From Brachypterus glaber (lineage: Eukaryota > Arthropoda > Insecta > Coleoptera > Kateretidae), in the NCBI GenBank assembly GCA_958510825.1, contig OY294051.1, positions 4,992,353 through 5,056,352 of the forward strand: a stretch of 64,000 nucleotides of DNA, given 5' to 3'. The translations under genes and the position numbers were made by a program. Below the pieces are notes generated by a model, which had not been told where the DNA came from, searched no databases, and was given only the letters and a program-made list of their open reading frames with translations. This document shows, in pieces, positions 1-64,000 of this stretch. Numbering within the stretch: position 1 is the first letter of the stretch; every line of letters begins with the position of its first letter.

Positions 1-515
1 AGTTATGGATTAAAAAGCCCTGTATCATAAACTTACGTAGTGTATGAAAGCTTTAAAAATTAACTAAATCACTTATTTTGTATTTTCTACAGAAGTATTG
101 TTTCAATTTAATCGCAAAACATTTCCTCTACAAAACGGGAAAGTGAATTCCAGTTTACTGAGAAATCCAAATAAAAAATCACCGCGTTGCGGATATTTAA
201 GGTTATCTTGATTTACTTAGGTTGGTAATATTGTTAAGCACTTTTTTTACTCTTCACGGCACGTTAAAAATACAGGGAGGAATTTTTTAATAAATCATAA
301 AAATAAGAGTTGGGGGCATATTTTTCAAAAAAATTATTAGAATTAGAACTTACTCTGAGTAACTTCAAATTTTCAGAAAACATTTCGCTTACTTTTGTCT
401 ATACTTTTATAAAATATGGTGCCCCTAAAAGTTTTTTTTTTACCAAAATTGATATAAATTTCTATTAACGAATTTTTTTTTCTGAATATTTATAGTTTAA
501 CGGATATGTTCTTTT
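1..515. other. AT-rich intergenic/intronic sequence, no gene seen
   Basis: No coding signal is recognised. A 28 bp stretch at 203-230 (contains TTGATTTACTTAGGTTGG) recurs at 1107-1134, so part of this block belongs to a dispersed repeat that brackets the duplicated segments at 516-945. Confidence 0.5.
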
Positions 516-685
516 ACACAAACAAACAAACGAACTTGACTGAAATTAAACTTTTCAATATGGCGTCAAATTTCAGACAGGTTTTGTCAAATAACTGTAA
601 AAAAACGGGTGTGGTTGTGAACAAAATGGTATACAAACCTCGGTTTAATATTTAATTTGTCCTTCGGGAATTAGCAAACCTCAGA
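516..685. repeat. Direct repeat copy 1 (~170 bp)
   Basis: The segment starts with an ACAAACAAAC tract, contains CAATATGGCGTCAAA and ends with TCCTTCGGGAATTAGC. The same order of motifs recurs at 766-945 with point differences and a short insertion. The two copies lie about 250 bp apart, so this is an old local duplication of a repeat. No ORF is present. Confidence 0.8.
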
Positions 686-765
686 AAAAGATATGAAGTA
701 AATTCAATCAACAATCTACTATCATTTCACAATGTGGGTTAATATTTTAATGCAAAACATAATCT

Positions 766-945
766 ACACAAACAAACAAACTTGACTAAAATTAAACTTT
801 TCAATATGGCGTCAAAATTCAAATAGTTTTTGTAGTGGAAAGTAAGGCAAATAATTGTAAATAAAACGGATATGGTTGTGAATAAAATCGTATGAAAACC
901 TCGGTTTAACATTTAATTTGTCCTTCGGGAATTAGCAAACCTCGG
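766..945. repeat. Direct repeat copy 2 (~180 bp)
   Basis: Second copy of the 516-685 repeat, sharing CAATATGGCGTCAAA, CCTCGGTTTAA and TCCTTCGGGAATTAGC in the same order. It carries about 10 extra bases (around GTAGTGGAAAG) relative to copy 1. Confidence 0.8.
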
Positions 946-1359
946 AGCTAAGCTTTCCCTCAGAAAATGAAACAGTTTCCACGTCGCGACGGTATATTAC
1001 ATTTCAAGTTAAAATAAATCATATTTGTATATTCAAGAAAAACTCAATAGACTATCCACTATGCAGACTATACTATGGAATGCGGAGAACAAAATATCTT
1101 CACAGCTTATCTTGATTTACTTAGGTTGGTAATACTGTTTACCACTACTTTTTTATTAAAAATACCTAACTGAAAATATTTACGGTAAAACACAATCGAC
1201 TAAAATGGATAATCAAGTATGAAGATGATGATTTTCTGAAGATAATGTTATATTTTAAAGGATGAATTTGCACTTGGTTTGATTTTACCTCACAAGGGCA
1301 CAAAACTTATTACTGTGTTTAAGTGAACATCAACAAATAACGTTAAACTGATTTTGGCA

Positions 1360-1510
1360 ATTTTTGTTGTTGTTGTTGTCTTCGAAGGGCCATAGCTTCC
1401 TTAGGGCTCACTCTCGGACCAACCTTTGTAAACACCTTTTTTTATATTTTTCGTTGTTGTAGAATCACCTCTTAAATTTTGGCATGCCAGTTACTGATCA
1501 CTCTATATAG
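1360..1510 (-). repeat. End fragment of the TACAGGG-type DNA element
   Basis: The stretch from TCTTCGAAGGGCC through CCTTAGGGCTCA, GGACCAACCTTTGTA and AGAATCACCTCTTAAATTT matches, in the same order, the right terminal region of the complete element at 63064-63800. The terminus itself (ACACCCTGTA) is decayed here. Truncated copy. Confidence 0.75.
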
Positions 1511-2298
1511 TATTGAATACAATACAAAAAGTTGCTTGTGATTCTAAATCGTTCCATATTTAATACTACAAATTCTCAGTCAACCTACAAAGTATCCTGT
1601 ATCTATTTATATTAACAGAAACTTTCGAAATTTACTCAATTTATCATATTTATTTTAGGGGAAATCATTAGTATTAGATTGTTAAAAATATTTACACTAC
1701 TTTCATAATTTAGTAATAACTTTAAAAAACTTTTGTCTATATTCTATTGTTTTAACAAATAATAGCTAATAAAATCTTGTCTTTTAAAACAATTAGTTAA
1801 TAATAACATTTTATTTGGGTTAGGTTTTAAATAAGAAAAAGATTTGATTTACATGACACTACAATAGGTGAATAAGAAGAATAAGAAAAATAAATAAAAT
1901 TTAATTACCTATTTATAATAATTTTAACATAAGAAATTTAGTAAAGTTGACAGTAAAATGTTTTTTTCTTCTATTTCTAACTATTTAGATAAAATATTGA
2001 ACCTTTCCAGTGATATTTCGTAAAAAAATAAGTTCTTTAGAGCACTTTAGCTTCCTTAGGATGCATTTGGAACTTATATTTTTTAACTAAATTTTAACCG
2101 TCTTTCTGGATCACCCTGTACTGTTTCTTGTGTGTTTGACAAAAACCTGTGAAATATAACATATTGTTTGTTCCGAATAGAGCAATTTCACTTAAGAGCA
2201 GTTATTTGCTCGCTATTTTACATATAATTAAAATTTGCTCTTCTATAATTTCCTGGCACTAGGAAGTGAATACCTTCACGTGAAACATCCGTCAGAGG
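1511..2298. other. AT-rich sequence, nothing recognised
   Basis: Low-complexity A/T-rich DNA with no convincing ORF. The string TCACCCTGTAC near 2112 resembles the end of a TACAGGGTGA-type mobile element, but no partner terminus was found. Confidence 0.4.
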
Positions 2299-2331
2299 TT
2301 GCCCCACTACGTTACGTGCGAAGTAGAAGAC
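2299..2331. repeat. Short dispersed repeat (copy at 3236-3269)
   Basis: The segment GCCCCACTACGTTACGTGCG and the bases after it recur at 3236-3269 with a few substitutions. The neighbouring pieces TAAAAGTTCTTT and GGGAAAAG also recur around 2870-2890. These look like shuffled fragments of one repeat family. Confidence 0.6.
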
Positions 2332-3041
2332 CCCCATTAAAGTCCGGGAAAAGCAAAGAACTTTTACCTTAAGAAGGAGCATGATGAAATCTACCGTATG
2401 CTTTGTTTGAAGTGTGAACCAACTACGGTGAGGGGCTGGTGGGGAGTGACTATTGTTTACACTTAGTACGCCTAAAGAGAGAGAAAGAATGTGTAAATTC
2501 ACAGTCTAATGTCGTAAAATGACTGACAGGGGTACAGTGCACTGGATATTTTATTGTAAATTTTAAGAAACATTAGTTCTGTATGAGTTTTATATGAACT
2601 AGTAGTTTAATTTTAATAGATTTAAATATACTATATTATTAAACATAATTATAGTATACACAATAAAGTTTTTTACATTTTTAATTTAAGTATAATGATT
2701 TGAATTCATGATAAGGTGGAAACTACGCAACATCGCTACTAGGTAGCCTGACAGTCGACTAGCGACATCTACATTTTACACCACAAAGTTGATCGCTTTT
2801 CTGTTAGTAAATAAACAAACAAAAAGATGACACATTCATAAACATTGGTCTGAAATTACTTCTTGAGGTAAAAGTTCTTTGGGGAAAAGTAAAAGACAAT
2901 TTTATAAATATCTGGCTAGGTTGCTGCTACGAAAAAACTTTTGTACCCAAGGCTGTCTAAATTTAAAAAAATAACAACTGCTGCCAACAAAATAATACTT
3001 TACCCTGTAGAGAAAAAAAAACATGATTCGAAAACACAGAA

Positions 3042-3140
3042 TTTAAAATCAAACAAAACACCTAGTTTGAAATTTGCAAACTAGATGACTCTAGTGCCGA
3101 TGTTTTGACAGGGTGCTTGCAACGTTTCATCTAGTTTCTT
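3042..3140. repeat. Dispersed repeat copy (other copy 58199-58305)
   Basis: About 95 bp starting AATTTAAAATCAAACAAAAC and containing GCCGATGTTTTGACAGGGTG is repeated almost identically 55 kb away at 58199-58305. That copy has an 8-9 bp insertion (TACAATAAT) in the middle. The imperfect hairpin CTAGTTTGAAATTTGCAAAC lies in both. Confidence 0.85.
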
Positions 3141-3445
3141 TTGAGAATTGTGCTTCAATTTATTTGTTATATGCTTATTTTACTATTGCCAAAAAATTAT
3201 TGATATAAAAAAAAAACATATTTTCCTGGACTTTTGCCCCACTACATTACGTGCGAATTAGAAGATCCCAATTACCACGCTGTAGAATAATGTGTATTTT
3301 AAATTTTGTTTTGTTATTTAGTTGTGTATATTTTTATTATCCTGTGGAATAATGTGACATGAAACTTCATATTTTTCAGTAAGTAGGCATTATTTTAAAC
3401 GATTTTTGTCTTAGTTTAATTTTTTCCGTTAAAAGTCTTTAATTG

Positions 3446-3500
3446 ACTGATACAAAAGTAATGGTCCCTTAAATGAACCCCGTGGAACACCAAAAAAAAA
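3446..3500 (-). pseudogene. LINE reverse-transcriptase scrap
   Basis: Read on the minus strand, the sequence gives GVPRGSFKGPLLL, resembling the reverse-transcriptase block GVPQGSxLGPLLF that precedes the catalytic YADD box in non-LTR retrotransposons. Only about 16 residues are recognisable before stops. Short and decayed, so the assignment is tentative. Confidence 0.35.
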
Positions 3501-3509
3501 TCTGTAATA

Positions 3510-4958
3510 GCAGACTTGATTAATCTAACAAACATTAAAAGAAAAAAAACAAAGTCACACTTCCAATTGATAACCTGCTCCTATTTTTAAGTCGGTTAAA
3601 GAGTAGTTTTTTAGGTTATTTGAATAAAAAAATATAATATAAAAAGTCACAGGAAAATTCTATTTCATTAACTCTACTAGGTACTTTTGTACCGTAGGTT
3701 GATTTAATTACTGAATTTTTATGCTAGGTATGTTCAGATCAAGGAATACTGATTTTCCTTTGATTTAGATATACTTTTTTAACTTGGATTTTTAAATCAC
3801 AAACATGTTAACAGTTAAGATTTACAAAAATGGAGGTCTCTTCTATGTCTCTTTGTAAGGATGTGCAAGTTTAAAAGATTGATCTATTGGCGGCTTCAAA
3901 TAAGGAAATACAGATATATCAATATAAATCATTAATAATATTTTAATTTCCTACTAACTGTTAACTTTATATGTATACTTAAGCCTGAAAAAGACATTGT
4001 AGTAGTTTATGAGATACTAACATTAAGACAAGAGATTGCTAGTTTTGTTTCTCTAGTGTTAGGAACTTGACAAGTAGCAAACCAAAGTCATTGTTAGCTC
4101 AAGTCAAAGACTGCGTGATATTAGGAGATCTCTTTCGAAAATTGGGGAACCCATAGACCCAGAGTAATCAGTTTTACGACAATTTGTGCTTTAGAGAAAA
4201 TATCAGATTCTGATAAACTTTTCATTGCTCAAGGAGGAAGTACTTTGGCTATTATTTTGACATCTTTATGGATAGGTTAAAACAAAATATTGGTAACATT
4301 AAAAAAACTGTTAAAGCTACTTTTATGGGGTTGACCTTGAAAGTGGAAGACTACAGGTATGTGGGCTCAGCTGCTACTTGCCAGAATCTTCAGCTTTGAT
4401 AAAAAAAAGTAAATAGTAAGGCTCTTTTGGATGTAAGTATTTATATAAACGATCTATAAACATAACAACGACAAGAATGTTAGTTCTTTTTTGCTACTAT
4501 CTAGAAGCCTTTTCCTAAGTAACAAATGACACATTCTTTACATACGCGTATACACTGAGGGCAATTATTATTACGGTCCTTTATATAAAAGTAATGTAAT
4601 GTGAATAAATTTCTAAATTAGAAATCATTATTTATTGATTTATTGAATATCAATGATTTATAGAAAATTTCAAATAAGCTTTAAGCTCCATAAACTTAAA
4701 TTAAAAATCAAATGAACACTTTTATTTATTTCCAATTATATGAGAAAATAATTGTACGAAAAAATAGTTCCTAGAAGAACAGAAAGGCTTTTCTAAAATT
4801 TTATTTGTGATAAGTTTCGTAATAAAGATATACATGTACACATTACTAGAGGCTTTAATGTGACGTTTTCTGCCAAGAAAAAGAGTGGAGACATTAAAAA
4901 AAAACTAGGGAAATGGCAAAAAGTCCAAACGTGCTTTTAGCCTTTTTCGGATATGCCA
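3510..4958. other. Unannotated AT-rich block
   Basis: No gene is recognised. Around 4090-4400 base composition is slightly higher and a short frame reads TLKVEDYRYVGSAATCQN. I cannot assign it to a family, and it is broken on both sides. Confidence 0.35.
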
Positions 4959-5477
4959 AGTTTCTTTTCTAGTTATAAATTTGTCAAAATATATTTTTTT
5001 CTATTTTGCGACTCTTATAATCACACGCATTTTGCGTGTTCTTATAGGCCCATAAGAAGTCCCTACTTTTTTTTCTGTTGGGTTGGCAACATACAAAAGC
5101 CTATCTCTTGACGTTTTGCGTGCAAATGTCAATGTCGATTTAAAGTTTAATTTTTTACAAAATGTTGTGTTTGGGTTATTTTTTACCGTGTTAAAATTGT
5201 GGACTGGTTAATTAAATATCATTTGTTCTTAGAATTTAAAACATAGTGTAAACTGTAAAGCCAACCCAAAACAAAAATCCCTAAATCAGTCATCAATTTA
5301 AATGTAAGTTTTTTAAATTTTAGAGCAAAATAGAAAAAATTGTATAAAGCACTCGTTTCATAACACGTTTTTAGAGCACTAGTACTTTAGAAAACTCGCC
5401 GTAAGCGGCTCGTTTTCTAAACTTGTACTCGTGCGCTAAAAACGTAGGTTATGAAACTAGTACTTTAATATACTATT
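4959..5477 (+). repeat. Repeat family E (copy 1) with CpG hairpin
   Basis: A ~520 bp unit begins near TTTCTATTTTGCGACTC and contains the inverted counterpart AGAGCAAAATAGAAAAA about 370 bp later, so the first part is bounded by short inverted repeats. It ends with a hairpin (5358-5455): CGTTTCATAACACG pairs with a copy reading GTTATGAAAC, with a CpG-rich loop CGCCGTAAGCGG, immediately followed by TAGTACTTTAATA. Copies lie at 51117-51640 (same strand), 49735-50000 (partial) and 21270-21655 (inverted). No ORF; non-autonomous. Confidence 0.85.
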
Positions 5478-6299
5478 AATGTTATTTATCATGACATATT
5501 TTTACAGTTCCGTATGCAAAAATAGATAAATTAAAAATAAATTATATCTCGTATATTTTTGAATCTTTTCTTATTCTCCAGTTGGTATTAATCCGGTTTT
5601 TCCTCTATCTTGTCATTACTAAATTGAGTTTTAAATAAATTGTATCGATTTTCTTTAGGCTTGTACAATCATTTAAAACCCATTTTCTTTGAAAATGTGC
5701 TCTGTAAGGGAACTAATAGTAATTGTGATATCTAATTTCAAAAAGTACCAACTAACTAACAAATAACAATTTTTACCAGAACTTTTTGTCGTCACATGAA
5801 GGCACTCTACAGATTACTATCTAATAGATACCAAGTATTTGTTAATGTATAATTTATTTAAAAGAAAGTAATAATAATAAATATTAGCTAGTAATATAAT
5901 GTCCTGGAGATGATTCAAAAAGAATGTTTAAATTAAATACACCAGATGCAATAACATAGTTAAATTAATGACAATTTTCAAAATATTAAAACTTAAACGG
6001 TAAAACTAACAGTTATAGTGAATAGATTTATGTTTTTCGTAATTACATGTATAGGTTTACACTTTGTTCTATACCGGGTGTTTCACAAAATTCTCAAAAT
6101 CCCTTAGCCAAAGGACAAGGAAATATTTGCTCTAAAATCCTATGTCTCAAAATTTATGAAAATTATCCAGAATTTATGGGTATATCTCCGTTAATCCCAT
6201 TATCTAAATGTAAAGAAACATTTTTTCCAGTTTAAACGAAATTTTGTCAATATACATAGATATGACTGTTTATATTATATCTTGCTTTATATTTAAGCC
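5478..6299. other. AT-rich block with a small repeat
   Basis: No gene is recognised. The piece around 6028-6075 (TTACATGTATAGGTTTACAC) resembles 8150-8190, so both are fragments of a dispersed repeat. 6070-6120 starts with CCGGGTGTTTCACAAAATTC, which looks like the end of a CGGGTGTTTC-type transposon. Confidence 0.35.
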
Positions 6300-6600
6300 A
6301 CACCTAATCCACACCCACAAAAAGATCAAAAACGTCCTCAACCAGTAATGGTACCCACCAATTCAGGACAGATGCATTCCCAGCATCAGTGAGCTAGTCT
6401 CACTCCTCCCGCACATCCCTCCTCTCCCTATCCCATTCCTCCTCATCCCCCTCCCACCCACTCCCCAGCGCCAAATTATGACAGATGCAACTCGCATCAG
6501 TGAGCAAAGACTCAGTGCCCCAACTATCCATTCAAATTAATTATATATTAGATAAATGAGCCATAGGCTGCGCCTGTCTCTTAAAGACCCAAACAAACTA
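6300..6600. other. C-rich, gene-less segment
   Basis: An unusual pyrimidine/C-rich stretch (CCTCATCCCCCTCCCACCCA region near 6450) lies between two related motifs, GACAGATGCATTCCCAGCAT and GACAGATGCAACTCGCATCA, each followed by CAGTGAGC. The tail CTGTCTCTTAAAGACCC looks like retroelement 3' sequence, but I cannot name the family. Confidence 0.35.
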
Positions 6601-6699
6601 CTGATGATAATTTATATTTAAGGAAAACGATTATTTTGTAAGATTTCATCCACGTCAATTTTTATCACATTTTAATTTTTCTAGGATTTATTTTATATA

Positions 6700-6875
6700 T
6701 ATATATATATCTTTTATGTAAGAATCTGTGACTTAACAATATTTATTATTTCACAATAAAAATTTAAATAAAATTAAAAATATACTTATAAATAATAATT
6801 ATCCAGAAAGCTTGTTAAATTCCATTCTTTTTAATAATAATATCACTAATAACAATAATAATAATAATAATCAAA
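6700..6875. repeat. Microsatellites (TA)n and (AAT)n
   Basis: A TATATATATATAT run near 6698-6710 and an imperfect ATAATAATAATAATAATAAT run near 6851-6871, in very AT-rich DNA just upstream of the Penelope-like fragment. Confidence 0.7.
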
Positions 6876-7024
6876 ATCAGGTAAACTTAAGATATTTTGT
6901 TATACCTTTTGTTCCACAGTTAAGTGTAAACATAATTAATATTAAAAAAAAGAAAATTATAAAATAACGAGTTACAATAGTTTTAATACTAATCTATTGT
7001 ATGACAAATTAAAAGACAAAATCA

Positions 7025-7342
7025 AATTTAATTTATAAAATTAAATGTAAAAACTGTAATAATATATATATTGGGCAAACAAGTAATTGGCTTAAAACAA
7101 GATTGTCGCAGTATAAGTCCAGTTGTAATAATATTGTTTATAATAAAACTGCCTTAAGCAACCACCATTTTAATTTAGGACATTTTTTTGATTTTGAAAA
7201 TGTAGAAATTTTGGATAGGGAAAAAAATAGATTTAAAAGGAATTTTTTGGAAATGATAAATATAAAAATTAATAATAATACGGTAAATTATAGGACAGAC
7301 ACTCAATATCTCAGTAAAATATACTTAAATATTATTAAATAA
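7025..7342 (+). pseudogene. Penelope-like element, GIY-YIG endonuclease domain
   Basis: The open frame reads IYKIKCKNCNNIYIGQTS, then LKTRLSQYK, TALSNHHFNLGHFFDF, NVEILDREKN, FLEMINIKINNN and YRTDTQYLSKIY before the stop at 7340. This matches the C-terminal GIY-YIG endonuclease of Penelope-like retroelements: the IY...YIGQT pair with an intervening CxxC, the Arg in TRL, the TAL..H.....H.FDF block and the Glu-containing LEM motif. The domain acts on genomic DNA during retrotransposition. No upstream reverse transcriptase is readable, so the copy is 5'-truncated. There is no in-frame ATG at the start of the recognisable domain, so this is a remnant and not a gene. Confidence 0.85.
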
Positions 7343-7576
7343 TGAATTTTGTATATTTTTTTATTTATTTTTTGTCAATTTGTTTTTTACTTATTCACAT
7401 ATCTTAATTTTTTACTTATTTACATATCTTAACTAAACACTTATACCTATACTTTATACACTTATACATCTATACACCTTTACACCTTTACCTATTTTAA
7501 TTAATTTTCATCTATCAGTTTTTTGACAATTAGATTTTAAATTTGTATAATTTTTTATTTCTATTTTTAATTTTTA

Positions 7577-7618
7577 CCCTAAAGAAGAAGGGACATATTA
7601 CCTTCGAAACGTTGGAAC
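7577..7618 (+). ncRNA. Degenerate hammerhead-like motif in Penelope 3' region
   Basis: The order is CTAAAGA, a 5 bp stem GAAGG...CCTTC, then GAAACGTT and GG that could pair with the preceding CC. This is hammerhead topology, but the invariant G of CUGANGA is A, so it is probably inactive. It lies 235 bp after the GIY-YIG stop codon. Penelope-like elements are known to carry hammerhead motifs in their terminal repeats. Confidence 0.45.
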
Positions 7619-7649
7619 TGTTCATATATATATTTATTTTATTTATTAA

Positions 7650-8620
7650 AGTGTTCTTAATAGCAAGATTTTTTCATTATTTTATATAAAAAAGAACAAG
7701 AAATATTATAATTAATATTTATTAGGGTCAATTGATGGATTGTTGCCTCTGTGTTTTTTTTTGTTGCGGTTGTTTGTCGGTTTGGGAGTTTTTTTTTCTG
7801 GTCATACTTTTACTCTTTTTACTCCATTGCTAAATTAATAGCAACTGTCATTAAATATTCTTTGATAAGTGTAACTGGTAGCAATACATTACTAACTTCA
7901 AGCAAAATGTTATTGCAATTACATTAAAAAGAGTAGAAAGATCTTTAATCTCAAACTCACAAGATGACTAACATTTGTGGAAATTAGAATCCCTGAATTT
8001 AGCTATGAGGTTTTTTGTCTTCTTAGAGAAGACCACAGACTTAGAGAAATCATAAAACTTTAAACCAACATTCAGGTACCCTGATGGAAACTGTCTTTAT
8101 TTTGAAGGAGTTGTGATTCAAAACTTTTTAATCGCCCTGTATATGTAAGATTTATGTTTAGCGTAATTACATGTATCGGTATAAACTTTATACTATATGG
8201 TGTCAGATAGTATCGACAAGCTGTAGACGTGTGTTATTAGTTATACTTTATGAATGTCTATCTAGTATGGAATTTAATAAAAGTATAAATTAGTTTTGAT
8301 ATCAATTAATATATTAAAGTTACAATAAAAAGTGACTACTACAACAACGGTATTTTATTACAGAATAGTTTTAGGTTTTATTAAGATTTTTCGTTTCTTC
8401 TCTTCCTATCTTCTTCCTTCTTACATGTAAGGGTGTGTGGATTATAACTGAGCCCCTTAAAATCCTTGCTACTTAATTTATGGACAGCTCCTAATCATTA
8501 TTTATTTCCATTTTAACTTTCCTATAGAGAAAAACTTTTTAATTGTAATTCAAAATAGGCTTTGACATAAAATTTAAAAATATTGATAGCATAAAAACCA
8601 CTTTGTACATTTTTACATTT
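7650..8620. other. No gene recognised
   Basis: AT-rich DNA. A short piece ending in TCGCCCTGTATATG near 8130-8145 resembles a transposon terminus, and 8150-8190 resembles 6028-6075. Nothing else is supported. Confidence 0.4.
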
Positions 8621-8625
8621 TTTAG

Positions 8626-8690
8626 TCATATAATTTAAAAAATAAGTAAATATTAGTGCTCCCAAAACAAATCCTTGAGGGACACCTGAA
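8626..8690 (-). pseudogene. LINE reverse-transcriptase fragment (GVPQG block)
   Basis: The minus strand reads SGVPQGFVLGALIFTYFLN, which aligns with the conserved RT block SGVPQGSVLGPLLFLIFIND (a full example is in this window at 28438-29319). No catalytic DD box remains. A tiny fossil of a non-LTR retrotransposon. Confidence 0.6.
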
Positions 8691-8929
8691 TATTTGAATT
8701 TAAATATATCAGCTCACAAAGCATTAAATTTAAAGCGCAAAACGTCGTTTTAAAGAAAATTTTTAGTATTTTTTGCTCTCCCATTTTGGAAATTTTTAAA
8801 ATTTCGGGAAAGCCTTGTATTCATGCATAAATTTTCAATTTTTTTGCATATTTTTTCGTTTTATGATGTTTTATGTCGATAAATCCATTTTAAGCAAAAA
8901 AAAAATAGTCTGTCGATTGGTCGTCCTGT

Positions 8930-9625
8930 CCGAGAAATCTTGTATACACTATAACTTAAGAACGCTTTAAGCTAGAGACTTAAAATTAGGCATACAGGTA
9001 TTTTACCAAAATTTCTCGCTAGGGATTGTTTTTGGTGAACATTGGTGTGCGGCAAGGGGGGAAAATGAGGAAAAATAATTTTTTTTTAGAAAAAATTGAA
9101 AATTGCTGTATAGGTGTTTTTAAGTCGCTGAAATTGAATCTGATAATAAAAACTTACTCCGCGGGGATGAGGGGGTAAATATTTTTAAATATTTTCAATA
9201 TATTCATCGAAATTGGTATATAGGGCTTTTTGGGGTCGACGAATCTGAATCTGATAATAAAATTTTTCTAATTTCACACCCTGTGGATAGTTTTTGTGAA
9301 AGTTGTTATATTGGGGTTTTTGAGGTTGCTGAAAGTGAATCTGATAATAAAAAAGTCTAACTCCACCCCCTAAGGGGCGGGGGTAGTTTTCGTGAAAATT
9401 GGTATATTGGGGTTTTATGAATTGCTGAAAGTGAATCTAATAATAAAAAAAAATCTAACTCCACCCCTTAAGGGGAGGGGTGTAGTTTTCTTGAAAATTT
9501 ACATATTGGGGTTTTTGAGGTCGCTAAAACTAAATCTTAAAATATTTTTTTTTCAAATCCACCCCCTGAGGGGTGGGGAATAGATGTCGTGAAAATTGAT
9601 ATATTGGGGGTTTTAAGGGTTAATG
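8930..9625. repeat. Degenerate minisatellite, ~120 bp period, with C/G mini-palindromes
   Basis: The pattern 'GTGAAAATTGGTATATTGGGG, TTTTTGAGGTCGCTGAAA, GTGAATCTGATAATAAAA, CTCCACCCCCTAAGGGG' recurs four to five times with drift, clearest at 9240-9610. Each unit carries a palindromic CCACCCC...GGGGTGG core. Related pieces (GATTTTGAGGTTGCTGAAAT; TGAGTTTTTGGGGTCTCTGA) occur at 47210-47240 and 19750-19775, so the unit is dispersed as well. The short open frames here only reflect this periodicity. Confidence 0.75.
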
Positions 9626-9699
9626 TGAAAGCTCTTTTACTGAGCAGTTTATTTTTTAGTAAGTAATAATTCTAAAATAATAGGTTTAAATTATAACAA

Positions 9700-10160
9700 A
9701 ATTTTAAAGTAATTTAAAATACTAGAGTTTATACAAATTGTACATAAATTGAATACCTTATTCTTATTATTGAATACGAAAGAAATTGTTACTTGTAACA
9801 CCTTTTGTATTGATTTCAGCCTGAGAAAGTAAGATTTTCTTGCAGGAGATTACTTAAATTATATGGTTTTCATGTTCTATTACATCCAAACTTGACTATT
9901 CAATTCCAAATAGTTTTTCAAATCTAATATTTCCAAATCATTGGAATTGATTTAGAAAATTGGAAAATTTAAATTTTTATATAAAACTGAATTACCCAAA
10001 TGGGTTTCCGGGGTTAGGAATGGCACTGGTTTATTTATTTTTATTTAATTGCTTATTTATCTATATTTTTTATTTTAACCTAAAATATTGTGTACAGTTG
10101 AATCCGAAACAAAAACAAGATAGAAAATCTAGTTGTTTAAATTGAATAATTGTTTACAAA
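9700..10160. other. No gene recognised
   Basis: AT-rich sequence between the minisatellite and the hairpin at 10190; no repeat partner or coding signal was seen. Confidence 0.4.
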
Positions 10161-10177
10161 CAATGCAGTTGTCATTG

Positions 10178-10276
10178 TTGACAATATTTCGCTGGGTTAA
10201 AATTATAAGGTTCTATGTTATATGGGGTTTCTATAGAACAAAGAACCTTATAATTTTAACCCAGCGATTTGTCAAA
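10178..10276. repeat. Hairpin MITE, ~25 bp perfect arms
   Basis: The left arm CGCTGGGTTAAAATTATAAG (10190 onward) is exactly reversed in the right arm ending at 10266. Pairing continues outward through TTGACAA on each side with a small gap. The loop is about 27 bp. Such a foldback can be a MITE or a small-RNA hairpin source. Confidence 0.8.
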
Positions 10277-10482
10277 ATTATTTATAATTATTATAAATTA
10301 CATAATCAATAAAGGATTTAATTAAATTAAGTACATAATTAGAAATGCATCAATTAAATGATTAAGAAAGCTCAAGCTATTGGAAGCAGGATGTGAGCAA
10401 GTAGACTTGGCAAAGTTTAATGATTCGGAGAGTTTTGTTAAGATTGAAGAAAAAATGAATACAGGAGGAAACAGTAAAAGGC

Positions 10483-10690
10483 GTGCAGGCTCGGGAAGAA
10501 GGATGTGAAAATTTACTAAACTATTTAAGAAAACACCCTTTACGAGACGCGATACAGGCTATAAACCATACAAATTTTGCTGGGTCGAAAGCCACCGCCC
10601 GCCGCCGCATCGATAATTTCGAGATTGAAAATTTTTATGCAGCAAAAAACCGTTTTTTAAACGAAAATCATAATTTTCATAAATTATATA
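10483..10690 (+). pseudogene. Tc1-type transposase, N-terminal helix-turn-helix fragment
   Basis: The frame reads HPLRDAIQAINHTNFAGSKA, TARRRI and AAKNRFLNENH. This follows the second HTH subdomain of Tc1/mariner transposases (NPFxTxREIxxxTNFxGSxxTxRRRIxxxGL...AAKKPxLTxxH), which binds the terminal inverted repeats. The catalytic DDE domain is absent and the frame runs into unrelated residues after about 60 codons. No terminal repeats were found around it. Fossil fragment. Confidence 0.65.
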
Positions 10691-10739
10691 TTTTATTACT
10701 AAGGAGTTCAAAGTTTAATTTCTTATAAAATTTACTAAA

Positions 10740-11500
10740 TATTGTGTTTAAATGTTTTATATGATTAAATATTCTAAATGTTTTTTCAATTTACTATTTA
10801 TTAGGTATATCTGGACCCCGGAGGTAAACGACACCATGTCACAACAACGTATTTTTTCAGGAGAGCAAGTTTTTGATTCTTTTTTAACATTAAATGCATG
10901 TTCTAGGGGCTCTCTATTAGTTTTGTAAAAAAGAAGGAATATTAACATAAAAATAACCATCTTGGGGAGACTTCTTGCTTCTATATTTGCTAGTTTTCTA
11001 TTTCTTCCAGCTTCATATAACAGCAGTTAATGTTATTTAACATTATTCGCATTCACGCATTATCTGTAATAACTTATTAGAGGCTACTATTAAACTTAAA
11101 AAAAAAAACTGCCAATATGTCAAATTATTTTAACCTCTTTCTTAAAATCGTACTTAAACTATAAAATAATTAATAAAATTGACATTTGGCATATTTAAAA
11201 CTTGCATTTTTTGTGGGTCCAACTGTACTAACCCCGCACAAAAAAGTGGGGTAACGAACCATACATATTTTCAATATTTTAACAATTTAAATCGAACTCT
11301 TAATATAAGGTTATGTCATACTTGACCGTAATTTTGACGCAAAAAAAGTAAGACTATCCTGTCTTAGATGTACTTAAAATATTGATGGTGAGTTTCTCAG
11401 TATATGACAGAGTATATTATTTAAGGTTATGTATAAGAACTGTCATTTATTGACTATCGACTTTGCCTATTGCAAAAACGAATAAAATCTGCTATTAACA
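10740..11500. other. No gene recognised
   Basis: AT-rich, unassigned sequence. The GTCATACTTGACCGT region near 11310 and the surrounding bases show no partner in the window. Confidence 0.35.
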
Positions 11501-11516
11501 CAATTGAATGCAGCTT

Positions 11517-11790
11517 ATACAGGGTGTATCAGAACTCACGTTAAACAAATTACATATGTACTTATACAGCAATAAAAAGAAATTGAGCAAAATTTGAGGG
11601 GGGGGGGGGGTGTATGTATGAAATTTTGAGATAAGAACGTTTTGTTTCGACCAATCCCAGAAGCTGTTACAATTACCTATAAAAGTGGATAAATCGCCCA
11701 TTTGGTTTCTATGGAAACATACCAGTAGCTGAAGGTATGCATTTTGAAAGTTTGATGACAATTTCAAATTGAAATTTTTCATATGACAAT
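11517..11790 (+). repeat. TACAGGGTG-terminated transposon fragment
   Basis: Begins TACAGGGTGTATCAGAACTC, resembling the terminus of the 63064-63800 element, and contains a G14 run at 11597-11610. The opposite end is not identifiable. Confidence 0.5.
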
Positions 11791-11864
11791 TTGTCAAAAA
11801 TATTTTTTAAGATGTAAACTGTTATATTACTGGAAGATTATGGATCTTTTAACTTAACTTAACA

Positions 11865-12830
11865 ATATAGAACACTATTATAGTCCTCTCTGCTACGCAG
11901 CTCGGGATTTAATACGCTCGGCTATAAAAAATGTCTTCTCTACCTTGGTATATAATTACTATTAAATACGTAACGCAAAATTTTGTACAAACTGGGCCTG
12001 ATCTGTTTGCGATCAGCTTTAAAACAAATGCCTTTAAATAAGATTTGGTTGATCAAAAATATCTGTAAAAATGTTGAACTTTTTCTGACAATATCTTTAT
12101 TATGTTTTCTATTATTATTTTATCTTGAGTTTATACAAATGGCTTAAATGCAACTTCTCCTTCATCTCCAATAGGCCACCCAGCATCAGCAATGATAATA
12201 TCTATTGTAGACTTGAATTAGCCCTAATTTAACAATTGACTATCACAGATAGACGGCTAGAATCGCGTTAATCAAGCAGGCGAATTCTAACGGCGAGTAA
12301 ATCATACTTGGGTCGCAAGAGGTCACCACATATGTTGAAAACGTGGTGAACTTACCTATTTCCTACTATACTTTGTTATTAAATTAAGTCTAGAAAATGT
12401 AGCTCCGAGAGGTCACACGTCACTTCCACGTTCGTTAATTTACATAAAATTTCATAATAGTAATTAAAAATTAATTAGGTAATAAATATAGTAGTGTTTT
12501 TAAGTCACGTTTTAGAAAAAAAAAACTGTAAATATTACAAATAAACAAATAGATTGGATTTATTCAATTTTATAAAAATAAGTCGTGGTGTTCTAATGGC
12601 GACACAGATTACCTTATCTAACACCAATAGAATTTATATGGAAATATTTAAAAAATAAATTTTTCCAAATAACTCCATGCAGGTGAAATGTATAAAAATA
12701 GTAATTAGATACCAAGGTAGAGAAGACATTTTTCTAGCAGAGCGTATTAAATCCTGAGCTACGTAGCAGCGAGGGATTTAAGAGTGCGAGGCTGTGATAG
12801 TCTTCTCTACCGTGATTTATATATTATTTT
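11865..12830. repeat. Inverted pair of CpG-hairpin ends (family D)
   Basis: At 12709-12808 ACCAAGGTAGAGAAGACATT and its reverse form GTCTTCTCTACC enclose a CpG-rich interior (GAGCTACGTAGCAGCGAGGG), followed by TTTTTTTTACTACTAGTGCA. At 11865-11962 the same hairpin sequence lies in the opposite orientation (ends TCTTCTCTACCTTGGTAT). The two form the outer ends of a ~960 bp unit. Further copies are at 21660-21865 (inverted) and 39510-39575 (partial). Confidence 0.7.
12131..12211 (-). pseudogene. Short coding-like fragment of unknown family
   Basis: The minus strand gives STIDIIIADAGWPIGDEGE then VAFKPFV and a stop: 26 residues with protein-like composition, embedded between the two family D hairpins. 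I do not recognise the family. It may be the C-terminal end of the protein of the element that owns the hairpins, or chance. Confidence 0.25.
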
Positions 12831-12993
12831 TTTTACTACTAGTGCATTTATTCTTATTATGTAACATTTTTATATCAATAATAAACTAAAATGTTTACTG
12901 GATTAACCGCGAAAAAACAAGTAACTTTTGAAATCGCCATTTTTAAAATTAAATGAATAAATTGATGTATTCACTGAAACTTGACCGTTCTAG

Positions 12994-13265
12994 TAGCCCC
13001 CCCCCCCCCCCCCAACTAGGATCCAGTTGGGAAATTTCACTGTATGTAAAATTGAGTGGCAGAGTTTGGTAGTGTTGGTAGAGTAGGTAATATTTACTGG
13101 TAGAGTTGGGAAATTTGTAGAGAATTGGAAAAATTGGCGGAGCAGTTGGGAAAATTGAGTGGTAAAGTTGGGAAATGTAGAGGGTCGAGGACCTTTTTCA
13201 GAACAGTTTTTTTTTTAGTTGAGGACCTTTTTTTAGTAATCAAAATTTTTCTTAGTTGGGAAATT
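12994..13265. repeat. Poly-C run and GTTGGGAAATTT-type degenerate tandem repeat
   Basis: A run of about 18 C residues (12996-13013) is followed by irregular repeats of AGTTGGGAAATT and GGTAGAGTTGGG, ending in duplicated TTGAGGACCTTTTT. No coding potential. Confidence 0.65.
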
Positions 13266-13683
13266 TTTGCTTGCTTTGCTCATACCTGAATGTTGTCAGT
13301 CAAATATCCAGTAAAAAACCTAATACATTCGAGAAAGACAATTAACTGAACTAAACTATGGTTGTGCTTTATTTTTTGATAGTCTAATCTCAAAGTGGGT
13401 ATAAGTATCCCACAATATTTACTTTGCTTTTCTTTAATACTAAACTTGCATCTGACTATTATGACCATAGATTAAAGTGACTTTAAGCCGTGTGAATGTG
13501 CTATTAGTAATCATAGTAAGTCATGAATCATCGAGTTTACTCCAAACACTCATCAGCTTTTGCGCGAAAGGCGCAACAGATGATCTGATCATCAAATTTA
13601 TTGTCATGTGAAAGAGAAAATGGATTATGTTGCGTTTTTTCTATTTAGTTAAATGAGGCTGCGATTTAGTTATTAGTAAATAT

Positions 13684-13892
13684 ACAGGGTTATTCAGAAA
13701 TAAGTTCGAGAAATTTAAGAGGTTAAAAAATATGAAAAAAAAGTTCCTATAAAGGTTAGTCCGGAAATGAGTCCTAAGGAACCTACGGCTTTTTAAAATT
13801 GTAATAAAAATTAGGTTTTTAATTAATAACTCATTTACCCTTTAAGCCAGAGCGACGAGCTTTTGCATGTATACTAGTATTAATATCCAAGT
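13684..13892 (+). repeat. TACAGGG element, truncated copy
   Basis: Starts TACAGGGTTATTCAGAAATA and runs through GTTCCTATAAAGGTTAGTCC to ATACTAGTATTAATA, matching the first ~200 bp of the complete copy at 17194-17877. The rest is missing. Confidence 0.8.
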
Positions 13893-14021
13893 ACCCAAAC
13901 ACGTACAGCGTTCTGTCAGTTATCATAGTTGGGGCATGCTTTTAAACAATTCTGCTCAAAATTCTCACTTGGGAGTCAGAATTTCGTGTTGGAAGAAAAA
14001 AATGGCCAAGTTTTCGGTTAA

Positions 14022-14560
14022 TGAATGAAATTCAAATCCAAATTCGAAATCCAAATCCCAATTCCAAATTCCAAATTCCAAATCCAAATTCCAAATCCAA
14101 ATTCCAAATTCAAAAGTCCAAATTCCAATTCCAAATCCGAATTCCAAATCCAAATTCCAAATCCAAATTCCAAATCCAAATTACAAATTCAAAAGTCCAA
14201 ATTCCAATTCCAATTCCAAATCCAAATTCCAAATCCAAATTCCAAATTCCAAATCCAAATTACAAATCCAGATTCCAAATCCAAATTCCAAATTCCAAAT
14301 CCAAATTCCAAATCCAAATTCCAAATCCAAATCCGAATTCCAATTCCAAATTCTAAATCCAAATTCCAAATTCCAAATCCAAATTACAAATTCAAAAGTC
14401 AAAATTCCAATTCCAAATCCGAATTCCAAATCCAAATTCCAAATTCCAAATCCAAATTCCAAATCCAAATTACAAATCCAGATTCCAAATCCAAATTCCA
14501 AATTCCAAATCCAAATTTCAAATCCAAAGTCCAAATCCAAATTTCAAATCTAAATTCTGG
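14022..14560. repeat. Short-period satellite built on CCAAATTCCAAAT
   Basis: About 540 bp of near-perfect (CCAAAT/TCCAAAT)n, mixing 6-7 bp sub-units (AATTCC, AAATCC) into a higher-order pattern. Periodic variants such as TTCAAAAGTCCAAATTCC at about 95-190 bp spacing suggest block duplication. The strand is sharply asymmetric: C on the top strand, almost no G. Long frames on both strands (PNSKSKFQIQ-like; FGFGIWIWNL-like) are products of the repeat and not genes. Confidence 0.95.
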
Positions 14561-14914
14561 AATTCTCACCAAAACGTACCTACATGATCACTTAATATTT
14601 TAAAATATTTCACAAGCAAAATTTGTATACAAGTCTGTTTAATCTCAAATCTACAAAGATAAATCAAAAAACTTAAATATTCAAAAATAAAAAATAAAAA
14701 ACAGAATAATTTGCAAGGGCAGAATATTAAGTAATAAATCAAGTTGGCTGTTCCAGGTCATTTAATTCACGTAAACGTCTAAACCTAACTTTTATCTAAA
14801 ACAATGTAAAACTTAAAAAGTAATAAATCACTGGGAAAATGTATCAGGTGGATTGTAATTATTGCGCGGGAATTAATTGAATACACGTTTGGACCACACC
14901 GCGTGAATATAGCT

Positions 14915-14993
14915 ACAAAAATATTTAAATATATGTATTTACAATTACAAAATCAGGTATTTACTAAAAAACAGTTGAAAAATTTACAATATT
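14915..14993. repeat. 79 bp flanking direct repeat, copy 1
   Basis: Begins ACAAAAATATTTAAATATAT and is identical over 79 bp to 15723-15801, on the other side of the palindromic element at 14999-15719. Just upstream, TTTGGACCACACCGCGTG looks like a decayed copy of that element's own right end. Confidence 0.9.
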
Positions 14994-14998
14994 CCATG

Positions 14999-15719
14999 TA
15001 CGCGTAGCGGTCCAAAAGTCACCCCCTCTTAACTTTTGAACCATTTGAGATATCGACTTCAAATTTGGAACTTTTAAATAAGACAACTTAAACTATCTTT
15101 TAGCATATAATTAATACTTTCAGCTCTTAAAATGTGGACAGGGGGGCATGGGGGCACATTTTTTTTTAAGGAAAGGGGGGTCGTATAATACATCATTTTA
15201 AAGCTTATAAAATTCTACATTTAACTCCATATTTTTAAATAAAAAAAAAAAATTTGGGTTTAAAATGGGGTTGAAAATGGGTATTAATGTCAAAATTTCT
15301 CTAAAAAACACAAATAATTTTTTTAAAATGCCTAATTTCACCATAAAAAAATGTAAATTATACTTTTAAACTAATTTTAGTTGACATAAATAAAAATTTA
15401 TAAAAAAAAAACTTAAAAAATGTTTTAGCACAAAAAATTAAAAAATCAAAACCTTAAAAAACATTTTTGAAATATTTAAAAATATTAGTTTAAATAGAGA
15501 ATTTTATAAGCTTTAAAATGATGTATCACACGACCCCCTTTCCATTTAAAAAAATGTCCACCCGTGCCCCCCTGTCCACATTTTAAGAGCTGAAAATATC
15601 AAATATATGCTAAAAGATAGTTTAAGTTGTCTTATTTAAGAGTTCTAAATTTGAAGTCGATATCTCAACTCGTTCGAAAGTTAAAAGGGGGGGGGGGGTG
15701 ACTTTTGGACCGCACTGTA
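14999..15719. mobile_element. Palindromic MITE (family G), copy 1
   Basis: A 720 bp foldback with ends GCGGTCCAAAAGTCAC / GTGACTTTTGGACCGC. The arms contain TTGAGATATCGACTTCAAAT and CAGCTCTTAAAATGTGGACA in inverted positions and extend roughly 200-300 bp. G and C runs sit just inside the ends. There is no ORF, so it is non-autonomous. A second copy is at 18350-19065. Confidence 0.85.
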
Positions 15720-15722
15720 GAT

Positions 15723-15801
15723 ACAAAAATATTTAAATATATGTATTTACAATTACAAAATCAGGTATTTACTAAAAAACAGTTGAAAAATTTACAATAT
15801 T
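15723..15801. repeat. 79 bp flanking direct repeat, copy 2
   Basis: Identical to 14915-14993. Together with the decayed element end left of copy 1, the arrangement is element end / 79 bp / full element / 79 bp. This suggests a former tandem array more than a target-site duplication. Confidence 0.9.
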
Positions 15802-15941
15802 TTACGTATGTAATGTGGGTAATTAATATACTCTAATATACTCACGTAATAGTATATACGCACCGAGTACACGAACCTAGTTTTTAGTGCACGAAAGTGA
15901 GTTTTGTCTCTGTTTTGTTAGTATCCCTTGTCACAGTGTTT

Positions 15942-16365
15942 ACTAAAGTTTATTTTTTTAAGGTATAGTTATTTTAAACCTTCCCGCTTGTAAACAATCT
16001 CGAAATTACCATAGCAACGTAAGATACGCATGCGTCGTAAGCGAAATGACTAGACCCAAGTTACACAACCGCAAAAAGTTGACGTGCCATTAAGTAGAAC
16101 AAAACAATGGTTTATTCCTCTAAATTATTGAAATAAAAGCGATTTTATAAGCAAATTTTGTTTTTACAGGAATACAAAAGTGTTTTTAGCTTTATCAATT
16201 CTCTTTGTTTACATCAAAACACCATAAAAACAAAGTAAACTAAAATTATAAATTTTGGTTATGTTGATATTCAAAACAAGCCACATGCTTCAGTGTAAAT
16301 TGGACTTTGTATAGTATTTAGCGGCAAATTTAAAATAACTATACCTTAAAAAAATAAACTTTAGT
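15942..16365. mobile_element. MITE with 37 bp perfect terminal inverted repeats
   Basis: ACTAAAGTTTATTTTTTTAA... (15942-15978) is exactly reversed at 16329-16365. The 424 bp element encloses unique AT-rich sequence and a small internal palindrome near 16208-16240 (GTTTACATC...GTAAAC). No coding capacity. Confidence 0.9.
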
Positions 16366-16596
16366 TATATATTTATACATTTTCTAAACTTATTTATTAC
16401 TCTATTTGTTTATTTATTTATATTGTTACTATTTTATTGACCTTCTATGTACTTTTTTGATAGAAAATAAATCTTATCTTATCTAATTTCGAATAGCAAA
16501 ATTATGGCTCCTACAGTTCCCGAAAAAAATTGTAATGTTTACATTCGAGATTAAATTACTTCTTATTTGCAGAACAAAAGGATACTGATACTTCAG

Positions 16597-16641
16597 TATC
16601 CCTGAAGATGTCTCTAGTAGTAAGAGACGAAACGTCGGATA
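16597..16641 (+). ncRNA. Candidate hammerhead ribozyme (type I layout)
   Basis: Helix I 5' strand TATCC (16597-16601), core CTGAAGA (fits CUGANGA), one extra U, helix II GTCTCT/AGAGAC with a 7 nt loop, GAAA, then ACGT/C, i.e. a palindromic helix III followed by the cleavage base, and helix I 3' strand GGATA (16637-16641), fully complementary to TATCC. The self-complementary ACGT fits hammerheads that act as dimers. The extra U after the core departs from consensus and may lower activity. A sister copy is at 42865-42911. Confidence 0.6.
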
Positions 16642-16689
16642 GTAATAATCCATCAACACGTTTAAAATCCGAAACTACCAGTTCCATAA

Positions 16690-17190
16690 GTACCTAATGA
16701 TTTTTTTTAATACCGCGTTATTGAAAAACTACCGTACATTGTATGTTTTAATTACTTCCAATACATGTAAGGAAGTTTTTTTTTTAGAGTGTATAAATAA
16801 AATTTGCAAAATATTAAAAAATCTCAAATATTAAAAATATTATAATATGGTCATATGAAAAGAATTTCAGAAGATAAATGATTAAAAAGTTCATAATAAA
16901 AATGAAAGGGAAACTGTTGCAACAAGCATACAATAGTATGTAAAAAAGGACTCTTAATATATGATATTGGGAAAACTAAGATCTATTAATCTAAATATGA
17001 CAGGGATAATGTCATAAAAAAGAAAAAAGAAGATTTATTATATGAAAAAATAATACAATAAAACTTTTTCGCTACGTCTAAAAAAAACACTAAATTTTAA
17101 TAAAGTTAAAAGCCATAATAAAATACCAAAAATATTAATATTTAAGAATGATTTATTTTTTAAATAATTCTGTGAAACGTAGCATTTCCT
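16690..17190. other. No gene recognised
   Basis: AT-rich DNA between the hammerhead motif and the next TACAGGG element; no repeat partner was seen. Confidence 0.4.
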
Positions 17191-17193
17191 ATA

Positions 17194-17877
17194 TACAGGG
17201 TTATTCAGAAATAAGTTCGAGTGATTCTACGTTAAAAAATATGAAAAAAAGTTCCTATAAAGGTTGGTTCGGAAATGAGTCCTAAAAGCTAAAAATTGTA
17301 ATAAATATATGGTTTTTAATTAATAACTCTTGTAGCCTTTAAGCTAGAGCGACTAGCTTTTGCACGTATACTAGTATTAATAAGGGTAATAAGTTTATGT
17401 TAATTTATTTTTTTGAATTTATCCAGAGGCGTGCCTAGACGGAAAAAATATGTTAGCTTAACACATTTTTGCCCCAAACTTTTTTATGTATACATTTTTT
17501 GGATTTTCTGTAATAAATATAAATTTCTTCAGTAAAAATGCATAAAAAATGTCATATAGTGTAACACTGTAGGAGCAACCGTTTAAAACAAAAATGCATT
17601 TAAGAGGAAATAACATTTTGTGCCACTAAAAATGTTACTTTTTAAAAGGTTATAACTCCTTTAATATTAAATTTAGGTATTTTGGTGAGGAATACTTTTT
17701 TGCTTAGTTTTATATGAAAAATAAAATTAAAATTAAAATTTTATTGGTGCTTTTTTTGTTCCCCATTCATATGTGCATCTTCGAAGGGTCGCAACTCCCT
17801 TTATAAGAACTTTTTCATATTTTTTAACGGAGAATCACCTCTTAAATTTCTCGAACTTATTTCTGAATAACCCTGTA
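17194..17877 (-). mobile_element. TACAGGG element, complete copy
   Basis: Ends are TACAGGGTTATTCAGAAATA and its inverse TATTTCTGAATAACCCTGTA. The interior matches 63064-63800 in inverted order: GAGGCGTGCCTAGACGG, GTGTAACACTGTAGGAGCAA, TTGTGCCACTAAAAATGTTA. 684 bp with no ORF. A non-autonomous DNA transposon; subterminal repeats extend ~90 bp. Confidence 0.88.
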
Positions 17878-18214
17878 TATGCGCAAAAAGTTACACTGTA
17901 AAAAATAGGGGTAAAATAACATTGTAATTTTAAGATTACGTTGTAAAATTGATGATTTAAACCGAATTTTTACTGGTTTATAGGAAAATTCACTGATTTT
18001 TCAAATTTTACTTTAACTTTACTATGAAAACGTAATATCAAAATTTTGGTTTAAAATCAAGTTATAAAATTATAATATTATTTTAAAATGAATTTATTTT
18101 TTTATTGTTTGATAAAGGGATACGTGGTGGGACCGTCGAATTTAGGATTAAAGCTGGTGCAACTTCACTCAGTGAAAACTTTAAATTCCTTTAAAAAAAC
18201 TAAACCGAAATTTT

Positions 18215-19258
18215 AATTTTTCTGGTTTGTAATAAAACTCGGATTTTTTGGCAGGTTTTAATGCCTCACTTTATTTTATCGCTAACGTTTCTCCCCTCTT
18301 TATCAAAGCTAAAAGATAACTATTGTTAATAATAATAATAATGATAACATACAGAGCGGTCCAAAGGTCACCCCCCCCCACTTAACTTTTGAACCAGTTG
18401 AGATATCGACTTAAAATTTGGAACTTTTAAATAAGACAACTTAAACTATCTTTTAGCATATATTTAATACTTTCAGCTCTTAAAATGTGGGCAGGGGGGC
18501 ATGGGGGCTCATTTTTTTAAATGGAATGGTGGATCGTGTAATACATCATTTCAAAGCTTATAAAATTCTCCATTTACCTCCATATTTTTAAATTAAAAAA
18601 AAAATTGGGTTTAAAATGGGGTTGAAAATGGGTATTAATGTTAAAATTCCTCTAAAAAAAAACAAATAATTTTTTAAAAATGCCTAATTTCATCATAAAA
18701 AATGTTAATTATACTTTTAAACTAATTTTAGTTGACATAAATAAAAATGTATAAAAAAACTTAAAAAATCGAATCAATAGCACAAAAAAATGAAAAATCA
18801 AAACCTTAAAAAACATTTTTAAAACATTTAAAAATAAATAGAGAATTTTATAAGCTTTAAAATGATGTATCACAGGGCCCCCCTTTCCATTTAAAAAAAT
18901 GTCCCCCCATGCCCCCCTGCCCATATTTTAAGAGCTGAAAATATCAAATATATTCCAAAAATATAGTTTAAGTTGTCTTATTTAAGAGTTCTAAATTTGA
19001 AGTCCATATCTCAACTCGTACAAAAGTTAAAAAGGGGGGGGGAGTGACTTTTGGACCGCACTGTACAACAAAAATATTTATTGTTTTTTGTTATATGTTA
19101 TCATTACTATTATTATTATTATTATTATTATTAACAATAGTTGTTATCTTTTAGCTTTGAAAAAGCCCCCAAAGAGGGGAGAAACGTTAGCGATAAAACA
19201 AAGTGACGCATAAAACTTGCCAAAAAATCCGAGTTTTATTACAAACCAGAAAAATTAC
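18215..19258. repeat. Large foldback with ~135-165 bp arms
   Basis: The left arm (18215-18350) reads TCTGGTTTGTAATAAAACTC, then TCGCTAACGTTTCTCCCCTC and an (AAT)n run. The right arm (19095-19258) is its inverse (GAGGGGAGAAACGTTAGCGA ... GAGTTTTATTACAAACCAGA). The centre has been invaded by the palindromic element 18350-19065. The arm carries a degenerate hammerhead-like string (AGCTTTGAAAAAGCCCC...GGGGAGAAACGTTAGC). Confidence 0.85.
18350..19065. mobile_element. Palindromic MITE (family G), copy 2, nested
   Basis: Ends TACAGAGCGGTCCAAAGGTC and TGACTTTTGGACCGCACTGT. The interior matches the copy at 14999-15719 throughout (AGATATCGAC, CTTTTAAATAAGACAACTTA). It sits at the centre of the foldback 18215-19258, i.e. 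a palindrome inside a palindrome. Confidence 0.88.
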
Positions 19259-19369
19259 ATTCGAAGTTTGGCAACCTATATGGTATTTACCTACAAAAAC
19301 CTAAATATTGTTATTTCCGGAAACATTTGCGAAAAATTTCCAAAAAAATGCCCTGCAAAACTGATTAGT

Positions 19370-19530
19370 CGGGCTGATTAATGGTGGACGCGGTGGGTCC
19401 ACCGGCCGTCACGTCGAATGTCGGCCTGGCGAACGCGCCAAGTCAATTAAGCACCAGGTTGCTGACCGACACTAATGATAATTATAGTTATAATGTTTGA
19501 ACAACTTTCTGATGGCCGTGCGCGCCATCT
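19370..19530. other. GC-rich island of unknown origin
   Basis: A sharp rise in G+C contrasts with its surroundings and includes two hairpins: GGTGGAC...GTCCACC (from 19391) and GATGGC...GCCATC (19512-19531). No ORF or repeat partner was seen. It could be the 3' end of an unrecognised element or a conserved non-coding piece. Confidence 0.35.
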
Positions 19531-19864
19531 AACATTATTATTCCGATAGAGAAAAGAGCAGTAACTACCAAATACTAAAAGTTTTTAGAAAAAACTCATT
19601 TTAAGGTTAACCCTTTGACGCACGCATTTTTCTATAAAAATAGTTGCTTTATAAGCTTTTGAGGTTTGGATTTTCAAAATTCAAAATGGTGGATCCAATA
19701 TAGCTCACCGAATTCGTAAAATTAATTCTGATTGTAATAGAAATTGGTATATATGAGTTTTTGGGGTCTCTGATTATGAATTTGTTTTTAGATTTGAAAA
19801 TTTCAAGATGGTAGATCCAATATGGCGGAACAAATTCGTAAAATTCGGCTCCGCCTTGTAAAAA

Positions 19865-20401
19865 AATAATTATGCTATTTATGCCCTCTGTGGTGTAAAA
19901 CGGGCCGCGTCCCTTACTATCTTGCATAACCGGACGGAGTATAGTAATCTAATTAAATCTCTCTCTAAAATAAGCTGTAACTCAATTAGTTTTAAAGTTT
20001 TTGGTTGCCTTTTTACATTAATTTTTTTCTCTTTGTATACAGGTTGGTGTTGTTTATGTTTTAAATAATCATATTTTTATTTGGTGTATTTTTTAACTAA
20101 CTTAACTTCCTTTCCAGGAAAACAGTACCGACATCTGTTAAATTTTTGATATACTACGATTTATGAATAATTGTGCTATTTATGCTCTCTGTGGTGTAAA
20201 ACGGGCCGCGTCCCTCACTATCTTGCATAACTGGACCGAGTATAGTAATCTAATTAAATCTCTCTCTAAAATAAGCTGTAACTCAATTAGTTTTAAAGTT
20301 TTTGGTTGCCTTTTTACATTAATTTTTTCCTCTTTGTATACAGATTAGTATTATTTATGTTTTAAATAATCATATTTTTATTTGGTGTATTTTGTAACTA
20401 A
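19865..20401. repeat. Tandem duplication, ~240 bp copies at 300 bp spacing
   Basis: 19865-20099 and 20165-20401 share CTCTGTGGTGTAAAACGGGC, ACTATCTTGCATAAC, then AATCTAATTAAATCTCTCTC and GTTTTAAAGTTTTTGGTTGC. The first ~80 bp of each is the right end of the element at 38023-38579; the remainder is its flank, so an inserted element and its flanking DNA were duplicated together. A short frame at 20163-20348 is not a recognisable protein. Confidence 0.85.
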
Positions 20402-21265
20402 GGTTAAGTTGTGTTCTTCTGGAGAATACCGTGCGTAAAGGCGTAAAGTACTCTATTATGATGAATTAGTCGATATTCATCTCAACATTTGTTTAGTATG
20501 TAAAGAATTGGAAGAAACAATAACAAGTTTTAATTTATTTGTTCACCATAATTTTAATACCTTTTATATTTGCGTCACATCAATTATGGTTAACATTAGC
20601 GTGGGGTAAAGGGGCAAAAACTAAATTTTTTAGCGATATCTCACGTGCTTTGTGCGTAATATACTTATTCTTTCTCCTTCTTGTCATTCTTCTTCTTATT
20701 CTTCTATTCTATGATATACTGAGAAATAAGTAGTATGTATTGTATCTTTTAGTGCGTTTATTTATTGATATGTATTTTGCGAAATTATGCAATACCATCA
20801 GTAGAATATACTACTTAATATATTATTGACAAGTTACAAATGATTGTATTATGCAACGTCCTTTATATAAGATGCCTTTGTGTTGCAAATAGTATAAATT
20901 ATTAAAAAACGGCTCGCAAATATTTGCCTACTAAATATTCAGTGAAACTCTGAGTTTATTATAGCATTTTTTGCTATTAACAGTGATTATAATTAAATTA
21001 AATCTCTACACATAGAGCAATAATCAGTTTTTTTTTCTCTCCTAGTAGGAGATAATTTTATAAACAAATGATAAGTGTCACTTAATTTTCCTGGAGTTGC
21101 AAAAGCATGACATTGCTTAGTAATTTCTATTAGACAAAGTTCAACAATATTTTGCCATTGGATAAAAAATTAACATGGCAAACATTATAAATTAATTAAT
21201 TTAAATTATATAACTATATAATTATATAAATATAATATATTATTTATTAAATAAATACTTACCCA
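20402..21265. other. No gene recognised
   Basis: AT-rich. A short Leu/Phe-rich frame at 20539-20733 (one apparent hydrophobic stretch) has no recognisable family and atypical codon use for a gene, so it is not called. Confidence 0.4.
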
Positions 21266-21269
21266 TAAC

Positions 21270-21655
21270 ATACGTTTTTAGTGCGATAAAAACGTGTTAT
21301 GAAACGAGTGCTTTATACAATTTTTTCTATTTTGCTCTAAAATTTAAAAAAACTTACATTTAAATTGATGACTGATTTAGGAATTTTTGTTTTGGATTGG
21401 CATTACAGTTTACACCATGTTTAAAATTCTAAGAACAAATGATATTTTGATATATTTTATAGTCATCTCTTCTCTTTCTTACTGCAATTAACCAAGCCAC
21501 AATTTTAACATGGTAAAAATAACCTAAACACAAAATTTTGTAGAAAATTCAACTTTAAAGCGACATTGACATATAAGAACACGCAAAATGCGTGTGATTA
21601 TGAGCTTATAGGAGTCGCAAAATAGAAAAATATAAAAACGCTATTACCTACTGCT
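21270..21655 (-). repeat. Repeat family E, inverted copy
   Basis: Reverse-strand copy of 4959-5477: AACGTGTTATGAAACGAGTG at the left, TTTTTCTATTTTGCTCTAAA, and the end ACACGCAAAATGCGTGTGAT followed by GAGTCGCAAAATAGAAAAA. The CpG hairpin half is truncated to one arm. Confidence 0.85.
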
Positions 21656-21659
21656 GTCA

Positions 21660-21865
21660 ACTTTTAGTGAATAAATGAATGTACTCATTTGTTTTTAAAG
21701 ATGGCGATTTCAAAGGCTACTTGTTTTGTTCTTTGCTAGTAGTGAAAAAATAATATATAAACCGCGCTAGAGGAGACTATTATAGCCTCACATTCTTATA
21801 TCCCTTATCTCGGGATGTATAATTCGCTCGGCTATAAAAAGTTTCTTCTCCACCTTGGTATATAA
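21660..21865 (-). repeat. Repeat family D, inverted copy
   Basis: GATGGCGATTTCAAAGGCTA, then GCTAGTAGTGAAAAAATAAT and a hairpin pair (AGAGGAGACTATTATAGCC ... TTTCTTCTCCACCTTGG). The order is the reverse of 12709-12960. It lies 330 bp upstream of the first calpain exon. Confidence 0.75.
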
Positions 21866-22192
21866 TTGCTATTTTTTTTGCTTTACTTCCTTTTTCCGCA
21901 TTTAGGCAGATTAGTCCTATCTCTGCGGGCCTTAACTCACATAGCCGATCTATTTCTTGTGTAAATCATCTTCTGCGAGGAGGTATTTATCGTTTTTTCA
22001 GCGCTTCAACGCCAATATATCTCATAGTTCTCGCTTGACTAATACATGGGTCAATTTGTTATCTATGAGAACTAAAACTAAAATTTATGATATATGTGCA
22101 TATCAAGGTATTTAGAAGTAATAAGTTCATTAGTATGTAAATTTATCATAGATCTTTATTTAAAATCTAGTTTTTATATTATTTTGTTGCAG

Positions 22193-22361
22193 ATATTGTA
22201 CGACCGAACGAAAACGAACAGCAACCAACTACCAAGCAATAAAGAGAACATGTAGGGAGCGAGGAACACTTTTCGAAGATCCTGATTTTCCTGCAGGACC
22301 TAAGGCTCTATTTCATCATAAAAAACCTGCTCTACATCCTATAGTTTGGATGAGACCGCAT
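22193..22361 (+). CDS. Calpain-family exon (N-terminal part)
   Basis: Calpains are Ca2+-regulated cytosolic cysteine proteases. A good acceptor (TTTTTATATTATTTTGTTGCAG) precedes the exon, and CAT|GTAAGT ends it. It gives one base completing an upstream codon plus 56 codons: ...TNYQAIKRTCRERGTLFEDP, DFPAGPKALFHHKKP and PIVWMRPH. This is the segment just before the calpain protease core; LFEDPDFP and W.RP are hallmarks. It ends in phase 0 and joins directly to the exon at 54525 (WMRPH|EICQRPRF). The preceding exon, which must end in phase 2, was not found in the window. Closest to insect CalpA/CalpC types. Confidence is high for calpain and lower for the paralogue. Confidence 0.93.
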
Positions 22362-22380
22362 GTAAGTCAAAAATTCAATT

Positions 22381-22907
22381 CAACAATTTTTTTCTGTCGA
22401 TTGACCAGGATCAGAAATAGTTTTCTATGTGTATTTTTGGTCGCTAAATACGAATCCGTCTTACATTTGGGCACATCATGTCTGGATTTTTTTTAAATAT
22501 CAAAAACCAAGTTTTTTTTCTTTGGAAAATTTGATTTCTCTCATATTTTCCAAAATATTATTCTGAATGTACTATATGCCTGTATTTTTGGAATCAGCGC
22601 GTCGAAATCTATCTTGATTTTTTTTAAATATACAAACGATGACCGAAATTTGACGATTTTGACCATATCTCAGATTTTTTTTTAAACAAATCATGTCAAT
22701 CTTGAGGCGCTGATTCCAAAAATATAGTCACCTTCAGATTAATATTTTGTAAAATATGAGCGAAATAAAAATTAAAAAAAAAAAATAATTGATTTTTCCT
22801 ATTAAAAAAAAAATCTCGACATGATGTGTCAAAACTCAGTGTTCAGCGACCAAACATACACCTAGAAAACCATTTCTGATACTGGTCAATGGACAGAAAA
22901 AAATTGT
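22381..22907. mobile_element. Foldback MITE, ~230 bp arms, next to the calpain donor site
   Basis: The left arm (TTTCTGTCGATTGACCAGGA, then TATTTTTGGTCGCTAAATAC, ATTTTTGGAATCAGCGCGTC) is reversed with moderate divergence in the right arm (GGCGCTGATTCCAAAAATAT ... ACTGGTCAATGGACAGAAAA). It begins 20 bp after the calpain 5' splice site. No ORF. Confidence 0.85.
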
Positions 22908-22909
22908 GG

Positions 22910-23600
22910 TCCTGTGTTATTATTATTAATTTAAATGTCAAATACCAATCATCTATGAGAGGAATTACGTTAATTTGTACACCTTACACTTCAATTGGTT
23001 TTTGTCCGTGTATTTATCTGCTTGTCTGTCTATCTATCTGTCTGTCTATATATCTATCATACCTTATACGCGTTGAACATGTTTAAATACTCTTATATTT
23101 ATAAAGACCTCTAGTACTACAATTAAATATATATCTGACAGCAGACTTTTCTTTTTCCTCTTTTTTTGTCTCATTACTACTTATTTTTTACAAGGCACAA
23201 AAGAGATGCAAATATGGCATCCCACTTAATAAGGGTTAATTATGATTACTTTTATACAAATAATTTATGCCAGGCTATTGTAATGAACCAGGCAAGGTGA
23301 TTTTATAAATTACTTACCACAAATAACAATATATTTTGCAAACTCATGCAGCATGCAGTAGCTTACATATATGGAATATGATTATTACTTCTTTTAAAAA
23401 ATAACAAAACCTATATTTCTGTGCTGTAAATGGGATGGAATTTGTATAATAAAGTATGGGATTATTGAAGATAATATAAATAATAAACAAACCTTGTATA
23501 CATTTTTCCACGATAATTTATATATTTTTTAACGTTTCTTGCCTATTTTATTATGATCATTTACATTTTTTATTTAGATAGATAGTTTTATAAAAGCATC
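22910..23600. other. Intronic block with (TCTG/TATC) microsatellite
   Basis: An imperfect TCTGTCTATCTATCTG run at about 23020-23058. Otherwise AT-rich with nothing recognised. Confidence 0.5.
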
Positions 23601-23607
23601 TATAACA

Positions 23608-23745
23608 ATGTTGCCAGCAGATTTCCCATTGGGCTATTCTAGGCTAAGGTCGGTGGAAGAAGAGGGCCAGCAACGGCTAATGGGCTACTCAGTAGCCCGA
23701 AACTGCTGTCTGCCAATATCACTCTGTACGATGATTAGAAAATAG
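23608..23745 (+). other. 45-codon ORF in a GC-raised patch, unknown
   Basis: The ATG frame reads MLPADFPLGYSRLRSVEEEG then QQRLMGYSVARNCCLPISLC and ends in TAG. Composition is more gene-like than its surroundings, but no family is recognised and no splice or promoter context is convincing. It could be a transposon exon scrap. Confidence 0.2.
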
Positions 23746-24017
23746 ATTTTTGGAATATTTAGCTAAATATTGGGTTAAAATGTATTTAAAATTTATTTTT
23801 AAATGTATTTTTTTATTTACAGGGAGTTGATATGGTGAAAAATAAAAACTCTTTCCTTTTGCTCACTTGGTCATTTATAACTTGCTCTTGCACTCAAGAG
23901 GATTTAAAGAAATAATATAATTTAGTATCATGCGCGTTGGGGACATACGTAGTATATTATAAACAAGCGATGATGTTATAATGCTTCGCATTCCGCCTAT
24001 ACTCTTCAAGGGAATAT

Positions 24018-24441
24018 TACAGGGTGACCACAGGTTTTGCTAATTAAAATACCCTGATTTTTCCCTGATGTTTACCTGATTTTTCCATGATTTACCTGAT
24101 CAATATTAAGAACTTTCCCTGATTTTAGTACACACAAAAAAGTTTTTAAAACCAATATGCACAAAAAAATTTAAACTTACTGTTTACTTTTTGAGTTGGG
24201 CTTTTTTAATTTTTTTTTTATTTTTTTCTGTTAAAAGGGTCGATGGATTAGTTGAACCGAGGGTTGAACTTTATGAATGTAACTTCTTTTAGTATTAATT
24301 TATTATGTAGAGCAGATTTTTTTTTTTGTTTGATTTCCCTGACTTTTCCCTGATTTTTTACAGCTGATTAAACTCCCTGACTTTTCCCTGATTTCCCTGT
24401 TTTCGCTGATCTGTGTATTATAATAAAATCGGGTGTCCTAC
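24018..24441. repeat. CCCTGATTTTTCCCTGA-rich repeat
   Basis: Starts TACAGGGTGACCACAGGTTT and contains at least eight CCTGA(T)TTT/TTTCCCTGAT units (24045-24125, 24337-24405). Near its end GGGTGTCCTACCAGGTTTT repeats the opening motif. A degenerate TE of a type with repeated CCCTGA motifs; no ORF. Confidence 0.65.
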
Positions 24442-24444
24442 CAG

Positions 24445-25150
24445 GTTTTAGACAGGCTATATTTCCGTTATTAAAAAAGATAAAAAAATAGATGGCAGTC
24501 AAAGCAGAATTTACTGACATATGCAAAACTACCCTTTACTCACCTACCCTCTTGGAACAACCCCAATTCTTGTGTTTTAAGTAGCACCCTCCATTTTTAA
24601 TAAAGAATATGGCCATTGCTTTGACCATTCTTTAAAACTTAAATTGAATTCAGGGCTACCGTGGAAGATTCTTAAAATATTTGGCAAAAATATTTTTGGT
24701 TTCAGACACATTACTAATATATATTTAATATTCTGAAGTAAAAGTTTATCTTCTAAGTCGAGGCGAACAGTATAATAAGCAATATAAGCAATTAAATGTA
24801 AAAACTAGTCTCAAGTTACACTACATGTGAGAGGTGGATCTAAAAAAGTCATATATTTACCCATCGCAGATCCGTATCAGATATAAACATTATTTAATGA
24901 GCAGAAAAAAACATAAATAATTAGTGGATTTGATTGATTTATGTGCTAGATTACATCCCTTTAGTTTTTTAATACTTGAGTTATCATGGTACTGACGTGG
25001 GTGGGTCATACACTTAGAAAACTGTTTTAAATATTTTTTTATGGATCACCTTACAATAAGCTAGTACCTCATTATCAAAATAGGAGATAATTATCTGCTA
25101 TTAATAGTCATTAAAATGTTTTATGTTTATGTTCATTTGTTAGATTATAA
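24445..25150. other. No gene recognised
   Basis: Intronic AT-rich DNA; nothing supported. Confidence 0.4.
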
Positions 25151-25154
25151 TTAT

Positions 25155-25818
25155 CCAGGGTGGCCCATAAGTCGGTTTACCATTTAAAAATGGAATAACT
25201 TTTTTGTTTATCAAATTTTCTAATTTATTTTTTTACTATATATGAAAAATAATGTCTTTCAAAGGACGTCCAGTTTTCGCTTTGCCTTACTTCTGCGAGG
25301 AAAATGGTAATACAGTTATTGTGAACGGCTACCGATATCGCGCAACGCTGGGAATTTTTGTGTGCCCTGCAGTGGAGGACATGCCGGATACATGGTGTCA
25401 GCAAGATGGGGCAACTGCATATACGGTCAGAGGTACTATGCAGCTTTTAAGGCAGATTTTCGAAGAGCGAATAATTTCGCGAAATTCGGATTTTCATTGT
25501 CCTTCAGGATCGCCCGATTTGACACCACTGGACTTTTTTCTTTGGGGCTACCTGAAGGATTAAGTGTATGTCAATAAACCCAGGACTATCCAACAGCTTA
25601 AGCCAGACATGTTAAGAGTCGTCATGGAAAATGTCGTGAAAATGGCCTATGCTTGCAAGGCGGAAAATGGACGTGATTTAAAATACATAATTTTTCATAC
25701 ATAGTTAATAAAAATACCTTTCCTGTGCACTATATTGTAAAAAAATAAATAAAAAAATTGACAAACAACAAAGTTATTCAATTTATAAATGGCAAAGCGA
25801 CTTATGGGCCACCCTGTA
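25155..25818 (+). mobile_element. Deleted mariner-like element with terminal inverted repeats
   Basis: Left end CCAGGGTGGCCCATAAGTCG, continuing GTTTACCATTT...TGGAATAACTTT, mirrors the right end CGACTTATGGGCCACCCTGT with CATTTATAAATTG between. The inverted repeats are about 45-50 bp with scattered mismatches. The interior has been reduced to the 3' half of the transposase, so the copy cannot move by itself. Confidence 0.9.
25252..25704 (+). pseudogene. Mariner/Tc1-superfamily transposase, C-terminal half
   Basis: The DDE-type transposase cuts and pastes its own element. The frame shows WCQQDGATAYT (second catalytic Asp) and SPDLTPLDFFLWGYLKD (third catalytic Asp). An in-frame TAA at 25561 interrupts it, after which VYVNKPRTIQQLKP and ENGRDLKYIIFHT continue in the same frame to TAG at 25702. 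The first third, including the HTH domains and the first Asp, is missing. The ATG at 25252 is incidental. One premature stop plus the internal deletion mark it as dead. Confidence 0.9.
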
Positions 25819-25829
25819 CAAAAAAAATA

Positions 25830-26105
25830 AGTGAGCCAATTATTGGCATGTCAATGCATTTTATTTTTTACTGCATTCAAATTTATTTTTAATCTCCTAA
25901 AACTTTACTTAATTAACAATTAACATATCTTTATTCTAATGTAAAAAATAAAAAAATTCCAGGAGCTTAAAAAAAATATTGCTTTTTAAAAAAGATTGCT
26001 TACTGACAATATTAGGAACCCATGTCCCAAACATTGCCAGGGTAGTGGCTATAATAGTAAAGGACAAACTTACAAAAAATTAACAAACTAATAAGAAAAT
26101 ATTTT
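25830..26105. other. No gene recognised
   Basis: Short AT-rich spacer between two mobile elements. Confidence 0.4.
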
Positions 26106-26110
26106 GGCAC

Positions 26111-26524
26111 AATGGAGCTCTTTACAACTAGAATTATGAAACAAAAGACGTCTACCCTATCTCTATCTCATTTGTGCTACACTTTCCAGCCAACCAAATA
26201 AATACTGTATTTGTTTTTCATACAACAAATACAGTATTTATTTGGTTGGCCGGAAAGTGTAGCACTGAGTGGCAGGAACGAACATAGCTAATGTGAATCT
26301 GTAGAATAAGATAATTCTACTAAAATTTAGTTGGAGCCAGTAATTTCTTTAATAAAAATAATATAGTTACACTTTTCGCCCGGCCAAGTAAATATTGTAT
26401 TTGTTCAACAAAGAACAAATACAGAATTTGTTTGGTTGGGTGGAAGTGGGAGTGTATGTATGTCTTCTATCCTTTTTGGGTAGAACTTTTGTCTCTGTCT
26501 AATCTAACGGGATAAATCGCCATA
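26111..26524 (+). mobile_element. Double-hairpin MITE (family H), copy 1
   Basis: Two back-to-back hairpins. The first is ACACTTTCCAGCCAACCAAA...TTTGGTTGGCCGGAAAGTGT with an AAATACTGTATTTG stem. The second is CCGGCCAAGTAAATATTGTA and its partner with CAAATACAGAATTTG. The outer ends AAAGACGTCTACCC and GGGTAGAACTTTTG are themselves inverted. An inverted second copy lies at 48466-48878, 22 kb away in the same intron. Confidence 0.9.
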
Positions 26525-26529
26525 ACAAA

Positions 26530-27785
26530 CGTATCGATTAAATTATCATATCGGCCTGGCGATTGTCTTCGAATAAAAAGTCCAAACCAAGACTCTCTGA
26601 TTTCTTCGTTACTTTATTTTCTTGTTGTTTTTGTTTTAGTAATTTTTTTGTTGTCAACTACTTCGCATGGTAATATTAGGAAAACAGCTATCTCCCAAAA
26701 AAATACCTTTTCGCTTCTTTATTGAGTGAAACATGATAAGGGCCATAAAAGTGCATGTTTGTGCCTACCTTATTACGTTCTTGTCCTTTAATATTAGATG
26801 CTACCCAGCTTGTGACAGACAGCACAATTTTACAAACGTATAGTGGAAGAGCACGAAATACGAACTGCGTTTTTGTGTACCCCATTACCAACTGGATACA
26901 GATACATCATATTTACAGGTATCTGTTTAATATAACCCATATACTGGCAGTGCCATGTATGATACAGAAGACGAACTAACAAGTTTAAGAGAGGGTGGCA
27001 TAATTAGGAACATGCCAATGATTGGCTCACCCACCTTACTATAATAACATCCTTTGAAATAGTGTTGATTTTCCTTTTCTACTTTAATCTGTTTATTCTT
27101 TGTAAGTAGACAATTTAAAATAGTCAACTCACCTACTTAGTTATTTTAATAGGTACCGGCTTATTTTCCAGCTTACTATATATACAAATAATTATTATTT
27201 TCTTTATACACTTAAAAGACTATTATAAATTTTCATGCTTGTATTTTGTTAAATAGGGTACACTTAGGGGCATTATATACTAGGTTTTAAGTTATCAAGG
27301 GGCCTTGCTACTCTTAAGACTGGGATCTAGTGTCCCTAAGTACACTAGCAGACATAAACAGCGCCGGGCTGGCTATGCATTTTACCCGGCAAATGCCTAA
27401 AAATGATGTACATATAGTAGAGTCAAATAACGAGAAATTCCTATGTTAAATTGATGTTGATGATCTCCTACTAGCAGGATTAGCTCTTGGTTTGAGTTGT
27501 CAAGTCACTAAAACTTCATTTGTATTCAAGATTAGTGTGTCTTCAAAAGGAAGCCAATCGTTAATAGTTCATACGAAGTTTAAACCAAGTGTTATTTAAA
27601 TTTTTCATATGCTTCAAACTGATGGCTTCAAGTGTACACTTCCATGCCTGGAATTTTGTTGAATAGCTCTAGAGTCGCTATAATAAAAGTAATAGTATAT
27701 TTTCTGCATACCATATCATACTTTAATGCTATTTTAAATTATAATTACATGCAACCAAATTAAAATGATAAATAAATACATATAT
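26530..27785. other. Unassigned intronic sequence
   Basis: 27270-27430 is less AT-rich (AGCGCCGGGCTGGCTATGCA, CCCGGCAAATGCC) and may be retroelement 3' sequence, but no frame or partner copy is recognised. The short overlapping frames at 26688-27127 have no recognisable products. Confidence 0.35.
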
Positions 27786-27852
27786 AAAAAAAAAAAAAAA
27801 AAAAAAAATTAAAGTAGAACGATTTTGTATTTCAGCATATATATTTAAAATT

Positions 27853-27891
27853 GGCCTAGCGCTTTCGATCAAAAGATCATCATCAGGGCTT
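27853..27891 (-). ncRNA. Hammerhead-like motif, left palindrome arm
   Basis: Mirror copy of the motif at 28146-28184, read on the minus strand: CTGATGA, one extra U, GATC-TTTT-GATC stem-loop, GAAA, self-complementary AGCGCT and cleavage base A. Confidence 0.5.
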
Positions 27892-28145
27892 AGCTTCGTC
27901 AGAGCTTATTACAATAAAACGAGAGGTAATTTAAAAATATGGGGCCATAACAGTTAAACGGTAGTACATATTAAAATAACAGATAAATAAATAAAAAGTT
28001 TTGACATGACAATTAAAATTTTAATTGTCATGTCAAAACTTTTTATTTATTTATCTGTTATTTTAATATGTACTACCGTTTAACTGTTATGGCCCCATAT
28101 TTTTAAATTACCTCTCGTTTTATTGTAATAAGCTCTGACGAAGCT

Positions 28146-28184
28146 AAGCCCTGATGATGATCTTTTGATCGAAAGCGCTAGGCC
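28146..28184 (+). ncRNA. Hammerhead-like motif, right palindrome arm
   Basis: CTGATGA (28151-28157) matches the invariant core. It is followed by one extra U, stem GATC/GATC with a UUUU loop, GAAA (28171-28174), an AGCGCT palindromic helix III and A28180 at the cleavage position. Helix I is only GCC/GGC (3 bp), so activity is doubtful. The layout matches the copies at 16597 and 42865. Confidence 0.5.
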
Positions 28185-28377
28185 AATTTTAAATATATAT
28201 GCTGAAATACAAAATCGTTCTACTTTAATTTTTTTTTTTTTTTTTTTTAAACAGCATACAAGTCAAAAACAATAATTATTTTTTTTAAATACATATATAC
28301 TTTTCTTACTGAGCTGGAAGAAATAGTATATTTCTAATCTAATAACAAAATAATATATAATAAAAATTTTTCATATC

Positions 28378-30065
28378 AATCAAATCTGTCGTATCTCAGC
28401 AATAGAAGGCAGTACACAGCAATAAATGGAAAAAAAATCAAATATGAGGATGGTGAACAGTGGCGTGCCACAAGGCTCTGTGCTTGGTCCGCTGCTGTTC
28501 TTGATCTTCATAAATGATATTAAAGCTGCGTTACCATATTGGGAAAACCTTCTATTTGCTGATTCAAATATGAGGATGGTGAACAGTGGCGTGCCACAAG
28601 GCTCTGTGCTTGGTCCGCTGCTGTTCTTGATCTTCATAAATGATATTAAAGCTGCGTTACCATATTGGGAAAACCTTCTATTTGCTGATTCAAATATGAG
28701 GATGGTGAACAGTGGCGTGCCACAAGGCTCTGTGCTTGGTCCGCTGCTGTTCTTGATCTTCATAAATGATATTAAAGCTGCGTTACCATATTGGGAAAAC
28801 CTTCTATTTGCTGATTCAAATATGAGGATGGTGAACAGTGGCGTGCCACAAGGCTCTGTGCTTGGTCCGCTGCTGTTCTTGATCTTCATAAATGATATTA
28901 AAGCTGCGTTACCATATTGGGAAAACCTTCTATTTGCTGATTCAAATATGAGGATGGTGAACAGTGGCGTGCCACAAGGCTCTGTGCTTGGTCCGCTGCT
29001 GTTCTTGATCTTCATAAATGATATTAAAGCTGCGTTACCATATTGGGAAAACCTTCTATTTGCTGATTCAAATATGAGGATGGTGAACAGTGGCGTGCCA
29101 CAAGGCTCTGTGCTTGGTCCGCTGCTGTTCTTGATCTTCATAAATGATATTAAAGCTGCGTTACCATATTGGGAAAACCTTCTATTTGCTGATTCAAATA
29201 TGAGGATGGTGAACAGTGGCGTGCCACAAGGCTCTGTGCTTGGTCCGCTGCTGTTCTTGATCTTCATAAATGATATTAAAGCTGCGTTACCATATTGGGA
29301 AAACCTTCTATTTGCTGATTCAAATATTATATTAAACTTGAAAGATTTTCAGCAGACTTTGAAGCTCATGGATGAGGGGCGGTCGAGTGCAAAAGATTGG
29401 TTTCTGGCAAACAGGCTCTCATTAAATAATAATAAAACCCTTGACATATTCTTTACTCATAGACTTCTTTATGAATTTTGTAACCCAGATACAGTTAAAT
29501 ACCTCGGTCTAAACTTTGATCAAAACTTGAACTGGAAGCAGCACACTAGTGCTCTTGCAGGATCATTATCAAAATCAATTTTTGTATTTCGGTCGCTTGT
29601 AAAGATGGTTTCCTTAGAGGTTTTTAAAACGGCATATTTTGCTTTATTTGAGTCTAAAGTAACCTATGGTCTGATGGTCTGGGGTCACGCAACAGGGGGA
29701 GTCGAAAGGCTGTTTGGACTGCAAAGAAAACTTATTAGAGTTATAAAGGGACTAGGGTATCGAGATAAGGTTAAAAAAACTTTTATTGAACTAGATATCC
29801 TAACCGTACCATGTCTTTACATCTTTATAACTTTAGTGTATGTCAAAGAAAATTTAGGTAAATATACTCTACAGTCTAAAAATCTTGAAAATACAAGGTC
29901 GAGCAACATTAGGTTGCCAAAAATAAGACTTGAGAGTAGTAAATTCGGTTCAATTTTTTTTAATTTTTTTGCCAGTTCGCGTTAGAAACCTACCGCTAAG
30001 TTCTTTTAAAACTCAAGTTAAAGCTCTGTGTAACTTGAATAAAAAAATACTGGTAAGCAGAAAAT
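28378..30065 (+). pseudogene. LINE (non-LTR) retrotransposon reverse transcriptase, 5'-truncated and mutated
   Basis: RT copies element RNA into the target by primed synthesis. 28393-28430 reads YLSNRRQYTAING, then an extra base in an A8 run shifts frame. The frame from 28426 continues MRMVNSGVPQGSVLGPLLF, LIFINDIKAALPYWENLLFA (seven times), then SAKDWFLANRLSLNNNKT, VKYLGLNFDQNLNWKQH, ALFESKVTYGLMVWG and KLIRVIKGLGYRD, to a stop at 29983. The FADD catalytic box is FADS: one Asp codon is missing. A second frameshift in the T-run near 29955 separates VRNLPLSSFKTQVKAL. No endonuclease domain is present. A (TG)n run follows at 30117-30137. Jockey/CR1-like appearance; clade not settled. Confidence 0.93.
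28438..29319 (+). repeat. Seven in-frame, apparently identical 126 bp copies of an RT motif
   Basis: Each unit encodes 42 residues from SNMRMVNSGVPQGSVLGP to YWENLLFAD. Seven consecutive units keep the frame and look identical in DNA; the opposite-strand frame is also periodic without a break. The 6 bp TCAAAT occurs at both outer boundaries, the likely microhomology for the expansion. Confidence 0.97.
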
Positions 30066-30139
30066 TCCAATCAATGCAGATTTTAACTTTGCTTGTACCG
30101 CACACTTTGTTTTGTGTATGTGTGTGTGTGTGTGTGAAT

Positions 30140-30450
30140 GTGTAATAATAACTTCCGTATGAATATCGTAAGGTAAATCTAAATTTTGCCTAATACTACC
30201 CTGAGTGTAGTTTTCTTTAATGATTGTTCCCAGCATAAACTTGTTATTTTTTCAAAGATTTGCTGATAAGATAGCAGGTTTTTGCCACTGCGCTTCATGT
30301 CTAATTTTTCTAACACTCTCGGATTCACTTATCTCTTGGAAATTATCGAAAACTAAAAAGGTTTAATTCAATATCGATACGTATACACCATACTGCTGTC
30401 CACAAACAATTATTTTAACGTGTAGCAGGGCATAAAATGTGCAGGGAATA
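30140..30450. other. No gene recognised
   Basis: Downstream flank of the LINE; nothing identified. Confidence 0.4.
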
Positions 30451-30454
30451 AAAT

Positions 30455-30740
30455 ACATTATACATGTTGCCAAGCTACGGTTTTCTCCAAAATTCGCAGT
30501 CGCAACCGAGCCCCTAAGATATCTCCAATGCCTTTAAATGTCCCTGTTTTCCTAGCTGCTACCGAGTCGTTACTACTAACTACTGGTCGCCGTTCGTTTG
30601 GACGCCAATCGCTTGAACGCTCCAGGGGCAGAGGCACGACCAATTCGTCACGAATTTGACAGTGTGTGAACAGGTGTGCGCTGTGACAAGTGTTTATTTT
30701 TTCATTCCACAGCAGAGTAGAAATAGTTATGGCAGGTATG
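30455..30740. other. GC-rich island, possible former first exon or TE 5' region
   Basis: G+C rises well above background. On the minus strand a 61-codon frame (30458-30643) includes NDSVAARKTGTFKGIGDILG, unassigned. On the plus strand TTCATTCCACAG (30699-30710) is followed by ATGGCAGGTATGT, which looks like a short exon with a start codon and a splice donor. The piece GCGACTGCGAAATTTGGAGG at 31214 resembles the reverse complement of 30482-30510, so an inverted-repeat TE is the alternative. Undecided. Confidence 0.3.
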
Positions 30741-30744
30741 TAAT

Positions 30745-31420
30745 AATTTGTACTTATAGGGATGTTAAAAACTGTTTTTTTTTTTTAAATACATTGTTTT
30801 AAAACGGTTTTTTTTTTTTGTTTTTTTTTTCGTTTTTTTTTAAATTATTTTTCGTATCCAATGCTCAAAAAAAAATGTTTTTAATTAATAAACTGTCTTT
30901 AAGTTGTCAAATTAGTACAATTCGCATATTTATATTATTTTGGTTTGACTCAGATAAAAGTCACAAAAGGTTTAGATTTGATCGTTAATTTATTGGGTTC
31001 TACGTTTTGTGAATATTTTATGATTTTGTTCTGATAGTTAATATACTTTAAGGATCTTGGCTGCCAGGACCTGCCAGGACCTGTGCCTGGTTATCCATAG
31101 TGATTGCAAGGCATAAACTCGCAAACAAGACAACAGCTGTTTATAAAATGGCCAACTAACAGAATGGCCACTGGCGACTGGCGAGACTGAGGAAAACATG
31201 TAGGGTACCCGGTCGTAGTCGTCAGCGACTGCGAAATTTGGAGGAAACAGTAGCTTAGTACGTATTTTCGCATTTTTGACCTTTTTTGAAAGGCTTTTTT
31301 GTGTCGTGAAAAACGCAAAAATGTTTTCATGTTGGGCATTATTGCAGGTTTTCTTCTGTTAAATGCCTATTTGAACAAAAATCAAATTCTTGTTCGCTCA
31401 GGTTCATATTTTATGAATAT
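30745..31420. other. T-rich tracts and unassigned sequence
   Basis: Long T runs at 30775-30840. A tandem CCAGGACCTG duplicate near 31063-31083. No gene. Confidence 0.4.
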
Positions 31421-31426
31421 TTTGGC

Positions 31427-31618
31427 CTATCTTAAGTTTTGGTCTTTCCAATATCGAGTTTTGATTTTGGTTTCCCATTCCTTAATTGCCTCTACCTGAT
31501 GGCTTTTGTTAAAGCCACAGAAAGGTTCAGGGCCAATAAATTGAGTGCATGCTCCCTCTCTCGCGAGATAGTCCGCAGCCTCATTGCCTTCAACACCCTC
31601 GTGTCCTGGCACCCACTA
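31427..31618 (-). pseudogene. LINE RNase H domain, C-terminal fragment
   Basis: The minus strand reads WVPGHEGVEGNEAADYLARE, then GPEPFCGF and WETKIKTRYW. WVPGHxGxxGNExADxLA is the conserved end of the RNase H domain carried by some LINE clades; it holds the catalytic His and final Asp. A TAG immediately precedes the Trp codon, so the fragment is cut off there. It abuts an oppositely oriented LINE fragment at 31634. Confidence 0.85.
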
Positions 31619-31633
31619 TAAAATCACGGAACT

Positions 31634-32187
31634 ATAAAATCAACTCCCTTAGAATGGCTACTAGTTCTAAGTAACATTGCCCCACCTAAAGCGAGACGAC
31701 TGGCGGCCCTTAAAAATCAATTTGATAAGTGCGTTTTAAATGAACAACTTCCAATAAATGAAAACATAGTTTCCTTATCTAGTAGTACACTAAGGCTAAT
31801 ATCGAGAATTCCACCAACAAGATTAGCTAACCAATCCAATAACTTTAATATAGAGGAGTTTTGGAAGTCATCGTGGCGCGACAAACAGGTTAATTATTCG
31901 TTTCTTATCCCTGATCCAACATTAAAAGTTCCTGGTTTTGATCTTTCAAGAAGAGAGTGGTGTAATTTAAACCGTATTCGTACAGATCATGGTGTATGCA
32001 ATAAAAGCAAATTTACTTGGGGTCTTTAGAAAATCCTAGTTGTAACCGTTGCGATGGGGAGGAACAATCTATTCATCACATTTCTCTGGAATGCGCGCTG
32101 ACGCGTTTTGATGGTACATTGGAGGATATACATAATTTAACACCAGCAGCCCTTCAGTTGCTGCAAAATCCAGATTTAAAACTATAA
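31634..32187 (+). pseudogene. LINE ORF2 C-terminus with CCHC-like finger
   Basis: The frame reads TPLEWLLVLSNIAPPKARRL, FWKSSWRDKQVNYSFLIPDP, REWCNLNRIRTDHGVCNKSK and FTWGL, then TAG at 32027. A shift of frame there restores ENPSCNRCDGEEQSIHHISL and EC, then ALQLLQNPDLKL and a stop at 32185. LNRxRTxHG...C..C........HH...EC is the C-terminal zinc-binding tail found in several LINE clades. The upstream part is missing and the opposing RNase H fragment is joined to it. Confidence 0.8.
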
Positions 32188-32218
32188 TTTTAAATTTATT
32201 ATTTTTTTTATATTATTT

Positions 32219-33340
32219 CGTCCATGATACTGCAATACCGCTTAACGTCCAATTGCAAAACCGAGTAACGTCTAACTGCAATACCGCGTCGCTAATGAAA
32301 GTAGCAAAATCAAGATTTTGCACAAGCGTGATCTACACAATAAATGGCGTATATTGAGTTAATATTTGTGAGAAATAACCATTTTAAAAAGCCTTTTAAG
32401 CTTTTTTAAATTTATTATTTCTAATTTAAAAATTCATCAAGTAGGTCAGATATTTATTTGAAAACCGCGTTGACAACAATTTGACGTATGAATTTTTAAT
32501 TGTATTTTTTAATAACGCATATCAATGGATTTATGCTTATAAATAATAGAAAGTGAGGCGGATCCTGAGATGAAAATGCATGTAGATCCAGAGGACTGCA
32601 AGAAAATTAGAAAAAGGAAGAAAAAAGCCGATTCAACACAGTGGAAAAGAGAATTAACCAAAAAGCAGAGAATGATGGGCCAGGAATACACCGGGTTTAG
32701 AAAACAGAATGAAAAAATTGTCCAGGATGTATCAAAAGAAGAAAGGAAGTTAGGACCTGCATATATATTGTAAAAATACGAACGTATTCAACTGTAATAT
32801 GTTTACAGAAAAGAACAGAGAAGATTTATTTAAAGATTTTTGGAAAATGACGTGGGGGTAGAAGAATGTGTTTTTATTATCAATGATAGACGTAGAAGGA
32901 ACCATTAAGAAGAAGAAATTAAATGGAAATGTTTCAAAAAGATCCGAATCAAGAAAATTCTACCTGAAAGTTAACGATCAAAAGAAAAGGGTTTGCAAAA
33001 GTACGTTCCTTAACACACTCGGAATAAAAGAATGGACTATTCGGTATTGTATAGAAAATAGAGCTCCAAATAAACCAAAAGAAGAAAATAATGAAGACGT
33101 AAAATTAAGTAATACTATTGGTATATCATTGTTATAATATTTTAGTTTAATAAATATTTTATAAGCCAGCTTAAAGTATAATATTTTTACTTTAAAAAGC
33201 GTTACTTTTCTGTTAATCATTAATATAATAAGTTTTTCCTTCTCCTGTAAAATTTTGTTTCTAAACCTTACGCGGTTTTGCAGTTAGACGTTACGCAGTT
33301 TTGCAGTTGGGCGTTAAGCGGTATTGCAGTATCATGGACG
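32219..33340 (+). mobile_element. 1.12 kb DNA transposon, ~70 bp TIRs, ATTT target duplication
   Basis: Left end CGTCCATGATACTGCAATAC and right end GTATTGCAGTATCATGGACG are perfect inverses. Similarity continues for ~70 bp as internally repeated units (GTAACGTCTAACTGCAA). ATTT at 32215-32218 and 33341-33344 is a 4 bp target-site duplication. The interior holds one broken ORF (32570-33137), so this is a deletion derivative. Confidence 0.93.
32570..33137 (+). pseudogene. Broken ORF of the 32219-33340 element
   Basis: Two blocks. The first has DPEDCKKIRKRKKKADSTQW, KRELTKKQRMMGQEY and KEERKLGPAY, with a stop at 32771. The second, after a frame change, has CNMFTEKNREDLFKDFWKM, TAG at 32857, SESRKFYLKVNDQKKRVCKS and TFLNTLGIKEWTI. 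The order 'basic WKRxxxKxxRxxGQEY / Cys / E..R...F..FW.M / R.FYLKV..Q...VCK..FL.TLGI' recalls the N-terminal part of a protein type I have seen repeatedly in insect genomes, presumably transposon-encoded. That is memory and not a database hit. No catalytic domain is present. Confidence 0.6.
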
Positions 33341-33487
33341 ATTTGTTGTATTGTATTAATTTTTCCATACGAAATAAATACCCAAAAAAGTCTTGAATAA
33401 CTAAAGACTTGTTTGTTTGGATCATAACTAAAGTTATCGGATGGACTTGTTTTTAGTATAATTTGGGTAGGATGGTAAAATAGTACA

Positions 33488-33607
33488 TTATTTACCAAGT
33501 GAGAGAAGTTTAACATTTTTGACCTGCGTCAAATTGCGGGATGAGCGCGCTAGCGCGAAGCCCGCAAGACGCGGTCTAAAATGTTAAATCTTCACTCACG
33601 TGGAAAA
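33488..33607. repeat. CpG-rich hairpin (family C)
   Basis: AGTGAGAGAAGTTTAACATT and its inverse (AAAATGTTAAATCTTCACTC) enclose CTGCGTCAAATTGCGGG / CCCGCAAGACGCGG with a GAGCGCGCTAGCGCG core. CGCG density is extreme for this window. TTTTTTTCACTACCAGTACA follows directly, as in family D. It lies 225 bp upstream of the ORF start at 33833. Confidence 0.85.
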
Positions 33608-33832
33608 TATAGTATTTTTTTCACTACCAGTACAATTAATTAGCTATTTATTTATTTATTTTACTAAAATTTAATGAAAAAGCTTATAAATTTAAAATAT
33701 CACGCTGGCCGTTCGCGGCCATTAAAAAAACAAATGAATAACTTGACATTTCTGGCAGAAATTTTCTGGTGATCTGCTAAAATTATTAAGTTATAAAGTG
33801 TTTCCGTGTTAAGTGTAATAAAATATATAAAA

Positions 33833-33961
33833 ATGAAAAGTGAAATGCAAAGTGATGATTCTGGTACTCCCCCAGAAATAAGGGGACAGGCGAAAACTGT
33901 GAGGGAGAATCTATTGCCTCAAAAATCAATATATGGGGGTTGTACCTCTAGTAATCTATGA
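33833..33961 (+). pseudogene. N-terminal fragment of a tyrosine-recombinase-like TE protein
   Basis: ATG is followed by KSEMQSDDSGTPPEIRGQAK and TVRENLLPQKS before the sequence diverges and stops at 33959. 'LLPxKS' preceded by an acidic/Pro-rich leader resembles the start of integrase-like proteins of Crypton-type and related elements in insects, where it is followed by a Y..Y..F..W SAM-like DNA-binding helix. Those helices and the catalytic R-H-R-Y domain are absent here. The assignment rests on a short motif. Confidence 0.4.
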
Positions 33962-34820
33962 TCCGTACGGTAATATATGGGTTGTATAATCTATGGTTGA
34001 ATATGATGGACCAATGATTTTCACCTTTCGAAGTGTTTTTTGTAAAACATGTTTTATAGGTTAATTTAATTAATATTTTTTAATTTATCATACAATAAAT
34101 AAATTTGGTGCCTAAAGACACTTGTAAATAGCAATGTGAATTAATAATTAAGTGAAACGTTAGATGCCAAAATAGCTGAATAAAAATTCATTATTAACCA
34201 TGGTGCCATTTCATTATTTTTAGAACCTCTGACGACATAGGTAGAGAAATAATATTTCTACCAAAGAAAAGAACAGTAATAAAGATGTGATTTTAGGCTG
34301 GTGGTGAAAAAAAACTATTATAGTAGTTTTTTGAAAATAATTAAATAAAACAGTCAGTCTAAAACAATGTTTTGGCCAAAACGTATCGATAAGAGAACTC
34401 GCTGGAATCTAAAAATTAGATCTTTATAGTTGTGGCCAGAGTTGTGCCGCAAAGGGATAAAAAAGTACCGGTATGCCACCTTATGGCTTAAATGAATGGA
34501 CAGACTGTAATACAATGTTCTGTGTATATGTAAAGAAATAGTTATCCACGTATTGTATACAGATAAAACCGAAAATAATGGTTTGGACAAAAAAGTTCTT
34601 GACCTTTTTCAGAGATCATTGTATTCCTATGTATTATGAGGCGCTGAACCAAAATAGCACCTCATCTAGTTAAAAAAAGGTCAGGAACTGTTTCAGAGAC
34701 TACTGTAAGTACAGTAAGTAAGTAAGTAAGTAAATAAGTAAGTATATTTTTCCTTTGAATATTAAATACAATAGTTAAACATATAGATATACACACAAGG
34801 ACATGAACATAACCATAAAA
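33962..34820. other. No gene; (AAGT)n microsatellite
   Basis: AAGTAAGTAAGTAAGTAAAT run at 34717-34744. A short palindrome GGTAGAGAAATA/TATTTCTACC lies at 34231-34255. GTTCTTGACCTTTTTCAGAG at 34592-34613 resembles 35150-35165. Otherwise unassigned. Confidence 0.5.
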
Positions 34821-35078
34821 AACGTTATTTTCGAGTATCATATACATAATATACAGTGCGATTATAAAGTGCCGAATAGTTTGAAAATAAAATACTCTTC
34901 GTTTGAAGCCAAGCCTCTGTTAGAGTTTTACGCGACAAGCCCATTGCTACGTACAACAGCTCGGTGGCCAGTAAAACGCACACAGCTTTCTTTTATTTTA
35001 CTCATCACTAATGCCAGTTTTGCATTAAAAAGGGTTCGGTACTTTATAATCGCACGGTATATATTATGAAAATAACGT
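34821..35078. mobile_element. Small MITE (~258 bp)
   Basis: Outer ACGTTATTTT / AAAATAACGT and inner GTGCGATTATAAAGTGCCGA / TCGGTACTTTATAATCGCAC are inverted pairs. No ORF. Confidence 0.8.
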
Positions 35079-35211
35079 TTTTTAAAGTTATCTCCAAAAC
35101 CAACCTGACCCTAAATTCGGATTCAGGAATACAATGGTCTCCGAAAATATTCTTGACCTTTTTTTTGTGTGGCTGCATGCCAGCAGTGTTATAAAGATTA
35201 TATAAGGGAAC

Positions 35212-35353
35212 GTTCAAGTATTACGTAACGCTCTTGGGGAGGTGGGGGTCAATTTGGAGTGTTACGCCCATGTTAATGGTATAGGAAAATAGCGTTACAG
35301 GGGGGGGGGGGAAGGTCCAAAATTATTAAAATTTGCGTTACGTAATACTTGAA
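35212..35353. mobile_element. Small MITE (~142 bp) with GTTCAAGTATTACGTAACGC ends
   Basis: The terminal inverted repeat GTTCAAGTATTACGTAACGC recurs inverted at 35334-35353. The middle contains a G13 run. A related element with GTTACG ends may be at 56568-56705. Confidence 0.85.
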
Positions 35354-35532
35354 TTATAATTTTTTATCTATTTATTATTTAGGAAGTTTTCGATTTTGTC
35401 AAAATTTGGTATGAAGCATTTTTTTATAGGGTAAAATAAAATGAGGTGGCTCGTTAATATTTTGAATTTAAGCATTTTAACGAGTACCCTAGTGCTTGTC
35501 ATCTTATCCTACCTACCTCTCCAATATTAAAA

Positions 35533-35573
35533 TGGGCAATATAAATAAAAAATTAGCAAAAGCTTTTTCTTAA
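35533..35573 (+). repeat. 41 bp inverted repeat flanking the nuclease-USP locus (left)
   Basis: TGGGCAATATAAATAAAAAA... to TTTTTCTTAA matches, inverted and without gaps, 37535-37575 (36 of 41 bases). The right-hand copy overlaps the beginning of the fusion frame. In the left copy ATG at 35532 would read MGNINKKLAKAFS and then stop, i.e. the same peptide start. Confidence 0.85.
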
Positions 35574-35592
35574 TTTTTTTAAGTAAAAGCTA

Positions 35593-35629
35593 ATTTTTTT
35601 TTTTTTGTTTTTTTTTTTTAAATTTTATT
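35593..35629 (-). terminator. Polyadenylation signal and oligo-A tail of the fusion locus
   Basis: Reading on the minus strand, 108 nt after the stop codon comes AATAAA (35624-35629), and four bases later two A12-14 runs separated by one C (35593-35619). The layout is that of a reverse-transcribed polyadenylated RNA. The spacing between signal and tail is shorter than usual. Confidence 0.7.
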
Positions 35630-35737
35630 TTTATATTAATAGTATAGAAATATACATGTTAATTAAAAAAAAAATAATTAACAATCAAGTAACAAATAAT
35701 AGTAACAAATAAGTAAAAAAAAAAGAAATAAATAAAC

Positions 35738-37576
35738 TCAAGTATATGATTTTTGACTTTCTTGTTCGTACAATAATATGTAAGCATTCCCTGATACGAT
35801 GGATGTTGGTGAAATTGAAGATACCCTAGAGTCGTTGTATTCGTGCCACGTATGATTATAGGGATGTTTACAATAGGCGGTGTAGTGTCCGCTATACGTG
35901 GTACCACTGTGATTTGAAATGGCGTATAAGTTGTATTTGGAGGGTGCAACGGACTCTGCTGCATAATTGCTCATATCTAATTCTTCTAGGGGGAAGTCTA
36001 CGGTGACTTTGAGCTTTCTTTGAAACTGTGTCATCGGGGAGAAGCGTTTAAGGTGAATTACTAATATTTTTGGGAATTTTTGAATTCTAAAGAATTTTGT
36101 GCATTTTCTGCGCTTTTTGCATTTTGAACATGTAGGTTTTTCATCACCGTCCAACGATTCTTCCCGTGTGAAGGATTCCAAACAATGTGATAAACTTAAT
36201 TGACCGGTGTGTTGTGGAAGAGAGAGAGAAAGGTCCCAGAATGGTTCGAATGTGACGGAACAATGGCTGCAATAGGTGCATTTGAGGGTGGATTTCAGTT
36301 GTCCGACGAAGAGGTCCAAAATGCGAGAGTCGTCCATCCGGAGGTATCTGGACCATGATTCGGCAGATTTTTCATTATCAGTTAATTTTTCATCTATTTT
36401 GGTAAAAATAGGTTTAGGTTTTTCCGTTACCCTGTTAACGTCCTCGTGAAGTCCCTCTAAAAGGTACCGCAGAAATTCTTGTGCGTCCTGTTGTTTGTAG
36501 TCTGTAAATTGGGGGGCGAAAATCTGGATTTGGCTCTTGAAAGAAACCGTGTTTACTACCCGTTCAGATGAATCTTCTGACCACAACTGTTTTATAACAT
36601 CGGCAAATGTCTTAATTAAAGCTCCATGCATACTTGATATATTGGTGTTGATGTCCTGCATATAGCTGTCCTTCTTTAAGTATTCCAACAAAAGTTTCGT
36701 GTTCGAAAGGCATGTAATGACCGAGTTCATGAAACAGGTATTCCCGATATTTTTTAACCCGTTAAGACCCAGAGTTTTGACTGGACTTCCGACCTCTGGC
36801 TTATTGTTTGTGATATAGTTTTTCTCGCTGTTATCATCAATATCACTGTAATTTAAACTGTTGTTGGTGTTGTATAATTTATCATCGTTCATTTCAGAAT
36901 CATTATCAAATGTTCCCAAGACACTTATAGCATTACCTCTTTGGATGGCCATACTTATGCGTTGTAGAAAGTAAAGACCTTCCAAAGGGTTGCCGGTGGA
37001 ATCTATCAAGCGTCTACAAATGTCTTTAAGAAAGGCCTTAGTGATTGGACCATATGAACCATAAGTTTCAATAGCTATGGGAACAAATTCATAGTCTGTT
37101 GATAAAAATTTGTATCTCTTGATCTTAATGTTTTCTGCTCGTTCTGCAGCAGAGCCAGCCTTTTCAGAGTTAATATGAAGATAAGAGGGAGCCACAGTAT
37201 CCACACAGGTAAAGTCCCACACCAAGCATTTCCCTCTTTTAAATGGAACCAAAGTCATTCCGTCTGGTCTTTTGCCATCGATTCGTGCCATTAAACCTGG
37301 AGGTTCTAAAACAGGTTGTAGATCAATAATAGCTAAGGCTCTCTTTATTAGGTTGTTTACTTCTTTGTGTCTAGATAATCTGCCTTTGCTATATCTACAA
37401 GAGAGGCCATGTGTTCCAGATGTATCAACATTTTCACCACAAATACACAAATGGTGGACAACAGTTTTGGTAGATCCCATTCTCAAATTAATAGCTATTC
37501 TAAGTAAGTTTCTATTTTGGTATACATAACATTTTTGAGAAAAAGCTTTTGCTAAAATTTTATTCACATTGCCCAA
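35738..37576 (-). CDS. Fusion ORF: retrotransposon nuclease-like domain + USP2-type deubiquitinase
   Basis: One unbroken frame of 612 codons. Residues ~1-222: CCHC-like finger C44xC...H56..C60, SRH (68-70), GKRPDGMTLVP (PD at 104-105), LVWDFTCVD (D121), ETYG, LQRISMAIQRGNAISVLGTF. This is the C-terminal PD-(D/E)XK-like nuclease region seen after reverse transcriptase in some retroelements. Residues 223-268 are an Asn/Asp-rich linker. Residues 270-611 form a complete ubiquitin-specific protease most like USP2: GNTCFMN (Cys281), YKQQDAQEFLRYLLEGLHED, zinc Cys433/436 and 483/486, FPKILVIHLKRFS, YSGHYTAYC (His564), YNDSRV (Asn581). All catalytic residues are kept and there are no introns. The frame is open to 37636 without ATG; codon 1 is TTG and the first ATG is codon 33 (37480). 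Most likely a chimeric retrogene; a TE-borne protease is the alternative. Expression unknown. Confidence 0.9.
   Translation of the reverse strand: MGNVNKILAKAFSQKCYVYQNRNLLRIAINLRMGSTKTVVHHLCICGENVDTSGTHGLSCRYSKGRLSRHKEVNNLIKRALAIIDLQPVLEPPGLMARIDGKRPDGMTLVPFKRGKCLVWDFTCVDTVAPSYLHINSEKAGSAAERAENIKIKRYKFLSTDYEFVPIAIETYGSYGPITKAFLKDICRRLIDSTGNPLEGLYFLQRISMAIQRGNAISVLGTFDNDSEMNDDKLYNTNNSLNYSDIDDNSEKNYITNNKPEVGSPVKTLGLNGLKNIGNTCFMNSVITCLSNTKLLLEYLKKDSYMQDINTNISSMHGALIKTFADVIKQLWSEDSSERVVNTVSFKSQIQIFAPQFTDYKQQDAQEFLRYLLEGLHEDVNRVTEKPKPIFTKIDEKLTDNEKSAESWSRYLRMDDSRILDLFVGQLKSTLKCTYCSHCSVTFEPFWDLSLSLPQHTGQLSLSHCLESFTREESLDGDEKPTCSKCKKRRKCTKFFRIQKFPKILVIHLKRFSPMTQFQRKLKVTVDFPLEELDMSNYAAESVAPSKYNLYAISNHSGTTYSGHYTAYCKHPYNHTWHEYNDSRVSSISPTSIVSGNAYILLYEQESQKSYT
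37535..37575 (-). repeat. 41 bp inverted repeat flanking the nuclease-USP locus (right)
   Basis: Partner of 35533-35573. Either terminal repeats of a ~2.04 kb element, or an inverted duplication of the 5' end of the inserted copy. No clear target-site duplication was found outside the pair. Confidence 0.85.
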
Positions 37577-37639
37577 TCGGGCAATTGGCCAATACTCTAC
37601 ATTCTGGTAGATATTGAATATGAATATTAAAAAGTCCTA

Positions 37640-38020
37640 CCTTGTGGACTTCCTATACCAGTATTCTGCCTATTATTTGAATCAATTTATGAATCTATGC
37701 GTATAAAATTATTATAATCATAGAAGTTGATTATAACGAGTAAAAACAGTTGTTTTTTTTTTAATTCTTTTATTTATGAATTAAAACGAGATTATAACAA
37801 TTTGTTTTAAATCAGTGGCTTCATTAATATGTTACGGAAATGATATCGAACTATCCATGCGTGGTACAAGATTTAATCTGCAGTAGTAACACCAAGATTC
37901 TTGAAATATTGTCGCCTCTGTGTCTAGCTATAATTTTAAAATAACGATAATACAGGGTTATTCTTTTAAATGGTACACCCACCGTAACTTTTGAACGGCA
38001 TGAGATATAAACTTTGCTTT
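37640..38020. other. No gene; TE scraps
   Basis: TACAGGGTTATTCTTTTAAA at 37951 begins another TACAGGG-type terminus of ~60 bp. The rest is AT-rich. Confidence 0.5.
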
Positions 38021-38022
38021 AT

Positions 38023-38579
38023 ACTATAGTCCGTCCAATTATGCAAGATAGTAGTTTAAAATTCCCGCGATTTTTAAGCTACAACATTGGTTAAAAACTC
38101 GTACCTTTTAACATATAAAATATTGTGACATTTTTTGTCTATGACAATGATTGACGGTCGTTAAAGCTAATAAAAAAAGAGAAAGTTACATAAGACAATG
38201 GGTATACTTAATGTTATTTTGTATGGTATTAAAAAAGGTACTTTTTTGGTTTATTCTTCATACACTCACACTAAATTAGCATATTCTACATATTACGTCA
38301 AATTTTTAGGTTACAATTACAACTTAAGGCCTATCCAGAGGCTCATATAACAACCATTACAAGATACATGACGACACATTAAGCCAATCCTGGCATCGCA
38401 TTCTTATGTACTATGCTTGTTATGCGAGTCTTTGGAAAGACGCTTTCCAGGAAAACAGTACCAATATCTGTTAAATTTTTGATACACTACGATTTATACA
38501 TAATTATGCTATTTCTGCGCTCTGTGGTGTAAAACGGGCCGCGTCCCTTACTATCTTGCATAACTGGACGGAGTATAGT
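38023..38579. mobile_element. Non-autonomous DNA transposon, 31 bp TIRs
   Basis: ACTATAGTCCGTCCAATTAT then GCAAGATAGTA (38023-38053) is inverted at 38549-38579 with few mismatches. The right subterminal part (CTCTGTGGTGTAAAACGGGC) is also found twice at 19865-20250. No ORF in 557 bp. Confidence 0.85.
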
Positions 38580-39130
38580 TGACCAATTGGATCTATGACA
38601 TAATAGTTATTCTAATGGTAATTTAAAAATGATACGGAAAATAGTCGATGATATTCTGAGATAAACTTCAATTGTTTCTGAGTTACGAAAGATATTGTTT
38701 TGGATTTAATAATACCAGTCGTGTTAGATGTGAGGCGTTTCATTCCAAAACTTATCTTACATTACATTATAAAATACCAAAAAGTCCAAACTAAAAATGT
38801 TACGGTTAGTTTGGACTTTTTCAATGATAATTTTCAAGAAAAAAAGTTAAATAAATTTTGGGCAAAAAAATTGACCCAAAGAATTTTTTTTTCCAAAAGA
38901 ATGTTGCCCAAAAACCAGATCTCCAAAGAAAATTTTGCACGAATAATAAATAAAAGAATAATTTAAAAAAAAAATCTTTAATTTTCGAGGCTGTTTTTTT
39001 GCTGAGGCGGAGTCAAGGCAAAAAATCAGTCGAGAACAATAAAAGGCAGTTCGCATACATGATGCCTATCATATTTTTTTCTACCACCTAAAGTTAGTAA
39101 CTCCAATAATTATAATTGGTTAAAAATATA
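38580..39130. other. Unassigned, with AAAAAGTCCAAACTAA hairpin
   Basis: A 20 bp-arm hairpin (AAAAAGTCCAAACTAA ... TTAGTTTGGACTTTTT, 38779-38822). An 88-codon frame (38700-38966) has no recognisable motif and is not called. Confidence 0.4.
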
Positions 39131-39134
39131 GTTT

Positions 39135-39431
39135 AATAGTTATTTATGGTACTAGGGGTAAAGTAAGATATTGCCTATGAGAAAGAGGGCAATATCGGTT
39201 TACCCATGAGTGCCATACAAGGTTTTATCCAATAAATAGCTTAGGAATTCATATTTTTATTAAAAATTTTAATGTCATTTACAAGAAAATAATTTCACAA
39301 GTGACAGTTGAGTGGGTAAAATAAATAATTATCCACTCAAAAAAGTAAAAGCCACGCGGGGGTTATTATTGAGTTTATCTATTTAAAATAAAGCTGGTAA
39401 TTGTCTTATTATCTGTATGTATTGGATAAAA
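39135..39431 (+). repeat. Repeat family F, copy 1
   Basis: Starts AATAGTTATTTATGGTACTA, contains GGGTAAAGTAAGATATTGCC / GGGCAATATCGGTTTACCC as a short hairpin, and ends TGTATGTATTGGATAAAA. TTTTATCCAATA and TATTGGATAAAA bound the distal 200 bp as inverted repeats. Copies at 50506-50840 and 58938-59250. Confidence 0.9.
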
Positions 39432-39439
39432 ATTATTTT

Positions 39440-40095
39440 GACATAGCTTTTAGTTTGAAAAATAAGTAAAATAAACATATCCAAACAGGTCCAATAATAA
39501 ATGACTGTACTTTTTAAGAGTGCGAGGCTATAATAGTGTTTTCTACCGTAGTTTAAATATTAGTTTTTTCACTACTAGTACTATTTAACTATTTTTATTC
39601 AAATAATAAAATAAATTATTAATAGAAATGTAATTTTTTGAAATTTCTTAAAAATCAAGTAGTCTTGATCAATTACATTTGCTCAAATAAATACTTTGAA
39701 CTGACGTTTAAAAAATTTATATATTTTTTTTTAATTTTTCATAATATTTAGCTAATTATTGAATGTATTAATTGATAACCCTGCAGAAATTTTATTTTAA
39801 GATATTTTAAATTCGAAAGTAAAAAAAATAGGATTTATCGGATAATTTCAATAAGGAGTGTTGCCACCCGTAAAAACCAATAATTTACGGTTAAATTATT
39901 GCTTGTATGCTAAAGAAAATATATTAAAAACATATATATTCGGCTCTTGTAATATTATCTTTGAATATAATTATAAGCTTACATTATTAAGTGCAAAAAA
40001 ATTCATCAAAATTACCAATTTGTATTGAAACGACAACAAATTGTATATTTCTCTGTATAATTAAATACAATTACTACGGTTATTACTATAATGAC
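39440..40095. other. Partial family D copy and AT-rich sequence
   Basis: 39513-39592 (AAGAGTGCGAGGCTATAATA, TTTTTTCACTACTAGTACTA) is the right half of a family D hairpin end. The remainder is unassigned. Confidence 0.5.
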
Positions 40096-40099
40096 GTTA

Positions 40100-40545
40100 T
40101 ATTAGCAAGACTTGACCTACAAATAATACAGTGAAGACATATTATCGCCCGTTGGTTAGAATGGCATTTATTCCAGCTGATCTACATCTTTTGAATCTGG
40201 ATCCAGCTCGAAGATCTAAAAAATTTAGGTTCTTGGTCATTATTATTTTAAAATTGAATGTTATACCGAACGGGTCTTCCAACAAGAAGTTTTATTACTA
40301 ACCTCCTAGCCTGTACTTTAGATTAAAATAAAAATATACCCGCTTTTCACAAAAAACTGCATTTTTCTCTTAATGTAAAATGAAGACCCTTTATTTGCCA
40401 GGCTTGACGTACAAATAGTAGAGCAAAGACATATCGCCCATTGCTAAAAATGTCATATTTTCCAGCTAATCTACTTGTTTTATTTTTGAACGATCAAAAA
40501 TATTAGGTTCTTCATAATAATCATTTGAAAATTATCTACTATTAT
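40100..40545. repeat. Diverged tandem duplication (~160 bp copies, ~290 bp apart)
   Basis: GACTTGACCTACAAATAATA...GACATATTATCGCCCG...TTCCAGCTGATCTAC at 40108-40250 recurs as GGCTTGACGTACAAATAGTA...GACATATCGCCCA...TTCCAGCTAATCTAC at 40400-40530. Old duplication, non-coding. Confidence 0.75.
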
Positions 40546-40559
40546 AAAAGTGAAGTTTT

Positions 40560-40990
40560 TTTAAGCACTTTTTCATCATTTAAAGAATCCTATTCTCGCT
40601 TAAATTACAACTTTTAGGTATTTATTTACTTTAATAGCAAAAAGTTTGAAGACCCAAACTCTAGCATAAGAAACAAACCAAAAAGATCTTATTTGCTGGT
40701 TCATTTTTAGACTTTTTATAACTAAAAATAAACCTAAAGTTTTAGAGATGTAAAGTAATTTTTGACTCAAAGTCCAAAAACTAAAAACAAAACTAAGTTT
40801 AACATTTGTATTCTATTTTGCAAATATGTGATTTAGTCCAGTGCAAAGTGCACTCATGCACAGTGTGTGGTGTCCTCGCAAAAATAATTTCCCGTGCAAC
40901 TGAACAATAATGCATTATCAATTATTAAGGAAAAAAATACAAAATAAACAAGCCATAAAGATATTAATTGCTTCGCGTATACAGTATACT
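40560..40990. other. No gene recognised
   Basis: AT-rich intronic sequence; the GTGCACTCATGCACAGTGTG segment near 40848 has no assigned role. Confidence 0.35.
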
Positions 40991-40993
40991 CAT

Positions 40994-42329
40994 CACAGTG
41001 GGTTTTTGGAAAGTTTAGGTTTGACAAAAATGACGAAGAAAACCACACTCTGATCGTGATTCATGATTATTTGGACATTACAAAACCACTTTTTTTAAAA
41101 TCGAGTTAGCTCGTTTTTGCACTTTTTTTTCGAAAATCAACATAGCAGGAGTATAAAAAATTGAGTGTTTAAAAATGTTACTTTGTTTCTTATTTTTACA
41201 ATTTTTTTTGATTTAGGACACCACCAAAATCATTCCAATAGTTTTAAAATTTTTCTTTTAAAGTCCTCTTTTGTGCAATAACCGAGCAAATACAAAATTT
41301 TTATAAAGTAATTTTGTGTACCTATGCGTACACGGCTAGGGTTACCAGGTGCTAAATTCGAAATCCCGGTCGTGACCAGTGAAAAATCCAGATATTATAC
41401 GAAAAGCCCGGTTTTGGTGCACAAATTACCGATATTTTTTATTGACCGCTAGCGGTTAAGAGTTCTTATTATTAGAGTTTTTGACAACACATTTATAATT
41501 TTTAAAGTAATTTTTATTATTTTGTACATTTTACTAATATTTATTTTTTTATTACCTATTATAATAATAAATAATGAATAAATTCTAACTGTAAAAAAAA
41601 CATAACTCTAAATAATTAAATTTTAACTTAAAAATAAATACAAGTTAAAGGTGTGTTGAAGAAAAATCCACAACCGCTTTTCTTAAATATTTTTTATAAT
41701 TGGAATTTGAAAGTAAATTAATTTTATATTTCCCCCAATATTTTTTAAATTCCCTATGTAATGTTTCCCCTGCTTGTTCCGACCAAAAACCCAACCCTTC
41801 ATTTTTCAAAAAGCTAAATTGATGCTGTAAATGATGTAAAATATTATGAATTTTAATTGTTTCGGAAACACCTGTCGCATAAAAACATTTTCTTAAGTGG
41901 TTTAAATGTAACTCAAAATTTTGACCAATACTGCCAGAAGAGAAGCAATCTTCTACAACAACGTCCATAAATGTATTTTCTATAGGTATACCTATTTTAT
42001 TAAGTATTTGTGTAAATAAGTTTTTTTTTGTATTTGCTCGATTATTGCATAAAAGACGACATTAAAAAAAGAATTTTAAAACTATTAGAATAATATTGAT
42101 GTTGTCCTAAATAAAAAAAAAATAGTAAAAATAAAAAACAGAGTAACATTTTTAAACGCTCAATTTTTCATATTCCTGCTATGTTCATTTTCGAAAAAAA
42201 GTGCAAAAACGAGCTAACTAGATTTTAAAAAAAGTGGTTTTGTAATGTCCAAACAAGCCTGAATCACGATCACAGTGTGGTTTTCTTTGTCATTTTTGTC
42301 AAACCTAAACTTACCAAAAACCCACTGTG
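40994..42329 (-). mobile_element. 1.34 kb element with ~303 bp inverted-repeat arms
   Basis: The left arm (40994-41296) begins CACAGTGGGTTTTTGGAAAG and contains CATTACAAAACCACTTTTTT and GCACTTTTTTTTCGAAAAT. The right arm (42027-42329) is its inverse and ends CCAAAAACCCACTGTG. Arms have several mismatches. Between them lies a 107-codon TE-like frame on the minus strand. Long arms plus an internal ORF fragment suggest a foldback DNA transposon. Confidence 0.85.
41645..41968 (-). pseudogene. TE-encoded protein fragment ('GFWSEQAGE..H..F' type)
   Basis: The frame from ATG reads NFELHLNHLRKCF, SETIKIHNILHHLQHQFSFL, GLGFWSEQAGETLHREFKKY and YKKYLRKAVVDFSSTHL, then stops. The combination 'K.H....H......GLGFWSEQAGE..H..F...W..YK.......Y...L..AVV.FSS.H' is one I have met in many predicted invertebrate mobile-element proteins. 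I cannot name the superfamily or a verified activity. It is the C-terminal ~100 residues only; nothing readable precedes it within the arms. Confidence 0.55.
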
Positions 42330-42800
42330 TCATAGCAGTTATAAGTATTGGCGCCCCTATAGCTTTTTTGTTTTTCGGGGGATTTTTACTGTTTGCTACG
42401 AAAAATATTTTTCCGGGAATAATTCCGTTGATCTCACTTTTTCTTCTTTTTTTTTTCAATTTTGTTTTAATATTTAATCTTACTTTTTGAATTTTTGGTG
42501 GGATTCTTTTTAATAGATACATAAAAAAAGGATACCTTGATATGTTCAAAGCCATGTTCTCTTTTTTTTAGGCTAGCATTTTTTTAAACCCAAGTAAATG
42601 TCCATGAACAAAGAGCGCGGATCTTTATTCAAAAACCCGTGCTCTTTATTTAGGAACATTGACTTTAGTTTAAAGAAATGCTATCCTTGAAACAAGAGAA
42701 TATGGATTTGAACATATAGAAAGATACTTGTACTTGGTTCAAGAAATCCTTTTTTTTTTCTGTGTATGACGGGCGAATATTTTTGAAAGTTGTTTAGAAT
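42330..42800. other. No gene; short hairpin
   Basis: A frame of 113 codons on the minus strand (42214-42555) lies half inside the inverted arm and is Lys-rich by composition; not called. GTCCATGAACAAAGAGCGCG and CGTGCTCTTTATTTAGGAAC form an imperfect hairpin at 42600-42655. Confidence 0.4.
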
Positions 42801-42806
42801 TTATAC

Positions 42807-42952
42807 AACTAGTAGTTTCGGGTTTTAACCGTGTTGATGGATTATTACAATCCGCCGTTCATCAGTATCCCTGAAGATGTCTCTAGTATTAAGAGACGAA
42901 ACGTCGGATTGTAATAATCCATCAACACGGTTCAAACGCGAAACTACTAGTT
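42807..42952. repeat. Hairpin repeat enclosing a hammerhead candidate
   Basis: AACTAGTAGTTTCGGGTTTT then AACCGTGTTGATGGATTATT is reversed at 42905-42952 (AATAATCCATCAACACGGTT, CGAAACTACTAGTT). The ~47 bp arms flank the hammerhead-like core. The right arm is also present after the core at 16637-16690. Confidence 0.9.
42865..42911 (+). ncRNA. Candidate hammerhead ribozyme, second copy
   Basis: Same module as 16597-16641: CTGAAGA (42871-42877), extra U, GTCTCT/AGAGAC stem with loop AGTATTA, GAAACGTC, and helix I ATCC/GGAT. One loop base and the outer helix I bases differ from the other copy, while every core base is kept. Confidence 0.6.
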
Positions 42953-42959
42953 ATATATT

Positions 42960-43410
42960 CTATAAATATGTTTAACCGTGAAAGCCTTAGATCTAAGTTG
43001 TTTATAATTGTATAACTCAAATTAGTACAAAAAAAAAATATTTGGGACATTTTTAAACGTATAATGCTCCTCTGCCGTCAAACTGCGAGAAGTATAACAA
43101 TGAGAAATAATAAATATACAATTGTGATAATTATTTACATATGACTTGTTTTTTCTACTTTAGTAACAATGAAGACTATTTGGATATGGTAAAATGAACA
43201 GATGTAATCATAAACATGCTAAAGCAGACATAAAAAAATATTTTTTTTTTATAAAAAACTGCAAAAATAACAATTTTAAAATACATAGTTATTTTAAACT
43301 TGTTATTTTTAGAAAATGTTATTACCTATTACATTTTTTTATACAATAAATATGCAAATACCTAAATTCTTACAATCTCACAGAATCCTTGTAAATTAAC
43401 TTTTAAAACT
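42960..43410. other. No gene recognised
   Basis: AT-rich; nothing identified. Confidence 0.4.
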
Positions 43411-43416
43411 GTTTTT

Positions 43417-43685
43417 CTACGACTGCTTTAGAATGTAAGCAAATACACACACTTTTCAAACACAGAATGAATCCATTCTAGCTCTAGATACGGTATGAAT
43501 ATTCCGTATCAAGTGTTAGAATGAGAACATGTAGTGCCATCTCTTGTTTATAAAAGTAAAGAAAACTGTAGCAAAATTAGCAAAAATATATATATATATT
43601 TTAACATGAAATATTGAATAATTTAATGCAATTTAAAGTTTTGCATTAAAATTACATAAAGTTTATTAGTTTTTCTTAATATTTG
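43417..43685. repeat. ~268 bp direct repeat, left copy
   Basis: Begins CTACGACTGCTTTAGAATGT and contains an ATACGGTATGAATATTCCGTAT palindrome. About 95% like 44130-44394, with a longer (TA)n run here. Confidence 0.9.
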
Positions 43686-44129
43686 ACCAGTTTTTTATCA
43701 ATTTAGTTCAAAAAGTTAAAACTGCTCCATCTATTGTTAAGAATTTAAACCTAATATCTGTCACAACAATCTGACATTACCTTCAATTTTTGCATTATAA
43801 TTTGTAAATATGTGCTAAAATTAAATAAAAATCTTTTTTAAGTACTGATTTAATAAAATTATTAAATATCCTTAATTGCTTTATTTAAAAATGTGTGTTT
43901 TGTTGCATTTATGTCAAGCCACAAAAAAACATGGTTTTTAACCTTGTCTGCAGTTTAAAGCCATACAGTGTTTCATATTTGCAGTCGAAGAAAAAATATA
44001 GTCTATAACACGTATGGAATAGTCATTCCGCGCTCGCGGGACCGTCATACTCGCCTGCCGGCTCGTATGACAAACTTTCCGCTCGCGTGGAATATTGTCT
44101 ATTCCATACTAGTAATAGAATATACTATT
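43686..44129. repeat. Spacer between the direct repeats, with CpG hairpin (family B)
   Basis: 43999-44122 is a hairpin: TATGGAATAGTCATTCCGCG ... GGAATATTGTCTATTCCATA around a CpG-rich middle (CTCGCGGGACCGTCATACTC, CTGCCGGCTCG), followed by CTAGTAATAGAATATACTAT. Same arrangement as families A/E, C and D. Confidence 0.8.
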
Positions 44130-44394
44130 CTACGACTGCTTTAGAATGTAAGCAAATACGCACATTTTTCAAACACAGAATGAATCCATTCTAGCTCTAG
44201 ATACGGTATAAATATTCCGTATCAAGTGTTAGAATGAGCACATGTAGTACCATCTCTTGTTTATAAAAGTAAAGAAAACTGTAGCAAAATTAGCAAAAAT
44301 ATATATGGTAAAATCATGAATATTGAATAATTTAATGCAATTTAAAGTTTTTAGTTAAAATTACATAAAGTTTATTAGTTTTTCTTAATATTTG
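44130..44394. repeat. ~265 bp direct repeat, right copy
   Basis: Copy of 43417-43685. The whole 43417-44394 unit resembles either a tandem duplication of one element or a miniature element with direct terminal repeats; no ORF in between. Confidence 0.9.
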
Positions 44395-44526
44395 TACATG
44401 TATGTATGTACAGTTAAAATTTTATCTTAGTCTCAGTTAAGAGCAAGTTCTGGATTTTGGTTGGAGTTGCTATGGTTATTATGTGTCAGCTAAATTTAGC
44501 TGTAACTTGATAAACCCAGCTTTAGG

Positions 44527-45441
44527 CAGAGGCGGATCTAGATTAGAGGGTGCATTCACCAAAAATTAAAAAAAATCAATTATTTCCAAACATCTTTGAC
44601 CCGACGCCATTAACCAAGAAAAGTGCCGCAATATAGTTTTTTTTTAATCATACACACGGAAAAAAAATTATAGCTAGGAGCGCTATAACACACATACCAA
44701 GCAAATTATAATCGCTTATTATATAAATACAAGGCTTTCTCTTACAATTATGGCAGTCAGTGTAAAAATGTATATGAAATACTTTAATTGTTTAGTGAAT
44801 AATAAAATATAACAAATAGTATGGCATTTATAGCTTAAATAGATTTCATTATTGTCCTTGCTAATAATTTTTATAATATAATAAAATTTCTGTAAATTTA
44901 TAATAGTGCCTGTAATAAATATAATCGTGTCTGTAATATATATAATCGTTTCCAATTTATTTTTAACATTATTAGTTATTGTGTCCCTTATAATCTATAG
45001 CTTAAATCACTATAATTTGCCAATGTTACCAAATATCTTATAATGTATAGCGCAGAGCCCACTAATTTCTTTCCGTGCAGAATAATGAATAAGTGTTTTA
45101 ATGGGAGATTTAGCTCAGCGGTCAATGCCATCGATATAGCCTGACACTGATCTAATGATCGTGAGTTCAAACCTCACTGGCGCCGATTGCCTTTTTCAGT
45201 TAATTAATAATTGAAATTTGGCGAAGGCGTACTCCCTAGATATATTGGTTCGAAAGTCAATTAAAGCCGGTGGTTCCCTCTACTATTAGCCCACACAAGT
45301 CCTGGACTTAGGGGATGCTTAATTAAGTAGAATAGTACGAGGTTAAAAACAAACAAACAAACAAACATAAATTCTTGCGTGTCATACTACTTTTTCTCTT
45401 AAAATTATAGTCATAAACTCTCTCCCCTAAATCCGCCACTG
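44527..45441. mobile_element. hAT-type non-autonomous element
   Basis: Ends CAGAGGCGGATCTAG and its inverse CTAAATCCGCCACTG match the CAGNGGCGGAT(C/T)(T/C)AG termini common in hAT transposons. GCTTTAGG (44519-44526) and CTTTTAGG (45442-45449) are a plausible, slightly decayed 8 bp target duplication, the hAT length. No transposase inside; a SINE occupies 45103-45366. Confidence 0.75.
45103..45366 (+). repeat. tRNA-derived SINE
   Basis: The head GGGAGATTTAGCTCAGCGGT contains a Pol III A box (TTTAGCTCAGCGGT) and GTGAGTTCAAACCTCAC contains a B box (GAGTTCAAACC), 50 bp apart, as in a tRNA gene. The rest is an unrelated ~160 bp body ending in (AAAC)n. The tRNA fold is degenerate (mismatched anticodon arm), so it is a SINE and not a functional tRNA. 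Inserted within the hAT-type element. Confidence 0.85.
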
Positions 45442-45459
45442 CTTTTAGGCACCATAAAA

Positions 45460-46170
45460 ACAACATCCATGGAGACCTAAACACTAGCACAGAAGCGAAA
45501 CTTTTTATACTGGACAATAAATTCGAAAACGATCTTTTTTTTTAATACATTGTTTTCGTTATAGTTCTAATAATTTTAAGTCCAAAAGTTTATATTTTAT
45601 TACATACGTAAATGTTTAACATTTTGGACAATTTAACGATTTTTTATAATTTAAAATTAATTTTGGAAAATGTTTCAACGTGACCTTGAATTTAAACTGT
45701 GCAAAATGCAGTGTAGTAAAAAAGATTACTGTAAATAACCAAGCTATTGACAGGTCAAGATGTTAATGTTTGCCCGTAAAAACACTTGTTCTTTGCTTGT
45801 TTTACAACTCTATAACATTCTTGCCAATCTATGTCTCGATTTATATTATACGCAGTCATAAAGCGCCAAAAATAACACACTGATAGAACACTATCGTAAC
45901 TAATAGCGTAATTAGGTTATAAAATATAACAATAAATAGTTGTATATGCGCCAACCACTTTATATTGCATAGAATACAAGAACAAAAAAGTAAACGCGTT
46001 CGGTATTTACAAGCTAGTGCAGTTGTTCGATTTACAAGAACAAATTGTACGCATTTTATTTTATATTTACATATTACATGTATGTGCACATAAAAACTAC
46101 ATATCACATGTAATTACATGTACATGTATATGCTTATCGTTAGGTATGCACATGAAAATTTCAGCCCAAA
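45460..46170. other. No gene recognised
   Basis: AT-rich; a short frame on the minus strand at 45856-46107 is Cys/Ile-rich without family. Confidence 0.4.
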
Positions 46171-46174
46171 ATCC

Positions 46175-46222
46175 CTTTTAAAATTTTAGTAAAACATAAT
46201 ATGTTTTACTAAAATTTTAAAA
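46175..46222. repeat. 48 bp perfect palindrome
   Basis: CTTTTAAAATTTTAGTAAAAC and its inverse meet around ATAATAT. A short snap-back. Confidence 0.85.
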
Positions 46223-46264
46223 GTAGGGACATTATATTATAATATCTCATGAGGGATCAGTCTT

Positions 46265-46409
46265 GAGAGCGCATTAACATAACTCCACCCTACCCCATCG
46301 TAGGAACAATTTCTTAATTAATATGGAAATATAGTAACTTCGACGTTAAATTTTGATAAATAGAATATTTTTAAGATAGGGCAGGGTGGAGTTATGTTAA
46401 TGCGCACTC
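46265..46409. mobile_element. Small MITE (~145 bp)
   Basis: GCGCATTAACATAACTCCAC then CCTACCCC is reversed at 46374-46409 (GGGCAGGGTGG ... GTTAATGCGC). No ORF. Confidence 0.88.
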
Positions 46410-46419
46410 AGAGCTGAAG

Positions 46420-47395
46420 GTTTATTAGATATTGAAGCAGTTTACTTCCATTTTTCAATATTAAAACATGAAAAGACCTTCTAACCTACACTGAAAAAAA
46501 GAATTTGATTAATTTTGAACCAATGATCGCTTTTATCGTATTGGTGCTTAAAACTCGTTGCTGTTACGAATAACTTCAAAACGTTGAGAAACGTAACAGA
46601 AAGCAATAAAAAAAATTCGATTTTTTTTTAATAAAGCAAGATTTTTCTCGGGGAAAGTAAAATAAAAAGTCCAAACTAAAAGAACTCTTGTTTGTTCAAA
46701 TCACTTTTTCATATTAATGTACCTATAATTGCAGAAATCATACAATTGGGTCAGAAATATTACCTTTCTTAATATTTTTAACCACAAGATATTACATTTC
46801 TCATGTTTTTTTACTTTTATAAACCATTATAACAAGATTATAGGTTAAGTGATATGTCGAAATGAATGCAAATGCTTAATCAAAATCAAACAAGCTAAAA
46901 TATACCAACTTGACTTATTATAACTACACTGAGAATTCTTCACTTTTTGAACCTCGTATCTGTAAACAATTAATTTTTGTTGCCTTGAACTAATTACCCC
47001 TGTACACTCATAAGTTTTTAGTGTTATCAGTGATAACACAGCTCTACAAATTAAAAGATGTTCTATGAACGTATTCTGACTTTTTACCTAATGGCTAGTT
47101 ACAAGTCTTATAAGTGAAAGTTTTCTACTACACACAAATTTTTTAAAAGCGACAAATTAATTAAAATTTTGACAGGTAACACAATATATTTAAAAATAGG
47201 TATGCCAGGGATTTTGAGGTTGCTGAAATCTACTTCGATGTTAAAAATTAAAAAAATCAAATTGACTGATCCAATATGGTTTCAGCGACCTCAAAAATAC
47301 TTAATCACTAGTTTGTATGTTATCAATTATCATGTACAAAGTTGATTAGTAGAAGGAATCGAATATCGATACTTTTGAGAGGCTAGGTTAAGAAA
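46420..47395. other. No gene; small shared motif
   Basis: 46488-46545 (ACACTGAAAAAAAGAATTTG ... GATCGCTTTTAT) resembles 58595-58650. 47190-47300 contains pieces of the 9100-9620 minisatellite unit (GATTTTGAGGTTGCTGAAAT) in both orientations. No coding. Confidence 0.45.
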
Positions 47396-47401
47396 GTACA
47401 G

Positions 47402-47630
47402 TCAACTGGGGTGACTTCGGACGGTGTGGGTGACTTCGGATACTTTTTCACAAAAACCTCTGAACAAAAGCACGTGTGCACAAATTGTGGGGTTAAATGC
47501 ACAAGTTGTGGAATTTAACCCCACAAATTGGGCACATAACCCCACTACGTGTGCACACGTGCTTTGTTTCAGAAGGTTTTGAGGAAAAGTGTCCGAAGTC
47601 ACCCACACCGTCCGAAGTCACCCCAGTTGA
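47402..47630. mobile_element. Palindromic MITE (~229 bp)
   Basis: TCAACTGGGGTGACTTCGGA ... and its inverse CCGAAGTCACCCCAGTTGA bracket a second inverted pair (AAGCACGTGTGCACA / TGTGCACACGTGCTT). Arms exceed 100 bp with few mismatches. Overlapping short frames here are by-products of the palindrome. Confidence 0.92.
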
Positions 47631-47639
47631 TGTCAATGT

Positions 47640-48460
47640 CAAAATTAAACACAGGTAATTCTTTAAAATATACATTTTTAAAGAGTCTAGACTGTAGATC
47701 GAACGAAAAATGTTGTTCGCAACTCGTTTTCGACAAGTCCTTAGTTCACTCGAATGATTTTCGCTTCGCGTCGTCAAAAAAACTTCATTCTCGTGAACTA
47801 AGCACTAAAGTTGCTTACTGGTTACGAAAACTACTATTAATATTTACTACGATAACAAATTATGACTATTATTTTAATAAACTACCAATATTTGTTGGCA
47901 CCTGTGTTTTATAGTTATTTTTTTGTTTTTCAAAGCAAAGAGAAAAAAAGCCTAAATAGACCTCCTTACCAACTGGACTCTATATTTCTAAAAGCATATA
48001 TGCAGATCCACTTAGCTTAGATCTTTTGTCACCAAAACTTTCTCCAAAGTGCAGTTAGAACGTTAGTACTACTAACTTAGTAGTGACTAATTACTGGGTA
48101 CCATGTCAAAAAGATAAAACTAATTAAAGCCCATTTACCCATTTGCAATGGACACTTTTAATTGCATGGTTTCTAGGTCAAGACTCTGTGTCATTTACTA
48201 TAATAAGTCATGGAATAGTGTCGTTGCTTTAAGTTTTATAATATGCTCTTCATTTGAAAAAGAATTTAAATTATATAAAAATACCTCTTAAAATATTTAA
48301 GGTGGTTTTTTTAAATCACAGTTAACATATCAATTGCAATCAATAATTATACATATTGACTAATGCAAAAAAAAAGTTCGATGTAAATTATTTATAACAA
48401 GAAACAGTGTAGCTAGTTTTATTTTCAAAAATTCCTTAAAAAGTGGATCCTAAAGGTCAT
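47640..48460. other. No gene recognised
   Basis: A 121-codon frame overlapping the palindrome end has no family resemblance; the remainder is AT-rich. Confidence 0.4.
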
Positions 48461-48465
48461 GGCAA

Positions 48466-48878
48466 TGGCGATTTCTCCCGTTAGATTAGACAAGGAAAAA
48501 AGTTCTACCCAAAAAGGATAGAAGACATACATACACTCCCACTTCCACCCAACCAAACAAATTCTCTATTTGTTCTTTGTTGAACAAATACAATATTTAC
48601 TTGGCCGGGCGAAAACTGTAACTATAGTATTTTTATTAAAGAAATTACTGGCGCCATTTAAATTTTAGTAGAATTATCTTATTCTACAGATTCACATTAG
48701 CTATGTTCGTTCGTGCCCCTCAGTGATACACTTTCCGGCCAACCAAATAAATACTGTATTTGTTGTATGAAAAACAAATACAGTATTTATTTGGTTGGCT
48801 GGAAAGTGTAGCACAAATGAGATAGAGATAGGGTAGACGTCTTTTGTTTCATAATTCTAGTTGTAGAGAGCTCCATTG
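48466..48878 (-). mobile_element. Double-hairpin MITE (family H), copy 2 (inverted)
   Basis: Reverse-orientation copy of 26111-26524 with the same two hairpins (CAAATACAATATTTACTTGG; ACACTTTCCGGCCAACCAAA). Divergence is a few percent. The pair forms a 22 kb-separated inverted repeat within the intron. Confidence 0.9.
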
Positions 48879-48879
48879 G

Positions 48880-49730
48880 TGTTATAATACTGGGGGTGGT
48901 TTCCCCTATAATATTATAAACCTTTTTATTAATGTATTCTCCTGTAAGGTTGGTAATAGTAAAATAACCATAGGAATTGCATTTAATTACTGTTTACACT
49001 GTCGTGAAACGTTTAGCGTACTTAAACTTTAACCTGACACAATAACCAACAAAATAAAATTACAGTTGTTTCATAGACCATGGTCGACCATGGTCTTCAG
49101 ACAACTACACGAATCGACAAAAAGTGTTTTGACTACTGAAACCTAAAACGAGTTATTTTACTTTCCACGTTTTAACAAAGGACTATTTATTACCACCCAA
49201 CGCTAAATTTTACATGTAAAAAGCAAAAGTAAAATTTTAAACGCATTTTTTGAGAAAAGTCTAAGGTTAATATGAATTCAATATTTTCGTCTCTAAATCC
49301 AACTCAGCGAGTTGCAACGGTTTGTACTTTGTTGTATAACTAATGTACTTTCTACGAAAGTATTATGAAAAATTTTACAAGAAATAACCGTTTTGAATCT
49401 AGAGTTTATTACATTTATGTTATAAAACAAGTGCATATAATTGTATATGGAATTGCTTTTATTTTGTCTGTGGTAATACATATTAAAATTACTGTAATTT
49501 GAATTCTTGCGATTTTTTAACCTTAAAACATAATTTTAGATATAGTTCTTGTCTAAACTTAATAAAACTCTATTATTAATATCAGAGAATTATTATTTCA
49601 ATATAATTTTTGTACTAAATCCAGAATGAGCCTTGATTGTCAAGATAGAAGCGATTTTAATATTTTCGAATTTTGCCCTGAGGATGAACTCACAATAAAA
49701 AATCTTATCTTTAGGTTATTTCTTCACGTT
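48880..49730. other. No gene recognised
   Basis: AT-rich; CCATGGTCGACCATGG-type palindrome (GACCATGGTCGACCATGGTC, 49076-49095) is the only notable motif. Confidence 0.45.
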
Positions 49731-49734
49731 AACC

Positions 49735-50000
49735 GTAATTGTGGCTTGGTTACTTGCAGTGAAAAAGAGAAGACATGACTATAAATTATATCAAAATATC
49801 ATTTGTTCTTAGAATTTTAAACATGGCGAAAACAAAAATCCCTAAATCAATCATCAATTATAGTGGGAGTTTTTTTAAATTTTAGAGCAAAATAGAAAAA
49901 ACTGTAGAAATCACTCGTTTCATAACACGTTTTTAGCGCACAAGTACGCGTTTATAAAACGACCCACTTGCGGCAACTTTAATATACTAATTACGGCTTG
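49735..50000 (+). repeat. Repeat family E, partial copy
   Basis: GTGGCTTGGTTACTTGCAGT, AAATATCATTTGTTCTTAGA and CGTTTCATAACACGTTTTTA in the same order as 51117-51640, but the hairpin is cut after ACGACCCACTTGCGGC. Confidence 0.8.
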
Positions 50001-50004
50001 TTTT

Positions 50005-50500
50005 CAAACTACACCAAAGACCTGTGCTGGCGTCAGTATAGATTTCAGTACAATCTGTTTTCATTAAACTCAATATTATGTGTTTTATTTACATTCTCAC
50101 GTTCTTGCACTAGTTTTCAGGAATTTTATATAAGGATTTCAGTTATTTTCTTATCCCACAACAGAGTAGCGGTGATTTTAATTTGTTAGTTATTTGTGAA
50201 ATTTATAAACCAATAATTTTTTTCCCTATTGACATAGGTTTATTAAAATTAAAAATAAAAAAAAAAATAAATTAAAAAAATTAAAAAAAAATATATTTTT
50301 TTTTAAATTGAACATTTTTTCAAAAAAAATTCTGTTATTGTAAACAAAAGATATTTTTTTTTCTGGTTTGATTTACAGTGATATTAGTATTAATACACCA
50401 AAAATAACTCCATAATCTTACTGAAACTTAAGAAACTAGACAGATTTTTGTTCAAAAATTAAATTAAATATTATCTATGTGTCTCTAGGCACTTCTTTTT
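50005..50500. other. Low-complexity A/T tracts
   Basis: A- and T-homopolymer-rich DNA (50225-50370). No gene. Confidence 0.6.
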
Positions 50501-50505
50501 TAATA

Positions 50506-50840
50506 AATAGTTATTTATGGTACTAGTGGGTAAAGTAAGATATTGCCCATGAGAAAATTAACCTGCGAGGCGTCAGCCAAGCAGGTTAATTTTCGAGAGG
50601 GCAATATCGGTTTACCCATGAGTGCCATACAAGGTTTTATCCAATAAAGCTTAGGAATTCATAGTTTTATTAAAAATTTTAATGACATTTACAAGAAAAT
50701 AATTTGACAAGTGACAATTGAGTGGGTAAAATAAATAATTATCCACTCAATAAAGTAAAAGCCACACGGGGGCCATTATTCAGTTTATCTATTTAAAATA
50801 AAGCTGGTAATTGTCTTATTATCTGTATGTATTGGATAAA
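50506..50840 (+). repeat. Repeat family F, copy 2 (full hairpin)
   Basis: Matches 39135-39431. Here the hairpin loop is intact: GAAAATTAACCTGC ... GCAGGTTAATTTTC around GAGGCGTCAGCCAA, inside the ACTAGTGGGTAAAGTAAGAT / GGTTTACCC outer stem. Confidence 0.9.
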
Positions 50841-50963
50841 ATATATTATACCTTCCAACTTACTTATTTAAAGTATTTATTTTCTCTAATTTTATTTATT
50901 GACCAAAAGTCCAAAAAATATTTATTTTAAATAAATTATTAATAAAGTAAAATATACCCCTTT

Positions 50964-51066
50964 AATAGGGCTTAACAGGCTTTTTAATAGGGCTTAACAG
51001 GCTTTTTAATAGGGCTTAACAGGCTTTTTAATAGGGCTTAACAGGCTTTTTAATAGGGCTTAACAG
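50964..51066. repeat. 22 bp tandem repeat, 4.7 copies
   Basis: AATAGGGCTTAACAGGCTTT(TT) repeated head to tail with no visible variation, indicating recent expansion. Confidence 0.97.
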
Positions 51067-51116
51067 TAAAGATCCACCAATGATTTTTTTATATTTAACA
51101 AATAAACATTAAATGC

Positions 51117-51640
51117 TTTTTTCTATTTTGCGACTCTTATAAGCTCATAATCACACGCATTTTGCGTCTTCTTATAGGTCCATAAGAGGTCTCTACTTTT
51201 TTTTCTGTTGGGTTGGCAACATACAAAAGCCTATCTCTTGACGTTTTGCGTGCAAATGTCAATGTCGATTTATAGTTTAATTTTTTACAAAATTTTGTGT
51301 TTGGGTTATTTTTTACCGTGTTAAAATTATGGACTGGTTAATTGCAGTGAAAAAAGAAGAGGTGACTGTAAAATATATCAAAATATCATTTGTTCTTAGA
51401 ATTTTAAACATTGTGTAAACTGTAATGCCAACCCAAAACAAAAATCCCTAAATCAGTCATCAATTTAAATGTAAGTTTTTTAAATTTTAAAGCAAAATAG
51501 AAAAAATTGTATAAAGCACTCGTTTCATAACACGATTTTAGAGCACTAAGACTTTAGAAAACTCGCCGCAAGCGGCTCGTTATCTTAACTTGTACTCGTG
51601 CTCTAAAGACGTATGTTATGAAACTAGTACTTTAATTTAC
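51117..51640 (+). repeat. Repeat family E, complete copy
   Basis: Near-identical to 4959-5477, including GTTGGGTTGGCAACATACAA, AGCAAAATAGAAAAAATTGT and the terminal hairpin with CTCGCCGCAAGCGGCTCG, then ACTAGTACTTTAAT. Confidence 0.92.
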
Positions 51641-51649
51641 TATTAAAAA

Positions 51650-51980
51650 AGTCCTACATTTTACTCGTTAGCTGTTTATATTTTAAAAACATTATTTTTA
51701 ATACTCTGTTAACAAAATAACCTATTCTTGCGTGCAATAATGATAAATTCTGCATTAACCTACATATATAGGTTAATACACAGTGTATTCTGCCCTGCTA
51801 AGACAGGAAGTCGTATCTGGAAAAACAAGGTTTCGAGATATTAAGCAATTTGTAAATTATGATATGCCATCTCCGTTTTTTGGTAATAGTTTCCATGTTT
51901 AGTCTTAAAGGGTGGAATTAACTTTAATAAACCAACACAAGAAATTTTAAATAATGTATGTAGCAGAATTTGCAAAAAAA
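51650..51980. other. No gene recognised
   Basis: AT-rich; nothing identified. Confidence 0.4.
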
Positions 51981-51984
51981 AAAG

Positions 51985-52110
51985 ACTTTTGTTAGATACG
52001 ATATTTTGTCTTAGTATAATACAAAGACCAAATGTCGTATCTAACAAAACCGGTTAGATACAATATTTGGTCTTAGTATTTATACTAAGATAAAATGTCG
52101 TACAATTAAA
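51985..52110. repeat. Two successive hairpins sharing a stem sequence
   Basis: TTTGTTAGATACGATATTTT ... CGTATCTAACAAA (51989-52047) is followed by GTTAGATACAATATTTGGTC ... and its partial inverse TACTAAGATAAAATGTCGTA. The same ~25 bp element occurs four times in alternating orientation. Confidence 0.8.
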
Positions 52111-52174
52111 CTCATATTTTAGGTTTTTTTAAACATAAGTTAATTTGTCCCATATTTTAGCAACTAATAAAAAT

Positions 52175-52256
52175 AAACTGACCCCGGGATCTGATTCAGG
52201 GAGCCAAAATACCTAGGATTACCATAGTCCTGACTTTTTTTTTGTAAACCTGTGTA
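52175..52256. repeat. Half copy of palindromic MITE (family P)
   Basis: AACTGACCCCGGGATCTGAT through TAGTCCTGACTTTTTTTTTG to AACCTGTG matches the right arm of 56945-57358. Confidence 0.85.
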
Positions 52257-52259
52257 ATT

Positions 52260-54480
52260 AGTTAGGGTATGTTCCAGGCCATAAGAAGCGCTGAAATTTT
52301 AGGAAAGTATTAATTTTTATGTTCTATATACGTGTAAAATCGTTGGACTCGTCTTAGCCCAAAATACGATATCCTCCTTTCAAATATTTATTACCGGCAA
52401 AGATGTAACAAAATTGCAACAATTTTGATCCACGACCACCCCAGAAGTAGATTCTACTTTGTAGATAATTCTGTAAGCAAAAAAATTGTTTTATGTGAAA
52501 TGAAAATACCCCGTGGTGATGCTAGTGATTAAAAGTCGTTAATGATAATATCACATTAGTTTTATGTATCTCCATCTTTATTACTTCTCACAAATGGATT
52601 ATCATATAAGGATAAAAATATGTAAAAAAAAAAAAATAGAAATTGCCTTTGTGCAAAATGAATTGTTCGTTATGAAATTAGCACGGAATTTTTATGTTTT
52701 ACTTTTTAGAAATTCTGTATTAAGGCAAATTTGAGTACACATTTAAAATTGGAATTTGGGATAAATTATAATCATAACGTTACTATCAAAAAATACTATT
52801 AAAAAGCAATATATGAAACATTGCATATTTTTACGGCTTGTTAGGTTACTAATTGGTTATAAAGTTAATTTAAATCTGACCCGAGGCACAAAATTAAAAT
52901 TAAATATTAACGATAATAAAATTATAAAATTAACATTGTTCCAACAGTAATTAAAATTATTCTTATCAGTATTTACTAATTTAAATTTAATGTTTACGAT
53001 GAGACAGCGCTAAAGAGTTACTTTTTACACTTGTTAAGTTATTAAATATATGTAAGCCGCTAATTAGTTACATCAGGCTCTTTCTTTTATACTGAGCGGC
53101 TCAGATACAACTTAGTTAAAAGCCTAGCGTTGCAGTCATAGACAAAGAACATAGATGAGCTGTCATCTAAAGGTTATATACAAATTTACGATCCGCCATT
53201 TTGATTATAAGTCAACCGGGAAATTCAAATTAATGGCTAAAATGTACATAAACGACATAACCTCAGTTATAAAAAATATATCTACTGTAGAAATGAATTA
53301 TGCTTATAAAAAAGTTACATAAAAATTCATGCTGTGCAATTAAGATCATATTTTTTCATTTATAATACTGTGTAGGACTGGCCTACTAGGACATACACTC
53401 CGGTGTGTAGTCAAGTCATGTCATTTATTTAAACTCGTACATCATGTAGGCATGAAAAATCCTAAAACATTTTAACTAAAAACTGTTAAACTAAGCCAGA
53501 ATTTAGAAACCAGGTACACTGCACGCTTTTAAAATATCTACTATGGTAGATTTTTCAATATTTTTTCAATATTTTTTCACTCGATATTCTATTTGACATT
53601 ATTACTACCTTTACTATGTACTATTAAACAACCTACCTCTTAAATTCATGAACATTGTACAATGTATTTTATTTACTTTAATAAAAAACAATCTAACATT
53701 AACATGCAATTTTACAAAATTAACTTTATTGTTCTAAGCCTAGTTTTCAGTAAATCTGTGATCGATGAGAGAAAAAGTGTCATTTAACAAGAGATCTAAA
53801 GATACTCTTGTGAGTCGACTGACCCTAAAACTAAAAGCATATATCTAATTAGATTTAACTAGAAAACAAAAAATATAAAGACAGAACCAAAATATAAAAA
53901 AATGAGGTTATGTTAACTTCAAGTTTCATGTTAGAGGTGTGTGCGAAGAATTATATTTTTATATTCAAGTTACTGTTAAAAATAAATTTTTCTATGTAAA
54001 GTTTAAGATTTTATTTAGTTTTTTTCATATATATACATACATAACCAACTGTGGCAACAAAACAACGACAAAAAGAAACTTTTACTATGTACTAAAGTAT
54101 ATAAAAAGTCACATCTCTAACAAAGAAAATAATGTAACACAGTGTTACCAAAATTAAATATATATTTTTTAATTTATGTTGGACATTTAGAAACAAAATG
54201 GAGGACGCATATAGTCGGGACGCAGAAGTATGCGCAGACGGTCAAAAATCATTCTAGTTTGTTATTTTGTCTATGGTTGCACGTCACTGGTTATCTTACT
54301 CCAAATATCTACAGAGTATATCCTAGAGTACCTTAATGTGATACTTTTTTGACAGAAAATGCACTTTAGCTATGAAATATACTAATTAGTTTATATCACA
54401 GCTTTCTCTAACTTCATAGCATCTCTACTTCGTAACATTCTGATTCATAACAAATCTACATAATAGTATAAAGTAGATTT
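52260..54480. other. Unassigned intronic sequence upstream of calpain exon
   Basis: AT-rich with modest GC at 53090-53220 and 54190-54260 (GGACGCATATAGTCGGGACG). No frame or repeat partner is recognised. Confidence 0.4.
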
Positions 54481-54524
54481 ATGAAAATTATTGATTAATT
54501 AAGTGATATTTCGTCTTTTTTCAG

Positions 54525-54721
54525 GAAATATGTCAGCGTCCGCGATTTATGGGAGAAAACAGCACAGAACCTTACAGATTTTCAGTGGAATCAGGTGATT
54601 TGGGAGACCAATGGTTACTGGCTGCTGTAGCATCTTTAGCTTTAACTCCAAGATTTTTGGAACGAGTGGTACCACCTGACCAGGGATTTGATACTACGAC
54701 AACGTATTGTGGAGTATTTCG
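54525..54721 (+). CDS. Calpain protease-core exon with Cys replaced by Gln
   Basis: Acceptor TCGTCTTTTTTCAG; donor CG|GTAAGA. Translation: EICQRPRFMGENSTEPYRFS, VESGDLGDQWLLAAVASLAL, TPRFLERVVPPDQGFDT, TTTYCGVF and two bases of the next codon (phase 2). In active calpains this block is QGxLGDCWLLAAxAxL, the Cys being the nucleophile; here CAA (Gln) stands in its place while the surrounding residues are kept. Insect calpain C is a known non-catalytic member with this residue replaced, and the following RVVPxDQ...GVFRF is also like it. The downstream exon (expected to start the FW.FGEW...VDD block) was not found before 64000, so the next intron exceeds 9.2 kb. Confidence 0.93.
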
Positions 54722-54867
54722 GTAAGAAATTTGAATTTATCTTATAATTCTAGAATACATTCTGTTTGCCAGTAAATTCTCACATTCCTTGTACAAGAGT
54801 TAGGACTCTATCTTCATAAATTTATGAACGGTAAAAAATGTCCACTTTCTTATTAAGCAATATCTTT

Positions 54868-54885
54868 TTTTTTCATTCTTTCTTC

Positions 54886-54924
<39 letters not shown>

Positions 54925-54945
54925 TTTTCTTTCTTCCTTCTTCCA
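54868..54945. repeat. (TTTC)n microsatellite
   Basis: About nine uninterrupted TTTC units with imperfect flanks, 150 bp after the calpain donor site. Confidence 0.95.
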
Positions 54946-54949
54946 AGTC

Positions 54950-55125
54950 AAAAAGAAAGGAAAATATTTGATAAAGATAAGGAATACCAAGGGCCCCAAA
55001 GTGGAGCCTTGCAGTACGCCATTAATTATAATCAAAATTATAAAATTTTGTTTTTGTAATTAGAAGGAATTAATAGAATCAAATGCTTTAGTGAGATCTA
55101 GTAATGTTAGTAGACTACACTTCGT
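54950..55125 (-). pseudogene. LINE reverse-transcriptase fragment
   Basis: The minus strand shows LLTLLDLTKAFDSINS (RT motif A region, first catalytic Asp in AFD) and, closer to the microsatellite, INGVLQGSTLGPLVFLIFI (the GVPQGSxLGP block). The two parts are in the correct order but with the ~50-residue stretch between them deleted. It ends at the TTTC array. Dead fragment. Confidence 0.8.
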
Positions 55126-55129
55126 GCAC

Positions 55130-56560
55130 TCATGGTTTTATTAAAAAAAAAAAACGTATAATTATAATTAATTTATCATTAAAAAGATACATATGAATTT
55201 TTGCAAGAAGTCAGATAATTTTTGCTGTCATCTTATCATTTTAAACACAGAAACTGCATACCAATTTTGATAAGAACAATTTAAATTACTTATCGCGAGC
55301 TGAGTACTTAAATGTTCTAACCACACAGTTTAAGGGGAAAGGCATTTAATTTTTTTTATCGGATCGTCTAAAAAAAATTAAGTATGTCATAAGCGGAACT
55401 AGTTCTTTGCTGGACTAGCCTTCCTGCAAGCAAAGACGTTCTTTCAAGCCTTGGCAGGAAAATAATAAATTATTATTTTCCTCATATATTTTAAACTAAT
55501 CAAATGTCAAGAAAATGTCATAATTGAGCAATCCTGTTAATTTAAGAGCGATTAAATATCATCTCGTTATTTAGATAAGTGACTATTATGCCAATAGATC
55601 AACATTCTGTTCAATTTCTTATTTTGTTGTAGGAAATAAAAACATTAAACAGCTGCTTATTTTTCTAAATTTTTTTCATGAAATAATCTTAAAATATACC
55701 CCTACACCTAATGATTTAAACCATCCAAACTACAAGCAGCTCTATTTTTGATAATTTTGTTTTTAAGCAAATATTTTTAACTTAATACTTTATAAAAAAG
55801 CTCTGCACCTGCGGTCTCGAGCTTTTCATAATAAAGTTTCAAATATTTTCTAAGCAAAAATTAACAAAAACACAGCTACTTGCAGTTTAGCCGGTTAACT
55901 CATTAGGTCTCGGGATATAACCTATGAATATTTAAAAATAGAAATCATTTGTTTCAATCTGTCTATTTATTGTGTATTAAACATGGCGTTGCCTACAAAC
56001 AGACCGAAGTTGTATTTTTGGAGAAAGATGTGTTTTGTTTTACTTTCTGTACATGCGTATGAAATTGACACCTTTCTTTAGAAACAGAACAAGCCTGGTC
56101 TTCTAAAAAAACTGTAGTAGGAATACCTTAGTACTCATCTCGCGCTATATTAAAAGATTTTTTCACCTAATTGTGATATTTATGGGAACAATTTAAACAA
56201 TTTAAATGAAATAAATGATAAACTACCACATATAGTATGAAGGATTGTTGGTAAAGAATTTAATTAATTTAAGAAATGTTCAGTTTTTTTTTTCAGCATT
56301 CGCCACTAATCTTGAGAATAAAACTAAATTTCAAATGTAAGCTGAAATTTTTATTAAATTTTACACAGAAAGAAATATACGTGGATCAGAAAGTTGCAAA
56401 ATTTTAAGGGACGATTCTATACCTACAAAAAATATAAAAGCAGTCATACCTTGGGCAAGTTTTATGATATGAAATTAGCTAATAGAATCTTCTAAATATT
56501 AATTCAGGCGATTCTATTGATTGAATTAACTGGAAACATTAATTAACTATCACCACGTAG
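55130..56560. other. No gene recognised
   Basis: Calpain intron sequence, AT-rich. Searched for the next calpain exon (FW.FGEW...VDDRLP type) without success. Confidence 0.45.
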
Positions 56561-56567
56561 AGTTACT

Positions 56568-56705
56568 ATACGTTACGAGGGGGGTGAGGAGGATTTCATT
56601 ATTTTTAGGGGGGTTTTGGCTGCTAGCGTTAGGCATTTAGTGGGGGTAAGTCTGATCGTTAAGTATCGGGGGGAAGGGGATCTTATTTTGTATAAAATCG
56701 CGTTA
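56568..56705. repeat. G-rich GTTACG-ended MITE-like segment
   Basis: TACGTTACGAGGGGGGTGAG at the left and TCGCGTTACTTATTTA at the right, with GGGGGG runs inside. Similar in layout to 35212-35353, but the inverted ends are short. Confidence 0.5.
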
Positions 56706-56944
56706 CTTATTTATAGTATGGACCCCATGGACTAATGACGTTAACAAACCTACAATAATAAGTGTAGGTAATAAAAAATATAAATTAATGCTTATGAACC
56801 TGTTAAATAAATAATAAATAGTATTAATTAACTTTTCTAATGGGTTATTAATTTTCAATGCGACGTTACAAACGTGACATAAATAAATTAAAAGAAAATT
56901 ATTATTCATAATAATAAATAATAATATAAATTAAATAATTACAC

Positions 56945-57358
56945 AGGTTTACAAAAAAAAAAGTCAGGACTATTTGACCGGACCATGGTATTCCTAGGCG
57001 TTTTGGTGCCCTGAATCAGATCCCGGGGTCAGTTTTGCCCCATCACGTCAGGAAAACGAGATTTCAAGGTCATTTGAGGTCAAAATGGTGATTTTTTGGA
57101 AGCGGCCCCGCGACAATATCTCAAGCGACCTATTAACTTCACGGGTAACTGTGTAGGTCTTGAATACTTTCTGAACGTTGAGATGTTGTCCCGGGGCCGC
57201 TCCCAAAAAATCACCATTTTCGCCTCCAAATGACCTTGAAATCTCGTTTTCCTGACGTGATGGGACAAAACTGACTCCGGGATCTGATTCAGGGCGACAA
57301 AATACCTAGGAATACCATGGTCCGGTCAAATAGTCCTGACTTTTTTTTTTGAAAACCT
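56945..57358. mobile_element. Palindromic MITE (family P), ~414 bp
   Basis: ACAGGTTTACAAAAAAAAAA, GTCAGGACTATTTGACCGGA and CCTGAATCAGATCCCGGGGT on the left are inverted on the right (ACTCCGGGATCTGATTCAGG, TCCGGTCAAATAGTCCTGAC, GAAAACCTGTA). Arms ~180 bp include TGATTTTTTGGAAGCGGCCC. No ORF. Confidence 0.93.
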
Positions 57359-57364
57359 GTATTA

Positions 57365-58195
57365 TTAAACAGGGGAATAAAAAAATGTAGGTTTTTTTTT
57401 TAATTTTGTAGGTATCTAACTTCATTTAAAAAAGTACTTAAATGTTTTGCTTCATTTACATACGTTTCTTACCTAGACCATTAGGTTAAAATTTAAATCA
57501 CGTAAAAGCTCTTGGCTTGAATAATACATTTTCTTGTATTGAGTTTTAAAAAAACTTATAGATGGCAAGTAGATATTAATAAGATCTAAAATAGTAAAAA
57601 TATTACATTGCCACTTAATGCTACTAAGAGTGCCGATGTATTGAAATCTTCGCCGAAAAGTCAAAATCTTTGACAAGGTTTTTTTCACATTTCTCGACAT
57701 TTTAGACCACTCTGAGTCGAAATCAGTAAAAAAAATGTTAGCGTCCGTCTGTCTGTCTGTCTTTCTGGCTGGGTGTAAACTCAATTTCTACATGAGATAT
57801 CGACTTGCGGTTTTTGCATATTGTTTCTTATCGTATTCCGAAGAGCTGATTAGATTTTGGGGGTAAACGATTGGGGCTAAGGGGGTAAAAATAGGGTAAA
57901 ACTCTTATTTTTAGCGTTTTTTGTTTATAATTAAGGCAATTATTATTGCATTTGGTTAATTTAGCACATATATAAAAGATAATTTTAAATTGGTCAAAAA
58001 ATGTTATAAACAACGTTTTCCTAAAACGCATTGTTTTCGAGATATTGGCGTTTAAAGCAGTAAAAGGGTTTTTTATCATATCTCACATATTTATAACCCG
58101 ATTTCAAAAAATTATATTTTACATAAAAGCTCTTTTTAAGCCCTATAAAAAATGTTATATACAGTTTTTTGCTAGAATATAATGTTTTAAAGATA
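57365..58195. other. Repeat-like sequence with (GTCT)n
   Basis: 57738-57770 has a GTCTGTCTGTCTGTCTTTCT run next to ATGAGATATCGACTTGCGG. The AGATATCGACTT string also occurs in family G, and the context resembles generic insect TE tails. No coding. Confidence 0.5.
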
Positions 58196-58198
58196 CAG

Positions 58199-58305
58199 AA
58201 TTTAAAATCAAACAAAACACCTAGTTTGAAATTTGCAAACTAGATGGCTCTAGTGTACAATAATGCCGATGTTTTGACAGGGTGCTTGCAACGTTTCATC
58301 TAGTT
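58199..58305. repeat. Dispersed repeat copy (partner 3042-3140)
   Basis: See the partner copy; this one has the TACAATAAT insertion and GGCTC in place of GACTC. Confidence 0.85.
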
Positions 58306-58309
58306 TAAA

Positions 58310-58670
58310 ATATTTTTGGAAACCAGTATTAATTGAACTTTGTCCTTTGACAAAATAAGTTTGTCCTTAGGATTTGGCTTGAAAATACAATTAATTTGTC
58401 AAAATATGTAATTATCTCCCTTATCCGAGTGAAAGACGGGGTTATGGCTAGTCTAATAAAAAGAATAGACGACAAGAAAATCATCGATGAGTGAAGTCCA
58501 GAATGGACATCTCGGTAGCCATAGATCCATAAATAAGTCAATTATTATCTTCTTCGCCGCCCTATAACTAGAAGAGTATAGTATGTATAAGGTACACTGA
58601 AAAAAATATTTTATTAATTTGGAGCCGGTGAACGCTTTTATTCATTTGAATTCATAATTGTAGTACATGT
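58310..58670. other. No gene recognised
   Basis: AT-rich; 58595-58650 shares a motif with 46488-46545. Confidence 0.4.
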
Positions 58671-58674
58671 GTGA

Positions 58675-58775
58675 TTAGAGATGTGTGTGTTTGTGAGTAG
58701 ATATATGTGTGAGTAGAGATGTGTGTGAGTAGAGATGTGGGTGAGTAGAGATGTGACGAGTAGATATGTGTGTCA
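58675..58775. repeat. GAGTAGAGATGTGTGTG minisatellite
   Basis: Five to six imperfect copies of a 16-18 bp unit. Confidence 0.88.
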
Positions 58776-58779
58776 ACCA

Positions 58780-59540
58780 AAGTTTTTTTTTTTAATTTTC
58801 GATGTACAGTCATTCTGGATCATCAAATTTAGGTTGTTAACATTTATTTTTAATTTTGGTCCTAAAAGCGTGAGATCGAAGCTTTTTTTTTTTCGAAAAC
58901 GGTTAGTCCAACACGTAGGATAGTACGGTAGTGCAACAATAGTTATTTATGGTACTAGTGGGTAAAGTAAGATATTGCTGATGCCTCGCAGGTTAATTTT
59001 CCAGAGGGCAATATCGGTTTACCCATGAGTGCCATACAAGGTTTTATCCAATAAATAGCTTAGAAATTCATATTTTTATTAAAAATTTTAATGACATTTA
59101 CAAGAAAATCATTTGACAAGTGACAGTTGAGTGGGTAAAATAAATAATTATCCACTCAATTAAGTAAAAGCCACGCGGGGGTTTTTATTGAGTTTATCTA
59201 TTTAAAATAAAGCTGGTAATTGTCTCATTATCTGTATGTATTGGATAAAAGTATTTTTTATATGTATGTATCCTAAATATCTCATTTTAATAATAGAACT
59301 GCAAAAAAATTAAAGCAAAATAAGTTTGGTACAAAGAGTGATAGGTCCCTGATTGAAGTTAGATCACATGCATAACCTCGTTGCTATAATAGCTCAAAGG
59401 GTACCTGAATTATTCAATAAACACAGATTCTTTGGGGTTCCTGTTTAGAAAACGTAGATCCCTTACGATCCGTTTTTGCACATATTTTTATAGGAACCTT
59501 TGTCATATTTTTTTAAGTAGAATAACCCTTTAAAATGAAT
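58780..59540 (-). repeat. Decayed TACAGGG-family copy split by a family F insertion
   Basis: Left of 58938: CGAAAACGGTTAGTCCAACA; right of 59250: AATAAGTTTGGTACAAAGAG, CCTCGTTGCTATAATAGCTC, TTTTTATAGGAACC and AGTAGAATAACCCTTTAAAAT follow the order of 63380-63770. Family F sits exactly between, so it appears to have inserted into the older element. Similarity is weak. Confidence 0.45.
58938..59250 (+). repeat. Repeat family F, copy 3
   Basis: Matches 50506-50840, but the inner hairpin is partly deleted (TGCTGATGCCTCGCAGGTTAAT). Confidence 0.9.
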
Positions 59541-59544
59541 GAAA

Positions 59545-59905
59545 GAATAAACCTGAATAAATTATTAATATACTTGGATGGAGTATACCATGTACTACAA
59601 TGCATCCCAACTTTTCCCATTTTCTTACTATATCGTCTAATGCAATATACCAAAGACGTCTCATCAATAGCCTACTAGGTCTATTCCGTATCATCTCACA
59701 GAAAAAAAAACAAGGATGAGATATTTGCTATTGTGACTACGGACGTACAATCTGTTTTGTAATTCTGATGAGATGTATAACGTATATTTTATAAAAGGGT
59801 AATTGGAAGAGGCTAATAAAATGTATTTGTTTCAGTTCGTGAATTGCAATTTATCAATCACAAATCAAAAATAACAAATATTACAACAGTTACGAATAAC
59901 AAATA
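59545..59905. other. No gene recognised
   Basis: AT-rich; nothing identified. Confidence 0.4.
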
Positions 59906-59914
59906 TATTTAAAT

Positions 59915-60887
59915 TAGGGACCCTATATATAATGACATTAAACTTCACACAAAGGGTTGAGACACGCTTTGATTTTGAGGTTAAAATGGCAACCAAGCAC
60001 TAGTATTGTTAAACAATGAAAGACAATGGTTTTATCCAAAGTGCTTTGGTGCCAAATCTAAATCTAGTAATAATTATGTCTAAATTTAATATAATTCTGT
60101 CAGATACAAAATCTGAGGTTATATTTAAATGTCAACCCGAACAGAGGCGTCGATATTAATTATCATAATAATATTGTCATATTTAAGTGTCAGTGTCAAA
60201 CTGAATATTTGGTCATCAAATTTATTTATTTACGAAATTATGGTTTATAGTTTTATTATTGTACTTTTTTAAAGTGCCTACGAAAATACCTGTACAATTT
60301 AAATGAAGATTTACTTATGGAATATACTGACGACCGTCAGTGTTCGAATAATCTCGGAATTTTCCCTAAATAGTTGAAATTACTTTTATTTGGAACTGAA
60401 TTAATTTTGAAGAAAAGAATAATAGAAATAAATAAGAGGAATGTAAAAAATTCAGGCATGTACCGAAGAATACGATCAACTAGTAGTTTTAAAATAAAAT
60501 CTTCCTCTGAAAAGTGTGCCTACAAAAGTTACAAATTTAAAATTTTTAAAGTTCATTTTTTCATATTTTTACTTCGCAAATTTTTGATTTATCGAAAATC
60601 TTCCAATTCGGAAGATACATGCTTCTTTTCCATTCATTTAATAATGCATTGCATTTGGGGAATGGAAATAATATATATCCTGCATGGATAGAATTACGAC
60701 AGTTTACCACTGAACATTGTCGTGACATTTTTTCAAAAAACACGTCTATGGATATTTTGACAAGTAATGTCACTTCTACTATACCAATAGTGCCAATTCG
60801 CAAAAAAAACATAACCCTGCAGAACTTACTAAATTGGTGTCTCAACCCTTTGTGTGAAGTTAAATGTCACTTTATTTAGGGTCCTTA
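59915..60887 (-). mobile_element. P-type DNA transposon remnant with 8 bp target duplication
   Basis: TIR left TAGGGACCCTATATATAATG then CATTAAACTTCACACAAAGG, right its inverse (CCTTTGTGTGAAGTTAAATG ... TTTAGGGTCCTTA): ~51 bp with few mismatches. ATTTAAAT at 59907-59914 and 60888-60895 is an 8 bp duplication, the length typical of P elements. The interior encodes a THAP domain remnant, also typical of P transposase N-termini. 973 bp; catalytic part deleted. Confidence 0.88.
60561..60728 (-). pseudogene. THAP-domain remnant of a P-type transposase
   Basis: The frame MSRQCSVVNCRNSIHAGYIL, FPFPKCNALLNEWKRSM, NWKIFDKSKICEV follows the THAP zinc finger: C-x4-C, the FPxPK stretch, Trp in EWKR, and the late SxIC. 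The last CxxH is lost (CEVK) and a stop follows. THAP domains bind the transposon's own subterminal DNA. The frame is open upstream to 60845 without further similarity. Confidence 0.8.
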
Positions 60888-60947
60888 ATTTAAATATTAT
60901 GTGGTAAATCTCCAAGCAAGTCTAGTTCTTGAATATAGTAGAGTCCC

Positions 60948-61112
60948 TTTGACCAGGGTCACTCGATCAGTTGTTGCTTTGTCTAGTGTTTTGATGGTAA
61001 GCCCTTTGGGTTTCTGGTAGTTTCGGCTGAAAAAAGTCCAAAACAACCAACCACCAAAACACACTAGCACACAAAATAGACAAAGCAACAACCGATCGAG
61101 TGACCCTACCTT
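60948..61112. mobile_element. Palindromic MITE (~165 bp)
   Basis: AGGGTCACTCGATCAGTTGT then TGCTTTGTCTAGTGTTTT is reversed at 61065-61108 (ACACTAGCACAC, GACAAAGCAACAAC, GATCGAGTGACCCT). A TAGTCCGGACT palindrome follows at 61179. Confidence 0.88.
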
Positions 61113-61239
61113 TGACGTTTTTCATCAAAATCCAAACCAAAATTACTCTAGATCTTATAGGTTTGTCGTCAGTCGGACTAGTCCGGACTGAACCATCAAT
61201 GATCTTTACTGGTAAACAGATAGAGTTACATTTAGTCAA

Positions 61240-62060
61240 AATTTGGAAGAATTTAGTGGTAATTTAGTGAAATATTTAGGCTCAAAAATTTTACAGTGAA
61301 AAAATTTGTAAAAATTATAATATTTCTTTTCAATATTATTAGCAAATCACACAAATAGTGCAAAATTCATGCAAAATGGTATAGTTTAAAAATATCTAGT
61401 TCAAAAAATCAACATTTTATTAATTTGTTGTCGACATAATAATATTATTATCCCCTATTTATAAACGATTACAGACTTGTTCACACCAGAACATTGTAAT
61501 GCATTGTTGTTCAGGGTGGTCTTGAAAGCCAAAAGGAAAAACTGGAAAAAAATAGTCATCATTTTTAAAGAAAATATAAAGAATGATGATTGGCAAAAAT
61601 TAAACAAATCGGGGAAACTTATCATAAAATGTACTAATTTTAGCCAAAACTAAGAAGCAGTAATTTTATGCTAATTTTAGGTACAGTTGCGATCTTTAAA
61701 GAGTACTACACCCAAAAATTGTACCATTTAAATCTAACTTGTCACTAAAGTCAATAATTGAGGACTTAAGTAAGTATATATAAAAGTATAATAGTCATCT
61801 TGTTTGAAACATAATGTGTCAACATGCTTCACTTAAGCCAGCTACAAAAATAAATTTTAACAATATATTTTGGGACTAATAAGGAAAACTAGTATGGCCC
61901 TTTAAAAATGGTGCATTTTTACGCGACCCTGGCTTCCTTAGTATTGATTTTTGGAAGTGCCTGTATATGATTTATTTTCTTAGTTTTTAATGTACATTTA
62001 CCCTGAATCATTGAAATTTCGGTTTTCAATATTTTAGTATTTAATTTTTACTGTGAAATT
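61240..62060. other. No gene recognised
   Basis: AT-rich; CCTGGCTTCCTTAGTATTGA near 61927 is reminiscent of the TACAGGG family terminal region. Confidence 0.4.
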
Positions 62061-62069
62061 TCACCTTCA

Positions 62070-62475
62070 AATTAATTTTTCTAGAAAACGGGTAGGCCTA
62101 CAGTGTTACAACAAGAGTACCTTTTTTTTATGTATTTTGACCTCAGGAATCATATACCAAAAATTAAATTACAAAAAAATTACACAGAAAAAGTTTGGGA
62201 CAAAAACTGATAAGGCCCCCCCGTTTCGCTCGCCCCCGGTTAAAATAAGTCCAAACGAAAATAGCATACTAAGATGAACCTTATTAAGATTAGTTCTTGC
62301 AAAACCTCGTTGCTATATCTTAAAGGGTTCCTGAGTTATTAAATAAAAACCGAATTTATTAGCGACTTTCAAAGGGGCGTAGCATTTTTAGACATATGTT
62401 TATAGGAACTTTTTGTCATATTTTCTGATGTAGAACCACCCCTTAAAATTTCGGACCCTATTTCAAATACACCGT
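62070..62475 (+). repeat. Decayed TACAGGG-family copy
   Basis: AGAAAACGGGTAGGCCTACA, AGTTTGGGACAAAAACTGAT, CCTCGTTGCTATATCTTAAA, TTATAGGAACTTTTTGTCAT and GTAGAACCACCCCTTAAAAT in the order of 63380-63775, ending TACACCGTGTAT. Diverged by ~25-30%. Confidence 0.65.
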
Positions 62476-62479
62476 GTAT

Positions 62480-62715
62480 AATGTGTCATTTTCCCTGCTA
62501 CCCCCAGTAAAAAATATCTGGCTACGCACTTGTTGGCGATTTAAAAAAGACTTCTTACTAATACTGTTTGTAAAGCCAGATAGGCTTGTTCTATCCCCTC
62601 TCATCAAAATTTCTGCGGCCCCCCCTAATATGAAACTAAGCATCTAACTAATTTTGTGTTTGTATAAAATGACCCCCAAAACCTCAAAACTAACGTAATA
62701 TTAAAATTTTACGTA
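62480..62715. other. No gene recognised
   Basis: TE-like ending (CCCCCCTAATATGAAACTAAG), family unknown. Confidence 0.35.
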
Positions 62716-62718
62716 ATA

Positions 62719-62822
62719 ACAAGAATATTGAATTGGTTGATGCTGAAAGAGGTTCGTCCAAAAAAAAAAACGTCAAAAAGAATATTATTATAACCAAGCA
62801 TCAACCAACTCAAAATTCTTCT
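62719..62822. repeat. Hairpin with ~25 bp arms
   Basis: AAGAATATTGAATTGGTTGA and TCAACCAACTCAAAATTCTT are inverted around an A-rich loop. Confidence 0.75.
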
Positions 62823-63063
62823 ACGTTTGATGCTATTTTGATGCATTACAACTAAAAGTTTTCACAAAAAAAAAAGCAATTACTTATTTTACTATTCTCA
62901 AGACTCTACTTAATTTACCATTATCCAGTTTTCCCCTATACTCGTATTTGCAAGCCACGTTAAGTATTAAATAGTAATTTAAAATTAATCATGTTTTAAT
63001 TTGAGAACAATTTTTACAAATAAAAGTGCAAGTAATGGACTTAAAGGAATTCTATTGCGTTTA

Positions 63064-63800
63064 TACAGGGTGTTCCAGAACTCGCGTACCGAAATTTAAG
63101 TGGTGATTCTACATCCAAAAATATGAACAAAAGTTTCTATAAAGGTTGGTCCTGAAATGAGCCCTAAGGGAGCTACGGCCCTTCGAAGATGACGTATTGA
63201 ATGGGGAACAAAAAAAAGCACCAATAAAATTTTAATGCTGCAGGGTGATTCTCCATTTAAAACTGAGCAAAAAAGTATTATACACCAAAACACCTAAATT
63301 TAATATTAAAGGAGTAATAGCCTTTTTAAAAGTAACGTTTTTGGTGGCACAAAATGTTACTTCTTCTTAATTGCATTTTTTTTTGATAACGGTTGCTCCT
63401 ACAGTGTTACACTATATGATATTTTATATGTATTTTTACTCTAGAAATCTATATTTTTTACAACAAATCCAAAAAACATACACATAGAAAAGTTTGGGGC
63501 AAAAATGTTTTAAGCCTCATATATTTTGTCCGTCTGGGCACGCCTCTGGATAAATTAAAAAAATAAATTAACATAAACTTATTGCCCTTATTAATACTAG
63601 TATACATGCAAACGCTCGCCGCTCTAGCTTAAACGGTACCCGAGTTATTAATTAAAAACCTTATTTTTATTACAATTTTAAAGGGCCCTAGATCCCTTAG
63701 GGCTCATTTCCGGACCAACCTTTATAGAAACTTTTTTTCATATTTTTGGATGTAGAATCACCTCTTAAATTTCGGTACGGGAGTTCTGGAACACCCTGTA
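63064..63800 (+). mobile_element. TACAGGG element, complete reference copy
   Basis: TIRs of about 120 bp: TACAGGGTGTTCCAGAACTC ... CTATAAAGGTTGGTCCTGAA against the inverse of TTCCGGACCAACCTTTATAG ... GAGTTCTGGAACACCCTGTA. TTTA flanks both sides (63060-63063, 63801-63804) as a 4 bp target duplication. The interior has TTTGGTGGCACAAAATGTTA and GTGTTACACTATATGATATT but no ORF. At least five more copies lie in the window. Confidence 0.93.
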
Positions 63801-63885
63801 TTTAACAATAAGTAATTTATACAAGCACATGCTTCAAAAACATCCACAATTAACAAATAAGAATCCAAGATTAATTTTTAATATA

Positions 63886-64000
63886 CAGGGTGTCTACTAT
63901 AACTGATAATTTTTTCCACACAGTCGCTTACTTCAATTTTCCTCATATGCTCAAAGTAAGTCTGTTCTCATCTTACACTCTCACGGAGGGTACCTCATTC
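63886..64000 (+). repeat. Start of another TACAGGGTGT element (runs off the window)
   Basis: TACAGGGTGTCTACTATAAC marks a terminus; the remainder is outside the window. Confidence 0.5.

Follow-up and report, generated by a model that had tools for sequence, protein, structure and literature searches.

A recently active R2-like LINE family of the beetle Brachypterus glaber has a host-derived USP2 deubiquitinase at the end of its open reading frame

An open frame joining an R2-like endonuclease to USP2

We have analysed a stretch of 64,000 nucleotides on contig C16 of the 648-Mb Brachypterus glaber assembly; "the window" is used here for this whole stretch. Between positions 35533 and 37576 it contains the following features.

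35533..35593, no strand: left half of a palindromic MITE-like target repeat (arm 35533-35585; 53-nt arms, near-palindrome)
35575..35591, no strand: candidate target-site duplication, copy 1 (14/17 identical to 37531-37547; not clean)
35594..37517, minus strand: 5'-truncated copy of an RT-RLE-USP2 LINE (98.7-99.6% identity to L038, L024, L025 and L023)
35594..35619, minus strand: poly(A) tail A12-C-A13 of the inserted copy, read from the sequence (element homology ends at about 35610-35630)
35624..35629, minus strand: AATAAA directly ahead of the tail, read from the sequence
35738..37576, minus strand: open frame, RLE joined to USP2 (frame analysis, Pfam, PDB match)
35753..36775, minus strand: USP2-type deubiquitinase domain, residues 268-608 (Pfam, PDB match, alignment)
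36776..36910, minus strand: linker and last stretch of the captured USP2 N-terminal region, residues 223-267 (beetle USP2 alignment)
36911..37516, minus strand: restriction-like endonuclease (RLE) with CCHC knuckle, residues 21-222 (relatives, conserved columns, R2 profile alignment)
37518..37575, no strand: right half of the palindromic target repeat (arm 37523-37575; inverted repeat, homology edge)
37531..37547, no strand: candidate target-site duplication, copy 2 (13 nt outside the element edge at 37517)

The open frame runs for 612 codons without a stop; its start codon is TTG, and the earliest in-frame ATG is codon 33. Pfam places a UCH domain at residues 273-603 (231 bits) and gave no match to the N-part, which holds the CCHC, RPDG and WDFTC motifs; NCBIfam gave no useful match. 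The closest solved structure is human USP2 (E 2e-115, over residues 268-608). The catalytic residues Cys281, His564 and Asn581 and the zinc-binding Cys pairs 433/436 and 483/486 of a USP2-type enzyme are all present in the window frame, and do not vary when it is aligned with 13 beetle USP2-type proteins. At 39 RLE columns with at least 97% conservation among 118 relatives, the window frame shows no change. An AlphaFold model of the RLE-USP2 chimera had a mean pLDDT of 40.9 and was left out of the evidence. An initial annotation of this DNA had described the three motifs and a complete USP in one 612-codon frame, with AATAAA and an oligo-A tract on the 3' side; Pfam, the PDB match and the alignment confirmed the first, and the signal and tract were both located on the minus strand.

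A young insertion inside a palindromic repeat

From 37517 to about 35610-35630, and no further, the window copy matches L038, L024, L025 and L023 at 98.7-99.6% identity, and its USP part is separated from that of L024 by a dS of 0.014 (NG86). Since the identity of about 99% to this subfamily is limited to the stretch between 37517 and the poly(A), we are dealing with a LINE insertion that is young, 5'-truncated and polyadenylated, and that lies inside a small palindromic MITE-like repeat. The 5' cut at 37517 falls just before the RLE, so the RT is missing and the first codons of the frame (about 17, situated in the right-hand repeat arm) are foreign to the element.

The inverted repeats at 35533-35585 and 37523-37575, which the initial annotation had not mentioned, are 53 nt long and 81% complementary. 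When the flanks are joined they form an 87-nt near-palindrome, self-complementary at 72/87 positions, and alternative joints score equally well or better (72/82, for instance). A TIR DNA transposon with RLE-USP cargo, suggested by these 53-nt repeats that exactly flank the frame, is rejected: homology to the full-length elements stops at 37517 on one side and in the poly(A) on the other, short of or inside the repeats. Moreover, the inner end parts are absent elsewhere in the window at 3 mismatches while the outer part occurs at chance level, no transposase is found, the sole ORF of at least 150 aa between the repeats being the RLE-USP frame, and the 53-nt repeats were not seen by eye in the flanks of full-length copies elsewhere, so that we give the transposon practically no credence. 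A 17-nt direct repeat (14/17 identical, a match reached by 2 of 20,000 random pairs of 17-mers from the window) is a candidate target-site duplication that stays unproven, lying 13 nt off the element edge in flanks that the palindrome itself makes alike. The target sites of further copies were inspected by eye only.

Because the window copy is young, its intactness says nothing about selection at this copy, and for the same reason less weight falls on a simulation in which 60 random changes, replacing about 7% of the residues, left the frame stop-free in about 4% of 400 runs. An intact frame and an RLE unchanged at all 39 conserved columns are what a domesticated host gene (RLE-USP2) under its own selection would display; such a gene is nevertheless very improbable here, as about 99% identity to full-length elements and a dS of 0.014 make the copy too young, and its native start is missing, the first ATG being at codon 33.

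Several other repeats were observed in the window. The plus-strand ORF 28426-29985 (519 aa) contains, at 28438-29327, seven perfect tandem copies of a 126-nt LINE RT piece, which are in frame and give 7 RVT_1 stretches. A perfect 230-nt inverted repeat without spacer at 27789-28248 is either a recent fold-back or an assembly artefact. An array of a 13-nt unit (AAATCCAAATTCC-like) at 13949-14636 is partly open as a 192-aa ORF (14025-14603), and two 414-nt copies in opposite orientation, 22 kb apart and 97% complementary (26110-26523 and 48465-48878), probably represent a repeat family.

Full-length elements in the Brachypterus genome

The UCH profile has at least 147 matches in the genome, a lower bound for repeats that includes host USP genes, and a beetle USP2 query gave 58 scored matches, 53 of them stop-free. 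Twenty loci, chosen mostly for long frames, were fetched for inspection. RT, RLE and USP2 share a single frame of 1126-1495 aa in 11 of the 20 (L016-L021 and L023-L027), with Pfam RVT_1 present in L016 and L024. At L028-L030, RT and RLE are joined in one frame to a different USP, the RT being partial in L029 and L030, and at L031 and L033 the parts are spread over separate frames; L022, L032 and L035 have a USP without RT or RLE, and L034 has no frame with any of these parts. L016 and L017 do not differ at any of 4756 nt, L018 reaches 99.98% identity over 4763 nt, and L019-L021 show 99.5-99.7% identity. Copies of the family lie at differing sites, and inspection of the flanks revealed several A-rich or poly(A) 3' ends. 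Near-identical full-length copies at different sites mean that the RT-RLE-USP2 LINE is a multi-copy, recently active retrotransposon family.

These copies decide between the two readings of the initial annotation, an element with an acquired deubiquitinase or a chimeric retrogene made by template switch at this locus. The first stands, as full-length RT-RLE-USP2 elements are present in many genome copies, and the nuclease-USP junction is shared by full-length elements at other sites. The second falls: host sequence lying 3' of element sequence and ending in a poly(A) tail is what a switch at the window insertion would give, but the occurrence of this junction in full-length elements elsewhere refutes a one-off chimera, whose probability we regard as next to nil, and the junction is old and common to the family.

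At L022 (G000:C10:17372000-17380900), a plus-strand frame of 1286 aa (1908-5765) joins ankyrin repeats and an apparent membrane channel (TRPA-like by eye) to a USP2 that is 95% identical to the L024 USP2. Either another gene has gained a USP from an element here, or the frame is a chimeric pseudogene.

Assignment to R2-like LINEs

Residues 21-222 or so of the frame match 842 database proteins, with 45-56% identity among the matches listed. All 120 relatives among the matches listed have the RLE domain in common; 112 of these 120 end no more than 20 residues past it, 5 end 21-60 residues past it and 3 are longer. A profile alignment to R2 runs from the RT through the RLE (E 8.2e-23). The predicted model of one relative, P0012, aligns structurally to R2 over residues 122-912; this range alone is no proof of an RLE match, because some of the LINE-1 ORF2p alignments extend to residue 912 as well, and the R2 profile alignment is the better evidence.

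As in R2 and other RLE-type non-LTR retrotransposons, the RT lies upstream in the same ORF, a CCHC and PD-D endonuclease follows it, and multiple copies with poly(A) or A-rich 3' ends, some of them 5'-truncated, occupy differing sites. Unlike R2 proper, the window family has a C-terminal USP and the window insertion lies in a palindromic repeat outside 28S rDNA (an Rfam scan of the window found no rRNA and no other match, and a tRNA scan of it found none); the other sites were seen as flanks only.

Viral contigs searched with the RT-RLE alignment and with P0298 (a fusion described below) gave no relatives. RT-RLE relatives of 24-30% identity were found at seven loci (L001-L007) on contigs filed under bacterial MAGs, which are probably eukaryotic contamination; Pfam on the long ORFs of three of the seven (L001, L002 and L004) gave RT only and no USP. 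Among single proteins, P0001 (26 residues of a DM domain and a repeated RLE) was rejected as a gene-model join, the long tail of P0104 resembles another RT by eye, and P0250 has no RLE.

Source and evolution of the captured USP2

The initial annotation supposed a spliced parental USP2, and such a host gene lies on contig C18, with N-terminal exons and a catalytic region in six intron-separated pieces. The elements lack the host USP2 introns; their USP part is an intronless copy of a spliced host gene, as in a processed retrogene, and its source was therefore spliced mRNA. The closest database proteins to the window USP are beetle USP2s (71-80% identity in most named beetle rows), with which it shares all catalytic and zinc residues; in contrast, the host gene contains introns and an N-terminal region of its own, and no RLE occurs in the database USP2s scanned. 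In a thinned tree of 34 rows, the window USP falls inside a set of 17 rows (support 97/98), which we take to be cucujiform, one row being unnamed. L016 carries extra USP2 N-terminal sequence (VNNF..IPT.DYKNDENS, by eye against the host exon) that is absent from L024 and from the window, so the two families differ in the amount of USP2 that they carry. In Leptinotarsa decemlineata, the USP2-like P0205 and the USP10-like P0284 (10 member sequences) are fast-evolving, with end branches of 0.24 and 0.44; both may be element-borne or retrocopies.

The USP dN/dS (NG86) is 0.28 between L016 and L024 (dN 0.132, dS 0.481, 346 codons), families that may have swapped the domain, 0.08-0.12 between the host gene and the elements (0.12 for L016 and 0.11 for L024, with a dS of 0.75), and 0.26 between L024 and the window at a dS of 0.014. 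The value of 0.28 between two families shows that USP2 is under constraint inside the element. Where the initial annotation had attributed the retained residues to selection or recency, both hold, selection acting on the element lineage and the insertion being young.

Between L016 and L024, dS is about 2 in the RT and 4.8 in the RLE (both saturated), as against 0.48 in the USP: the USP joined at least one family after their RT-RLE parts had split. This later arrival would be either a second capture or a transfer between elements. At positions where the host agrees with P0121, 5 derived residues are shared by L016 and L024, a further 40 changes are confined to L016 and 23 to L024, and 7 positions have changed in both but to different residues; at other positions, the host state is seen in both (18), in L016 alone (10) or in L024 alone (1). 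These counts do not settle between one capture and two.

Compared with 117 USP2 relatives (3 of 120 rows were dropped: P0177, P0205 and one under the length or score limit), the window USP is changed at 11/148 invariant, 4/37 nearly invariant and 46/96 variable columns. Its 15 changes at the 185 conserved columns, against a median of 0 and a maximum of 6 in host-type USP2 proteins, suggest that its specificity may differ. An excess over all 117 host-type USP2s would also be expected if the USP were a functionless passenger of the element. We consider this improbable, given the dN/dS between the families, the 53 of 58 copies that are open over the domain, the retained catalytic residues and the repeated capture of the same enzyme class described below.

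Other deubiquitinases captured by R2-like LINEs

The different USP of L028 (G000:C2:20017500-20026400), a Pfam UCH match, lies behind a CAP-Gly domain in one 1537-aa frame that also has RT and RLE. The best PDB match of this USP is USP35 (E 3.8e-59), and the CAP-Gly domain scores 26.9 bits in Pfam (cut-off 26.5) and matches CYLD in the PDB (E 7.9e-13). The L028 family, which also includes L029-L031 and L033, thus has pieces resembling two host deubiquitinase genes in one element, the CAP-Gly having been examined in L028.

Fusions were also found among database proteins. P0092, a Leptinotarsa gene model, joins an RLE to the first 60 or so residues of a USP (PDB matches USP35, E 1.6e-9, then USP7, 1.7e-7), and P0059, P0243 and P0298 are RLE fusions with USP10-type domains, P0298 having RT, RLE and USP in a single frame. 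P0059 and P0092 were found with the RLE part by itself as query, and two of three long-tailed relatives among the matches listed are USPs. The Cys, His and Asp/Asn motifs are intact in the USP10-type fusions.

The relationships of these fusions were examined in thinned trees (47 rows for USP10, 52 for the RLE). The hypothesis that all three USP10 parts form a single clade was rejected (AU p 0.0005), as was a clade of P0059 with P0243 (AU p 0.003) or of P0243 with P0298 (0.014). P0243 groups with ladybirds, at no starred fork, and P0298 has a very long branch and an unsure origin. For the RLE, a clade uniting the window with the four database fusions is rejected (p 1.8e-7), though P0059 and P0092 share a starred set with two unfused elements (AU 0.19 for P0059 with P0092). 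The identity of the genes and the clade test on P0059 and P0243 indicate that arthropod R2-like LINEs have captured USPs at least four times (USP2, USP35-type and, twice, USP10-type), as judged from these sequences always at the C-terminus of RT-RLE.

At 114 conserved USP10 columns, P0059 has 4 changes, P0243 6 and P0298 15 (95 relatives, with Coccinella reduced to a single copy and P0284 and P0311 omitted: median 0, maximum 6), and at 39 conserved RLE columns P0059 has 0, P0243 1, P0298 4 and P0092 5 (118 relatives: median 0, maximum 3). The PD motif itself is altered in P0092 (D105N) and in P0243 (P104V). Some of the fused endonucleases may be impaired.

In Coccinella septempunctata, at least 20 USP10-like proteins among the matches listed (part of P0316-P0352), encoded on contigs of one length (34,009,066), amount to a large USP10 amplification; these proteins gave no RLE match.

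Discussion

Our reading, to which we give a probability of roughly 0.88, is that the locus is a young truncated copy of a multi-copy R2-like LINE whose ORF ends in a host-derived USP2, and that the USP would shield the ribonucleoprotein of the element. USP2 was copied from a spliced host mRNA onto the end of the single long ORF of a LINE, and the window copy inserted into a palindromic MITE-like repeat, losing the RT and the native start. Judging from its sequence, the USP is likely active, and its likely role is to keep the complex of the element from being destroyed in a ubiquitin-dependent way: as part of the same protein as RT and RLE, the predicted enzyme would deubiquitinate the ribonucleoprotein to which it belongs and thereby shield it from host E3 ligases and the proteasome.

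LINEs with accessory domains are already known. The NeSL elements and Utopia-1_TSP are RLE-type LINEs that carry Ulp1-like proteases, cysteine proteases of the ubiquitin/SUMO kind; as described in PMC4640811, these are nematode elements whose protease is Ulp1 and not USP, and N-terminal whereas our USP is C-terminal. Insect R1/TRAS LINEs likewise have a foreign enzyme at the C-terminus of the polyprotein, which according to the account in PMC4686597 (also PMC6338049) is an SF1 helicase of viral origin and not a host deubiquitinase, in elements of the R1 clade. Titles and abstracts in the literature gave no USP or other deubiquitinase in a LINE, and so no C-terminal host USP either, although this negative argues only weakly for a true absence.

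Ubiquitin-dependent restriction of LINEs is known for human and mouse L1, and we know of no such restriction in insects. In human cells L1 ORF2p is described as degraded through TRIM41 (PMC10716122); TEX19.1 and, likely, UBR2 are described as taking part when L1 ORF1p is polyubiquitylated and degraded (PMC5570191). By analogy, a tethered USP would counter an L1-like ubiquitin restriction.

The main rival to protection in cis is a role in trans, in which the USP would act on host targets such as ubiquitinated histones, repair factors at the target site or a silencing factor. USPs from three host genes (USP2, USP10-type and USP35-type) need not share a substrate, and one element also took a CYLD-like CAP-Gly domain, both of which would fit such a role; the RT-RLE tether, on the other hand, favours a substrate at the element's own complex, and we regard action in trans as possible, though unlikely. 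As for cis-acting protection more widely, we lean, with some reserve, towards the view that R2-like LINEs of arthropods have repeatedly fused host USPs (USP2; USP35-type with a CYLD-like CAP-Gly; USP10-type at least twice) as a counter-defence.

What would this mean for the biology of these elements and their hosts? That one enzyme class was captured several times, in one position and by one kind of element, suggests a common selective force, the simplest candidate being a ubiquitin-dependent restriction of LINEs. The full-length, near-identical copies in Brachypterus make the idea of protection in cis testable, and the finding is relevant to the way in which mobile elements acquire host genes by way of spliced mRNA. 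If the proposal is true, insects would restrict LINEs through ubiquitin ligases, and deubiquitination would be a recurrent, selected function of mobile elements.
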